From: Marasmius tenuissimus
Taxonomy: Eukaryota > Basidiomycota > Agaricomycetes > Agaricales > Marasmiaceae
Direction: 5' to 3'
NCBI GenBank assembly: GCA_029532415.1
Contig: JAQOTA010000046.1
Location: 372,001-436,000, forward strand
DNA: 64,000 bases
Made by a program: the position numbers and the translations under genes. Below, piece after piece: positions 1-64,000 of the stretch. The notes under the pieces are model-generated. The model saw only the letters and a list, made by a program, of their open reading frames with translations. It ran no database searches and was not told where the DNA came from. Every line of letters starts with the position of its first letter. Position 1 is the first letter of the stretch.

Positions 1-1169
1 CCCATTGTACATCAAATTTTGTGGAATACTTTCGATCTTGGAGTCGATTGACAATATCTGTGACCAGGGGGAGTGGGTAGCAATTTTTGATAGTGTACTT
101 GTTGAGTTTTCGATAGTCCTGTACGAATCTGAGTTTTCCATCCTTCTTCTTCACAAGGAAAACGGGTGATGCGAGGGGGATTTCGAGGGTTGAATGTAGC
201 TTTTCCATTGGTTCTCCTCCATAAACTTGTCCAGTTCTTGTTGTTCGTTAAGTGACATGGGGTACACCTTGGTCTTCATAGTCTGTGGTGATCCTGGTGT
301 GAGCTCAATAGCGTGATCCCATGATTTGTGAGCTGGAAGTTGTTCTGATTCCTGCTCCAAAAAGACTTTAGCATACTCTCGATATGATTCTGGTACTATC
401 TCCTTGAATGATTGTTTTGGCTTCTCCTTGTTGGATTCTTCAGCAATCTGTTGGGAGTACGTGTACCCTGCTGCAACCCATACTTTATCGTAACAGTCCT
501 ATAAGATTCCTTTCTTGACTAAGGATCTGCTGTCATGAAGACGCCACTTTACGCCACTTTTCCCTGCACCATTGGCTCACATGATTATCACATGTTCTTT
601 TCTCACAGTCACTTACTATACATCTTGCTTTCTCACGATTCCCTTTCTTAACCCACCATTGCACAGCTTTAACCCACATCGTGCAGCCATCCCATTATCT
701 CATACCAACTCATTTCTTATTCATCCCTGACTCATATTTACTCATACACGACTCATAGGTAGCCACTCCGACTCCAGCTCTGACTGTAGGATAGGTATAT
801 AAGCTAGCTAGTCTTCACCTGGTCCCTCATCTTGACCTCTTGTTGTTGGGACCAGGTGAGTAGTACAGTCTCCTTCGCTTTCCTCCTCTACAATAGATCT
901 AACTTGTCATTGGGACCAGTTTCTGCCTTATCTCTGTCTGAGTTGAGCCTGCTGCTCCTCTCCAAGCTTGCTATTACTGCTCTTTGCCCTCGCTGTCTCT
1001 GATAGACGCTCAGCACTTTGTAACATCTGCGTGCTGCTCAGTTGGCCATGATATGATAAAGTGGCATTGCATCTTCAGGCTCGACCGGGGGTGTTTCGAT
1101 AACAGATGTGTGGATGGTTTCAAAGGGGTCGTCAATGGACTCGAGAATAGCGTCGCCAAGTGGTGGTTT
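1..1169 (-). repeat. Left arm (distal part) of a large inverted duplication; Ty3/Gypsy remnant
   Basis: This stretch is the reverse complement, with only isolated single-base differences, of the sequence ending near 10069. On the minus strand it encodes part of a Ty3/Gypsy polyprotein (linker plus the start of reverse transcriptase, about 1-480). A frameshift falls just before the usual 'ASPVFLVKKKDG'-type motif. The coding part is interrupted by a plus-oriented solo LTR at 531-1025. The arm continues beyond the left edge of the window. It stops at 1169 because Copia-1 was inserted there, and it resumes at 7499. Confidence 0.9.
531..1025 (+). mobile_element. Solo LTR (Gypsy-type), copy in left palindrome arm
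   Basis: The 495-bp sequence begins TGTCATGAAG and ends TTTGTAACA (TG...CA). It is flanked by the perfect 5-bp duplication TCTGC at 526-530 and 1026-1030. A TATA-like GTATATAAGC lies inside in plus orientation. No internal retroelement sequence adjoins it, so LTR-LTR recombination removed the element body. It splits the older Gypsy remnant, which is read on the other strand. The mirror copy is at 9045-9539. Confidence 0.85.
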
Positions 1170-1490
1170 TGATGAGCCGGCATGACGCCTAGCGCAGAGG
1201 ACTACAACATGGCTACACTACTACTTACCAGAGAGGAGTTTAGAGAGTTAGAGGCGAGACGTAGAAGCTCAAGCACACTGTAGATTCAGGTAGAGAACTA
1301 CGAGCTTATATACATGAAGATACAATAGAGTTACCATATAGAGACGACAATAGAAATTGTACATATGAGCATAATGAACAATAGACAATGGGACAATGGA
1401 GAATGCATTGTCCCGCATAATACAATGACGGGAAGTATGAACCGGGACTTCGGATATACCGGGATCTAATTATAGTCCACGGATTCAACA
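1170..1490 (-). repeat. Copia-1 3' LTR
   Basis: The 321-bp LTR has ends TGTTGA...CATCA in element sense. It carries the TATA box TGTATATAAGC (plus-strand positions about 1303-1313). It matches 7173-7493 except for one base. Confidence 0.95.
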
Positions 1491-1501
1491 CACCCCCTCG
1501 C
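1491..1501 (-). other. Copia-1 polypurine tract
   Basis: Read on the minus strand, GCGAGGGGGTG directly precedes the 3' LTR start TGTTGAATCC. This is the expected place and composition for the plus-strand primer. Confidence 0.8.
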
Positions 1502-1531
1502 TAAGTGCAGCTAAAAAGCGCTCTGAGCGAA

Positions 1532-4500
1532 TCAAGTGGACGAATAGAATTCAAGTCCAAGGTGATCTCTGAACTGTAAGAACTTCTCATGTCCGAGATT
1601 CTTCGTAAACATGTCTGCGGGATTATAGACTCCTTCGATGAAGAACAGCTCGACTTTGCCATCTTCAACACACGATCGAATATAATGATATCGAATATCG
1701 ATGTGCTTGGTTCGGCGTTCTTGAACCGGATTAGATGCAATGAAGATAGAGCCTTGATTGTCTCCGCAGATTGGAATAGGACCTAAGTCGATTCCAAGTT
1801 CAGAGAGTAGCGATCTTATCCAGGAAGCTTGACGACTGCAATCCGACAGTGCCATATACTCAGCTTCAGTGGAAGAAAGAGCTACAGTCTTCTGGGCGTG
1901 TGATTGCCACGAGAAGATTCTGCCTGCTAACTTGAAGAAGTAACCAGTAATTGAACGGCGTTTGATAGGATCGGCAGCCCAATCCGAGTCTGTAAACGCA
2001 AGGAGACCTCCATCAGAGTCACCGTCGTAGACGAGTGAATAGTCTGATGTGCCAGCTAGATAGCGGCAGATATACAGAGCTTTATCAAGGTGTTCCTTCG
2101 TTGGATTAGAAGAGAACTGGGAAAGCTTCGTAACTGCATAGGCAATATCAGGACGTGTGCCCAGCATAATGTACAGAAGCGACCCAATCACAGACTGGAA
2201 TTTGGAGCGAATGGCAGGATTGACTGGACCATCGTTGGGAGTTGGCACATAGCCAGCAGGTAAGGGCGTAGGAGCACCTTTCGCATTCTGCATCCCAAAA
2301 CGTTCAAGGACTTTCTTCAAATAATCCTTCTGGTCAATCATGATCTTGTTGCCTTCGCGACGAATGCTCATGCGGAGAAACTCGCTAGCATCGCCCATAT
2401 CGCGGCATTCCCATCGAGCCATGAACTCGGCTTTCTTCTTGTCAACAAAAGCTTTGTTAGGACCCATGAAGAGTGCATCGTCAACGTAGATGATCGCATA
2501 CACAACTTCACCACTCTTCGGATCTTTACAGATGAAGAGTCCAGCATCAGAAGTTAGGCGTTTGAAGCCCAATACTTCCATGGACGAGCTGAGGGTTCGC
2601 CACCACTCAAGGGCAGCTTGCTTCAGTCCATATAATGCACGACGCAGGCGTAATACCTTACGTTCTTGGCCCTTGACTCTGAAGCCTTCAGGTTGTTCCA
2701 TGTAGATTTCTTCATCAAGATCGCCATAAAGGAAGGCGTTCTTAACATCAACAGAAGTGATGTACCAGTTTTTGAGAGCTGCGAGAGCAAGCATCATACG
2801 AACAGTCTCATAACGAACAACTGGTGAGAAGATTTCATTAAAGTCGACACCTTCGACTTGAGAGAAACCTTTGGCAACAAGTCTCGCTTTTCTGCGACCA
2901 TTCGACTTAACGTCGAAGACCCATCTATTTCTGATGGCTTTGCGACCTTTAGGCAAGTCACAGAGTTCGAAGACCTTGCGCTTACGAAGTGCCTCAAGTT
3001 CTTCGTGACAAGCGTTCTTCCATTCCTTCTGTTGCTCGACAGGCAACTTTAGAATATCGCGGAGTGTCCACTCTCTGATATTAGAGAAATCAGGAGTATC
3101 GGATGTTGGAAGCGAATCGTGAACTGGAACGGCATTGTTCAACAGGTAAATCACGAATCCTACTCCCCCTTCTTGGGTCAGTCTTTTGACTACGCTATCT
3201 TCCTCATGCGACTCAGTGCTTCCACTGGGTTCTGGAGCAGGCGGAGGCGGAAGTGGACCAGGAATCCCCTTTTTACCACCTTTGCCTTTCCTAGATCGCG
3301 AAGAACTAGGACGATCAACTGGATGTGAGGGTTCTTTGTCTCCAGTGACGTTTCTCCAAGTATTCTTATTCTCTAAGTCGCGAATAATGTCTGAGGGTTT
3401 ATTTGGGTTCCGCTTTTCCCCAAATATATTACCAGGTTGCGTTGTACCCTTCCGCTGCCTCGAAGACCGGCGTGGACCATCCGCTGCTGGTGCAGGCGGA
3501 GGAACGGCGGGTTCGCCTGGAGGCGTCGGAGGACCAGATTGAGGGAGTGGCACATCCCCTGGCGCAGGGCCACCTGCAGGTTCGTCAACCTGAGGTTCTG
3601 ATCTCTTAGAAGGTTCGGAGCGACGTCTGAGATCTGGCAATGGAGTATCAAAACCGTCATCATCAGAGTCTTCATCTTCCGAAGGAATGTTGGGATTTTC
3701 ACCCAAAGTAAATGGTTCACTACCGACAGGTGTGAAGCCACGAGTTTTGGCATCAGGACACTTATTGTATAGCGTCTCATCGAATAGTGCAGTGCTACCT
3801 TTGAATACGGAATTATTACTTCGCATGAACAGGAAGCCTTTCATCCCATCTTGATAGCCGATGAAAGTCATTAACTCGCTTCGAGGAGCGAGCTTGTTCT
3901 TCCTACGATCTTCAGGAATGAAGACGTAGGCTGCACAACCCATAACTCGGAGATGTGAAACATCAGGTGCTTCGCCGTAAAGCATTTCGAACGGAGTTCG
4001 CCAGCTCAAACGTTGCACAGGAGTGCGATTGTAGAGGTGGACGGCGTGCACATGGCAGAATTCCCACCAGGACTGAGGCATACAAGCTTCAAAGCGAAGA
4101 GCTTCAGCCTTCTCATGAATAGTCCTGTTGAATCGTTCAGCACGACCGTTTTGTTGTGGTGTATACGGTATGCTTTGATCCCTTTGGATCCCATACTCTT
4201 TTAGTACTGCATCAAACTTATCTCCTTTGTACTCTCCCCCTTCATCGGACATCCAGGTCTTGACAACAGCATTGAATTGCGTCTTGACCATAGTTAAGAA
4301 GTCCCTCAAAGCGGGTACTGCCTCGTCTTTCGTCTTGAGCTTGGAGGTCCAAACATAGGACGTGCAGTCATCGAGAAAAGAGATGTAGTACTTGTACCGG
4401 TGATATGATTCAACCGGATACGACTTTAAATCCGAATGTATGCGTTCAAACGGTTTAGAAGCTCTTGTAGTAGAGTTGGGGAACGATTTCTCATGCATCT

Positions 4501-6943
4501 TGCCTTCAGCACAACCACGACACAAAGGTGTCTTCTTAGTAGGCATCTTAAGGTCAAGTGGGAAACCTTGCGTATGTTTCCGAGCTTTATTCAGGGCTTT
4601 ATCCGATGGATGCCCAAAGCGTCTGTGCTCAATATCGTAGTCGACGTTATAAACGACCGACTTGGCCATTAAAGACTCAGCAGATGCTTTCCGCGAGTGT
4701 ACCCAATAAATGGTTTGACCAGGCATATGAGGGTAGGAAACAAGCGACTGTCGTCGCTGTGAAGAGTAGAAGGCTAACTTCTTCGCGTTTCCACGAATTG
4801 ATAGACCATCTTGAAGGAACTCTCCCATGGATAGCAAGCGTATATCCAATTGTGGTATGTAATAGACAGGATAGAGACGCGAAACGCGCTCAGTAAGTTT
4901 CCCGTCATGTCCTTCAACATTATGCTTAATGAAGACAGTGCCTTTACCCTTGATCTGTATAGGGTTGCCCTTGTTCGCAGTATTTACAATAGGACCATCA
5001 AGTGATTCATATTCAGCGAAGTCATTCATATCGTTCGTGAAATGAGAGGAGGCACCAGAATCAAGGAGCCAACCCTGTGCGTTGTTCACACTTTTCTTTC
5101 CCTTACATTGAGTACATCCCACAAAGTGGGTCGAAATAGCATTGCAAAAATTTACAAGTGATACCAGATCACTACGACTACCGCGCGCACTACTGATACC
5201 AACTATTTGGGAGCAGCGCTGTAGGTTTGCATCAACTTGGGAAAGCAGGTCAAGATATGTAACTTGCCTGTCATCGTGGAACGATCCAAGAGAGACGTCA
5301 TCCGGGACGTCCTCAACTCCTGCAGCTTCGGCAATATCGTTGTCAACATCATTACCGAAAAGCGAAGTCATATCGTCCATACCGTCATCAGATCCCCAGT
5401 CCATCTCTACATCTTCATCAGGATCAACACTGCGAGAGCGTTTAGAAGAAGTAGAAGAAGGACGTCCGGCTCCTTCATCTTCCGAATCGTCCTCCAGAAC
5501 TCGCTTGGACGAGGAACCAGGCTTCGAGATACGATCCTGGAGCGAACGATTGGCGGCGGACGTGACGATCTGTTCGAACGGTTTGAGATGCCGCGCCGTC
5601 TTAGGGACACCAAGTCTGTCAGCAAGTGAACGTGCCTCACGTACATCATCAAATACTGACTCGGATGGCTTGAAGCCGGTGAAGGACTGCATGGCAGCTG
5701 GATTCTTCTTGACAGCGGGAGCGACGGTGCTATCACAAGACTTGTCCCAGTGACCAGTGAAATGCGCTGGGGGCGGAGATCCTCTAGCACGGCTAGGAGG
5801 GGCGCTGGCAATCTCGGCGCGCAGGGAGTTGTTGACTGCGTTCAACGCAATACGTTCCCTGCGGTCAGTGATCGAGGAGTAAGGACGAACAGGAGGAGGG
5901 GAAGCGACGACGGATGCGTAGGACGCAAGATGGGAGTGACCATGAGACCGATTGTTACCGCTGTTACCGCCGGCGTTGCCGGGACCCTGGTGCTGGTTGA
6001 TGCCACCGCGGGTACCCCGCTGCTGCTTCTTCTTCTTACCCTTGTTCTGGTTCGAAGAGGGGCGTTGCTGCTGCTGTGGTGGTGGGCGAGTGTTGGTCTG
6101 CTGCTGATACCCACGCTGCTGACGTTGCTGCTGCGGGCGCTGCTGCTGACCGAACGATGGCTCTCGATTACCAGCACGCTTCACTGCAGAGAGGCGGTTG
6201 GCAAGCTGAGGGTTCTGGCGTTCGTACTCGACCATGATAGCGTCATGGACTTTCGAAACGGTAATGCAATCTTCATCCTCGGGATCCCTGACATAGTCAT
6301 GAAGGGATTTGGATGAGGCGGCGTCCCATTCGGGAGGAATTGCGGCAATGAGCAAGAGGGATTTGATCAACTCGGGGAGAACCACTCCTACCTCGGAGAG
6401 TCGTTCGATGTAGGACTTGAACTTGGCGATGCCGGCTTGGGGATGAGAGGTGGTGAGTCTGAAAGAGACGAGTTTAACAAAGTCGCCATAGATGGCAGAC
6501 AAAGTGGGCTCGCCGTAGGTGTCGTTCAGCTGTTCCCAAGCTTTCTCGGCGTTCATGTCCTTGATCGGATCGAAGACCTCCTTGGTGGTGGTGATCTGAA
6601 TGATTCCCATGAGCTGGAGATCTTCCTTGTCCCAAGCAAGACTTTCCTTGACCCAGGCAGCGTGCTCCTCAGGAGGAACGGTGGCGCGAGTGACAGGAGT
6701 AACCCCTGCGGGGCTAGTCACGGTGCCAAGGGGCATGGTGGGACGTGGTTCATCACCAGTAAGATGACCGTAAAGACCTTGGGTCTTGCACACAGCTTCC
6801 ATCTCGCTGCAGTAGGTCTGTTTGAAGTTGGCGCCGTCGAAGCGACCAGAGAAGTATTTCTTAACGTCGAACATGGTAGTAAGAGGTTTAGAGTTTGGTG
6901 TTGGATCTAGAAAAGACAGCATCAGTATGCGTCTAATCAACAC
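1532..6943 (-). CDS. Copia-1 Gag-Pol polyprotein (1803 aa)
   Basis: One open frame encodes Gag and all enzymes needed for retrotransposition. Gag covers about residues 1-480 and ends in a Q/R-rich, lysine-tailed RNA-binding stretch. The aspartic protease motif DSGASSH is near residue 627. The pre-integrase zinc segment (HRRFGH...CRGCAEGK) is near 772. The integrase D-D-E residues lie in HSDLKS, SDEGGEY and NGRAERFN (about 834-940). RT includes VDFNEIFSPV, DVKNAFLYGDL and the catalytic YVDD (near 1485). RNase H includes TDSDWAAD and SSTEAEYMAL (near 1690) and ends in DMFTKNLG. No stop or frameshift separates Gag from Pol, so a single polyprotein is expected. The Gag zinc knuckle is degenerate: PPPAHFTGHWDKSC keeps H and the last C at correct spacing but lacks the first two cysteines. 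Confidence 0.95.
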   Translation of the reverse strand: MLIRRILMLSFLDPTPNSKPLTTMFDVKKYFSGRFDGANFKQTYCSEMEAVCKTQGLYGHLTGDEPRPTMPLGTVTSPAGVTPVTRATVPPEEHAAWVKESLAWDKEDLQLMGIIQITTTKEVFDPIKDMNAEKAWEQLNDTYGEPTLSAIYGDFVKLVSFRLTTSHPQAGIAKFKSYIERLSEVGVVLPELIKSLLLIAAIPPEWDAASSKSLHDYVRDPEDEDCITVSKVHDAIMVEYERQNPQLANRLSAVKRAGNREPSFGQQQRPQQQRQQRGYQQQTNTRPPPQQQQRPSSNQNKGKKKKQQRGTRGGINQHQGPGNAGGNSGNNRSHGHSHLASYASVVASPPPVRPYSSITDRRERIALNAVNNSLRAEIASAPPSRARGSPPPAHFTGHWDKSCDSTVAPAVKKNPAAMQSFTGFKPSESVFDDVREARSLADRLGVPKTARHLKPFEQIVTSAANRSLQDRISKPGSSSKRVLEDDSEDEGAGRPSSTSSKRSRSVDPDEDVEMDWGSDDGMDDMTSLFGNDVDNDIAEAAGVEDVPDDVSLGSFHDDRQVTYLDLLSQVDANLQRCSQIVGISSARGSRSDLVSLVNFCNAISTHFVGCTQCKGKKSVNNAQGWLLDSGASSHFTNDMNDFAEYESLDGPIVNTANKGNPIQIKGKGTVFIKHNVEGHDGKLTERVSRLYPVYYIPQLDIRLLSMGEFLQDGLSIRGNAKKLAFYSSQRRQSLVSYPHMPGQTIYWVHSRKASAESLMAKSVVYNVDYDIEHRRFGHPSDKALNKARKHTQGFPLDLKMPTKKTPLCRGCAEGKMHEKSFPNSTTRASKPFERIHSDLKSYPVESYHRYKYYISFLDDCTSYVWTSKLKTKDEAVPALRDFLTMVKTQFNAVVKTWMSDEGGEYKGDKFDAVLKEYGIQRDQSIPYTPQQNGRAERFNRTIHEKAEALRFEACMPQSWWEFCHVHAVHLYNRTPVQRLSWRTPFEMLYGEAPDVSHLRVMGCAAYVFIPEDRRKNKLAPRSELMTFIGYQDGMKGFLFMRSNNSVFKGSTALFDETLYNKCPDAKTRGFTPVGSEPFTLGENPNIPSEDEDSDDDGFDTPLPDLRRRSEPSKRSEPQVDEPAGGPAPGDVPLPQSGPPTPPGEPAVPPPAPAADGPRRSSRQRKGTTQPGNIFGEKRNPNKPSDIIRDLENKNTWRNVTGDKEPSHPVDRPSSSRSRKGKGGKKGIPGPLPPPPAPEPSGSTESHEEDSVVKRLTQEGGVGFVIYLLNNAVPVHDSLPTSDTPDFSNIREWTLRDILKLPVEQQKEWKNACHEELEALRKRKVFELCDLPKGRKAIRNRWVFDVKSNGRRKARLVAKGFSQVEGVDFNEIFSPVVRYETVRMMLALAALKNWYITSVDVKNAFLYGDLDEEIYMEQPEGFRVKGQERKVLRLRRALYGLKQAALEWWRTLSSSMEVLGFKRLTSDAGLFICKDPKSGEVVYAIIYVDDALFMGPNKAFVDKKKAEFMARWECRDMGDASEFLRMSIRREGNKIMIDQKDYLKKVLERFGMQNAKGAPTPLPAGYVPTPNDGPVNPAIRSKFQSVIGSLLYIMLGTRPDIAYAVTKLSQFSSNPTKEHLDKALYICRYLAGTSDYSLVYDGDSDGGLLAFTDSDWAADPIKRRSITGYFFKLAGRIFSWQSHAQKTVALSSTEAEYMALSDCSRQASWIRSLLSELGIDLGPIPICGDNQGSIFIASNPVQERRTKHIDIRYHYIRSCVEDGKVELFFIEGVYNPADMFTKNLGHEKFLQFRDHLGLEFYSST

Positions 6944-7157
6944 AGGGAGCAGCCATCAAGGCGCTATGCTCAACGAGGAGCATTGGATCCTTGAGATCCG
7001 ATGTCGTCGAAGGACGTACATCAATGCCATAGATCGAACACTCAATTAAGAGGTCGATGGCAACATGCAGGTCTAGCCTAGCTAGCCGATGACAGCGGCC
7101 TAGGGGCGCTCGTCGCTAACAGCAGCCTAGGGGCGCTCGTTATTGTAGTCGGGCTAA
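6944..7157 (-). other. Copia-1 5' leader
   Basis: This is non-coding sequence between the primer-binding site and the polyprotein start. It holds two copies of a CCTAGGGGCGCTCGT-like motif near 7100-7140, shared with the leader of Copia-2 (near 14218-14260). It probably holds the packaging signal, by analogy with other LTR elements; that is inference. Confidence 0.6.
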
Positions 7158-7172
7158 CCGGGGCCCATAACC
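7158..7172 (-). other. Copia-1 primer-binding site (tRNA-iMet anticodon-arm type)
   Basis: Read on the minus strand, GGTTATGGGCCCCGG directly follows the 5' LTR. It is complementary to the anticodon arm of initiator Met tRNA (…GGGCCCAUAACC…), not to a tRNA 3' end. That is the half-tRNA priming arrangement known for Drosophila copia. Copia-2 has the same site. Confidence 0.8.
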
Positions 7173-7493
7173 TGATGAGCCGGCATGACGCCTAGCGCAG
7201 AGGACTACAACATGGCTACACTACTACTTACCAGAGAGGAGTTTAGAGAGTTAGAGGCGAGACGTAGAAGCTCAAGCACACTGTAGATTCAGGTAGAGAA
7301 CTACGAGCTTATATACATGAAGATACAATAGAGTTACCATATAGAGACAACAATAGAAATTGTACATATGAGCATAATGAACAATAGACAATGGGACAAT
7401 GGAGAATGCATTGTCCCGCATAATACAATGACGGGAAGTATGAACCGGGACTTCGGATATACCGGGATCTAATTATAGTCCACGGATTCAACA
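7173..7493 (-). repeat. Copia-1 5' LTR
   Basis: The 321-bp LTR is followed by target duplication GGTTT at 7494-7498. It differs from the other LTR at one base. Confidence 0.95.
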
Positions 7494-7498
7494 GGTTT

Positions 7499-8156
7499 AC
7501 CTGTTCCTGCCCATTTCTCCTCATCTTCTACCTCTTCTATTTCTACTCCTTGTTTCAGGACAGAAAGCTGTCCCCCTTTCCAGTTAATCTGAGGATTGGT
7601 CTTCCGAAGCCAGGGTAGCCCTAATATAATGTGCTCTCCCCCTAGATCCGTGACCAAGAAGTCTGTCTAGGCTTCGGTCTCGTCTACTACAAGACCTAGG
7701 CGAGCATAGCGTGTGATACTCCCTGCCTGGTTCAGTGTTCCATCGATGTTGTGAACCCGGATTGGGTGTTGTAGAGGGAAGGTAATGATGTGATTGGTTG
7801 TGACAAAGAATTTTCCAAGGAGTAGTGCAGTGGCCCCGCTGTCAATCATGGCCGTTATTTCAGTCTGGCAGTGCTTTCCTTTCAGTTTGACTCGTATGCA
7901 AAAGTGAGGTGAGTGGGAGTCTATTTTGCAAACGGAGGATATTGTACATGAGTGAATTGAGTTACATAAGGAGAAAGCATAGACTGAAACTGGTGAGGGT
8001 GTCTTTGTCACGGTGAAGGCAGACACCCTACTTAAAAATTCTTTTGCATAAGTTGTTGGAGAATGGTGTTCTGCTGGGCTAGGGCTTGTTGGAGGGCGGC
8101 AATTTGAGCAACGGCATCCATGTTGGGGGTGGACCATGAAAGAGGGAGTGGCAGAG
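7499..8156 (-). pseudogene. Left palindrome arm, proximal part: Gypsy Gag start and protease remnant
   Basis: This is the reverse complement of 8243-8900. On the minus strand it starts with a short Gag N-terminus (MDAVAQIAALQQALAQQ) and then jumps to a retropepsin-like segment with the active-site motif MIDSGATALLL. Most of Gag is missing. A stop codon lies after the protease segment (about 7667), before the frame that continues with LGLPWLRK. The same damage is present in the right arm, so it predates the duplication. One amino-acid difference (FLSR here, FLSK in the right arm) marks later divergence. Confidence 0.85.
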
Positions 8157-8242
8157 ATTCAAGATCCCAGCATTTGTTGCCTCAGAAGCCACTTTTGCCA
8201 GCCTACTACCTGATACAAGCCAACAAGGTAGCCCTAAAAGAG
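8157..8242. other. 86-bp spacer at the centre of the palindrome
   Basis: Single-copy sequence lies between arms ending in GTGGCAGAG (8156) and starting CTCTGCCAC (8243). I recognise nothing in it. Confidence 0.85.
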
Positions 8243-10128
8243 CTCTGCCACTCCCTCTTTCATGGTCCACCCCCAACATGGATGCCGTTGCTCAAATTGC
8301 CGCCCTCCAACAAGCCCTAGCCCAGCAGAACACCATTCTCCAACAACTTATGCAAAAGAATTTTTAAGTAAGGTGTCTGCCTTCACCGTGACAAAGACAC
8401 CCTCACCAGTTTCAGTCTATGCTTTCTCCTTATGTAACTCAATTCACTCATGTACAATATCCTCCGTTTGCAAAATAGACTCCCACTCACCTCACTTTTG
8501 CATACGAGTCAAACTGAAGGGAAAGCACTGCCAGACTGAAATAACGGCCATGATTGACAGCGGGGCCACTGCACTACTCCTTGGAAAATTCTTTGTCACA
8601 ACCAATCACATCATTACCTTCCCTCTACAACACCCAATCCGGGTTCACAACATTGATGGAACACTGAACCAGGCAGGGAGTATCACACGCTATGCTCGCC
8701 TAGGTCTTGTAGTAGACGAGACCGAAGCCTAGACAGACTTCTTGGTCACGGATCTAGGGGGAGAGCACATTATATTAGGGCTACCCTGGCTTCGGAAGAC
8801 CAATCCTCAGATTAACTGGAAAGGGGGACAGCTTTCTGTCCTGAAACAAGGAGTAGAAATAGAAGAGGTAGAAGATGAGGAGAAATGGGCAGGAACAGGT
8901 AAACCACCACTTGGCGACGCTATTCTCGAGTCCATTGACGACCCCTTTGAAACCATCCACACATCTGTTATCGAAACACCCCCGGTCGAGCCTGAAGATG
9001 CAATGCCACTTTATCATATCATGGCCAACTGAGCAGCACGCAGATGTTACAAAGTGCTGAGCGTCTATCAGAGACAGCGAGGGCAAAGAGCAGTAATAGC
9101 AAGCTTGGAGAGGAGCAGCAGGCTCAACTCAGACAGAGATAAGGCAGAAACTGGTCCCAATGACAAGTTAGATCTATTGTAGAGGAGGAAAGCGAAGGAG
9201 ACTGTACTACTCACCTGGTCCCAACAACAAGAGGTCAAGATGAGGGACCAGGTGAAGACTAGCTAGCTTATATACCTATCCTACAGTCAGAGCTGGAGTC
9301 GGAGTGGCTACCTATGAGTCGTGTATGAGTAAATATGAGTCAGGGATGAATAAGAAATGAGTTGGTATGAGATAATGGGATGGCTGCACGATGTGGGTTA
9401 AAGCTGTGCAATGGTGGGTTAAGAAAGGGAATCGTGAGAAAGCAAGATGTATAGTAAGTGATTGTGAGAAAAGAACATGTGATAATCATGTGAGCCAATG
9501 GTGCAGGGAAAAGTGGCGTAAAGTGGCGTCTTCATGACAGCAGATCCTTAGTCAAGAAAGGAATCTTATAGGACTGTTACGATAAAGTATGGGTTGCAGC
9601 AGGGTACACGTACTCCCAACAGATTGCTGAAGAATCCAACAAGGAGAAGCCAAAACAATCATTCAAGGAGATGGTACCAGAATCATATCGAGAGTATGCT
9701 AAAGTCTTTTTGGAGCAGGAATCAGAACAACTTCCAGCTCACAAATCATGGGATCACGCTATTGAGCTCACACCAGGATCACCACAGACTATGAAGACCA
9801 AGGTGTACCCCATGTCACTTAACGAACAACAAGAACTGGACAAGTTTATGGAGGAGAACCAATGGAAAAGCTACATTCAACCCTCGAAATCCCCCTCGCA
9901 TCACCCGTTTTCCTTGTGAAGAAGAAGGATGGAAAACTCAGATTCGTACAGGACTATCGAAAACTCAACAAGTACACTATCAAAAATTGCTACCCACTCC
10001 CCCTGGTCACAGATATTGTCAATCGACTCCAAGATCGAAAGTATTTCACAAAATTTGATGTACAATGGGGATACAACAATGTATGGATTAAGGAAGGAGA
10101 TGAATGGAAGGCTGCCTTTGCAACCAAC
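8243..10128 (+). pseudogene. Right palindrome arm: degenerate Ty3/Gypsy element
   Basis: Read on the plus strand, the remnant has a short Gag start (MDAVAQIAALQQ, 8280), a protease segment with MIDSGATALLL (about 8550-8580) and a continuation with GLPWLRKTNPQINW. A solo LTR follows (9045-9539), then the Gypsy linker and RT start (WDHAIELTPGS, then FLVKKKDGKLRFVQDYRKLN and FDVQWGYNN). A stop at about 8730, a frameshift near 9898 and the missing bulk of Gag make it non-functional. It ends abruptly at 10128 against the LTR of Copia-2. The mirror arm is at 1-1169 plus 7499-8156. Confidence 0.88.
9045..9539 (-). mobile_element. Solo LTR (Gypsy-type), copy in right palindrome arm
   Basis: The 495-bp LTR is the mirror image of 531-1025 and is flanked by the perfect duplication GCAGA (9040-9044 and 9540-9544). 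An identical insertion in both arms shows that it predates the inverted duplication. Confidence 0.85.
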
Positions 10129-10450
10129 TGATGAGCCAGCATGACGCCTAGCGCAGAGGACTACAACATGGCTACACTACTACTTACCAGAGAGGAGTTT
10201 AGAGAGGTAGAGGCGAGACGTAGAAGCTCAAGCACACTGTAGATTCAGGTAGAGAACTACGAGCTTATATACATGTAGATACAATAGAGTTACCATATAT
10301 GGACAACAATAGAAATTGTACATATGAGCATAGTGAACAATGAATAATAGAACAATAGCGAATGCATTGTCCCGCATAATACAAATGGCAGGAAGTATGA
10401 ACCGGGACTTCGAATATACCAGGATCTAATTATAGTCCACAGATTCAACA
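10129..10450 (-). repeat. Copia-2 3' LTR
   Basis: The 322-bp LTR has ends TGTTGAATC...GGCTCATCA in element sense. It is a subfamily distinct from Copia-1, with several shared substitutions (for example an extra AATGAATA segment). The polypurine tract GCGAGGGGGTG follows at 10451-10461 on the plus-strand scale. Confidence 0.92.
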
Positions 10451-10492
10451 CACCCCCTCGCTAAGTGCAGCTGAAAAGCACATCTGAGCGAA

Positions 10493-12517
10493 TCAAGTGG
10501 ACGAATAGAATTCAAGTCCAAGGTGATCTCTGAACTGTAAGAACTTCTCATGACCGAGATTCTTAGTGAACATGTCTGCGGGATTATAGACTCCTTCAAT
10601 GGAGGACAGTTCGACTTTGCCATCTTCAACGCACAATCGAATATCGTGATATTGAATATCGATGTGCTTGGTTCGGCGTTCTTGAACCAGATTAGATGCA
10701 ATGAAGATTGAGCCTTGATTATCTCCGCAGATTGGAATAGGACCCAAGTCGATTCCAAGTTCAGAGAGTAGCGATCTTATCCAGGAAGCTTGACGACTGC
10801 AATCTGACAGTGCCATATACTCAGCCTCAGTGGAAGAAAGAGCTACAGTCTTCTGGGCGTGTGATTGCCACGAGAAGATGCCGCCTGCTAACTTGAAGAA
10901 GTAGCCAGTAATTGAACAGTGTTTGATAGGATCGGCAGCCCAATCCGAGTCTGTGAACGCAAGAAGACCTCCATCAGAATCACCATCGTAGACAAGTGAA
11001 TAATCTGATGTGCCAGCAAGATAGCGGCAGATATACAGAGCTTTATTGAGGTGTTCCTTTGTTGGATTAGAAGAAAACTGGGAAAGCTTCGTAACTGCAT
11101 AGGCAATGTCAGGACGTGTGCCCAGCATAATATACAGAAGCGACCCAATCACAGACTGGAATCTGGAGCGAATGGCAGGATTGACTGGACCATTGTTGGG
11201 AGTTGGCACATAGCCTGCAGGTAAGGGTGTAGGAGCACCTTTCGCATTCTGCATCCCAAAACATTCAAGGACTTTCTTTAGATAATCCTTCTGGTCAATC
11301 GTGATCTTATTGCCTTCGCGACGAATGCCCATGCGGAGAAACTCGCTAGCATCGCCCATATCGCGGCATTCCCATCGAGCCATGAACTCGGCTTTCTTCT
11401 TGTTAACAAAAGCTTTGTTAGGACCCATGAAGAGTGCATTGTTAACATAAATGATTGTATACACAACTTCACCACTCTTCGGATCTTTGCAGATGAAGAG
11501 TCCAGCATCAGAAGTCAGGCGTTTGAAGCCTAGTACTTCCATGGATGAGCTGAGGGTTCGCCACCACTCAAGGGCAGCTTGCTTCAGTCCATATAATGCA
11601 CGACGCAGGCGTAGTACCTTACGTTCTTGGCCCTTGACTTTGAAGCCTTCAGGTTGTTCCATGTAAATCTCCTCAACAAGATCACCGTAAAGGAAGGCAT
11701 TCTTAACATCAACAGAAGTGATGTACCAGTTCTTGAGAGCTGCGAGAGCAAGCATCATACGAACAGTCTCATAACGAAGAACTGGTGAGAAGATCTCATC
11801 AAAGTCGACACCTTCGACTTGAGAGAAACCCTTGGCAACAAGTCTCGCTTTCTTGCGACCATTCGATTTTACGTCGAAGACCCATCTATTCCTGATGGCT
11901 TTGCGACCTTTAGGCAAGTCACAGAGTTTGAAGACCTTGCGCTTACGAAGTGCCTCAAGTTCTTTGTGGCAAGCGTTCTTCCATTCCTTCTGTTGCTCAA
12001 CAGGCAACTTTAGAATATCGCGGAGTGTCCACTCTCTGATGTTGGAGAAATCAGGAGTTTTGGACATTGGAAGCGAATCGTGAACTGGAACAGCATTGTT
12101 CAACAGGTAAATCACGAATCCTACTCCCCCTTCTTGGGTCAGCCTTTCGACTATGCTTTCTTCCTCATGCGACTCAGTGCTTCCACTGGGTTCTGGAGCA
12201 GGCGGAGGCAGAAGCGAACCAGGAATCCCCTTTTTACCACCTTTGCCTTTCCTAGATCGCAAAGAGCTAGGACAATCAACTGGATGTGAAGGTTCTTTAT
12301 CTCCAGTGACGTTTCTCCAAGTTTTATTATTCTCTAAGTCGCGAACAATATCTGAGGGTCTATTTGGGTTCCGCTGTTCACCAAATATATTACCAGGTTG
12401 CGTAACACCCTTCTGTTGCCTCAAAGACCAGCGTGGACCATCCGCTGCTGGTGCAGGCGGTGGAACAGTGGGCTCGGGGAGTGGCACATCCCCCTGGTGC
12501 AGGGCCACCTGCAGGTT
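10493..12517 (-). pseudogene. Copia-2 RT-RNase H remnant
   Basis: An open stretch encodes the C-terminal half of Pol: IREWTLRDILKLP, RT with VDFDEIFSPV and DVKNAFLYGDL, then RNase H with TDSDWAAD and SSTEAEYMAL, ending DMFTKNLG. The RT active site reads YVNN where Copia-1 has YVDD, so both catalytic aspartates are lost. There is no integrase. The frame upstream of the deletion junction does not match Gag, so it is not expressed as a fusion. Confidence 0.88.
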
Positions 12518-12581
12518 CAGGACGTCCGGTTCCTTCATCTTCCGAATTGTCATCCAGAACTCGCTTGGACGAGGAACCAGG

Positions 12582-13994
12582 CTACGAGATACGATCCTGG
12601 AGCGAACGATTGGCGGCGGACATGACGATCTGTTCGAAGGGTTCGAGATACCACGCTGTCTTGGGGGCACCAAGTCTGTCAGCAAGGGAACGCGCTCCAC
12701 GGACATCATCAAATACTGACTGAGACGGCTTGAAGCCGGTGAAGGACTGCATAGCAGCCGGGTTCTTCTTGACAGCTGGCTGAGGGACAGTGCTGTCACA
12801 GGACTTCTCCCAGTGACCGGTGAAGTGAGCTGGGGGCGGTGATTCCATAGCGCGAACAGGAGGGGCACTGGCGATCTCAGCGTGCAAGGAGTTGTTGACT
12901 GCATTCAATGCAATACGTTCCCTGCGGTCGGTGATCGAGGAATAAGGACAGGTAGGAGCAGGGGAAGCTACGACGGAGGCATAAGATGCCAGATAGGAGT
13001 GACCATGCGACTGATTGTTACCACCGTTGTTACTGCCGGCATGGCCGGGACCCTGGTGCTGGTTAATACCACCGCGGGTGCCACGCTGCTGCTTCTTCTT
13101 CTTACCGTTGTTCTGGTTCGAAGAGGGACGTTGCTGCTGCTGCTGTGGTGTTCGCTGTTGGCCACGCTGCTGCTGTCCACGCTGCTGACGTTGCTGCGGT
13201 GGACGCTGCTGCTGACCAAATGATGGCTCGCGGTTGCCAGCACGCTTGACCGCAGAGAGGCGGTTAGCAAGCTGAGGGTTCTGGCGCTCGTATTCGATCA
13301 TGATTGCTTCATGAACGTCGGCGACGGTGAGGGCGCTGGTGCTCTCAGGATCCCTATCAAAGTCATGAAGGGACTTGGAGGAAGCGGCGTCCCATTCAGG
13401 AGGAATAGCTGCGATGAGAAGGAGGGCTTTGATCAACTCGGGGAGTTCAACCCCAACCTCAGCAAGACGTTCAATGTAATGCTTGAACTTGGCGATGCCA
13501 GCCTGGGGATGGCTAGTTGTAAGCCGGAAGGACACCAGTTTGACGAAGTCGCCATAAATGGCAGACAAAGTGGGTTCGCCATAGGTGGTGACGATAGTGG
13601 ACCAGGCTTTGGCAGCGTCCATGTCCTTGAGAGGTTCAAAGACTTCCTTCGTAGAAGTCAGCTGTATGATACCCATCAACTGGAGGTCTTTTTCCTCCCA
13701 TGCTTCCAGCGCGGTGTTAAACGCCGTGATCTGGGCGTCAGTAGGAGGGTGACGATCAGGTTCGTCATCACTATCAGCTCCAGTTGGAGGCTGAGCAGCT
13801 GCACCAGTTGAAGGAGTGACTGTAATGGTCGGAACAATGGCCTCCCCTAAAGGGTACATAGGCTTCTTGGCTGCACCAGTGAGGTGACGATAAAGGCCTT
13901 GAGCCTTGGTAACAGCTTCCATTTTGCCGTGGTAGGTCTGGCGGAAACCAGTGCCGTCGAAGCGACCGGAGAAGAATTTCTTAACGTTGAACAT
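12582..13994 (-). pseudogene. Copia-2 Gag (470 aa, ends at a premature TAG)
   Basis: This frame is closely related to the first 480 residues of Copia-1, including the Q-rich basic stretch and the degenerate knuckle PPPAHFTGHWEKSC. It ends at 'QDRIS' because an AAG lysine codon of Copia-1 is TAG here. The result is an intact Gag-only protein that could still form particles and be mobilised in trans; that is inference. A different insert follows residue 60 (a TPSTGAAAQP-type linker). Confidence 0.85.
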
Positions 13995-14291
13995 GATAGT
14001 AAGAGGTTAGGTTTGGTGTTGGATCTAGAAAAGACAGCATCAGCATGCGTCTAATCAACACAGGGAGCAGCCATAGAGGGCGCTATGCTCAACGAGGAGC
14101 ATTGGATCCTTTAGATCCGATGTCGTCAAAGGACGTACATCAATGCCATAGATCGAACACTCAATTAAGAGGTCGATGGCAACATGCAGGTCTAGCCTAG
14201 CTAGCCGATGACAGCGGCCTAGGGGCGCTCGTCGCTAACAGCAGCCTAGGGGCGCTCGTTATTGTAGTCAGGCTAACCGGGGCCCATAACC

Positions 14292-14595
14292 TGATGAGCC
14301 AGCATGACGCCTAGCGCAGAGGACTACAACATGGCTACACTACTACTTACCAGAGAGGAGTTTAGAGAGGTAGAGGCGAGACGTAGAAGCTCAAGCACAC
14401 TGTAGATTCAGGTAGAGAACTACGAGCTTATATACATGTAGATACAATAGAGTTACCATATATGGACAACAATAGAGATTGTACATATGAGCATAGTGAA
14501 CAATGAATAATAGAACAATAGCGAATGCATTGTCCCGCATAATACAATGGCAGGAAGTATGAACCGGGATCTAATAATAGTCCACGGATTCAACA
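14292..14595 (-). repeat. Copia-2 5' LTR
   Basis: The 304-bp LTR has an internal deletion relative to the 3' LTR. The primer-binding site GGTTATGGGCCCCGG lies directly inside it on the minus strand (14277-14291). Confidence 0.9.
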
Positions 14596-14807
14596 GATTC
14601 TAGTAGAGAGCTATGAGCTTATATACATGTAGGAACAATAGTATCTACCATATAAGGATAACAATAGAGATTGTACATATACATATGAGAGTGAACAATG
14701 AAGAATAGAACAATAGTGAATGCATTGTCCCGCATAATACAATGGTGGGAAGAGTGAACCAGGACTTCGGATATACCGGGATCTAATAATAGTCCACAGA
14801 TTCAACA
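14596..14807 (-). repeat. Truncated third Copia LTR abutting Copia-2
   Basis: This 212-bp segment matches the outer two-thirds of the family LTR, from the GATTCWRGTAGAGA point to TTCAACA. It is diverged and joined directly to the end of the Copia-2 5' LTR. It may be a leftover of an older element into which Copia-2 recombined. The sequence beyond 14807 looks like exon sequence. Confidence 0.85.
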
Positions 14808-14963
14808 AACTCTTCACAAAGAACTTCTCCAAGGTGTCGTCAATCGAGGCTGGGGCGAAGGGCAAGTCATCATTCCGGATAACTCTCACAATTCGGTCTC
14901 GTCTGTGGTGCGCATTTTTCTCCTACCCCTTCCGATTTACGCTGATACTCCAAGTGTATTCAG

Positions 14964-16172
14964 GGTAATGTGAAGGCATTCTACCTTTGCCATGAATTAG
15001 GTACTGGGGCCCTCGCAGTGGTTGAAAGCTTCATCAAACAGCAGTGGTCAGATCTCCCAGCACCAGCTGACCCTGATGAGGAGATCGAGTGGGTGTTCCG
15101 GAATAAAGAAGACGTGGCGTCATGGGCAGCGTGGCAGACGACGAGATTCTCTGTGGGCAGTGGGCCTCAGCTATCACCTGTTCTGTTCGCAACATTTGTT
15201 GCTGATGAAAAGGGCAACGTACTCGAAAAGGAGGTGGCCCGCACTTCACAATCTGACACGATATGATGATATTGACTGATTACCATTGCAGGGAATGTTC
15301 GAGAATGAACTCATTCTTCGTGTCCTCGCGGTATACTTCGCCCATGTTAAAACTATCCCGCCTAACAAGCGGCTCGGCGGCTTTCCTCTCGGAGCCCTCG
15401 AGCTCGCTATCCAAGCAGTAAGGTTCTCTTCGGGATGATTTTCATTTCATGGGCTGATACACATGATATTCTAGGTTGAACGTGCACTCGTTTCCTACAT
15501 GACTGGTCGCCCGGCCATCTCCGGTTCCTTCTTGTACGAAGAGTGGGGTAAGAAACCGGTACCCGACAGTAAAGGCCGGGAGAAATTGAAGGCCATGGAG
15601 TTTCGCAACACGATCGAGAGCCTCGGTGAAGAGAAACAGCAAGCCATTATCATGGGTGCTCGAGCTTTCATTAAAGCAAAGGGGCGTATTAGTCCTAAGG
15701 ATAGACGGCAGGCTGCAGAACAAGAGAAGGAGGAATCGGGGTCGGAGTCAGACGTACTGATGTCAGACCCGTGAGTTTGTTAATCTACTCCATGCCGTCG
15801 ACTCTCACCGTCCCATTCTTTCGCAGACCTGAACCGGCTGCCACCAATGAGGATTCCGTACCGCTGATCAAAGGTGAAGAGGGGCGGTCAGCAGTGCACC
15901 ACAAGATCAACTGTACGTGCAATGTACTTGTCGTACCATTTCATGAACTTCTTACTCATTGTTTTCACTCGTGTAGCATTAGCCCTGCGGGGGAACTGCA
16001 CTCACCCAGCACATCTAGCCGCGCACTCATAACGGAGATATCGACTGCATTAGGAAGTGAGACCGAGTCAGCCGTCGTCGAGGACAACGAGGATGGTATT
16101 GTTGAAGAGCAGCACAGCATGGCAGGAGGCCAGCCAGACCACCAGACCCGTCGCCAGAATAAGCACGTATGA
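14964..16172 (+). CDS. Hypothetical multi-exon fungal protein (5' end truncated by LTR)
   Basis: I propose exons 14964-15233, 15292-15417, 15475-15770, 15827-15916 and 15977-16172. All have GT...AG introns of 56-60 bp, and the summed length (978 nt) is in frame. Readable segments include AFYLCHELGTGALAVVESF, VFRNKEDVASWAAW, FENELILRVLAVYFAHVK and GFPLGALELAIQAVERALV, followed by a charged tail with GSESDVLMSDP. The FPLGALELAIQAVERAL pattern faintly recalls the uncharacterised fungal DUF6532 family; I cannot confirm that. There is no clear start. Exon-like sequence (about 14808-14888, LFTKNFSKVSSIEAGAKGK) runs up to the LTR fragment, so the 5' part was probably removed by the retroelement. Confidence 0.55.
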
Positions 16173-16426
16173 AGTATCAGAGTCTCAGACGGAATTGTAA
16201 TTCGCTAAGCAGAGTAATACAAGATCTCGGAGAGGCGACGTACCTGAAAAAGAGCTTGAATCTTAGTCGGCGAAAAAGCGCTTATTCACCTGAATCAGCT
16301 CTTTTTCACTGATTAGGTTAAGAAAAACCTACCGTTTTCCTGATGTCTTAATTTGACGCGAGATTCGAGAAGCGTGTATAGAGACAAGTCATAGTATACC
16401 TTTCACGATCGGTAAGGCATATCAGA
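16173..16426. other. Intergenic stretch
   Basis: This contains a short imperfect inverted repeat (AAAAAGAGCTTGAATC / GAATCAGCTCTTTTT, about 16248-16311). No gene is seen. Confidence 0.5.
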
Positions 16427-17580
16427 CAGTTTGCGGCGCTCCAATTGCCCTGAAGATTCCATGTGTATGCCCCAAATCGTAACACTGGGGGCATTTTTCT
16501 GTCAAGTAGGTCATGTCGTGGTGGTGTCAAGTAAGTCATGACATAAATGGTCTTTTGCAAGGCCATCATGACTGGGATGAAAGAAAATATGTGTAATTCT
16601 TTTCGGGCATCAATCAAGTGTTATTACATTCTCTAGCCACTCTACGGAGGTACTCCGGGTGGTGCTTAGACTCCCAGTTTCACCAACCCGCCCGCCGCTT
16701 CACCGGCAACATTCGCATGGCACTAGTATTAAGAGTCCGCCGGCGGCATGCACTGTCCAACCCATCAACCGTGTGAGAAAAAATATTCGGTGGTCTCGAG
16801 CGTGTGTAGTATGTATACAGTACCTGGCAAGTACTCATAAAGGTATACAGGCAAGAAGATATCTGGCTATCAGCCTGCCACGCACTGATAGATTGCAAGA
16901 GATTTGGGATTCCTGAATTTCTGACTGGTATGCCAGAACCGTTCAATGTGGCGAGTGGGATTCCCAAGTTGCCGTTGATCTCAGCATGTCTCAGGTGGAA
17001 AATATAGCTGATTAAATTTACCTCATTAGCAAGCCCAGATGTAGAGTGGAGATCTGAGACAATATACCCTGTATTTTGTAAGTCTTGTGTTGAAGGGGAC
17101 CCGCCAGGCAGAAAAGCTAGTGGCACCTGCCGGTACCACTCTAATATTAATAAGTATAACTCCTGAGATTGACCGGTGACCGGTTGTTGAAAATTCAATG
17201 GTCGACAAGGTCCTCCAATGGAGCAGGAGAACTCCAAGAGGACATTCAACTGAATACATGCTTCTACGGTGCGAGACAGCAATTTGCTGGATGCCTCAAC
17301 ATCGTTTGATGCACAGAATGACCGTACCCGGCATTACGGCTCGGTCACCGGGATCCCTTTGTTGGTACCCGCGTTCGGAGTCAGTATATCTATTTCCCGG
17401 AGCAGAATTCTTAGATACTGGACAAAAGAAACATATTTTCTCTTTGTTTTCAGTCACAGTGGCCCTGCAAAAGGCCATCTTAGGTCATGCCCTACTTGAC
17501 ACCACCATAACATGTCCTACTTGACAGAAAAATGCCCCCAGTGTAACTCAAGTACTGGAGCGCTGGAGCGCCGTAAACTG
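16427..17580. mobile_element. 1.15-kb TIR element, non-autonomous DNA transposon
   Basis: The outer ends are CAGTTTGCGGCGCTCCA and, on the other side, TGGAGCGCCGTAAACTG, which are inverted copies with one mismatch. Similarity continues inward imperfectly for about 150 bp on each side and includes CACTGGGGGCATTTTTCTGTC and AAGGCCATC-like blocks. I find no matching target duplication. An internal minus frame (16680-17282, 200 codons) has no recognisable domain and I do not treat it as a gene. The superfamily is unknown. Confidence 0.7.
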
Positions 17581-17756
17581 ACTGTCCAATATTCAATCTT
17601 TGCACTGTGTGACTACGTCACACGTGGCTGGTCACGAGACTGGCTCCGATTCCCGAAGCTGACACATGCCGCTTAAGCCAGTTTGCTGTCCGCCAGAGCT
17701 AAGCAGTTCTTGCTACATTCTCTCACAACCCTTGTCTTGTACTCCCAGATGTCACT

Positions 17757-19890
17757 TCCGAGCTCGCACATCGGCTCAGAGATAGAGATGAGTTCGCACA
17801 TTTCTGCGAAGAGCACCGCCAATGACTGTGACGGAAGTGAACGTCCAATTATTGTGAGTGAGAAGCGGCCCCAGCTACGACATAGGCTAAAAGGACTTCA
17901 TCAAAGGAGTTCCCAGAAAATCTTGGGACTACTTCGCAGACAGCTTTCGTGGAAATATTGCGCCTTGAGCGGCTCATTCTTGACGAACGTTCTCAGAACG
18001 CCGCTTTGCTACGAGAGCGCGAGGACAGACTGATCATATGTCCGAAGGGATAGCTGCACTGAAGAAGGAGATGGCCGCAGAGCGAGCGAAGAACACTGCG
18101 AGAGCAAGAGCTCTAGAAGTGCTGGCAGCCAACGGGGCTGATATCTTTTTAAAGACAAAAGCCCTCGTCACGCTGTTCAACAACATGGTAGACGGCGTCC
18201 TAAAGGCAAACGCGGGGAGGAACTTGTTCGACGACGCTCATTCCGAGTTTTTCGAGAAGATTACGGTTGAGCAGATGAAATTTGACGAGAGTGTGCTCAA
18301 GTCTCTGTGGAACGTGTTGACCATCGACGTGAGGCATTACTCGGTAAAAGAGTGAGTGCTCTTTCATCAGCGTGAAGGCTACTACTCATATGACCCCCTT
18401 TCAGAAATCGAGAAGCATTTCTCAATGGACTTCGAGCTCTATTCCAAACGTGCATGCATTCAGGCCAATTGGGACGTGCGGGAATTGCGGTCGTCTTCAC
18501 TTCCGACGAGGAAAAGTTCAACGAAAACGGCGAGCGCATAACTGAAACGCAGATGTATGTTCTTATGTGCCATACCCCTACTTTATTACTAACCCCCAGG
18601 ATCTTAGCTTCAATGAATGGTGCGATCCTGATATCAATATCCCTCAACATGAGTTACTTGAGGCTGGTGATGCGCTCATGAACAAATTTCGTGCAAGGCT
18701 TGCGGCTGACATCGAGCAGGATGGTGAGTTCTCTACACGTTCATGTACCTTGCGCCCTATTGGTTGACATTTTTTAGGACTCGAACGAGTCACCATCAGT
18801 ACAGTTTTTCCTACCGATGAAAACAACAACGTGCGGTTCCCTTTGGTCAACGAGGCCTCACCAGATGCAGACCGACTCTTATTACACGACTGGTATACCG
18901 CCCTTTGGGGTAAGTGTGTCTCGCGCTCATCAATGCCTGTCATCATAATGGCTATTCACGCACAGTACAAAGTGGGCGCCAAGGTCCGGTAAATTATACC
19001 GCAATGCAAAGGTCTCCCGATACCTTCTACAACACTCTCTGCGTCCCGTTTGGACTGAAAATAGCTGACCCTAGAGTGAACGCGAGGGAGATGAGCCCTG
19101 CGGACGTTCAAAGGCTTGTTGTGTACTTCGCCGAAGAATATGGGGCCACTGGTCAGATATTCCCTTTCTACCCACTCGATTTGCCCGCCACCAATCTATA
19201 CTCGTGGCCGGCTGGGCAAAGAAGGCCCGCTCCCAGTGACAAGGAAGGGTCCGATGCTGAAGGAGAGGAGAGCAATCACAACGACGGAGAATCTGAATGC
19301 AGGCAGACCAGTGAGCCATTGAGTGAGGGGGATTCAACTATGGCTCTTGAGGACAGCATTGGCTCGGAACGCGGACGCTCTCCCAAAGGGCCTGACACCC
19401 ACTCCGACTTTGTACTTAAAACTGAGGGAAAAGCCCAGTCTAGTCTGAAGGTAGGCGTTACTTATATTCGGCAAAATACTTGAATGTATTGATTCATTTT
19501 TTTCGTTTGATTTCATAGGCCTCTTTGACAGTGAACCTTGATCTACGACAAAACACCATCAATGAGGGGGATCAGCGCTACGACGGCAATGACACCGTCA
19601 ATGATCACACCCATGGCGATCACTGCAATGATAACAACAACAACATGGACGGTGACAACGAGGTCAACAACGAGGACAAAGTAGATAATCAGCGCGATGA
19701 CAATGCGCCTGATGAGCACAATATACCCGATCAACGTACCAATGAACATGACAATTACGACCCCCTAGATGGGCATGAACGCGCCACAGTAGGTCTCTTA
19801 CGAGTGGATGCTGCATCGTACATGCCTCATGCTCATGATCAAATCCAATCCCTAGGGCGTGCACCGGGGAAAGCCCCCGACTGGGAGTAA
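17757..19890 (+). pseudogene. Degenerate multi-exon fungal gene with coiled-coil start and acidic tail
   Basis: Several convincing splice pairs exist: GTGAGT at 18353 to CAG at about 18405, GTATGT at about 18555 to CAG at about 18599, GTGAGT at about 18723 to TAG at about 18778, GTAAGT at about 18910 to CAG at about 18966, and an intron near 19450-19520. Readable parts are a heptad-rich start (EGIAALKKEMAAERAKNTAR), GIAVVFTSDEEKFNENGERI, RVTISTVFPTDENNNVRFP, DWYTALW and VPFGLKIADPRVNAREM. The end is rich in Asp and Asn (about 19570-19770). The frame breaks between the coiled coil and its upstream partner (near 18030) and again near 18470, so it is probably decaying. I do not recognise the family. 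Confidence 0.45.
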
Positions 19891-20182
19891 GCGCAAGGCT
19901 TGTCCCGCAGACTGTCTACCTATAGAGAAGGATTCGTCAAAAAAGAAGAGGTACTGTAAGTGCGAGTAACCGTAAAGTTCCCGGAGAAGAAAAGAGTAGA
20001 CGCAGGTATCAGTAGACGCGAAGGTTGATGCCGCCTCCTCGGACATGCCAAATAAATTTTCAAGATTATGTTGAAAAAGAGCACTGGAAGATTTCAGTTC
20101 AATGTTTCAGTGACAATCCCCAGCCTGTCTGTGAGAGTTCGTCGAATATAACTTCTCTGTCTGAGCTGCCATACTTCCGTAA

Positions 20183-20519
20183 TGTAACCTTTCAATCAAA
20201 ACCAATGATCTAGGAGACCCTTACGACAGACTGAGCTATACGTCTCGAGTCCTAAAGGGGTGAGAACTCGTGGTGTCGAGCGAAGTCGTCTCAGAAACCG
20301 AGTTCTCGAGTTGAAGCCTAACCGCTCACGCAGGAATAGGTATGATACTAGTGAGTGAAATTGAATGAAAAGTAAGATAAAGTACAACGTATTACAGGTG
20401 TCTATTTATACTAAATCCGAGTAGCCACTCGGCAACTGTGAAAGAAAAGAGACAAAGGAAATCGTGAATTAGTCGTAAGTTCTGGAATATTCGTGCGGTA
20501 TCTACCGTGTTCTGTAACA
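20183..20519 (-). mobile_element. Probable solo LTR
   Basis: The 337-bp segment begins TGTTACAGAACACGG and ends GATTGAAAGGTTACA on the minus strand. A TATA-like TATAAATAG lies inside (plus-strand about 20402-20412). No target duplication is visible and no primer-binding site or polypurine tract adjoins. The call rests on terminal TGTTAC/GTTACA symmetry and the TATA box only. Confidence 0.4.
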
Positions 20520-20706
20520 ATCAAATGACTAGGACAAAGGAAAAAAGGAGGCGAGGAAGATTATAACTAACAAAGGAGATCCCTTACACTGTCTCGAGTG
20601 ATTACCAACGGTTTTTCTCCCATTTCTCCTTCGTGAGCTTCGCAACCGCTTTCTTCCTATCTTGATACCAGTTGCAATAGATGTGGATTGCAAGGTATTC
20701 CGCCCT

Positions 20707-21261
20707 TTAATGATATTTTGTGTAGCTGATATCTGAAACCAGGTTCTCGAACTGCGTATAGAAGGAGCACTTGATATGCGTGGTAGCTTGTCCCCATTTT
20801 GGCGGCGCAATTCTAGCAAGCTCAGACTGGAAGAATAATGCACGTGCCAGGCTTCTTCTTGTGGCTGCCCCAGCACCGTCGACTGAAACTCCATCTAGAC
20901 CCTCAACGTACTGCATTTGGAGGTTTTTGTTGTCGCGGACGATGACCGTACTGGCATGATTCGCATTTTCGCTCTTCTGCTTGAGTGCCCTATATTCTAC
21001 GGAATTGAGCCAGGCTTTCTTGGTTGGGAAGGGGATATTAAATAGGCCGGGCGGTGGAGTAATCTGTTGTGCAAACGTGATAGTACCAGCATGGGCTAGT
21101 GGGGAGCTACCTGGTTGAGTCGTATGGTGGACGCGGCCTCTGTGAACGCCGAACAGGTTGAGAATCAACCTCCGTTTCCAACCCAACGTCGGATCATTTT
21201 CAACCTGATGGCTACTGAACTCTAACCTACGCAGGTTGAAATAACGGCCATCCCCAGCCAC
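20707..21261 (-). CDS. Hypothetical protein, 184 codons, possibly truncated
   Basis: The open frame has segments RRLEFSSHQVENDPTLGWK, ITPPPGLFNIPFPTKKAWL and FYTQFENLVSDISYTKYH. After the stop, the same frame continues with protein-like sequence (RAEYLAIHIYCNWYQDRKK, down to about 20600), so the stop may be a recent nonsense change. I do not recognise the family. The probable solo LTR lies just downstream. Confidence 0.4.
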   Translation of the reverse strand: MAGDGRYFNLRRLEFSSHQVENDPTLGWKRRLILNLFGVHRGRVHHTTQPGSSPLAHAGTITFAQQITPPPGLFNIPFPTKKAWLNSVEYRALKQKSENANHASTVIVRDNKNLQMQYVEGLDGVSVDGAGAATRRSLARALFFQSELARIAPPKWGQATTHIKCSFYTQFENLVSDISYTKYH

Positions 21262-21664
21262 GTTGAATTACCACCTAAAACATACCTTCAGCCTACAATT
21301 TGGACAGTTGGAGCGGGCTACCAGAGACTAATCCCACTATGCCCGGATATCGTCGTCGTTGTCGTTCGGATTGTCTACTTACGGAATACAAGCCTAAATC
21401 TACGCTAAACATGGACACACAGCTACCTGCTGTACGGTCCGTGGTCCCGATGTGCGAGACGCAGGAGGAGTATGTCGGCATCCAAGGACCCGCCGCTTTG
21501 GCTGTTGAACGTTGAACGTTGACGTTGACGGCACCTCTGAGCGAGGCGCTGAAGGGCGCTGACCCCTGTGCATAATGCCACGATGATCAGCTGCCAGTGC
21601 GTGCGAGCTAGAACCAATGCCATGAGGCTTACCGTGGTTACTCGTCTACCTCCACCATCTGCAC

Positions 21665-22600
21665 CTCACGCATCGTCTTCTTCGTTGTCTTCGTTGTCCT
21701 CTCCATCGTCATTCTCCGGGTCATGACCTTCATCTTGGTCCTTGTCACCACGCGCATCACGCTTTTTCGGTTTCCGTGCTGCCTTTTTCGCTTTTTTCGC
21801 CTCATAAACGCGTGTAGCTCGCTTCTTGCGGAAGCCCGGGGCGTTGCCTCATCCAGCTGCATTGTTCGTCAAGTATTGGTACATTGGGTTAAGTAAGTTT
21901 GAGGGTTCCAGTTTGGTATGCGTAACTGTGTTCATTTCCCATCCACTGCTTGATGATCGCTTTCGTTGCCCAGTGATTGTCAGACTGTGCCAGGTACGAC
22001 ATCTTGTCTGCCGCGGCTCGAAGACGCCTGGTTTTCACGTGTTGGTTGACGAGCAGGTACGTTAGCACCTGCGGCTGTGGTCCAATAGAAATCGGTGAGG
22101 ATCCCTCCAAAAATCGTTTATTACTCGAAGCTGGCCCTGTAATGCTGCTAGTTGTGCTCTCAGACTCGCATCTTTCTTATCCATCTCCGCCATTTTCTCG
22201 TCCTTTTGTTCTTCTTTTTCTTCGATGTTTTGTTGGCGGTCTCTTCGTTGCCGGCATGTGGCGATTTTCTTACGGTTAGAGGCCCTCGTTTTGGTTCTTG
22301 CCCCATTACTGTCTCCATTGTGTTGGACTGTGCTAGATGCCCTGGCTGCGTGGCGAAGATCGAGGAGGCGCAAAAAAGGCAGGTGCCTTTCTTGCAATAC
22401 AGGTTCTTCGTGGCCGAGACCTTTGACGTGGCAGCGCGAAGATTCCTTTTCGGAATCAACAGAAGTGCCGGACGCCACTACACAATTCCTCGATCCGCAG
22501 CTTTCGTCTCTGGCCAAAGGATCTTCAACAACGAAAGGCAGTTCGGCGACACCCCCAGACGATCCGACATGGCCGTTATGGAATACCATCAGGACCGTAG
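21665..22600 (-). CDS. Possible intron-containing gene with coiled coil and lysine-rich/acidic C-terminus
   Basis: On the minus strand, 22062-22589 holds a charged segment with coiled-coil character (NIEEKEEQKDEKMAEMDK, then LRAQLAALQGQL). Farther downstream (about 21830-21667) a different frame reads RKKRATRVYEAKKAKKAAR followed by a run of Asp/Glu and a stop. This looks like separate exons of one nuclear-type protein. I could not fix the splice sites between them. A cysteine-containing piece (NLYCKKGTCLFC) in a third frame near 22400 suggests a further exon or a frameshift. An overlapping plus-strand frame (22152-22835) is a competing reading. Confidence 0.35.
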
Positions 22601-22760
22601 CTCTCTCCAGGCATTCACAGCTGGCTCACGGTTCAAGGAGGAGGGAGTGGTCGTCTCAGCGGTGGGCCTACCGCGTGGGATATGGATGGACTTGGACCCT
22701 AAAAAAATGTATCAGGGAGAGTTCTGGAAGTGGTTGAAAGGTAGAGGTACTCGAAGACGT

Positions 22761-22930
22761 TTGTACAACTCCATGCTCGTGGTGAAGAGGCATCCGAGCC
22801 GGAATGGACTGGGCCGCGCGATAGTGTCGATGTAAAGGTCAGTGTGGTGACGAGAATGAATCTTCGTTAGTGGAAATTGGTTCAGTCGCTACCAGTCCGT
22901 CAAGCCGGATTGTTGCTTTGAACTGGTACT
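22761..22930 (+). repeat. Dispersed repeat, copy 1
   Basis: This copy is about 75-80% similar, by eye, to the reverse complement of 38221-38405. Shared blocks are GTACAACTCC, CATCCGAGCC and GAATGAATCTTCGTTAGTGG. The function is unknown. Confidence 0.75.
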
Positions 22931-23202
22931 GGTAGCACGTATCGGTGCTGCGTAGTTTGAGCTCGTAAGGGATGGTGGTAGGCGGAAAAGGTTGAGATGA
23001 CTGTATACCTCCCGAGTAACGGATCGGACTTGCGTTCTGGCTCAGAAATTCAAATGGCTCGGATGTTCAGGTGAGTCCAACTCTTGGTCTGTCGAACGAT
23101 AACGGACTCTGATTTCGGCGTCGGGCCTGGTCTAATTTACTTACACAACTCAACCGCTCCTGTGGCCCTAAACTCTTGTATTCACGTCTCCCTCAATTGC
23201 CA
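22931..23202. other. Intergenic stretch
   Basis: This is the downstream flank of the MYND-finger gene. Nothing is recognised. Confidence 0.4.
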
Positions 23203-25248
23203 CTACTTATCGTCCTCATGGATCGGAAAGTCGTGTAACAACGTCAACAGCCGCGGCCCCCCCTCTAATCGCGAGTTCTGTGGGAAAAGCGCGATGACTA
23301 GAATATTCTTCTTCCCCGCCCTCGCGTCATGCCATTGCTCCAAGACGTTCAGTGCCCCCGGATTGTTCACCTTTATCAAGCAATCTACGTCCATGACCTG
23401 AGGAACCGGCATCTCCAATTTTGCCGCATCGAAATCGAGGACAAGAACCGGGTTCTTACGGCCGTCTCTCAAGAGCTTTCCGTTCTCGGAAAGGTCATCT
23501 TTAGAAGAGAGGTTGGAGCGGCATATCTCGACTTGGAGTCCGATTTCCTGCGCGCTGTCGAAGAGCAGGGAACTGATGCAAAGTCGAGAAAATCGAGTAT
23601 TGTGATTAGATACTGGCGATATGCCCTCTAAAGAGGGTCGTTGACAGGGACAATGAGAACAATGTATATGCGGCTAGGGTTATAAAAAGTAACTTACCGC
23701 TCCTCAACTCGGCAAGTCTTGAACATTCCACTCGATGCCCTGTCTTCCAGTCCTTTTTACGGCAGCTATAGGAGCAATAGACAACGCTGAGACATGCAGC
23801 ACAACGTAGATATGAGATGGGGCGATGGGAGTCGGGTTGTAGCTCTGGACACTTCGGAAGATAATGAAGAGAAGCCTGTTCAATATCGATCACGGCCATG
23901 GTAAAAAAAATGTTACCTGATTGTAATCACAGAGCGAAAGTCTCATTTGTTGTGCGCTCCGGTAAATGCGCCAAAGCCTAAGCGCCTTGTCTTTGGTGAG
24001 TCTCCAACTCTCCCAGAATGCAGGCCACTCTTTTTGCATCTTCTCTTTTAACTCCGGCCGCTTTTCGATCCTCCGGACAGCTCGGAGGAAAGACCGCAAG
24101 ACAGGGGGGTATACTAACATCATGGCAGCGCCCTCTAGGAGACACTGAAAAGTTTGGTCTAGATCGCCAACCCATGCTGCCTTGGAATAACGTTTGACTT
24201 GATAAAAGCAAGGAAACGATTTGAATATTGCGTCGAATATGCCGGCTTCCATCGCATCGACTTCGAAGCCTCGCAGCACAATACAGAGTAATTTCATCAC
24301 CCGATCGACAACGTAGTAGGCGTCCTGACATTCTGCGTTGTTGGTGTCTGGGATCCCGGGGCCGTCCTGATGAACTATCTTCAAAGACTTGCGCTTGTGA
24401 AGAAACGAAGATATGAGGTTCACGAATGCCGGAATCGCGTGTCGAACTACGCCAGTCAAGAGAATGGGGTGACCCGAAAGGTCTTGGTTGAACAAGGTTG
24501 AGACAAAGAATTTCACATCACATACTTCGTGAGGAAGGAGTGTCGTACGTGCTGTGTGAGCGATGTGATTCACGTGGCGGACAAGAATCAAACCAATGTC
24601 TGCGGGAGTAGCATTTCGATAAGGCGTGTTGCGCAGGAAATTTGCGTTGGTTATAGAGGATATGTGGCTCGAAGAGGGTTTGGATAACCCGTGAAGATGG
24701 AATAGCTGCGTTAACCACACCCTCCACGTCGGATGAGATTCATCCAATGCCTTCAGCAGCACTTGGGTAAAAAGTCGCTGGAGGTGGGGATCTTTTTGTT
24801 GTAACTCGTGATTATCTTCCATTCTCTGCAACGCCTGCCGACGATACAAGAGAAGGGGGATAAAGCTCATTGAATATTGAAGCACGTCCATCCCTTCTAT
24901 TGTTGACGGTTTTTCCCCAACCATGATGAACCCTTCGATAAGATATCGAACCCACGGCCCAAATAGCTCCATCCAATTGACTTTGATAGTGACGCCTGCT
25001 GATGGCCCGTATATCTTCAGGTACGCACCCAAAGATGCGAATATGAGCAACACCGTTTTGACCTGACTTGGAGGATGTGATGGGTCAGGCGGCAATGCGG
25101 GAGGGCTACCGATCTCTTTCAGGGAAGAAACGGCGCTGGTCACGCTCGGAAAGCGAGCTCTGGCTTGGTTGATGAAATCGTAAGCAAGAAGGTCAGGACT
25201 ACAGCGGCCGTGTAAAGTTTGGTCTGGATTGGGTGGGGTGCCGTACAT
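23203..25248 (-). CDS. MYND-type zinc-finger protein (three exons, 644 aa)
   Basis: Exons 25248-23917, 23875-23698 and 23627-23203, with introns of 41 and 70 bp, join in frame (1935 nt). The N-terminal 440 residues are a helical region of unknown function (for example VKVNWMELFGPWVRYLIEG-like and HEVCDVKFFVSTLFNQDL). Exon 2 carries a MYND finger near residues 460-490: C then RCAACLSVVYCSYSCRKKDW and GHRVEC. MYND fingers are protein-interaction modules, and fungi have large families of such proteins of unknown role. The C-terminal 140 residues include NPVLVLDFDAAKLEMPVPQ and end HEDDK. The ATG at 25248 follows a TTTTCAG, so an upstream exon with a different start is possible. No damage is seen; this is the best host gene in the window. 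Confidence 0.85.
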
Positions 25249-26640
25249 CCTGAAAATGCCAGTGGCGTCCTCGAGCTAGGTAAGGGATGAACCAGTAAGG
25301 ATTGATAGTGATGAACAAAAAAATCTAGTTTTCTATTATCGGTACTAACTTTCAGCGTGATCTTGAGGAAGAGGTAACAAGATAGTGGTTTGTGTTAACA
25401 GTTCAACGGTGTCAACAGAACGTTCAACAACACGTGGTGGGCCTGAAACACTCCGCTCGGCAGAAACCGACCCGAGCGCACGTGTTCGCGCTTTCCCATC
25501 GGTGATAGCCTCGCAGTTCCGAGATAAGATGGGAGGCACGAGCCTCTTATCATAGGATAAGATTGCCAGCGAGAGATTCTCGCGGAAGCTAGGTGCGCAC
25601 CAACTATTTATAAGTACACGTGGTCTATAGATCACGTTCTCTCGGTCCACCTCCGCCGGGCCCTTCTAAATTCTCCGGGCTGAGATCTGTTGAGATCCTT
25701 CCCATGTAACATCGATGTGACCAGCCGTACCCAATGTGCCGTATATATTTGGATGATGATTGGCTTGAAGCATTGTCGGGGGTCAACTCGACCAGTTTTG
25801 CACACGAGCCCTCAGGCCTCAGTCCGACCCGGTACACCACCTCGACCATATCAAAAGCTTTTGAAGCTAGACAGGATCAGATATCACAAGAGTGGTATGA
25901 TTATTTTGAGGCCCTTCATGCGGTTTCTCCTGACGTGGCTCTACTTTCGTAGTGAGTTAACGGGGTTGACTTTTATTGAGCCTCAGGATTCTAGTCGCTA
26001 GAGTCTATAGACAACGCGGTGTCATGGTGCCATCGCAATACTATTGTTAGTAAGTACTTATACTTGTACCGGTTGTCTTGCCGTTTGGCACTTTGTACAT
26101 ACCTGTAGCAGACTCATGCTTAGCTTTGTGCTCGTGCTACCAGGCCCGGCCAGCGTATATTAATTTTTTGGGCTTGTCATCCTATCATTTGCGGTAATGA
26201 CCCCCACGACGTGCACAGTTCAGCTCAACGCCCCGTCTTGGCCCGTCTCAAGCCATCGGGGCTCCTTTGTTCAATTGCGGGCGAGGCTCAACAGCTGCGT
26301 CCTGCAGCCGCCGGCGCAGCTAACTGCGTCTGTTCCAGTGAGTCGTGATCATCCAAGTTGTATACAGGCTTCAAACCACTTGCCATTGAGCTCCGCCCCC
26401 CGAATAAACTGAGAGAGGCGAGTTCTCGTTCGATTAGACTGATAGACTGGCTCGTTGACATACCATCGGCAGAGACAGTATTACCGTCCGAGTCTGAAGC
26501 TGAACAGTACTGATTATAATGGTAACACACCTGTTTGAACTCCGAGGACTCTGGTTACAACTTGCAGTACTTGGTGCGGCCCTCGGCTCGAGGTTGGACG
26601 CCACTAGGGCCAATACTAGTCAGTATAACCTATAAGCTTG

Positions 26641-26732
26641 TGATGTACATTTCACAGTGGCTGTTGGTGTGCTCTGCTCACTGAACCTGAGTCAAACCCA
26701 GCACATTCACAGGCCACTGTACAATGTACATC
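26641..26732. repeat. Short foldback element (92 bp)
   Basis: TGATGTACATTTCACAGTGGC at the left and its near-perfect inverted copy (GCCACTGTACAATGTACATCA, two mismatches) at the right enclose about 50 bp. It resembles a miniature inverted-repeat element; no target duplication is apparent. Confidence 0.6.
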
Positions 26733-28006
26733 AAACCAGCATGCTCGCGCTCGAGGCGTCTGAGTCTCGGGGTTTGGAAGTATGCTGTTCATCTCCACAC
26801 TCCCACCTTCTGTGAATCATCCTATCCTTCCTCAAGAAGCTTCCCATTGAGTTGGTGATTGATCTAGGCTACTCTGAGGACATGGACGGGTTTGCTCGCT
26901 GGGGAGCAAAACCGGGCACTACAAAGGTACAGCCAGTACGAGGTATGACCCGGGTGGTCGCGCTCAGAGCACATCTGGTCTCGTTCCTCTGAGTACCGTC
27001 AACGTATCATACGGAGGGTCACGGAATGGAGTCAACGCGCATTAAAGGGGGAGATTACAGCACGAGTGGCTTTTGAAGCACACAAGCTACATGTTCTGCT
27101 GAAAAGAAAAACCAAGGCGTCCCCAAGGGTGTAAACAACACGTTAAAACGCGCTATGGTACAGTAAAAGAAGTAGATGATACTCATCTAGTGCTTGTATC
27201 AGGCTGCGAGCAATCCTATACTCACGTTTCTCGCGTAAAGGGGATCTTTGAGGCGGCAGCTGGGCTACATAACAGGTCAGCAGGCAAAAAAAGCTGAGTT
27301 TGGATCGATTCGTAGGGTTGGCCGTGATCAGCTTACTGCGAGAGACTGGTTCTGTAGTCAATATGGCTCAATATATCTGTATGTAATTCTTTTCTTGGTT
27401 TTGTCGAACTGTGAATCCACTGTGATCTGGACTCTGGAGTCGTGCTGGCCAGAACAAAAAACCGCTAAAACATGTATCAGACCGCGTCGAACACATCCCA
27501 AGCCTTGATCATCAAAAGGTTGACTCACTGGGGGCACAAATTCTATTATCTCAAACACGAAAGCCTTTCAAATCTCCCGACTTTGTTGATATCGACGGTC
27601 GATCGCACCGATATGGGTAACAGGGTGAAGAGCCTCAAACGGACCAGTAGTATAGCCCGGGAATTGGCCTGTGGATGTGTGAATAGAGAAAAATAAATGT
27701 CAAGGCGATCGATGGTGATAGCGAGGAAGGAAACAGAACGTGGTCACTACCAACTTCGATGTGACGATGAGGCCAGAAATAATCCGGGGAAGAAATTCTT
27801 CGGGCGGGTTGCCACCGTGATCAGCTGACTTCCCGCTTATAAATACTTGGTGCGGACCTACTTTTCCGGATAGCGTCAGTTGGCGTCCGATAACGTCGAT
27901 GGACTTCTCGTTGGGCCTGAACTTCCACTACACTGGGTGTCTCAGTCGAACAAGTCCACGAAGCATTGAAGTCTCGTGGGAGCCCACAGACCCTTCGGGC
28001 CCTAGT

Positions 28007-28409
28007 CCTGCATATCTGAGTTTGAATTTGGCAGTGACTGCCTTATGATCAAGTTTCCCTCTTTCAGTGACGTGGGATTCGGGAATCTCAGAATAGTTGT
28101 ATAAGGAAGGTGATCGGCAAATTTGTTCCCATCCGCGATTTTTTTTGCTCGACCTTGAGGTTACTGTACCGAGTGAAAGCACCCATTTTTGCTATCACTG
28201 CGGTAGGATCTGTCAATCACATTGGGAGGCACCTATATGGTGCTCACTGTCGCCGACTTGTTAAAGAACGAACGAAATATTGAGAGGAACAGGACTTGCG
28301 GGGCCCGATCACCTTCCTTATATGACTATTCTAAACTTTCCCATGTCAACGAAAGAAGCAATCTCGATCATAAGGCAGTCTCGGCCAAATTCAAACTCAG
28401 AAACACAGG
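28007..28409. repeat. Inverted repeat with about 125-bp arms
   Basis: Arms 28007-28129 and 28283-28409 are inverted copies at roughly 75% identity by eye. Shared blocks include GATCACCTTCCTTATA, GATCATAAGGCAGTC and CCAAATTCAAACTCAGA. About 150 bp lies between them. It could be a decayed TIR element or an inverted local duplication. Confidence 0.65.
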
Positions 28410-28673
28410 TCCTTCAATACATGCTTGCCATCGTCATTGAAGGACCAGTTACAGGTCTATTCGGGCCCCTGCCCATAGCTTACGCTATGCACACTCCTCA
28501 GCGCAAGTAGACTCTTGAATCTTCCTTCCATATGACGTATACAACTGTACTTATCAGATATGAGCTCCGCGAATGGAAACTCCGGAGAAACCCGGAATAT
28601 TAGTTCCCCACTCTAATCAGATAGCAAATTTTCACTCCCAGAACTGTCTCTCGACTTTTCACTACAGCTAACA

Positions 28674-29653
28674 ATGCCCCCTGGCACTTCTCGCAAAAAG
28701 TCCCTACGAGGACAGAACGTGAAACCAACTATCTCCAAGTGAGCTCAGAAATACTTTCATCAACAATAGGCTGGCATTGAATAATGAAAGCTCCAGTGAA
28801 CAAGGAAAGCATACAGGAGATGGCGTGGACGATGCGGGGGAAACCACTCGGAACACAACAAAGTCCAATTATATCCTCAGTCTCCACCAATGATACAAAC
28901 CTTCATACACAGGTCATCAACAGGTCGGGGGGGACCTAAAGACAAAGCTTCTAATGAAGATTCCAGTCTTGTCTTCTACGAGAATAGTCAAAAGCTTCTG
29001 AGTAAGACAAAAAGCCTGATTCTGTATGAACCTGGGTTGATGCGAGTAAATTTCATACACAGGTGATTTGACAGCCATCGCCAGGTCGTTGACCACCGAC
29101 TCGGGAGAGGGGAAGCAGCTGATGAAGAGGCACGAGGAAGCAATGCAACATCAAGGTTGTGGTGGGGCTATTGACACCGATTATCCCAAGCGCATGTCAC
29201 AATTGGCTGCCCAGGCGTATGAAGAAGCGACTCAAGGAGGTCTGTGTTCAATCTCGATTGCCATGTATGTGTGCTGACAGGACTCAGCGAAGGGAGTAAC
29301 ACAATCTGGTCAGTAGAAAAATGTCAGAAAACCAATAACTAGGCCTAGGGATATGTTTTAGCTGCCATCAACCCAGTGAGATACCATGGTCAGGAGTCTG
29401 TCGGTGTCGCCGCGTTCACCGGACTCCTCGCTTTACTTGATGAGAGCAACCGATACTTGACCCAAGTAAGTCGATCATAAAGCCCTTTAGGACTAAGCAA
29501 CTCGTGCAAATGCACGATCCAGATTAGCAGACGAACTTTGTCGATGTTATGGCAGGCAGTGCAAAAATTGACGTCCCTTCTCAATCTGAAAGTATCTCCA
29601 GCGACAGTCAACTGGCCGTTGTGGTATGGGCAATATCCCAAAATGTCCAATGA
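28674..29653 (+). CDS. Hypothetical small multi-exon protein
   Basis: The start ATG at 28674 opens MPPGTSRKKSLRGQNVKP, which splices at GTGAGC (28739) to 28791. A middle exon end is unresolved. Firm exons follow: 29063-29239 (AIARSLTTDSGEGKQLMKR), 29362-29465 (INPVRYHGQESVGVAAF) and about 29528-29653 (NFVDVMAGSAKIDVPSQ, ending NVQ). The introns 29240-29361 and 29466-29527 keep frame. The basic N-terminus suggests a nuclear or nucleic-acid role, but that is weak. I do not recognise the family. Confidence 0.45.
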
Positions 29654-30020
29654 GAGCCTGAATCTACTCATTACTTTTCCTGAACGATCGAACACAGCGC
29701 AGAGAAAAGCGGCGCTGGGGTGTAGATCGTCCGGTAGCGTTGAAACTATCGTGTTGAAGGAGAGACGAGGGCATCAAACCATGCTGAACAATCAGCTCTG
29801 GCTGCCTCAGAGACCACTGCAGTCTGCCGAATGCGAACGTATTTGGCTATTGCTCCCCTCCAATTACATTTTTTTGCATCCGGCCTCATTCTGTGAGCCT
29901 CCAACTAATCCCTATTTCCAATATCAAAGGTTTTTAACGGGTCGACAAGAGCATCGATGTCCGTTGCCACTCTGTTCTCCGCTCTCCCCGTCTCTTACCC
30001 GTTCACCTTTTCGAACCAAA
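29654..30020. other. Intergenic stretch, possible LINE 5' region
   Basis: There is no gene. The 3' part may be the 5' untranslated region of the LINE remnant that starts at 30021. Confidence 0.4.
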
Positions 30021-30888
30021 CATGTCGTCGAACGATACTCAGACTAGCGGCAACAGCAAAAACACTGCCTCCACTCCCGAGGTCAACGAGGCCACAGTCA
30101 CCAACAACAATGGTACTGGCCCTCGCCTGGCGTCTGTCGCTACAATAGCTGCGAACCACGCTCAATAGGGGTGCGGCCCAGACCCAACAGCCAGATGTAC
30201 CGGATACAAACACAGCTAGTGGGAATATCCCGTACGTGATGCTTTTATGATTCAACACCACGCTCTAACACACTCGAAGCCAACTCATTGATGAAGACGG
30301 ACCAAACGATGCTCTCCCTGCCCCTCAACAGCCGACTACCACCCCTCGCAAGTCTCGCCGACGACTGAGGAAGTCGACGTCTATGGTGTCAGTCGCTGGT
30401 GAAGGGAAAGATAAAGATGACGAGCCCGATGAGAGCCCCCTGGCGGGCTAACCGGAAAGCACGGTGGGGACTGCTAACAGGAAGTGGTACAAATTTCGAA
30501 TCAATCTCTCCGCCCGGAAAGATCTCCAGCTAATGTACCTACCTCAGGGTTTTCACCAGTATTAAGAGCAGCGCTAAGCACCTTGACCAACTCGAGAGTA
30601 TGCACTACGCGCTCGCGAAAGAAGTCAGAGTCAACGACGAGCAGGCACGGCGGGATCTACAGGCCATAGCTCGCACTGCTCAAGATGCTCCACTCCTCGC
30701 CAATGAAGCGGCGAATACCGGTCTCATGAATCTGGCCAGAGATCCCATCATCACCTCCCTTGTCAATACCTCCAGATCGCTCCAGGCTAGCCTAAATTAG
30801 AGAGGCCAACGAGAATCTCAGAAAAACTCGCCTTGCATTCAACGAACTGGCGGCTCTGGTTGCGAGGTGCCAATCTCGTGATGACGCA

Positions 30889-31617
30889 ATGGATCTGATC
30901 TCGTCCCTTCAGTCCAACATCGAGGAGCTAAGATCTCAGGTTGCACGCCCCTCGCTCCACCCCGTCCAACCAGCGGCCATTCACTTTCCCACCCGAAACC
31001 ACCAGTGGACAGCCACCGATGGGTGCCACACACCCCGCTATTCCCCAGGTCCCTTCGCTCTCTGCCAGTGTTCCTGCCACTCCGAACACGGTCTATCAAT
31101 GGCTAGGGACGGGGCAAGCTTAAACCCACCCCTCACGAGCTTCAATAAGGGAAAGCGCCCTGCTGATTGCCCAGTAGAGCGCGGTAGCTCGAAGACGACT
31201 CAAGCAGAGAGTACGGTCGTGGTCGTAACGAGATACACCGAAGTCGTGGGTCATCCTGTCAGCATCGCACAGAGTATCAAGCGAATGCTCAAACACTCCC
31301 CGCTCGACCTCGTATCCGCGAACTGGAAGAAGGGCTCTAAGAGGTTCATCAAAATGCACTTCCGTTCGGCTGAAGCAGCGACTACATACACGATGGTGCT
31401 CAATGCCAACATCCCCTACCCGGACCTACCAGAGCTACACAGTCTATGTGCTGAAGTTGTTGATGACGCGGCGTACGGCACAGCTGGATCCTATGCAGGC
31501 AGCTTCCCTGGCCCATCTAACCCTGGCCCCTCCACTCGGTTGGTACGCTTCGACGCCAATGCCCGCACGGGACAATTATGCCCTGGCTCTGTCAAAAAAA
31601 TTATTACGATTTTGTAG
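30889..31617 (+). pseudogene. LINE-2 ORF1 remnant (Gag-like)
   Basis: The 242-codon frame includes LISSLQSNIEELRSQVAR (coiled-coil-like) and SANWKKGSKRFIKMHFRSA, typical of the nucleic-acid-binding N-terminal protein of Agaricomycete LINEs. Upstream fragments at 30021-30800 (MSSNDTQTSGNSKN..., TTTPRKSRRRLRKSTSM) belong to the same ORF in shifted frames. Confidence 0.6.
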
Positions 31618-31774
31618 TGGCTCAGAAAGGCTCCATAATGGTTCGTAATACCGGTTTTCTTGTAATAAGTCGCTGTCCATCACAAGGTCATAATTAAATT
31701 TTCCGACATCCAGCGACCTCGAGCGTTCGTCTAGTGATAGACTGTGTAACCCAAGAGGGACATGGCTGCTCAGA

Positions 31775-32431
31775 ATGGCGAAGGAAATGAACCTCACCTT
31801 GGTAAACGGGACCAAATACGAGGCAGATTCTCCGGGAGAGTTCACATCATTCCACGGGGGATTCGCAACAGTGGACTACATTATGATGTCGACAATTATG
31901 ATACCCTCCATCACGAAGATGGTTATCCGCGATAGCTTCGAGGAAACGTCGGACCACGCAACCTTGTCTATATCAGTATCTATCCCCTCCCCTACTCCAC
32001 TTGAGCGTGATCACAGAAGGGCTCCCAAAAACCAGAACGACCTATCATTCCGTGACCTTTTTGCTAAAGCGGCAGTGGAAGCTGCGTTGGTAGACAATAG
32101 ATCCTGTCGACTGTACGGATTGGCAACTGCGAATACGCCGCCTCTGTCAGTGCATATCCAAGCCACAAGAGAAGAAGTCACGCAAGGCCAATACAGGGCT
32201 TGCACCAGAATTTTCTGGGGCCCGAACTGTAGTCGTAACCCCTCCCACTCCCCGACGGGCCGCCAAACAATCATGAGGACACTTCTATCAGGCATCCTGC
32301 ATGTCCTTCAGACGTCAGACCCGTCAAAATCCTCACGAGTACACCTTCCATCAGAGGACATAATCCGGATCTTCAACTTCCAAATGGGTTCCATAGCAGA
32401 GGATAGACGTGTGCAGACGCAGATCTCCTGA
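31775..32431 (+). pseudogene. LINE-2 endonuclease C-terminus
   Basis: GEFTSFHGGFATVDYIMMS followed by SDHATLSISV is the end of an APE-type endonuclease (the SDH motif carries catalytic residues). The earlier part of the domain is missing between 31617 and 31775. Confidence 0.75.
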
Positions 32432-32608
32432 AAGAGGGCACAAAGTGGATAAAGAGAAGAACGGCTGACGTAGATTGGTAAGTAAAGCATGCTACTTACC
32501 TATAACAACCTCGGAGCGTGGAAGCTTGCCTGCTCCTTTACAACCACAAACCCACACGCCGCCTATTCCTTGGTGGATGGATCTGGTGCCCATAGGGATC
32601 CTCAACGG

Positions 32609-33144
32609 TAGTGTTGCATGGGCTCAGGCTTAGGGCCGTGAGCCGGCCTGAGCCGGCCCGACTTGAGCCTCGGGCTTGAGCCGGGGCTTTGAGGTACATC
32701 ACAAATATGCATAATGGGAGCCAAAATCTCCTCCCAGTAAGCCAGCCTTTGACTTTCAGATCCCTTCCAGATCAAGTCTTGGCTGCTTCAGACCTTACTT
32801 GTAACCTTTCCGCGGTTGTTACATGGAGAAATTCCCACCTAAGTGATGAATATTGCACGAATAAGCACATTGAACAGAACAACTGCACTGATGTGAGCAC
32901 TCTGAATCATATACATGATCGCAGTCAACTTACTTACCCCTGCAACACTTTCCTGGATGTCGAATTTTTTTTGATTGTGGAGTGTAGCATTGTACTGTCT
33001 GGGCCCTGGGTTGAGCCCGAGCCCGACCTGAGCCGGCCCTACTTTCTGGCCCAGGGCCCGGCTTGCGATTTTGGTGGGCCTGAGCTCCCCAGAGCCAGGC
33101 CCGAGCCACGGCATTTGGGCCAGGCCTGAGCCCGTGCAACACTA
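32609..33144. mobile_element. Non-autonomous hAT element with perfect 8-bp target duplication
   Basis: The 536-bp element has ends TAGTGTTGCAYGGGCTCAGGC in inverted orientation. The 8-bp duplication CTCAACGG is perfect at 32601-32608 and 33145-33152. Ends reading TAGTGTTGCA and an 8-bp duplication are hallmarks of hAT elements. It has no transposase and is GC-rich near both ends, with repeated GAGCC-type motifs that may be subterminal binding sites. It sits inside LINE-2. Confidence 0.93.
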
Positions 33145-33299
33145 CTCAACGGAGAGGGGCTTCCTAAATGCTCGACAAGGGTCGCCGAAACACCACGCCC
33201 TGTGAAAGGAGTGTCACCAACCTACCAGAGAATGAACGAGAGTTAGATGATCCTACATACAACGGAAATCACAGGAACCGGGAAAAGGAACCTCACGGG

Positions 33300-34162
33300 C
33301 GAATAACCTGAAGCGCCTGGTATCAACACGTACTGAAGCCGAGTTTTGGAAAGTCATCCGAAAATGGACCGACGACAAGAGCAGACCTGCGAAGGTCACT
33401 GCTCAACAACTCAAAAAGGTCTTTGAAGCACGCCTCAGCCCCGTACCTCCTTCCCCACCTCACTTCAGCACCGCATATCAAAAGCTATACGATGACATGT
33501 CAGCAGCAATCCCAGCACGGACGGCGGACCACTCACGTGAACAAGTGTCGAGCCGTGACATCTCAGAGAACGAGATTGCAAGGGCGAAAGAGAAGCTGAA
33601 AAAACACTCATTGCGATCGGCAGTGGATATCGATAAGGTCGCCTATAAGGTGATCTCTCGTATCCCTAATACCACCCTAGCAGAAGTTCCAAGCGTGTTT
33701 AGATGGGTGCGATTCACCCAGCGCGTGGCGACAGACCATGCTTATGGGAATCTTAAAAAAGAACAAGGACCCCTCACCGCCAGATAGCTACCGTATCATT
33801 GGACTAGAGATCTGCCTACTGAAGTCCCTGGCACTTATTCTAGATGGGCGGATCAGAGAGTGGGCTGAAGACAACAATATTATGCCAGACTCACAAAATG
33901 GCTTCAGGGAAAACCATCGCACACATAATAAAGCAAGGGCCCTCGGAAAGCCTTTATATGTGTTTTGTGGACCTGAAGAACGCATACCCGTGGACAAACC
34001 TCTCAGCCCTGTGGTCTTCAATGTACCGGAATGGCGTAGGCGGCAAATTCTTCGACTGGTTGCGGAGAACCTACAAAGACATGTCATACATTATCCGAAA
34101 TGGAGATGACTTCTCAGAAGTGCTCAAGTCGACCATCGGGTTACTCACGGGAGATCCAGCGT
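33300..34162 (+). pseudogene. LINE-2 reverse transcriptase (N-terminal half)
   Basis: In shifting frames the region reads LKKNKDPSPPDSYRIIGLE, then MPDSQNGFRENHRTHN, CFVDLKNAYPWTNLSALW, FFDWLRRTYKDMSYIIRNG and GLLTGDPAS. These are RT fingers and palm motifs, including the first catalytic Asp in FVDLKNAYPW. The domain stops where the Copia fragment begins. Confidence 0.8.
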
Positions 34163-34164
34163 CA

Positions 34165-34592
34165 CGCATAATACAATGACGGGAAGGGTGAACCGGGACT
34201 TGGACTTGAATTCTATTCGTCCACTTGATTCGCTCAGATGCGCTTTTCAGCTGTACTGAGTGAGGGGGTGTGTTGAATCCGTGGACTATTATTAGCGCTC
34301 GGTATATCCGAAGTCCCGGTTCACTCTTCCCACCATTGTATTATGCGGGACAATGCATTCGCTATTGTTCTACTCTTCACTGTTCACTATGCTTATATGT
34401 ACAATTTCTATTGTCGTCCTTATATGGTATTTACTATTGTCTCTACATGTATATAAGCTCGTAGTTCTCTACTTGAATCCACAGTGTGCATGAGCTTCTA
34501 TGTTTCACCTCTATCTCTCTAAACTCCTCTCTGGTAAGTAGTAGTGTAGCCATGTTGTAGTCCTCCACGCTAGGCGTCATGCCGGCTCATCA
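34165..34592 (+). mobile_element. Rearranged Copia fragment: inverted LTR piece, internal 3' end and full LTR
   Basis: Part one (34165-34201) is a 37-bp LTR piece in inverse orientation. Part two (about 34202-34270) is the last 70 bp of the Copia coding region and polypurine tract (GTGAGGGGGTG). Part three (34271-34592) is a complete 322-bp LTR in plus orientation, TGTTGAATCC...GGCTCATCA. The junction of parts one and two shares GGACTT, suggesting microhomology-mediated joining. No target duplication is seen. Confidence 0.85.
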
Positions 34593-34613
34593 CAAAGATG
34601 TCACCTTTGCCGA

Positions 34614-35290
34614 ATGCTCGCCGTCCACCCATGTTCAGAAACAATGTTCCTATATACCGAGACTGGCCTCCTTCCCATTCGCGCTAGACACTTGATTCTT
34701 GCTCTGCGGTATTACAAATACCTGTTTTCGCTACCCAAAACTCAACTGGTTCATGCAGCGTTGCGAGAGGCACAAGCCTTATGGTTGGAGGGCGAGGAAT
34801 GCTTGCTGAAGGATGTAATAGAAGTGGTTAAGATGACAGTTGCGGAATGGCCCACTATCGGCGAATCATTCACATTCCTAGAAGGTGTCGATGATATGAT
34901 CGCCGGTATAGAGAAATGGACCTGGAACGGAGTACTCACCAGCCTTCATAACCCCAAGAAGCTCACTATCCTCCAAACAAGGTACCCAAAACCACCTCTT
35001 ACCAAAACCCCAACCAATGTGTTCCACCTTCCACGTACCCACCCTGGCCCACCGCAAAATCCCCATGTAAACTAGTCACTTCTTGCCACCACCTCACAAT
35101 TGAAACCCTCCGATGGTCGTCATATGATATTTGCGAGAACAGGCTGTGCCGAATCCCGATTCTGCCAGAGTGCAGCGGAAGATGAACTTCACACGGTCTT
35201 TGAGTGTGACCAAAACACGGAGCTGGTAACTCGAAGACAAGGCTTCCACTGTACAATCAGGGGAATAGATTCGGGAGGGTTGACCGATTG
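34614..35290 (+). pseudogene. LINE-2 C-terminal region
   Basis: The segment ETGLLPIRARHLILALRYYK followed by YLFSLPKTQLVHAAL is the conserved tail found after RT in Agaricomycete LINEs. It continues in another frame with LTIETLRWSSYDIC and ELHTVFEC, the remains of the final Cys/His zinc motif. Frameshifts near 35080 and 35150 break it. Confidence 0.7.
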
Positions 35291-35318
35291 GGATAGCGCT
35301 AGTGGGATAGAGTACTAA

Positions 35319-35685
35319 ACAAAACCATGGATGACCCCGTCTAGACGTCTGGGGTCCATCTTGGCATCGTTCATACACAATGTGCTGGTCCTAAATGACG
35401 CAAATTCTGCATACCGAGCGCCTCGGATTATTCCAGAGGACGCTGCAGTCCAGTCAGATGACACATTCATTATTCCGGAGGAGGACGACCATGTCGCAAA
35501 CCTATATGCATGAATGGTATGAAGTTTGATCCTATAAAGGAGAAGCAAGAATTGACATGAGCGGGCAGAGTCCAGACAGGAAGGGCTATAGCGCTCGCCC
35601 CATATGCTCACCCCCAGACCATGAGTTGTTGCCAATGAACGGCTTCTTCGTACTGGAGTCGTTCTGCCTACGCTGGCGGCTATTG
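35319..35685. other. Intergenic stretch
   Basis: Nothing is recognised. Confidence 0.4.
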
Positions 35686-35894
35686 TACTGGGTTTTGCAT
35701 AATTCTTCAGAGGTCGAGCTTCCGACACTTTTGTTTGTTTGGCTTGAAATTCTATTGGAATTCTATTGGATGCTCCTGGCAAGGATGGGCGCTCAGTTAG
35801 GCTCAGTACTCCAATGGAGTCCCAATAGAGTTCTGAGTCAAACAAACAAAGGTTCTTAGAGCGCAACCTCTGAAGAATTATGCAAAACCCAGTA
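35686..35894. mobile_element. MITE-A, Tc1/mariner-like (TA target duplication)
   Basis: The termini are perfect 27-bp inverted repeats starting CTGGGTTTTGCATAATTC, flanked by TA on both sides (35686-35687 and 35893-35894). The interior contains further inverted similarity (TTTGTTTG). It has no coding capacity. Confidence 0.88.
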
Positions 35895-35960
35895 CATTCA
35901 ATAGGCACGCATGTAAATGTACAATAGGTCCCAGTATCCTACGGGGTCCAAACATGGGAT

Positions 35961-36211
35961 ACAGCCGCTATCATAATTGTAGACCGGTTTTGCTTTTTTT
36001 TTTGTTGCGTGCCTTTGTTTATACCAAACCCAGCTCCACCTCGACTGAATGTCCCGACGGGGGTGCTTGATGTCGGGGTGGGGCTGAGGATGCGGGGCTT
36101 CCATGTAAGGCATCTTCTCAGGCCCATTATAGGGTTTTTGTGTTTGGTATAAACAAAGTCGGGCAAAAAAAAAAAGAAGGAAAACCGGTCTGCGATTATG
36201 ATAGCGGCTGT
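35961..36211. mobile_element. MITE-B with long imperfect inverted repeats
   Basis: The left end ACAGCCGCTATCATAATTGT and right end are inverted copies. Similarity extends about 70 bp and includes AGACCGGTTTT, a homopolymer tract and GTTTATACCAAAC. No clear target duplication is seen. It lies 66 bp from MITE-A. Confidence 0.75.
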
Positions 36212-38220
36212 CTATACTATTCTAGGGGGGGAATTGCGACTTTTTTGAGATTTTCCTCCCGCCACTCCTGCAAAGCACCTACCATAGTTTCTTGATGACA
36301 GAAGCATTCTATATATGGAAGAATGCTTAACCTGAATTTTTGGGATTTTCACCTTCTCCCCTCCTTGTGTCGGGCAATGACCGAGGCGGGAACAAGAAAT
36401 GCGACCCCTTTGGGTCACGGTTTGTCGAGCGGCAGCTAATCACAGCCCTTGCAGCTATTTAAGAATCCCTAGCATATCTTCGCACAACTCCAGGAACTTG
36501 ATCTGTTGACACGCCAAACAATTGCGCGTGCAAGTAACCCGAAATTGGAATATTATTTTTCCTTTTCCGCCTCGAAACCACCCGTACCTCCTCGATTTGA
36601 CTCCCGTTGAGCTACTATTATCTACGATCAGTTCACAGGCTTGTTTACGCCGCTACTTCAGCTCCCTCCCATCCTCCTTTCCTCATCGAGCTCGCTCTCT
36701 TGACCCTACCTCTCTAGATCTTGGCAGATAGACGCCACCAATCTATCTCAAGATGATTATCCACTCTCCCCTGTGAGCTCCATTCATCAATACATTGTTC
36801 CTGGACTGTCACGCTCGCATCACGCCCAAAATTCTGATGTTTTTCAGGTCTCATTCATGCTCCTTTGGACTCCCAGGCTAACGGTGAGAGTTACAAGGCC
36901 TTAAGTACTCCAATTTGCTTGCAAAAAATTACTGAGGCAAGGGAACGGCGGGAACACCCTCATCTAGAAAAAATTGCATATCCCCCCCCATCGCACATAG
37001 TCTTTGACTTTTCGCCCCCCGCACGCGATAACCCAAAATGGACACTGCTTACCTCAGACTCAAAATATAGTATTTCTATATCCGATTATAAATATTATAT
37101 TATATATTTTTGAGCAATACACTGATATACTATGTATCACGTGTACTCTGAGGGCGGAAAGACAACCAACTGTACGCTTTGGCTCCTATAAGCTCTTCTT
37201 CCACATCCACTACCTCGTTATATTCCTCTTCCATATCTCGGAATGCTAACCTCCACGCATCTCCCGGCTTGACAACCCCACTTTCTTGACGCGGTCTCAG
37301 CCTTCCCAGCCGGCTGCCGGATTCCGGAACAATTGAATTACTATACTGTATCAACACATGGAAGCCCGACAAGATAGTAGAAGGGGAGGCGCTGAGAGGT
37401 ATACCGTGGTGGCCCGTAGGGCTTGCACTGAAGGGTCATGGGGAGATATGAGACGGTAATCGAGGCTGGCTCAAGGCTGGTTCTGGCATAGTGTGAGGTT
37501 GTGTTGAACTGGAACTTGGCTTTTGCCCGGCTCCGATGCCACTAGTCTACTTTGTAGCCATCAATAGCATTACTGTATTTACTTTGGAAATCACACTATA
37601 TACCTACTATGACTTAGCTATGGATTTTGAGCTTGAGATTACAACGGCCTTGTTCGCGTCCCACAAGTCACGACTTAGCACGTTCAACACATTGATCACG
37701 GGTCTCGAGACAATAATGAGGGAAAAAATGAAATAACAGTTGCGTGACAGATAACAGAAATTACTGCGTGACATTTGACCGAGAACACCGACTTCCCATT
37801 TTGGGACGAGAATATCACGTGGCGGGCGGAAAAGTCGGCAACTATCGCACATCGTGTGACAGAATAGTAATTCATCAATCACATCAGGAAAATTGTAGAG
37901 GGCCATCAAAAAGTTACGTCAAGATCTCCGCAACACAGTACACTATATACTTCCTCAACGTGGCATTAAGGGAGATTGTAGAGACCATCTCTCGCCACAA
38001 TACTTCAAGACTTCTGCTCTCTCACATCGAGATCTCCATTGGTGGGATTATCCCCCGCAGGGGATTGGGAGAACAGTGATTTTTGAACTGGTGGACTTGT
38101 CACTTGCGGCACCGGTTAAAAAGCCCCGAAAAGCCTGAAAAGCTGGCCGGGTTTTTTGCCGTTTTGCTTCCTGATGATCCCCGTTCTCCCACGGTCGACA
38201 ACGAGCTTAAACTGATGCTG
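36212..38220. other. Stretch without a confident gene
   Basis: This holds a short hairpin (AAGCATTCTATATATGGAAGAATGCTT region near 36304-36330) and a TATTTAAG promoter-like motif near 36457. I see no domain, splice-supported gene or RNA gene. Confidence 0.45.
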
Positions 38221-38405
38221 CCAGTTCAGAGCAAGGCTCGGCACGTACGAAGACCAGAGACGGATTGACAGTGCCTCGACCGATTTCCACTAACGAAGAT
38301 TCATTCTCATCGCCACGCTGACCTCTTTATCGACACTATTACACGGCCCAGTTCATTCTGGCTCGGATGCCCCTTCACCACCACAAGTGTGGAGTTGTAC
38401 GAACG
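38221..38405 (-). repeat. Dispersed repeat, copy 2
   Basis: This is the inverted partner of 22761-22930. On the minus strand it forms the end of a frame reading NSTLVVVKGHPSQNELG, and copy 1 reads NSMLVVKRHPSRNGLG. The repeat may therefore derive from coding sequence of an unknown element or gene family. Confidence 0.7.
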
Positions 38406-39874
38406 TATACTTGGAGGGTGAGATGAAACGAAGGCCTGGTGCAACATAGATATCCTGACACGGCCAGAAAGCCTGGGGAACCGGGAGTCTGAGCCACCGT
38501 CCGGGCCGTCTGGGCGTCTGAGCATGTCTGAGCCCAAGTCGTCCCACTTCGCAACGTTCAAGCCATTGAAATGATCCCCCCTCGAGGCCTCGCCCTCCAT
38601 GAGCTTGATTTGCTGTTCCCAATTATATATATTCCATTCTTTCTGTCGTTGCTGCTTATAAACAACAATCATTCTGATCCTACAGTCTTCAACACAGACC
38701 CTCTCCTGCGCCTGCCCTACCACAAGCTCGAATCTCATCATCACATTGGGTCTCGCGTACCGTCAGTAACCTTGGTATCGGGCGACTGACGAATCCGTTG
38801 TAGGTCTGAGAGGTCACAGCACAAAGGTTCAGCTAGGATCGCGAGCTACTTTGGAGGGTAATGAAACATACACTGGGGTTGGTCCCCAGTACTAATACAG
38901 TATTCGCGTTCAAAGCCACCATGCCGCCTGTCCAACTCAAAGTGAGCACCGCTTGCTTCCACTGCCCAAACTCTGTGTTGTTCCATTTATTTCAAGATTT
39001 GTTCCTTTGAACCAGATGTCGTTCTTCGAGGGACTTGAGCGAGATGTGAGATCCAAAGTAGTTGGGAGACTCCGAGGTCGTCAAGGGCTCTTGTTAGTGA
39101 AAGAGACTAACAGTTAACCTAATCAATAGACCCGCTAAATGGTCAGAATTTCGATTGTCAATTTAACATTGATGAAACAAGCGTACTGGTGATGTATCAA
39201 TGTGCCAATAGAGGACATTTGTGTTCCTCTGCCCTCTTTCTCAGCTCATCAACTGCCTCTAGATTAATAATTGTACCGAACTCCCAATCGTCCTGGTCAT
39301 TCCAAATCCAAATGTCAGGGCGACTTCATCCGGATTCCAAAGAGACTATTAGCGCGTAGGACGTATGTCGTGAATCCTTGACAGTTAGCGTGTCCAAGTG
39401 GGCCATTACCCAGCATAGGTACTGCAGCTTCTTTGCCGGAAGTTGACTGAGTAGTGACGAAGTGTCTGAAACATTGAGGGCAGCATCAGGTCCTGATGAG
39501 TGAAGGAAGCCAAAGCCAATGGACGATGACCCGAAATGGAAATTGCATGTTGATATATCATGTGTAGGGATCGGCGCTTAGAAGCCCAGAGGTCAAGGGG
39601 TGGGCAGGCTGTCATCGATTCATCCCATGCATACCCGGTAGGTCAGTCGGTCCACCAAGCGGGTCCTTAAAAAATGTGAACCATATTTTTTGGCCAGTGG
39701 GAGCTCTTTTGGGCTGTATTTGACCTTTCAGTTGCTCTCAGAGATGATCTTTCGGGAATTTTGTTACATTTTGAGCATCATAGAAATTTAGGTCCAATAC
39801 TGCCAACAGAAGGTTGATTGAGGGTCAGTTGTATTCATATGAACTCAACCCCTTGTTTGTACAGAACTCTAGGA
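38406..39874. other. Stretch without a confident gene
   Basis: A 145-codon minus frame at 38307-38744 overlaps the repeat and has no recognised domain. A MPPVQLK start with a possible intron lies at about 38921-39000 but leads nowhere. Nothing else is seen. Confidence 0.4.
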
Positions 39875-40687
39875 CATACTGTACCATTTCGAGATGTTCG
39901 ACACGTCACAGGTCACAGGAGGCCCAATTCTGTTGTAATGTCACAGGTGTCACAGGTTCCAGGCCAATGTGTCGAAAACTCAAGGTGGTTGTGTTGAACA
40001 TGTGGTTACCATGTGATACACTTTATTGACGTGTTGTTTACGCGTCTATTATTTATAGACTCTTTCACTATGACACTTGCACTCGTATGAAAGATCCTGT
40101 ACTTACTCAGATGGACTCTGTAGTTAGTCAGTACTCACACCTTATCTCTATGGTTTATAACAAGGTTCAGCTTTGCACCCAATAGCATTCAAAGCTGACT
40201 GAGCTTTCTCTCTAGATTACTTAGATAGAAAGCTAGTATGACTATGCCTACTTACTCACTCTGCTCTTAGAGCACTTATGCTTACTGATATGCAATATGT
40301 ACCATATGCTATATTCTCACTTACCTATGTTCTATGACTTGTAGATAGACAAGGACTCTTGTATAAAAGCTGGAGACTTTGCGTCTCAAAGCTTTAGAAC
40401 AATCTACTCAATTATCACCTCTAGCAAGCATCTACAAGAACACAAGAATTCTCTTATAGTCAATATGTGAGGTTTTAGTTTCATCTCACTGTGCATTTAA
40501 CTATGCTGGCTCAATAGGTTGTCACCAGAGGGTCCTCAAATCGGGTCAAAAACTGTCCAAATATGGTAATTCTGTCGAAATTTTTCCTCTCCGTCACACC
40601 GGATCGAGCCCAGTGTCGAAAAGTTCAAGTGCATTTTTTCGTCACAGGTCACACCCTGTGTCGAACATCTCGAAATGGTACAGTATG
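39875..40687. mobile_element. MITE-C, split by a solo LTR
   Basis: Perfect 30-bp inverted ends occur at 39875-39904 and 40658-40687. Inside the likely TA duplication they read CTGTACCATTTCGAGATGTT. Without the nested LTR the element is about 283 bp. GTCACAGGTCACA motifs recur inside. The CTG start with TA matches MITE-A and MITE-D, suggesting Tc1/mariner-type elements. Confidence 0.8.
39992..40516 (+). mobile_element. Solo LTR nested in MITE-C
   Basis: The 525-bp LTR reads TGTTGAACATG...GGCTCAATA with perfect target duplication GGTTG (39987-39991 and 40517-40521). The last TCAATA is one base from the expected TCAACA. A TATA-like CTTGTATAAAAGC lies near 40358-40372. Confidence 0.82.
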
Positions 40688-40716
40688 CACTAGTCTGAGT
40701 CGGAGCGGAAGCGGGC

Positions 40717-40746
40717 TGTTACGCACTCCAAAAATGGAAGCCATCC
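40717..40746 (+). repeat. Left TIR of the DUF6589/RecQ unit
   Basis: TGTTACGCACTCC, an A run and GGAAGCC match the inverted copy at 46629-46658 with five mismatches. It lies 30 bp beyond MITE-C and about 140 bp before the first coding exon. Confidence 0.75.
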
Positions 40747-40887
40747 GGATAAGGAAATCGGCTTACAAACCATTCTCACTACTGCGAGGTCGTTCGCTTC
40801 TTGTCTTCTCCCTTCATCTCATCGTATCTGCTCTATTTTAACACCTCCCTACACCGCAATAGTGTATCTAGTTTCACTCGTACTTCA

Positions 40888-43800
40888 ATGAACTTCGATT
40901 TCATTACTGAAGATCCGTCCAAACCCCCTCAAAAACGTACGAAAAAACAAACACCTTTCACTCAACACGTCTTTCATATCAACGACCCGCCAGCTTCCGT
41001 CCAACCACGAAGTGAACCATTTCCTTCAAATCATGGCTTTTCTGGGACTGAGAGACCCGTCGCTGGAGATAGTGTCGGCTCTGAGAGGCAATGTTCATCC
41101 GAGGCACACTCGGAAAACATATCCGCTTCACCCGCCGATTCTTCTGACTCTCTGACCATTATTCACTATGAACCCCGTCCTGAAATCCCCGAAATCCCTG
41201 AATTCCAGCGCGTAGACAATGTTCTCGCGGCTATTCAAGCAAACTTTGCAAACCTTGGCGAGTTTCTTGCGGCTCTGTTCAGAAGTTTACCTCGAGACCA
41301 CCCCGATAATCACTTCACTACGCGACACCGGCAGATGGTGCAGTTTTTCCTTCAGGGAAGACATGCTATTACAGCCGTCATGATTGTCATCGCGATATAT
41401 AACCATCGTTACAGTTTCCCCACCAGCAAATCGGGGGAGAATCTCTTCGAGCGTGAAAAGGCTTTCTCTGCAACAGATGATGCCGAGAAGCTACGCTACG
41501 CTCGTGTTGCCATATCCATTTGGGCGACACAACTTCTTGGGCAGCATGTCTTCAAAGAGATGCACACCATGAGCCGTGGTGTCCCCACCGATCCCGAATT
41601 TCCTGTCCACATTACCTCCTCCGACCTCGTCAATCCTGACACTACTTTACACCTATTTGAAAACTTCTCGCTGGCCAACCGTGCTGTTATGTATAAGAAG
41701 AATCTCCCTCTCACCTGGTACCTAACAGAGTGTATGGCACGTCCGAAGGTGAAAGGAAAAAGTGGCGCGGTTGTAGTGGTAAGAAAGGCTCGTCCGCATC
41801 CTATAGTACGTGTTGGAACTTCAATTAGGCCAGGGGCTCTTATTCTAACGCGGTTTCTAACAGGTACAGGTCATTGCTATCAGCGCCGGTCTTCTTAGCC
41901 GAAATCGGTATGCTAATGGTTTTCTGGCGCTTCAGATGGGAGTCTGGCTCTTTGCCACCAAGGCCCATACCGACATTAAACGGGTTTTCTGTCGCATAGG
42001 TCTTTTGTTAGCGGATTCGACCATCCGCCAGAGTTTGAATGCCATAGGGCGTGCAAGCATTCAGCGAGTCCGGAGATTGATAGAGAGTTCTGTAGCACGG
42101 GACACCGGTGATATTGGATACCGACTGCTGGTCGATAATGAACAGCAGTATGTACGAGTAAGGGAGGAGGGTCTTTGTAAAGAAAACGAGCTTCGGGTTG
42201 GTTGCGGCGCTACTGCCGTGAAGTTGACAGATTTCAAGCCAGGCGCCTTTCACATTGCACCCCTTCTCGACGCCCGAATTCGGAACTCGGGGTCTACCGT
42301 GACTGTGGAAGACATTCGTCAGGATATAGATACAGCCCACCTTCGAAAGGTTGGAGCCCTTCATATCCTCCGTGCTCTCATCTCCTTCGAACCCAAGCTA
42401 CAAGATCTTGCACCTGACGTTTCGAAGCGCTTCCGGACAGCTCCCATCGCAAAGCACCGGATGAGGGATGGTTGGAAGACGGAGATACAACCTTTGGGAT
42501 GTAACTCAGAGAGGGAGGTGGAGACCCAGGGTATTCTTCGAGCAATACATGATTTTGCACAACAGATTGGCGTCACTGGGGATATTTGCGACAAACATGG
42601 TCTATGGGTTGGAGGGGACGGCGCAACGTTTGCAGCTATGCGTCGGGCTCAAGATTTTCTGTCCCCACATCCTTCAGACGGTTTTCAGACTCTTGGCGGC
42701 ATTATCCCGGGTCTTGAAATTTGGCATACCCGAGCAACCATGCTGAATACGCTTGCGACTAATCATTATGGCCCAGACACCTCAAAAGATCCGTCATCAT
42801 TATCACAGAATGCCAATGCTACTGGCATGAAACGTCCTACTGACACCAAGAGTTGCGATTTCTATCCAACGGCTCGTAGCATGACCTTATTCTGGGAGGC
42901 CCGGGTCCTTGATATTTGGAGGTGCGTTATAATTGATGATTTCACGGTATTAACCTCATGTATCAATAGGATTGAGCTCGCCGGCAATGGTACTCTACAT
43001 CAGTATTTCGAAAATTTGGCGGAGAAAAGCGAGCTACCAACCTTTGACAGTCTGTTGGAAAAGGCAGAGACGATTCACGACCGTTATTTCTCAGAAAATT
43101 CATACCATCATGCGCTGTCGAAGAGTCTTATGGATGTAGTCAAGAAGGAACAAAAATTCGCTATGGAACACCTTGGACTGCAAAAGAGCGAACTGAGACA
43201 GGTTCGGGTCTGGAGACCTCCGGGGCTGGCGTGTATGAGGAGGAGGAAGAGGAATTCAATGGAGACCGGGTACTAGCCAATTCAATTCTCTTCGTGCGAC
43301 ACTATCTCTTGTGGATTGAAGGTGCCTATGCAGTTGCAGAGGGAGATATTGGGCGCCTTTGGGAGATACTCAAGGTGACGATTGTCATGCTTTGTTTCAT
43401 TTTTGAGTGGTTTCTAACTTACCACGTACAGATGTGGATTTTCATGTTTTCCGGCTCGACGAACATTAATTATGTTCGATATCTACTCGAGATGTACTTC
43501 TTCTTCAAGTACGAAGCCTCAACAGATCTCAAGGATGCCATCTGGAACAATTGGCTGGTTAACCTGACTGGCTTACCAGGGCATGGATTGGAAGGTGATC
43601 TAATGCAAGAACATCATAACAAGTGGGTTGAAGACTTGGTAGGGAAGCACGGCGGAAATTTTGATGATTCCCTCTACCATGAAACGATTTCGCCGAACAC
43701 CCACTTATTCATTCATTTGAAAGAAGGTATCACGGATGCTTACGACCTGAAGCGACGTAGCAAATCCCATTCATCCCCACACCTCCGCAATGAGATTCAC

Positions 43801-44436
43801 ACACTTCTCAATCTGTTTGAGCGAGAGGAGCTCCATCTTTTCCGTCCGACTCGTTCCATGGGTTTTATTGCTGAGCCGTTGGCCGACTTAGGCTATAACA
43901 AGCTCTTTGATAAATTGGAGGAAGAGCAAGAAAAGCGTGCATTGCGTGCACGTATTCTCAAAATGGCACAAAACGCGAAGCTCAATCATTCCGACAAAAC
44001 CATTGATCAAGAGATTGAAGCTTTACGGACTATTGTACAAGAAGGCCCTCGTCCTGTGGCTATCTCTGTTCAGTCCACCTCGAACACCATATCACCCATG
44101 GCCATGGCTCTCTCTGAAACGCCCTCACCGCTCGAGCCAATGGATAATATCTCTACAGTCGGCACTTCTGAAAGCGGATCCGGAGAATACGAGAGAGACA
44201 GTGAGGCCAGCGAAGAGACAGCCGACCTCTCGGACCAGCCGTTACGTAGTGGCTCCGATCTTGTTCCAAGCACAGACGAGGTGACAGGCGGGTTGATGGA
44301 TGAATGGGTTGGGGATATGGGTATGGATGTGGACGAAATGATGGGATATGACGAGGATGACTGCGGCGAAGACTCTGAGGAGGAAGAGGCTGGACTTAGT
44401 GACGATGATCGCAACTGGAGTGATGGAGATGATTAG
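40888..44436 (+). CDS. DUF6589-family protein, four exons, one frameshift (about 1129 codons)
   Basis: Exons are 40888-41805, 41864-42921, 42970-43374 and 43432-44436, with introns of 58, 48 and 57 bp. The exon total is 3386 nt, one short of a multiple of three. Near 43182-43185 (an A run in CTGCAAAAGAGC) the frame must shift by one base, which restores ETGSGLETSGAGVYEEEE before the next conserved block. The N-terminus is low-complexity. Conserved-looking blocks are GLWVGGDGATFAAMRRAQDF, IIPGLEIWHTRA, GDIGRLWEILK, IFMFSGSTNINYV and WLVNLTGLPGHGLEGDLMQEH. The tail is strongly acidic (GLSDDDRNWSDGDD). I recognise the DUF6589 pattern from Agaricomycete proteins; its activity is not established. 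Conserved Asp, His and Glu residues in these blocks would suit an RNase H-like transposase, which is inference. Confidence 0.78.
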
Positions 44437-44451
44437 TACGTACACATAAAC

Positions 44452-46525
44452 TTAAAGTAAAGGTTCAATTGGCCGTCGGACCCGACGTGTACGAGCAGGG
44501 CCCATATCCGCAATGAGCTGAGAGGTGATTGAAGCCGGTTTGATTGTGTGGGCTTGATTCGTCTGAGAGCATGTAATATCTGCAAGAGCCGGCCTCTTGC
44601 TAACTCTTGTTGTGGAAGGGGAGCCTGGAGCTACTGTCAGCTCGTCGGTACGGGGTCGTTTGCGCGAAGTTTGAGCTCGGGATGGGAAGAGAAGTTTATA
44701 GAGAGCGGCGCCATGTGAATCAATGAATGTCCAACGGAAAAGATAGAGGATTGTGTCCAGGTGGTCCCGAGTCTTGATAGTAGCTATGTTATCAATGATC
44801 TGTCGAATGAGTGCCTCAGGAAAGTATGACGATCGTAACCGCGAGCCATCCTTATTTCTCTCCTCCAACCAAAGCTTTTCACCGAAATCTGTCAATCGTG
44901 TCTGATACTTGTCCTCATTTTTGGCACTTCTCTTCGATTTTTTTGCTGTTGACTTCCTTTTTCGAGGGGATGGATCAGAGGAGGGGAAAGAAATCGCTGA
45001 TGCGAGACCAGTGGGGATGGGTGGGGTATGGAATACGAGAGTCTTGTCTGACTGAGGCTCGCATAAAGAACATGGTAAATCCCTGTCTGCCTCGATGCAG
45101 GTTTTGGTGGTCTCCTCAAGGGGGTCGTTGTGATAGTAACGGTTGAGGAACGCAACATAGCAATTCTTCTCGGTCAGCAGCTGAGCTCGGCCCTGATCCA
45201 TAGGGCTTTTGCTGGTTCCTAGCAAACCATGAGCCAATGTTTGCCTTCAACGACAAGCGAACACACCTGCAAGTGACTTCTCGGCTGCCGTGATGGCCTT
45301 CTTCTGATAGAAAATGAAAGCACGTGAAGGCAATTCTCCCGAGCGCCCCACCCGCCCAAACTCTTGTACCACCTGGTTAAGCGTGCGAGCAACGCCTAGG
45401 CTGATACTGTCTAATAATGTTCGTATGTTAAGCCCCCATGCGAGGGCGACTGTTCCAATAACTATCTGACAATGCGGATCGTTTTCGAGAAGGTAGAGAG
45501 TTCGTTGGTTGTATTCATCAGGGCAAATACTGGTGTAGGTTCGAACACGGCGTAGGTAATCGGCATTATTTGGGAAGAGGGACATGAGATAGACGTAGAC
45601 AGTGTGAACAAGGTTCAGGCTGGCGCAATGTATGACAGCTTTGCGACCAGATGTAAGAATGGGGAGGAGCTCGGGGAAAGAGGTACCGGTGAGAGCTGAC
45701 TTGAGAGGTTGCATAATGAGCTGCATGTTCGGGCGTTCATTAGAGTTGCGTATGAGATGGTAGTTTCCTGGAAAGAAGCCAAGGCTAGTGCAGACTGAGG
45801 TGGTCTCGGGACCTGGTGCGAGAGTAGCTGTGATTGCGAAGACAGAGATATGGGAACCGAGTCGACCACGGAAGAATTTTCCAATGCGCTTGAAGTCCTT
45901 GCGGAAGTCTGCGCCCCACTCATTTATCAGATGTGCTTCTTCCGCGCAAGCGTAGACCAGATTCTTGCTAAATGTTGCATTGCCAGCAATCTTGCGCCAT
46001 TCTTCACTCCGTAGGTGCTCCGGGTCGACAAATATAACTTGGTACTTGATGCATTGTCCGATCTCTTCGACGATCTTGCGGTGCTCCCTTCTTGCCTTGG
46101 CCACATTTTCCTGGGTGAAAGCAAACGCAGAGATACCCACTTTCTGAAGTTCAGTGACCTGAGCGTCCATGTAAGCAAGACGTTGGGATTGAATTCGGCA
46201 TATTACGCACCAAATTTCCCGCTAGCCCTTTTGTTGGGGTTACCACAATTCCTACAGGCTTCTCCCGGATATTTCGAACCATCCGACCATGAGCAACTTG
46301 TCCGTTCCGAAGTGACAAGTGAACGAGAATAGGCACTATAAAAAGTGCAGACTTTCCCCCGCCAGTAGCAGTACAGCATAGCACGTCTTCACCATCGAGA
46401 ATCCGGGCAATTGCAGCCTCTTGAAATGGTCGCAGGCCGTTCTTCCAGATGGGAATTAGTTGGGAGATAGTTTCGTTGAGTAATAGAGAGCCTTCAGGGT
46501 CTTGCCATCGTAGGAATGGAGCCAT
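44452..46525 (-). CDS. RecQ-like DEAD/DEAH helicase of Agaricomycete type (657 aa)
   Basis: Exons 46525-46211, 46158-45267 and 45218-44452 (introns 52 and 48 bp) sum to 1974 nt in frame. Motif I is TATGGGKSALF, Ia VTPTKGLAGN, II AEEAHLINEWG, III TATL, V IGTVALAWGLNI and VI EFGRVGRSGE. Motif II reads EEAH where DEAH is expected. After the helicase core there is a cysteine-containing segment (CYVAFLNRYYHN, LPCSLCEPQ) and a basic, serine-rich tail with an RKRPRT-type nuclear signal. The start at 46525 (MAPFLRWQDPEG) fits the family; an in-frame ATG exists at 46564. A DNA-unwinding role is expected. The gene faces the DUF6589 gene tail to tail, and no frameshift is seen. Confidence 0.85.
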
Positions 46526-46628
46526 TTGCAGTTGAAAACACGTCGAGATGGAGGCGAGAAGCAACGTTCAGCGCTGCCCGCTAATCGGCAGGCATACACA
46601 AAGGGATGGGAAAATAAAACCTATTTTG

Positions 46629-46658
46629 GGTGGGCTTCCTATTTTGGAATGCGTAACA
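46629..46658 (-). repeat. Right TIR of the DUF6589/RecQ unit
   Basis: This is the inverted partner of 40717-40746 and lies about 100 bp upstream of the helicase start. A separate short hairpin (CAGACTTCATATCC / GGATATGAAGCGTCTG) lies just outside it, at about 46677-46733. Confidence 0.75.
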
Positions 46659-49140
46659 AAGCACCCCCTCTCTGTGACAGACTTCATATCCACCCGCCCT
46701 CACCACCACAAAAAAGGGTTTTCGGATATGAAGCGTCTGTTTCTAAGAGACTAAGTATGCACCCATAGATTCAGTAAGTTTACCTCAGTGCACCAGTGAA
46801 AATTAGTTGGGGAGAAGGTTGAGATACAACTGAGGTGGCCCAACAGAAATCAAAACATAAGACTTACCAAAAACAGTATATCATTTCACGTGACATTACT
46901 ATATGTAGTATGTTGCTCCCACCGGAGGTTGGTCGGTCGGGCTCGAGGGTCCTCAAAAAAAAATACGACATGGTTTTACTTTTTTTTTTCTATGCCTACC
47001 CCTTGCCAGAGGTAAGGCTCAGACCCAGACCCAGACTCAGACTGATCGGCTCAGACTGCTTGACTCAGACTCCTGGATTCCTGGTCGCTCTCGACATGGC
47101 GCTGTCGCCATTGCCCTCGCAGTTCCGCGAGACGACTGCAAGTGCGACTTGTCTCAGATTGTGCATTGATGACACACGGAAAGGCTCGTGCTCGCAACGC
47201 CACTGCCTGGGTTCTTGTACACAATGCTTTGGAACCTGCGCTATAGACTTAGTGTCACAATGTCATTACCTTGTATACTTGTCTCAGGTCCCTCTCCGGA
47301 AATCGGAGGAATGGAGGATTACACTTATCTGATTGCTGAATTGTAGGTCTGTCACGCGGCCCCTCACGGACGAGCAAGCTGAGTTGTGAGGGGCCTGTAA
47401 AACGGAAGCAAATTCTTTTCATGAAATTGCCAAAGCGCCAATTGTCAGATGTGAGTTTTCTGTCTCTCGTCAGTAGCAACAAAGAAGGTCGTCGTAGTCG
47501 GCGCACCTCAGGCATACCCCCAGGTACCTATTAGGTATGATCGTATAGTGACGAATATTACACCTAATAGGTACCTTTTGTAGGGAATATTTCCGCGATT
47601 GGAGATATCCAGGGCCCCTCTCGTGGAGATCCCCAGCCCCGCCAGTCGTCGTCGCTAGCCAGTGGTTTTGTGACGTGATGGCTGTGGGAGGGGTTCCAAT
47701 CCCGACGAATTTCTGCACGAGTTGGGGTTGGTATCGGCTCCCCGTAGGTGGTATGGGCAGGCTGGGAGGTAGCGTGTCTCAACTGGGGCAAGGCTATGGC
47801 GCACACGCGTGTAGGGCTATAGAGAAATAATTCATATAAATCGTTCGTTAGGTATCCTACTATAGGCTAATCTACTTAGACAATAATATGCTATTATTTT
47901 TAGCCATGTTATTAAGGAGTAATAGCTAGAGTTTGTCTTGAGGTGTAGCGTCCAGTGACTTCAAAGGTAGCGTGGTGAGTACCCTGTACAAGCCTCGGCC
48001 TGCAGAACCTAGACAGGGCAGGCACGTTGGAGATCTCCAGCGTCAACCGTAGTGGGGAGTAGGCGTTACATGAGTTCCCCACCGCTTCCGAGCTGTTTGA
48101 GTGCGGCACGTGTAACCGTGTATACGTAGCAACTTGATGAAGGTATGATGGATAATACTTGAATTCAAGCGCTGTGTCTTCTTGTTTACACTGGCATCGA
48201 GCTCTGCCGCAGCGGGAGTGAGCCGTATGGATTTGGAGAGGGAGACGCGGAGGCGGAAGAGGGGGAAGTATAAGCGGTGATTTCTTGCTGGCAGAAATGC
48301 CCACCACGCCATGAACGTTGGAATCCTGACCATAATTTATTGGACAACTAGATCAAGGCTCAGTTTGAAAATCACATTCTACTGGTCATGGAAACGAGCT
48401 CAAAGATTCGGCTTGAACGCGATGGCTCAGCACCCAGCAGATTATGGTCTCTGGGGTCTTAGACTTTAGTCTTTGGAAACAGCCATATTAGGAAGGAGGA
48501 CCGAGGGTATCAGTAGCCATCACTGATGGGAAAGCGCAACCGTCCGGCCATCCATAGGAGATCTCTAGCGGGGTAAAGCCTAGGGCACATCAGATGTGCT
48601 GGAAATCTCCAAGCTCACACACTTTTCTCTAGCTCATGGGAGCAATAGGAACATTGAACGTTGCGAATGCCGTTGGCACCTACAAGGGGGGGGGGAAAAT
48701 AAAATTTATGACCCACACTCGAATTTTTTTCAAGGCAGGTCGAGGGGACTAACTAGCTACGTAATTTCCATATATGGTAAGACTTACCTTTTTTGGCTGC
48801 CCGTCCGGCAATCTCCGAGGTTTTTCACTGACCAGCCTACGCTGGCATCTCTAGAAGTGGCGGCCATGAGTTTGGAGGGTGCTTATCATCCTGTGGAGCT
48901 CCACCTGAGCCTGACCTCAACTGAAGTCGCGCCTGGGGTGGGGTATGCCCCATACCCACTTAAGCACCACTACAAGGGCTACAGGTGGTGAAGATGGTGC
49001 TAAAAGGTAAGATTTAGGTTGATTTTCAGCGAGAACAAGCGATTTTCAAGGACACAGTCTGTTCCAGCTCCTTCCAATGCCTTCAAACGGCCTCATACGT
49101 CGAAAAAAAATTGGCCTAAAATTTTTTTAAGGACCCCCGA
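46659..49140. other. Stretch without a gene
   Basis: This contains the hairpin near 46677-46733, homopolymer tracts near 46965-46990 and 48685-48694, and the perfect inverted repeat at 47522-47576. No coding or RNA gene is recognised. Its last 8 bases (49133-49140) are the target duplication of element X. Confidence 0.5.
47522..47576. repeat. Perfect hairpin (15-bp arms)
   Basis: AGGTACCTATTAGGT and its exact inverted copy at 47562-47576 enclose 25 bp. It could be a tiny foldback remnant. Confidence 0.7.
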
Positions 49141-50955
49141 GGGGGCATGCTAAATTCACGTACTGTGTCGCGTACAGTCACGTACAATTCACGTACCGTC
49201 ACGTACCAATTCACGTTCATGATGGGCACAGCCACAGTCTTCACATATCATGCTGTGAAACTTGACCGTGCTTAATACAACCCTTGGGCTATCTCAGACA
49301 CTCCCCATTATAACGAAATACGAGCCTCCCGTGCAGCCCGGGTTCTGATCAATTTTTCGGTTATTATTGATCATGGTAAGTTGGTAGTGATATCCGTGTC
49401 GATCTAGGTCATGCTCATCTACCCGTATTGAGTACCCAAGTAGTCTTCCAACATCTGGAAAGGTAATTCATGAACCCAAGGAGAAATATAGACAACTATA
49501 TTCTATGGTTAATGGTTATCTTGGTGCCATATTAAACTTGGTGTTGTTTGGCTGCTAGACTGCAACTTGGATTGTAGTCCACTTACTCTAAGCCAGGTCT
49601 AGGTTTGCATTCTCCATGTTTGTTTTCACCAGTCAGCATTTGAGTCCCCGGGTTTTATGAAGGGTACTTTGGCACTCAGTCCAGCTACTTGTCAAGCAGA
49701 AATTCGCCACTCTTATCATGGACCTCGCGGTATAGCAGCAAAGACTGAGAATCCCAATTCCACTCGGTCCCTCCGCCCGGTTGAGCCTCACCTTGGTCAA
49801 TTCTGGTTTGGGAGCCTTCCTTGAGATCTATGAATGATAGTAATAGGATAGTGAATTCAACGGTAATTATGGACCAACATTGACTTCATATTGCTCAAGT
49901 GACAATGTGCTGGACCACATCAGCCATCTACCGAGACCACATTTGTGGGAGTTGTAACCTGTCACTGCTACTCAATCCTTACACTAGAGCTCATCTAAGT
50001 CTCATTGGGAGTCACGTACTTCACATTCTAACTCACGTACCCAATGGCTAAATTCACGTACCAGGTATCTAAATTTACGTACCAGGTGTCTAAATTCACG
50101 TACCTCACGTTCATTTTCACGTTCGTCACGTACACTTTCACGTTCGTCACGTACACTTTCACGTTCGTTGCGTACACTTTCGAGTACCTCACGTTCACTC
50201 ACGTTCATAACCTCAGATGCACTTATGAACGACTTTGACTGTTATGTGCATCAAGTGACTGCGAAAGCCACTCATTCCTCGACCGCCCACTCTTCTGCGC
50301 AACCGGGCTTGATGAGATTCTCCTTTGAGGGCATGCTATGGTTACCACGGCTGAGACCTCAGGACTGCTGTCAAATTTTGAACAAAATCTCCTCAACACT
50401 TGTTTGAAATCTGTGTATTTTCCATTCAGATGAGCTAGCCTAAGAAAGCTCGTTGACTGACAGCGACTGTGAGAATCCAACCAGATCTGGAGGAGGTTGT
50501 GGTCTTGGACATGTCCCCTGTCCCCCTTCACTATTCCTGCCCATATGACGGACTCAAATCACTTAGCAGGCTGTAATGACCGTCGTAGAAACAGGCTACG
50601 ATGACAATCATCAGTTCAAGTGCTTGACCCGTGTCTTTCTCTTGGGGGAAAGGCCGCTGCAACGCACCCAGAAGTTTGCAAAGCCGAAAACTCAATCCAA
50701 ATCGTTGTGACTATTTGATACACTTCATATATAGCTTAGTACACTAGGTGAGGCAGAAATCTGCGCACAGGAAGCAGATATTCAAGTTATCGGGTGAAGG
50801 TGGCTATGTTTCCTGGCTCCCAGAAAGTGTGGCTATGCTCTGCCATCAATTCACGTACCTCGCGTATCAAAATGCCAAATTCACGTACATTCACGTACCG
50901 ATTCACGTACTTCACGTACCGCGAAATGTACGTGAACGTGAATTTAGATAGGCCC
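49141..50955 (+). mobile_element. Element X: non-autonomous DNA transposon with TTCACGTAC arrays
   Basis: This 1815-bp element is flanked by the perfect 8-bp duplication ACCCCCGA (49133-49140 and 50956-50963). The left end is GGGGGCATGCTAAATTCACG, and the right end read inward is GGGCCTATCTAAATTCACG. Both continue into subterminal runs of CACGTAC-type motifs. A third array lies inside at 50012-50209. There is no coding capacity beyond frames made by the repeats. Homology to the inverted element Y extends along its length (for example GGCTATG...GCCATCAATTCACG near the right end and GCACAGCCAC near the left). Confidence 0.88.
50012..50209. repeat. Internal CACGTAC/CACGTTC array of element X
   Basis: At least six CACGTAC and six CACGTTC copies occur within about 200 bp, several in the longer form CTAAATTCACGTACC. 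The orientation is uniform. The partner array in Y is at 52699-52925. Confidence 0.85.
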
Positions 50956-51062
50956 ACCCCCGAGGGGGGACTAACTACCCACCCGGGTGTCCGGGATCCA
51001 CGGCCCGCCCCCCCCCCCTTGGGCACCTATCCCTTTGGCGCCTGGTAACGCCCCAGAGGACT

Positions 51063-51216
51063 TACTGACCTATTTCAATCAATTCGGATGGCACGTGACT
51101 TTCCCACGGAGATTTTTTTCGCCAAAAAATCCCATAAATCGAGAAAAAATTAATGGCGGGGTTTCCCAAAAGTGGGTGTGACGTGTGACATCCGAATTGA
51201 TTGAAATAGGTCAGTA
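51063..51216. mobile_element. MITE-D, Tc1/mariner-like (TA target duplication)
   Basis: Perfect 26-bp inverted ends start CTGACCTATTTCAATCAATT, with TA on each side (51063-51064 and 51215-51216). The interior of about 100 bp is non-coding. Confidence 0.88.
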
Positions 51217-51368
51217 TCTCTTTCTAAATCCAGTGCGAATTGAAACCCTTGGGTTCAAATGCCCGCCTCACACCGGTTTGGCAGTAGTACATACATGCTC
51301 GCGTAGCTCACAAGGTCATATCCAGGTTTACACAGGACAAAGGTTGAATAAGTAAAAAGACGGCCAGC

Positions 51369-51466
51369 GCAACCATCGGGGATCGAACCCAAGCCTGCAT
51401 GGTTACATGTTCCGAAACTCCGAGCGTGATACTGCCATGCCGTGCTAACCGCTACACCATAGTTGC
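51369..51466 (-). tRNA. tRNA-like pol III locus, possibly intron-containing or a pseudogene
   Basis: On the minus strand there is a 7-bp acceptor stem (GCAACTA with TGGTTGC), a D arm GTGTAGCGGTTAGCAC (A box) and a T arm TTGGGTTCGATCCCCGA (B box). TTTTT at 51354-51358 would end pol III transcription. The anticodon stem GCATG/CATGC encloses 34 nt where 7 are usual. This could be a 27-nt intron, but I cannot place a U33-anticodon convincingly, so the isotype is unresolved. A tRNA-derived SINE head is an alternative. Confidence 0.5.
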
Positions 51467-52698
51467 CTATGGTTACATTCCCGTATTGGCTATAGAGCCA
51501 CTTCCTGTATCCCATCCAATAAATAGTTTGGGCGAGCGAGGGCAGCGCGGTACTTTCTCATTCACATCCCATCATCGACATTTCAATGAACTGTGAGTCT
51601 CATCTTTGGTTGAGACTGGCATTGAGAAATTTAATCCCCTTCTCTTTGCCTTGAGGTCTCACTATCGGTTTCCCTTGGACGAGTACACCCCTCCGGGAAT
51701 GGAATGAGAACACGTAACAAAATCACCGTTGAGATCGACTCGGTTGAGTACTACATCTGGGTTTACCATGTGTTGATTTTTTGCAACAAGCAGACAATCA
51801 ACGAGATAAAGGACGAGGAAGAGAGAGAGGCAGGAGTCGAAGGGGATGCGGATATGAAACTCGAACGGGAAAGGCGCAAAATGACCCTTCGTGTGGAGGT
51901 GAAAAGTCTGCAACTCGAGATCGTATTATGAGTACACATATACAGGGTATATATGTAGATGTCGAATTTCAGGGCCTATCTAAATTCACGTTCACGTACA
52001 TTTCACGGTACGTGAGGTACGTGAATCGGTACGTGAATGAACGTGAATTTAGCATTTTGATACGCGAGGTACGTGAATTGATGGCAAAACATAGCCACTG
52101 TTTCTGACCATCAGGTGACATGGCCACGATCTCTCAGTATTCTGTATGTATGTATCTTATTGGTCTTTATTCTGTGTAGACTGCCTAAGATAAGCATCTG
52201 ACATAGTCTCGGTGACCACTGAATATAGCAATGTCTCCCTGATGCAAGTCTTCTGGGGTACCGCTCTGTGGCATCACCCATGAGAAAGGTAAAAGTCAGT
52301 CCCATGAATCATCATTCTGATTGAGAGCGCCTCTTATTACTATCACATCAATGTTACTGGAGCCATAACGGAGCTGGTGAGCTCAATGATAAAGCTCAAA
52401 TATAGAAGGGGGACGGGGGACACATCTCAGGCCGCAGCTTGCTCCTAGAATTATTCAAGTTCTCACGGTCTCTCAGTAACGAGTTCCTGTGGACCGGCCC
52501 ATCTAACTCTAGGGTAAGCAGAGGTGATAACAGATGAATGGTTGAGTGTGTCACGACATTGACATTGAATTCCCAGCCATGATCTTCATGGTGTTCTCTC
52601 AAGACTCAGGTGCTCTCAGTAGCACTCACTATTCACGTCAAGTCTAATGAAGCAATGGAGTTGCCAGTCAATAAGAACTTGTATTAGACCAGAGAATA

Positions 52699-52925
52699 CG
52701 TGAACGTGAATTATGCAGTGTGAACGCGAGGTACGTGAAATGAACGCGACGAACGCAAAAATGTACGCAAGGTACGTGAGTTTGCACGTGAGGTACGTGA
52801 ATCCGAACGCGAGGTACGTGAATGTGGACGTGAGGTACGTGAATTTAGACAATAAGGTACGTGAATTTGAACATTCGGTACGTGAGTTTGGCCACTTGGT
52901 ACGTGAATTAGAATTGAAGTCCATG
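52699..52925. repeat. Internal GGTACGTGAA array of element Y
   Basis: There are about a dozen GGTACGTGA copies with spacers such as ATTTAGACAATAA, all in one orientation, the inverse of the array in X at 50012-50209. Confidence 0.85.
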
Positions 52926-53548
52926 ACTTGCAACGAGACGTAGATGAACTTCAAGTATAAATTGAGTAGAAGTGATGATTACTGCCATAGTCTCGGGCCG
53001 GCGTCGGCGAGTGGTCAACAGTGGCTAGCACGTCGTGAAGTCGACTAAATTCTTTTGCTCACCTGTACTGTGTACAGACTCAAAGAAGTAGTCCCGCTCC
53101 AAACTACAACCCATGAAGGACCGGGACAGAGTGACTCAGTAGACTCAGGAATTTCAATGTACGAGCCCAGCAATGAGTATTTCTCGGCGCTGTACACAAT
53201 TCATTTATCCAGGATACGGCCACCGAGCAAATATAGCTTTCTCCGGTAGTCAAGTCAATGTTCTCGGTAGCATAAGAGCAGGAGTGATATTGTCAGTACA
53301 TACATTACCACTTACCAGTAGGTGTGCGTGAGTTCAAGGGAGGACGATGGATCAGGTCAATATTACTGTCATACTTAGTTGCCATGGTCTAAAACTCTTG
53401 AATACTCGTTAGAAAACAAGCCACACGGAAGTCTTCTATTTTTGTATGCCAATGGGGAGCACCTACAATAATCTAAGAGGTGATGCTGGCCGTGCTTATG
53501 TTCTACAGAAGGATGTAAGGGCAGTGGCTGTGCCTATCATGAACGTGA

Positions 53549-56500
53549 AAAATGAAAAATGAATACGAATGGCTATCTACGTTACATAAGTAACTCAGGT
53601 ACCTACAACAGCAAATACCTCGATAGCTCTTGATGAAGAAACAGACAAAGGAAACTAGTGTACAGTAGGTGCTACGAATCAATGGATAAGGGACGTTCAG
53701 AAGCAGGAAGTAAACTAGAGAGGTGGGAGGGAACAGAGATATTTTGAATATTGGTACAGACGTTAAGGCGAGGCGAACGAAGACGACATATATAACCCCA
53801 GATTCTCGCAGTGAGGTGAATAGCGGATACATGGAACGACTGGGCTACGCTGCATATGAATCTGTCCCTCTTGATGGAGGGCCAGTCTACGTGGTTATCC
53901 ACTAGAGGCCGAATGGGAGGAATCAAGCCCAAGTAATATCTCGATCGTCGTAGGGGCCAAGGGTCTCCATCCGAAAATAGGGACGTCACTAAGCGTTCGA
54001 AGGCAGAGCGCCATTCGGGGGGCGCGTCTGCTCTATCGCAGAGAAGGGAGATGTTGTTGATAGACCGGGAAGAGAAAGATTCGCGAATTTTGTCAAAACG
54101 ACGACATTCAACGAATATGTGGTGGGGGGTTTCCACGGCCGTACAACCGAAACTGCAGATAGGCAGGGTATCGCCGAATCGAGTGGACGTTATAGAACGA
54201 GTTGCAAGTTGTCCCGATCGGGCGTATAATTGGGTAGTAGCAGCGAACGCAGAGGAAGACCTTGTATATGGATGTGTAGGGATCGGATTGTTGTCGTAGA
54301 GGAACTTGGCGAGACGCATGTGGGGTTTGAACGACGAATCGGAGGATATGTGTTGATGATGAAGAGATTTGATAGTGGCTTGAACTGGCCATTCGATATA
54401 GCCGGTGAGGTGGTGATGCAGCACGAAGTCGTCCATAAGGAAGGTAGGAATAGGAGCAGCGGGGGGAAGGAGCGAGAGGTGTTGGGATCGTGTAGCGTGT
54501 TTGTCGACCGCGTCATTGGCAATAGAAGGAGCGTCGAGGTTGTTGGTATGACTACGAACATGTGAAAAGGAAGGCTTTGTAGGGAGGTGTTCAATGATAT
54601 GCAGGAGCCAACGATATAAGGAACGAGCCGGGACAGAAAATATAACGGACGGAAGAGGTTTGTTTCGCAGAGCGTTGTTTATGAAGCGGATGGCGTTTAG
54701 ATGGTCAGAGTAAATGATAGAGTCTTCAAAGTGTGAAGGTGACGATTTGTATAGTAAAGCGGCGAGAATCAAACCGTATAGCTCGCCGTGAAGGATAGAG
54801 AAGGAGGTTTGTGAACGGGGGATAGAGAATACAAAGGATTTGTTATTGTGAAGGGCGGAAAATGTTATGGATCGGGGTTGGAGTATAGATGGAGAAGGAG
54901 GTAGCAAGGAAGCGTCAGAGGCAATAATTTGGCGAGGAATATTATCAGGGGAGGAAGAAGAGAAGAGATTGGCAGAAGAAGATAACATGGAAAGGATGTG
55001 TGTTTCGGAGGTGGATTGGCGGATATTTCGAGGAATTGCGAGATGGTGGTGGTGGTGTGTGAAGTCAGAGAGGGAGAGAGATGATAGGAACGAGCGGACA
55101 CGTAACCAAGAGTTGAGTATAGGACGATTATCATGAAAGATTAGTTGAAAGGGCGCTGGAAAAGTTATTTTGTATTCAGGGGTAGAGGATGATGGTGAGT
55201 CGGCCACCCATCGTGCGCAGTCGGATAGGCGATGGATGCCTGCTCGAGACAGGGATTCGATATCATTGTAGGTAGGGATAATTGAACGAGACACAGAAGG
55301 TAACGAGGATGGATGGAGGTTAAAGTATCGGTGCAGGTGCGACAGTGAAACGTCACCCCGGAGGATATGTGATTGATCCATCGTTGGAAGGGATAGACCT
55401 AAATTTCGCATCAACAAGTGTGCGGATATCCAAGCAAAGGGGAAATGTGGGGAAGCGGCTCCAGACAGGCGCCTGAAGTCATTGAGGAGAGGCGGACCGT
55501 AGAAAGGGGTTGCGCAGAAGTTGCGTGCACATGACCAGTCCGTGAGTGTGATGCGAGCCATATCCCGAAACGCGGGAATGTGGTGGTTTAAGTCCCTTAG
55601 GAGACCACAGATAGTGGCTTCGATGTTAAGGTGTGCCACGGAGGGAAAATCAAAACCCCCAGAGTTCAGCGGTAGGTACATAAGACGAGATGAAGGTGAA
55701 AAGGGGAAGCCGAGGTACGAATGGACTTTGGTGGCAATCATTTTGTCCAAGGTCTCAGCGTCGGCAGGTTTGATGGGTTGGAATGATAGGCGAGGGCGTA
55801 TCTTGGAGATTAGGCATTGAGATATGATTCGCCGCAAAGCCGTGAACGGGAGTCTGGAGGAGAGAACCGGGAACTGGAAGTCAGTGATCAGGTCGCGGAG
55901 TGAAAGGTATTGTTTGGAGGGGTTATTGATTTCGGTTCGTAAGAATTCCAGTTGATCACGAACCACGACAACATCCGCCATTGGAACAATGCTGTCGTTG
56001 AACGGGTGTGATGGGTCGACAGTGGGGAGGCGAACTTTGGGGGTCGTACATGGCGTGTTCAGAACGTACAAGTAGGACTTGTCCCACCTGGTTCTGGCGC
56101 CATAGCAGGCCTGAAATTGTTCCATGATAAAGCACGACCGTCGGCACGTCCCCAAGGAGCATGAGGTAATGTATGAATCGTCCATTGCTTCTACCATAGG
56201 GACTTGAAGACGGATGTTATCCGAGGGCTCGTGAAAGATGCCAGCGCGGGCGTTCATGGTCGACACGACTACGGCTCCTGGATCCGTCGAAAGACAATCT
56301 CGCAACCAGTAGTTTCCCAAGCTCGACGTCAGGGTAAACTTCAGGGGAGATCCGGGACCACCTTGTCTTGTTAGACCATTGACCACGAAGGGGTCAGTGA
56401 AACCATAGGCTGACTTTACCCGGTATAGAACACCAGCTTGCGAGGAGCGATCAAATTCTATGATGCTTTGCGGGAGGCCGTAAGCCGTGATGGCGTCGTA

Positions 56501-59500
56501 GAAGCCATCAGGTTCAAGCATATCGAAGCCCTTCATCTGGTCTCGCTGAAGGACATATAGGGGCTGTTTATTGCGGGAAGACCATGTGTGAAGTTGGGAA
56601 AGGAATGAGAGGAGGTCACGACCCTGTACCCCTGGCTGAGTTGCGACTTGGGTGCGGGGTATGACTTCATGTTTCGAGAGGTACATTGTAAGGTTGTAAG
56701 TGAGCCACCCACAGGCCATCTGCGAGATGAAGTTGCTGCAGCAGACACCACGGTAGTTAGACATAGACGTGCGGGTGCCCCGTTTATGGATGACGGAGAG
56801 GTAGGTTGGTTTGATTATGTTCGGGAAATGGGAGTTAGCGATGATGTAATTGAGCATGTTGAGGAATGGGCGTAAGGCGTCGTCATCGAGGGCTTTGAAC
56901 CACCATTTCTCCCAGCCGTCAGGCCCCGGAGCTGGTTTTGACGCACCGCGCCGGAGCATAAAGCGTAGGTCCTCGACGGTCATCAACCTTGGCCACGAGA
57001 AAGGGTCGCGACTGGTTCTATTCCGTATTGTAACGATAGAGGGGGTTGAGAGCCAAGGTTTTGGGTGGGGAGGCCGAGATTCCCTACGGAAGAGGGCTGA
57101 GAAGTAGGTAACCATCTCGTCCTTTACCTGCTCTGGGTCGGAGACGAAGGTGTTCGGGTCGGATGTCTTCGAGATGACTAGCGGTGGCGAAGAAAAGGAT
57201 GAGGGAAAGAGCCTTTTGGCAGATCCGCCGAGCAGGACAGAGTTGACCAGGTTGCGGGAGGTTTGGGAAGCTCGGTGTCGAAGGACTGCTTTCTCCTCCC
57301 GGTAGCGTAGCTTAGCGAGGGAGCTGCGCACTGTTTGAAGGTGAGTGAGGAATGATGGTAGGATATCCCTCACAAGATGAGGGGCGTATTGAGACGAAAC
57401 AGCGTCGCCAAGGGTTTGGTTGAATGATGATGCGTAAGGGATAGCCCATTGGTTGCGAATACAGAAAACAGGAAAGGAGTCCTGGGCATCCGGTCGCTTG
57501 GCTGCAAATATCAACCTGTTTACCCGCTTCCATTCTCGCATAATGTTGCGAATGGCAGGTGATGTGACCTGACGACCGTTTTGGTGGGAGGGAGGGGAGG
57601 GTTTTAGGAAGGACAAGGACGCGGATGCTGAAAGAATGTCGGAGAAAGTGCTGTAGGCAGCATTGAAGGACGCGTCGTCATCAATTTGTGATGCAAGGAT
57701 CGGGTTGTCCATGACTTTCTTCCTCACCTCCTGTGAGAACAATCGTGATCTGGAGGATTCACCCTTGCGGGGATAACGAAAGCGGGGGGTGTAGGATGAA
57801 AGAGGAGAGAATTGGTGTTGGAGAGCTGGGTTAGCAGCGAGGAAAAGACGCGACACGACTGCACGATGATCAGTAGACCCCATAAACCTGTGAACCACAT
57901 TGATGTCAGAACTGAGGATAGAGTGAGCCGCGCAAGCCACCCTGTCAATGATAGACTGCCCAAATGCCCCCTTGTACGTGTAGTGAGTGCGGGCATCCCG
58001 GTCTGGGCGAGAAGACCAAAGGTCAACTCCGCCACACCGTAGGAGAAATTGGGAGTAAGCCTGGCAATTTTCGGGGCGGTGAGGGGAATTCGAGAGATGT
58101 TCCGACGACGAGAGGGTCACATTACAGTCACCGTATAGAGACCAGAGGCCGCCAGGAGCAGCGGCGCATATGCTGCTAATTTCGTCCCAAAATGTGCTGA
58201 CTTCTCCGGTGCCAGGGTCCCAGGGTGCATATGCCGCCACAATCCTATGTCGGATAGAGCGACCGTCAGAACCTGGTAGGTGAAGGTCAGCGACAGACAC
58301 CCTTCCCCGCAAAATTTCCTTATCAAGACAAACAGGTTCCGAGTGAACATCCCTTCTGATCGCAAGAATAACACCCCATTTCGAGGACTTGCGATTCGAA
58401 GTCTTAACACCCGTGGTTTCGTGGGTGTTGTAGTTGGTGAGGCGAAGGCGAGAGGCTACTGGGTGGTGTGCCTTCGTTTCGGACAAGGCGATGATATGGG
58501 GGTTGATATCCGAAATGGCGTCAGAGATGAGACGGTGTTGAGCGTAGTCCCCTAAGCCGTTGGTGTTGAGAGACAGGCCCATGAAAGGCTGGGCTGTAGT
58601 GGCCGTGACGGTGGTCGCACAGAAGGAAAGAGCAAAAAGGAGTAATATACACAGGCTACTGAATCGAGACGGTATTGGTACATGCCTCTTGTGATACTGT
58701 ACATCATGAGCATCGCAGGCCACCCTGGGTAAGGCGGCTGTATCCCCCTTGACTATTTTCGGTTCTAGGGGTGCGCACTCAGAGGTGTGTACAGTGAATG
58801 AGGGAGGAGGCAGTACCTTGTTCGTGGTCCGCCTCGTAGCCGGGGTGCGGTCAGGATCCTTTCCTTTGTCTAGACGAGGAACCTTGGGGTTGCGACCCTG
58901 GGTAGGAGAGGAAGATAAGAGGGTCAAATGATCTTCTTCGTCCATGTCTTCATCATCGTCTTGGGGAACCGGAGTCAAGGAGCCCTCACGCATAGAGATA
59001 TCATGATCCCCGAGTGGGGCCGGCGGTGAGGCGGAGGCTGACCGTGGCCGAGACGAAGAGGGTTGCAGCTGCGATGAGGAGGCAGCGGGAGCAGCGGGGT
59101 GAGGTAAACCCGGAGGAGGAAAGGCCATCTGCGGATGCGTGGCACTAGGAAGAAGTGGAGGTGGCGGAGCAAGGCCTGAGGGTGTGACCTGTGTGAGATG
59201 ATGGTGGGCTTCAGCAACGTCCCGCCGTGCCGACTCGATGCGAGGACCAAGAAGAGCCAGCTGGGGGCGAAGGAGGCTCCTCTGCTCCTCTGAAGCAATC
59301 GCTAGGGTGAATTCTAGCGACTGACGGCTGGATTCCAGGTTATCAAGTCGACTTCGAGCTGTGGCGAGATTGGCCTGCGCTGTGGAGAACAGGAACACGT
59401 TGGTCAAGGATTCCAGTACCCTGTTGACCTGAGCGTTAACGTGTTCAATGACACGATGTTGCTCCTCCATCATGCGAACATAGAGGGCGTTGACATCCTC

Positions 59501-60729
59501 GATCTTCTTTTCCATTCCCTGTAATTGAGCCCGCAGAAGCCGGTTCTCCTGTGCTGATTCGGCATTCCACTGGTTGCTCCTACCTGTATGGGTACTTGGG
59601 ACACCATTGTTGTTAAGAACGAAGAGGAGAGTCGGGAAAGCGTTCACCGTCAGAAACCCAGCGAGAGGCCCGGCGGAGAAAGCTCGGAATTCATCCTTCA
59701 TGATTCGGCAGGTGAGGTCCCAGTCTTTCATCACGGCGCAATAGACATCTCCGTCCATCTCCATCCTACTGCTGACTAGTGCATCCGGTCCATACTCCGC
59801 ACGAATGTAGTCGTCAATGATGGAGCGAGCATTGGAGTAGTCTTGGACATTGATGATTCCGACTTCGAAGGCAGTAATCGGCTCGACGACCCGGTATTGG
59901 TGTGGGTGAAGAGGAGGACCATCCTTTAAGACCGGGGGATCCTTCTTCAGGGCCTTGACGGACTCGAGGGAAGTGAAGTTGTAGGTGATGCGGCCTGTGT
60001 TATCCGACATCCAACGGTGTTGTACCACATGCCCACTGGACTTGAATATGTTGTCTAGTCTCTCCATAATCTGAGACAAGGTCATTCCGCAGTCCTTTGA
60101 GGGGGTGAAGTAGACCATGCGAGTCCTGTCGTAGTGTCGAGAGGACCGCCATCGAGTAACGAGGTCGGGAAAGTGTTGGATGAGGGTCTTCCTGACGTCG
60201 TTCAAGATGTCTCGGCGAGGAGGATTGTCAAGGGGTGGGACGAGGGCAATGTAGATGTAGTCGAGTGGGTGACGGGAGTCTGCCGGCCGAATCTGTAGAG
60301 AAGGGAGGGCGCCCTGCTGCAGCAACGGTTCTATTCTCCTGGAGAAGTCTTCGCCAGCGCTCGTGGGGGTTGACCGGTCGAGTCCATGAACGATCAGTTC
60401 ATTGCCGGTGGCGAGAACGTCGTGAGAGGCCGATTGTCGTTCTGGAGACCCGCTACGTGGCGAGCTGTTACCTTGGGGTGGAGAAGGAGGCCGAACGGGC
60501 GGGGTTTGGTAATTCGAAGCCTTTAGAACGGGCATTTAGAGCGGGTTTGAGAGGTGGGATGGGTGAGACAAATGGAATGTCGTAGCAAGTGATAGGAATT
60601 CGGTGAATAGTTTTCCCCCGGGAATAGAGGACCAAGAGTATGTTAGAATAGAGGAACCTTAAGATAATTAAGAGAATATAAGTAAGGGAGGAGGAGAAAA
60701 GTGTTGATGGTGGTGGTCGTGGTGGTCCT
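53549..60729 (-). mobile_element. LINE-1: full-length APE-type non-LTR retrotransposon
   Basis: The limits are set by the interruption of element Y. The 3' side (plus-strand low end) starts with tail-like repeats, ATTTTTCATTTTTC in element sense. The 5' side ends against GGTACGTGACGG. The length is about 7.2 kb. A target duplication cannot be told from the natural ACGTGA repeats of Y. A single uninterrupted frame covers Gag-like, endonuclease, RT and RNase H domains. Confidence 0.9.
53672..60535 (-). CDS. LINE-1 polyprotein: Gag-like, APE endonuclease, RT, RNase H (2287 aa)
   Basis: The N-terminal 600 residues are Gag-like, with a coiled-coil stretch (residues about 310-460) and a proline/serine-rich linker. 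APE endonuclease follows from about 650: GLSLNTNGLGD, ALSETKAH, YGDCNVTLSS and STDHRAVVSRL hold the expected N, E, D-x-N and D-H residues. RT covers about 1170-1500 with APGPDGWEKWW, RDQMKGFDMLEPDGF and LTRQGGPGSPLKF. Its catalytic box reads VEAMDDSY (near 1449), an AMDD variant of the usual F/YADD. RNase H (about 1870-1990) shows ASDAS, GELYGLILA, YSDHLNAI and HVRSHTNN. The C-terminus has a C-x3-C-x7-H-x4-C motif (CSFGC...HIFVEC). All domains in one intact frame suggest a recent and possibly active copy. Two-ORF relatives such as Tad1 differ in this respect. Confidence 0.92.
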   Translation of the reverse strand: MPVLKASNYQTPPVRPPSPPQGNSSPRSGSPERQSASHDVLATGNELIVHGLDRSTPTSAGEDFSRRIEPLLQQGALPSLQIRPADSRHPLDYIYIALVPPLDNPPRRDILNDVRKTLIQHFPDLVTRWRSSRHYDRTRMVYFTPSKDCGMTLSQIMERLDNIFKSSGHVVQHRWMSDNTGRITYNFTSLESVKALKKDPPVLKDGPPLHPHQYRVVEPITAFEVGIINVQDYSNARSIIDDYIRAEYGPDALVSSRMEMDGDVYCAVMKDWDLTCRIMKDEFRAFSAGPLAGFLTVNAFPTLLFVLNNNGVPSTHTGRSNQWNAESAQENRLLRAQLQGMEKKIEDVNALYVRMMEEQHRVIEHVNAQVNRVLESLTNVFLFSTAQANLATARSRLDNLESSRQSLEFTLAIASEEQRSLLRPQLALLGPRIESARRDVAEAHHHLTQVTPSGLAPPPPLLPSATHPQMAFPPPGLPHPAAPAASSSQLQPSSSRPRSASASPPAPLGDHDISMREGSLTPVPQDDDEDMDEEDHLTLLSSSPTQGRNPKVPRLDKGKDPDRTPATRRTTNKVLPPPSFTVHTSECAPLEPKIVKGDTAALPRVACDAHDVQYHKRHVPIPSRFSSLCILLLFALSFCATTVTATTAQPFMGLSLNTNGLGDYAQHRLISDAISDINPHIIALSETKAHHPVASRLRLTNYNTHETTGVKTSNRKSSKWGVILAIRRDVHSEPVCLDKEILRGRVSVADLHLPGSDGRSIRHRIVAAYAPWDPGTGEVSTFWDEISSICAAAPGGLWSLYGDCNVTLSSSEHLSNSPHRPENCQAYSQFLLRCGGVDLWSSRPDRDARTHYTYKGAFGQSIIDRVACAAHSILSSDINVVHRFMGSTDHRAVVSRLFLAANPALQHQFSPLSSYTPRFRYPRKGESSRSRLFSQEVRKKVMDNPILASQIDDDASFNAAYSTFSDILSASASLSFLKPSPPSHQNGRQVTSPAIRNIMREWKRVNRLIFAAKRPDAQDSFPVFCIRNQWAIPYASSFNQTLGDAVSSQYAPHLVRDILPSFLTHLQTVRSSLAKLRYREEKAVLRHRASQTSRNLVNSVLLGGSAKRLFPSSFSSPPLVISKTSDPNTFVSDPEQVKDEMVTYFSALFRRESRPPHPKPWLSTPSIVTIRNRTSRDPFSWPRLMTVEDLRFMLRRGASKPAPGPDGWEKWWFKALDDDALRPFLNMLNYIIANSHFPNIIKPTYLSVIHKRGTRTSMSNYRGVCCSNFISQMACGWLTYNLTMYLSKHEVIPRTQVATQPGVQGRDLLSFLSQLHTWSSRNKQPLYVLQRDQMKGFDMLEPDGFYDAITAYGLPQSIIEFDRSSQAGVLYRVKSAYGFTDPFVVNGLTRQGGPGSPLKFTLTSSLGNYWLRDCLSTDPGAVVVSTMNARAGIFHEPSDNIRLQVPMVEAMDDSYITSCSLGTCRRSCFIMEQFQACYGARTRWDKSYLYVLNTPCTTPKVRLPTVDPSHPFNDSIVPMADVVVVRDQLEFLRTEINNPSKQYLSLRDLITDFQFPVLSSRLPFTALRRIISQCLISKIRPRLSFQPIKPADAETLDKMIATKVHSYLGFPFSPSSRLMYLPLNSGGFDFPSVAHLNIEATICGLLRDLNHHIPAFRDMARITLTDWSCARNFCATPFYGPPLLNDFRRLSGAASPHFPFAWISAHLLMRNLGLSLPTMDQSHILRGDVSLSHLHRYFNLHPSSLPSVSRSIIPTYNDIESLSRAGIHRLSDCARWVADSPSSSTPEYKITFPAPFQLIFHDNRPILNSWLRVRSFLSSLSLSDFTHHHHHLAIPRNIRQSTSETHILSMLSSSANLFSSSSPDNIPRQIIASDASLLPPSPSILQPRSITFSALHNNKSFVFSIPRSQTSFSILHGELYGLILAALLYKSSPSHFEDSIIYSDHLNAIRFINNALRNKPLPSVIFSVPARSLYRWLLHIIEHLPTKPSFSHVRSHTNNLDAPSIANDAVDKHATRSQHLSLLPPAAPIPTFLMDDFVLHHHLTGYIEWPVQATIKSLHHQHISSDSSFKPHMRLAKFLYDNNPIPTHPYTRSSSAFAATTQLYARSGQLATRSITSTRFGDTLPICSFGCTAVETPHHIFVECRRFDKIRESFSSRSINNISLLCDRADAPPEWRSAFERLVTSLFSDGDPWPLRRSRYYLGLIPPIRPLVDNHVDWPSIKRDRFICSVAQSFHVSAIHLTARIWGYICRLRSPRLNVCTNIQNISVPSHLSSLLPASERPLSIDS

Positions 60730-60796
60730 GGTACGTGACGGTACGTGAATTGTACGTGACTGTACGTGACACGGTACGTGAATTTAGCATGCCCCC
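60730..60796 (-). repeat. Terminal array of element Y (right end)
   Basis: GGTACGTGACGGTACGTGAA and further copies run to the end GCATGCCCCC. This is the inverted match of X 49141-49207 with two or three differences. Confidence 0.88.
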
Positions 60797-60804
60797 GAAT
60801 TTCA

Positions 60805-61176
60805 TAAGTATAGATGTCGATTCACAAGAGTGTAGATGTCGAAACACTGGAGTGCGGCACGGCGATGACTCGAAAGGTGCGAATGTTTTTTTGACAAAAT
60901 TAAATACCATAGACTGCGTAATGAGAACAATGACTTGCTGACCCCGTCTCGCGATCAGTTCTCACAAGTCTTTCGTATCACTCTCCCAATCCTTAGTTAC
61001 ACTCGTAACCCTGTGGATAGAGACCGATACAGGCTTCATGAATCGGGGAACTTCGGTGGCACATTGGTCAAGAAGACTGTTCGGCACCGCGACGATGTTT
61101 GATGTTTGCGCACAAGTACATTGAGATGGCGTTGTCGATCATGTTGACTCGCTGTGTCGAAAGTTCTGAACGTCAT
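60805..61176. other. Flank of element Y and intergenic stretch
   Basis: This begins with a minisatellite-like GTAGATGTCGA motif (60809-60842) that continues sequence found left of element Y (51951-51964), consistent with an uninterrupted pre-insertion site. No gene is seen. Confidence 0.55.
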
Positions 61177-61487
61177 TCAGAAGCTCGAGGTTGAAGGCTT
61201 GGTCTCCTCCGGGGTCGGCTTTGGCATGTTGTCAATCGATTTGGCGGAGATCTTCTCAGTGATTGCTTTCCCGTATTCGACTGTCGAATCGGTGAGCTAT
61301 GTGTATTGAACTGAAAGCAGATGAGAGACTCACTGATCGCCTCTTCTTCAGGCTCAGCGGCTTCCGCAAAGTTCAACGTCACCCCCATCCGTTTCTCCAC
61401 TGTCCTTGACAGCCACCCTACCAACATCTGAGCGTACTCACTCTTCTTCGCCCGCCTACTCAACCCCACCCACAGCTTCTCGATCAA
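61177..61487 (-). CDS. Hypothetical protein, 3' exons
   Basis: The minus-strand exon up to 61334 (MIEKLWVGLSRRAKKSEYAQ...TVEKRMGVTLNFAEAAEPEEE) joins through a 53-bp intron (61333-61281, GTGAGT...CAG) to EYGKAITEKISAKSIDNM and ends TKPSTSSF at 61177. The frame is open upstream to a CTGTAG acceptor near 61510, so more 5' exons probably lie in the tandem array. The family is unknown. Confidence 0.5.
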
Positions 61488-61499
61488 CTCTTGCCTTCC

Positions 61500-62345
61500 G
61501 AAAAACGTCGACTACAGTAAGCGTTTGAAATCGTTTATATGGCCTCCTTCCCTCTTTTCCGTAGGTCTTGACTTGTATTTTTAGCTCGATCCGAACCAAC
61601 GCCGAGACGGTACGACTCAAATCCCTCCTCGCTCTCTCCATTGAACCTTCAACGTGAACGTCGACCACGGTAAGCATTTGCAATCGTTTATACACTCTTC
61701 TTCCCTCTTTCCCGTGGGTTTTTGACTTGCACTAGGACCAGCTCCGAGACGTTACGACTCAACTCCCTTCTCATTTCGCCTAGTGAACCTTCGACGTTAA
61801 CTTCGACTACGGTAAGCGCTAACAATCGTTTATAGAGGCTCCTTCTTCCTTTCCCGTGGGTTTCTGACCTGCGCTTTTAGCTCGATAGGGACCAACTCCG
61901 GGACGGTAAGCCTCAACTGCTTCTTCATTCCGTCCAGTGAACCTTTGATGTGAACGTCGACCACGGTGAGCATTTACATCGAATAAGCTTCCATCTCTAT
62001 ACGTGGGTTTGACTTGCACTCTTAGCTCGATAGGACCAACTCCGAGACGGTAAGCCTCAACTTCATCCTCGTTCCGTCTAGTTAGCTTTCGACGTGGAAT
62101 TTGACCACGGTAAGCGTTTCAAATCGTTTTCAAAACCTCCCTCTCTCTTTCCCGTAGATTCTGACTTGTATTTTTAGCTCGATAGGACCAACTCGAGACG
62201 TTACGATTTCACTCCCCTCCCGTTCTGTCCAGTGAACCTTTGACGTGAACGTCGACCACGGTGAGTGTTTATAATTGTTCAAATGACTTCCTTCCCTCTT
62301 CTGGTACGTTTCTGACCTAGATCTTCAGCTCCACAACGACCAACT
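61500..62345 (-). repeat. Tandem array of about 150-bp exon-like units
   Basis: Six to seven units have spacing of about 140-155 bp. On the minus strand the coding part of a unit reads VDVHVEGSMERARRDLSRTV then SALVRIELK. Neighbours read VDVHIKGSLDGMKKQLRLTV and similar, and one unit has a stop and a frameshift. On the plus strand each unit instead shows a conserved CACGGTRAGY and a TTTTAG or TTCAG about 60 bp later, exactly like repeated introns. Both readings agree on a duplicated exon-intron unit but not on the strand. Confidence 0.65.
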
Positions 62346-62444
62346 CCGATACGATACACGAACAGTCACTTCCCTTCCCACTCGACCTATATCTTCTTGA
62401 TTTCCCCGAGATCCCCAATTTCGTTCCATCAATTCTTCTTAACC

Positions 62445-62974
62445 ATGGTCTCGAGAGCCAATAACAAGTCCGGCTTCCGCTCGATTGAAACCCGTTACCG
62501 CAGCCAGCGTCACCGAAGACCGAGTCAACACGACCGAGAAGGAGAACTATACATGCTACAGGGAGAATATCTCGGGAAGACGTTCATAAAGGTCGGGAGA
62601 TCTATCGATAGCGACCGGCGTCTCGAGCAGCACACGACAAAGTGCAAGGGCGTCGAATGGAAGATGATCGGAGCATGGGACGCGACCCATTACAAGAAAT
62701 CCGGTGAGTGCTCAACATGCCTCTTTCGTTCTTTTTCCAATCGATCTGCATCCTTAAGAGTCCTGTGTCCACTTGAGGATGCAGATGGTGTCCGAAGGAT
62801 TCGTCAAGACTCACGTTATCTGTTCATGTACGTGCTCTCTTTCCTTCTCCTTTTCGTCTCTCAACCTCGGTAGGCGGCACCACTCACAACGAATGGTTTG
62901 AGTTTCCGGGAATGACGATCTCCCAGGCGTTGGAGCACGCCGAAGCCGTGATCTCTAAACTTCAAAATGTTTGA
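62445..62974 (+). CDS. GIY-YIG/MUG113-like (T5orf172-type) protein, three exons, 142 aa
   Basis: Exons 62445-62703, 62759-62827 and 62874-62974 (introns 55 and 46 bp) total 429 nt in frame. The protein has a basic N-terminus, then GELYMLQGEYLGKTFIKVGR and RRLEQHTTKC, which match the start of T5orf172/MUG113 domains (a GIY-YIG nuclease-like fold). Exon 3 supplies THNEWFEFPG, the conserved end of that domain (cf. TEWFEV). The start 62445 has a good context (AACCATGG); an in-frame ATG at 62397 is possible. Such genes are multicopy in Agaricomycetes and their role is unknown. No damage is seen. Confidence 0.7.
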
Positions 62975-63479
62975 TTTTCTGCTGTTGTATCCTGTAGTAT
63001 TATTTCTCTGTAAGATTTTCTCGATGTATTGGTAACGATATCGGACTTGCATCTACATAGCTTAGATTTTGTCTTGTACACCTCTTGAACTTTAGTACTG
63101 TATTCGTATCGAGACTCTCATATGGCAATGTAGCGTCTCACTGTTCTCCGTTTGCTTCACGTGTGATTTTGTTGGAACAAGTTAGTTGCACAGCCGGACC
63201 TGGCGTCTTATTCAGACAACGTAAGAGACTTGAAGATAATTTTAACCTCCTTCTGTGAGGTAGCCGTAGTAAGATCCCGTAATAAGTCGAAGCTCAATGT
63301 GAACGTTCCTTGGGACTGGGTATATTACAAGTCGGACGAGAATCGGATGCGATACTTAGGGCCTCAAGGAAGGAAAAAGATGAGTGGGGAACCATCTTAA
63401 GCTTTATTATAAGCACAGGATATACTATTTCAACGGATAGAAAAACCTAAGAGGGCCACAGAAGAGTTGGAAATCGTAG
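62975..63479. other. Intergenic stretch
   Basis: Nothing is recognised. Confidence 0.4.
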
Positions 63480-63499
63480 CAGCCGGTATTGAACTTAGT

Positions 63500-63978
63500 A
63501 CTCATGCCTCCGCGACACGGAGGCATGGGCTTCCTGAGGAGTCGCAATATCATCTATCTCAGCTGTTCATTGCACACGCATTGGTCCGTCGAAGTACACA
63601 TACATGAATACTCCGATGTGTTCACGAAAGATGTGGTTCATCAGACATTGGAAAGTCGAAGGAACGTTCGTATCTCCTTGGACGTGACTGATGAAGGTAC
63701 CAAGTACCGTTGCAAATGCAGTCTTCAAATACATCCTCTGGGTCAACTCGGACCTGTTCATAGGCATCCGATTGATCTATCTTGAATCTATACTTTGCGG
63801 CAGCTACCTGGGATCGTATCTGATCCTCGTCGGGCATGGGAGTGACGTCCTTGATTGTATTATCATTCCGGTGGCGACAATCAGTTGTTATCCGAATGGT
63901 TTTACCATCCTTCTTGGGAGCACAAAGCATTGGTACTGCTTGGGATACGGTTTGCAGTTCCCACCACTGGGCACGCAT
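63500..63978 (-). pseudogene. Ty3/Gypsy reverse transcriptase fragment
   Basis: The minus strand reads MLCAPKKDGKTIRITTDCRH, then KIDQSDAYEQVRVDPEDVF. After a frameshift near 63690 it reads GTFISHVQGDTNVPSTFQCL and MNHIFREHIGVFMYVYFDG. The catalytic YLDD of this family is replaced by YFDG, so it is inactive. The element continues beyond the right edge and is not the same family as the palindrome Gypsy. Confidence 0.82.
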
Positions 63979-64000
63979 GTACTTGTCGATCTTTTCCGAT

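Follow-up and report, generated by a model that had tools for sequence, protein, structure and literature searches.

A two-gene transposon pairing DUF6589 with a RecQ-like helicase in Marasmius tenuissimus: a probable member of the AcademH lineage

The DNA analysed here (the window, a stretch of 64,000 nucleotides) corresponds to C30:372001-436000 of the 71-Mb, 70-contig assembly of the agaric Marasmius tenuissimus (Marasmiaceae), and carries a unit of exactly two multi-exon genes that are convergent with 15 bp between their stop codons (44437-44451), as an earlier note made from the sequence had described (Table 1). The first is a DUF6589 gene, the ORF pieces of which match the PF20231 profile at 3.8e-45 and 3.9e-53. 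Its exon limits were set by eye by comparing the sequence with P0001 and its relatives, and the stretch at about 43083-43160 is ambiguous: the NCBI model has an intron there, and a frame shift is the alternative. The second gene encodes a RecQ-like helicase, with splice sites assigned by eye from the sequence and from relatives. It matches the Pfam families DEAD (7.1e-13) and Helicase_C (1.7e-4, just under the cut-off of that family), its main exon matches TIGR00614 recQ_fam at 8e-26, below the family cut-off, and the helicase aligns with Escherichia coli RecQ (PDB 1oyw) at 1.1e-12. In the 1oyw alignment, motif II of the helicase (window 45931-45942, minus strand) reads EEAH where RecQ has DEAH.

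Table 1. Features of the DUF6589/helicase element in the window
Feature	Position	Strand	Remarks
Left target-site duplication	40682..40690		AGTATGCAC, identical to 46754-46762
Whole transposon	40691..46753		6063 bp; bounded by TAGTCT and the 9-bp duplication; limits agree with the nested-repeat junction
Left terminal TAGTCT	40691..40696	+	common to other ends of the family
Left subterminal inverted repeat	40717..40746	+	matches 46629-46658 at 25/30 positions; candidate transposase-binding site
DUF6589 gene, proposed DDE transposase	40888..44436	+	NCBI protein PM082_018428 (P0001); exons about 40888-41805, 41864-42921, 42970-43082, a part up to 43374, 43432-44436
RecQ-like helicase gene	44452..46525	-	exons about 46525-46211, 46158-45267, 45217-44452
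Right subterminal inverted repeat	46629..46658	-	pairs with 40717-40746
Right terminal hairpin	46682..46733		arms CTTCATATCC (46682-46691) and GGATATGAAG (46724-46733); ~20 nt from the end
Right terminal TAGTCT	46748..46753	-	AGACTA on the plus strand
Right target-site duplication	46754..46762		AGTATGCAC, right copy of the 9-bp duplication

The 30-bp inverted repeats that the earlier note had taken as the boundaries of the unit do agree at 25 of 30 positions, and a search of the 71-Mb assembly found exact matches to their core TGTTACGCAYTCCAAAA at these two places only, and none to the reversed pattern. The true ends, however, lie 26 bp (left) and 95 bp (right) further out, so that the insertion boundaries do not coincide with these repeats; there, TAGTCT (from 40691) and its complement (up to 46753) each adjoin a copy of the 9-bp direct repeat AGTATGCAC. 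Two other loci have the right end in common with the window as far as 46752/46753 (94-95% identity to window 46683-46752 and 46688-46753, a matched stretch outside which the subterminal repeat lies) and differ from it in the sequence beyond. Also, a 607-bp relative on C10 shares with the window the sequence to the left and to the right of the right-hand repeat and keeps the repeat-to-end spacing, and relatives on C19 and C23 carry, as judged by eye, degenerate versions of the repeat at the same place. That the TGTTACGCA repeats are themselves the transposon termini would agree with their 25/30-bp inverted match and with their being the sole exact pair in the genome, but they are flanked by only a weak 5/8 direct repeat (by eye), related DNA extends beyond them, and the repeats flanking the element join only if the outer ends are taken. 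The outer homology, the 607-bp relative, and the nested-repeat junction described below rule out this placement for practical purposes. With the outer ends as termini, the subterminal repeats may be putative transposase-binding sites, since their spacing and position are kept in the C10, C19, and C23 relatives.

The left flank of the element is a repeat with copies elsewhere (C23 and C32, 94-96% identity) that ends in CAG plus TA. On the right, the element is flanked by another repeat, the C11 copy of which (93%) starts with TATGCACCCATAG. When the window flanks are fused with a single copy of the 9-mer, the two flanking repeats meet cleanly at CAG-TA-TGCACCCATAG, as expected if an element at 40691-46753 had inserted and duplicated 9 bp of its target. 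A genome search with the joined flanks (41 rows) gave no whole-locus empty site cleanly spanning both sides of the window copy; two of the rows extend 6 bp beyond the junction, with last bases unlike those of the window. Because no single place spans the whole junction, the boundary case rests on the meeting of the two repeats. The left-hand repeat, at about 40517-40686 of the window, perhaps has a mariner-like look, ends in CAG next to TA, and has many genomic relatives; its end lies only a few bases from the insertion point of the transposon.

A search of the genome yielded 98 exon matches to DUF6589, which fall into 43 loci. A RecQ-like helicase lies within 3.5 kb of 30 of these loci and within 10 kb of 32; conversely, DUF6589 is found no further than 10 kb away at 32 of the 36 loci related to this helicase. 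This co-occurrence supports the proposed partnership of the two genes; the assistance in excision or replication that had been ascribed to the helicase is inferred. Gene order, as read from the strands, is convergent in the lineage of the window and divergent in another lineage. The 11 of 43 DUF6589 loci with no RecQ-like helicase detected within 10 kb (including C69:216186, C7:6844664, C28:3197895, and C30:299495) may be decayed, split (as is C61), or members of a helicase-free lineage.

The ends were analysed at 39 loci, in 25 of which, the 607-bp copy among them, the stretch covers both ends. An exact 9-mer adjoins the TAGNCT ends at 13 of the 39 loci, the window included, versus 1 of 1482 mismatched pairs; a duplication of 8 bp occurs at one locus and duplications of 10 or 11 bp at none. 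One further locus has a 9-mer duplication with an 8/9 match, C37 has a 9-bp duplication with TAGTCT at the left end only, and no 9-bp duplication was seen at the remaining 10 of the 25 loci with both ends covered. In sets C and D, copies that are nearly identical diverge at the TAG ends, a pattern from which set E departs. As judged by eye, the C6/C7 copies (set E) have clear homology limits at which a 9-bp duplication is absent, and the copy of set D at C30:693600 has a broken right end. In the searches with terminal sequences, matches reaching the terminal base were counted only where the flanks were inspected, and such a match alone proves no break because the queries stopped at that base. 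The duplications, the nested-repeat junction, and the many copies show that the paired genes and their boundaries constitute one unit, mobile as one piece, as the earlier note had supposed.

The modelled structure of a DUF6589 homologue resembles DDE transposases, as a weak match (best Foldseek E, 0.027); it is predicted to have an RNase H-like core in which a large helical insert precedes the last acidic residue and, among the structural families compared, its closest matches are the hAT (Hermes) and P-element transposases. DUF6589 proteins also have a conserved D-D-E set (D389, D550, and E848 in P0007 numbering). The fold modelled for the homologue and these acidic residues support the suggestion that DUF6589 acts as a transposase. 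A Pfam scan of 42 relatives found DUF6589 in every one; five other families were each hit in a single member (best, 0.037), and no transposase family besides DUF6589 matched at E ≤ 0.1. Searches for wider relatives gave at least 3, at least 52, and at least 22 proteins among the matches listed, the named ones presumably all being from Agaricales, judging by their genera. A search of one literature library for the names DUF6589 and PF20231, which descriptions lacking the Pfam name would escape, found no mention of DUF6589 and no published DDE transposase role for it; the sole match to PF20231 was unrelated (optics).

In 7 of 13 elements, a stem that begins no more than 20 nt from one end attains a score of at least 9, compared with 4 of 260 control pairs. 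The folding energy of the 110-nt ends falls below z -3, at one end or the other, in 4 of the 13 elements, compared with 1 of 52 controls. The 13 elements are non-independent, copies of the same families being among them. The stem in the window scores 8 (95th percentile of controls, 7.05), and its right end has a folding z of -2.9. A rolling-circle Helitron-like element would present a terminal hairpin and, after it, a short tail with CTA at its end; the high-scoring stems close to one end of 7 of the 13 elements and the presence of a helicase both agree with it. Helitrons, however, are not known to make a target duplication and have a Rep/HUH helicase, whereas the present family shows exact 9-bp duplications, the modelled transposase fold is DDE-like, and the six ORF pieces of the element contain no Rep/HUH or Pif1-type domain at E ≤ 1; a Helitron-like origin is accordingly of negligible probability.

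Several small or unusual copies were observed. At C10:4841150-4841800 (L088, one of the two loci sharing the right end of the window), positions 516-604 contain a 71-bp insertion consisting solely of the right-end hairpin and terminus with an exact 9-bp duplication GCGCTCGGG; one of its ends is not a normal terminus, and its fused flanks give only self-matches in the genome. The other right-end locus (L089) has no 9-bp duplication in the stretch examined, even allowing one mismatch. The copies at C37:396125-404300 and on C61 are 98.7-99% identical; the former has a 9-bp duplication GGCAGCAAG, the left end TAGTCT, and the right end TGGGTTTC, with its right boundary 83 bp inside the TAGTCT end of the C61 copy, which looks like the use of an internal end. 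In the divergent-gene subfamily, a right terminus (L005:533-632) recurs, 19 of the 41 match rows reaching the terminal base, and such termini probably represent many small non-autonomous elements. Five of the recurrences, short matches to the end of set C (L095-L099), show no 9-bp duplication in the stretch examined, and their outer flanks are all unlike; at least two resemble, by eye, tiny two-ended elements. Since the 71-bp right-end-only insertion has a 9-bp duplication, one-ended joining to target DNA is suggested. A tentative reading, which we consider rather unlikely, is that DUF6589 represents its own DDE superfamily, in which the transposase is of the P/hAT type with a helical insert, RecQ is the partner, and a hairpin end could be joined without the opposite end.

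In the mechanism that we propose, the DUF6589 protein would recognize the ends through TAGTCT and the subterminal and hairpin sequences, cut them, and join the cut ends to the target through a 9-bp stagger, from which the 9-bp duplication would result. The convergent RecQ-like helicase, travelling along, probably unwinds or processes the terminal DNA, perhaps at the hairpin-prone ends; alternatively, it may help in the repair of donor and target.

Altogether, we consider it quite probable that the element is a cut-and-paste-type DNA transposon of the AcademH lineage, with DUF6589 as the DDE transposase and the helicase as its companion. AcademH, published in 2020 from animals and fungi, is described in excerpts of two accounts as a lineage with a helicase and duplications of 9 or 10 bp (PMC10045372, PMC10799480), low in copy number in Basidiomycota, Ascomycota, and Mucoromycota (PMC10799480); in Marasmius oreades, putative non-autonomous Academ insertions appear in the passage concerned (PMC8290104). 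The element agrees with the published description of AcademH in duplication length, in helicase, and in host range, and AcademH is therefore the best filing and the most likely membership on the strength of that description. The same three features weigh against a separate superfamily, in which a DDE transposase of the DUF6589 type, a RecQ-like helicase, and 9-bp duplications would have evolved apart from Academ as a look-alike of AcademH. The literature search on DUF6589 favours such a separate origin, as do the TAGNCT ends and terminal hairpins, which go without mention in the excerpted AcademH accounts (PMC10045372, PMC10799480); we regard it as improbable, though deserving some weight.

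A Kolobok transposon with a RecQ helicase (KolobokH, reported only from fungi) would explain a RecQ helicase in a fungal DNA transposon. Kolobok target duplications, however, are TTAA, whereas AGTATGCAC and 12 other varied 9-mers were found here. In the relevant excerpts, KolobokH has the RecQ helicase downstream of the transposase domain (PMC9587614), unlike the separate, convergent genes of the window, and a red-algal Kolobok with RecQ on the complementary strand counts in its favour (PMC9587614); we consider this assignment very unlikely. As these partial sources already describe both AcademH (helicase, 9 or 10 bp) and KolobokH (RecQ), the idea of an undescribed transposon type is probably wrong. 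For DUF6589, a Pfam family with no assigned function, the findings offer a role that can be tested, namely that of a DDE transposase with a helicase partner, and the mushroom genes of this kind now listed as hypothetical proteins could be reassigned to transposons. The exact ends, 9-bp duplications, and terminal hairpins open to testing the question of why a cut-and-paste element would need a RecQ helicase.

Compared with known systems, the element resembles KolobokH as a fungal DNA transposon carrying a RecQ helicase, and Helitrons in having a helicase and a hairpin near one end. As modelled, the DUF6589 protein would share with the hAT (Hermes) and P-element transposases the RNase H-like core and the helical insert before the last acidic residue; we know of no RecQ partner of those transposases, and the DUF6589 relatives differ from them in matching no transposase family of Pfam beyond DUF6589 itself at E ≤ 0.1. 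The duplications of hAT are 5-8 bp, usually 8, in the part of the source that treats them (PMC12730594), in contrast to the 9 bp at 13 and 8 bp at one of the 39 loci here. Like AcademH of the Academ superfamily, the element encodes a helicase (RecQ-like here), has a duplication length within the reported 9 or 10 bp, and resides in fungi, Basidiomycota included. AcademH further has a DDD/E transposase, a role for which the DUF6589 protein is a candidate. Like AcademH and unlike AcademX, it is devoid of an XPG nuclease domain: none was found in the six ORF pieces of the element at E ≤ 1, and the 15 XPG_I places of the genome are all more than 10 kb away from any DUF6589 place (by eye).
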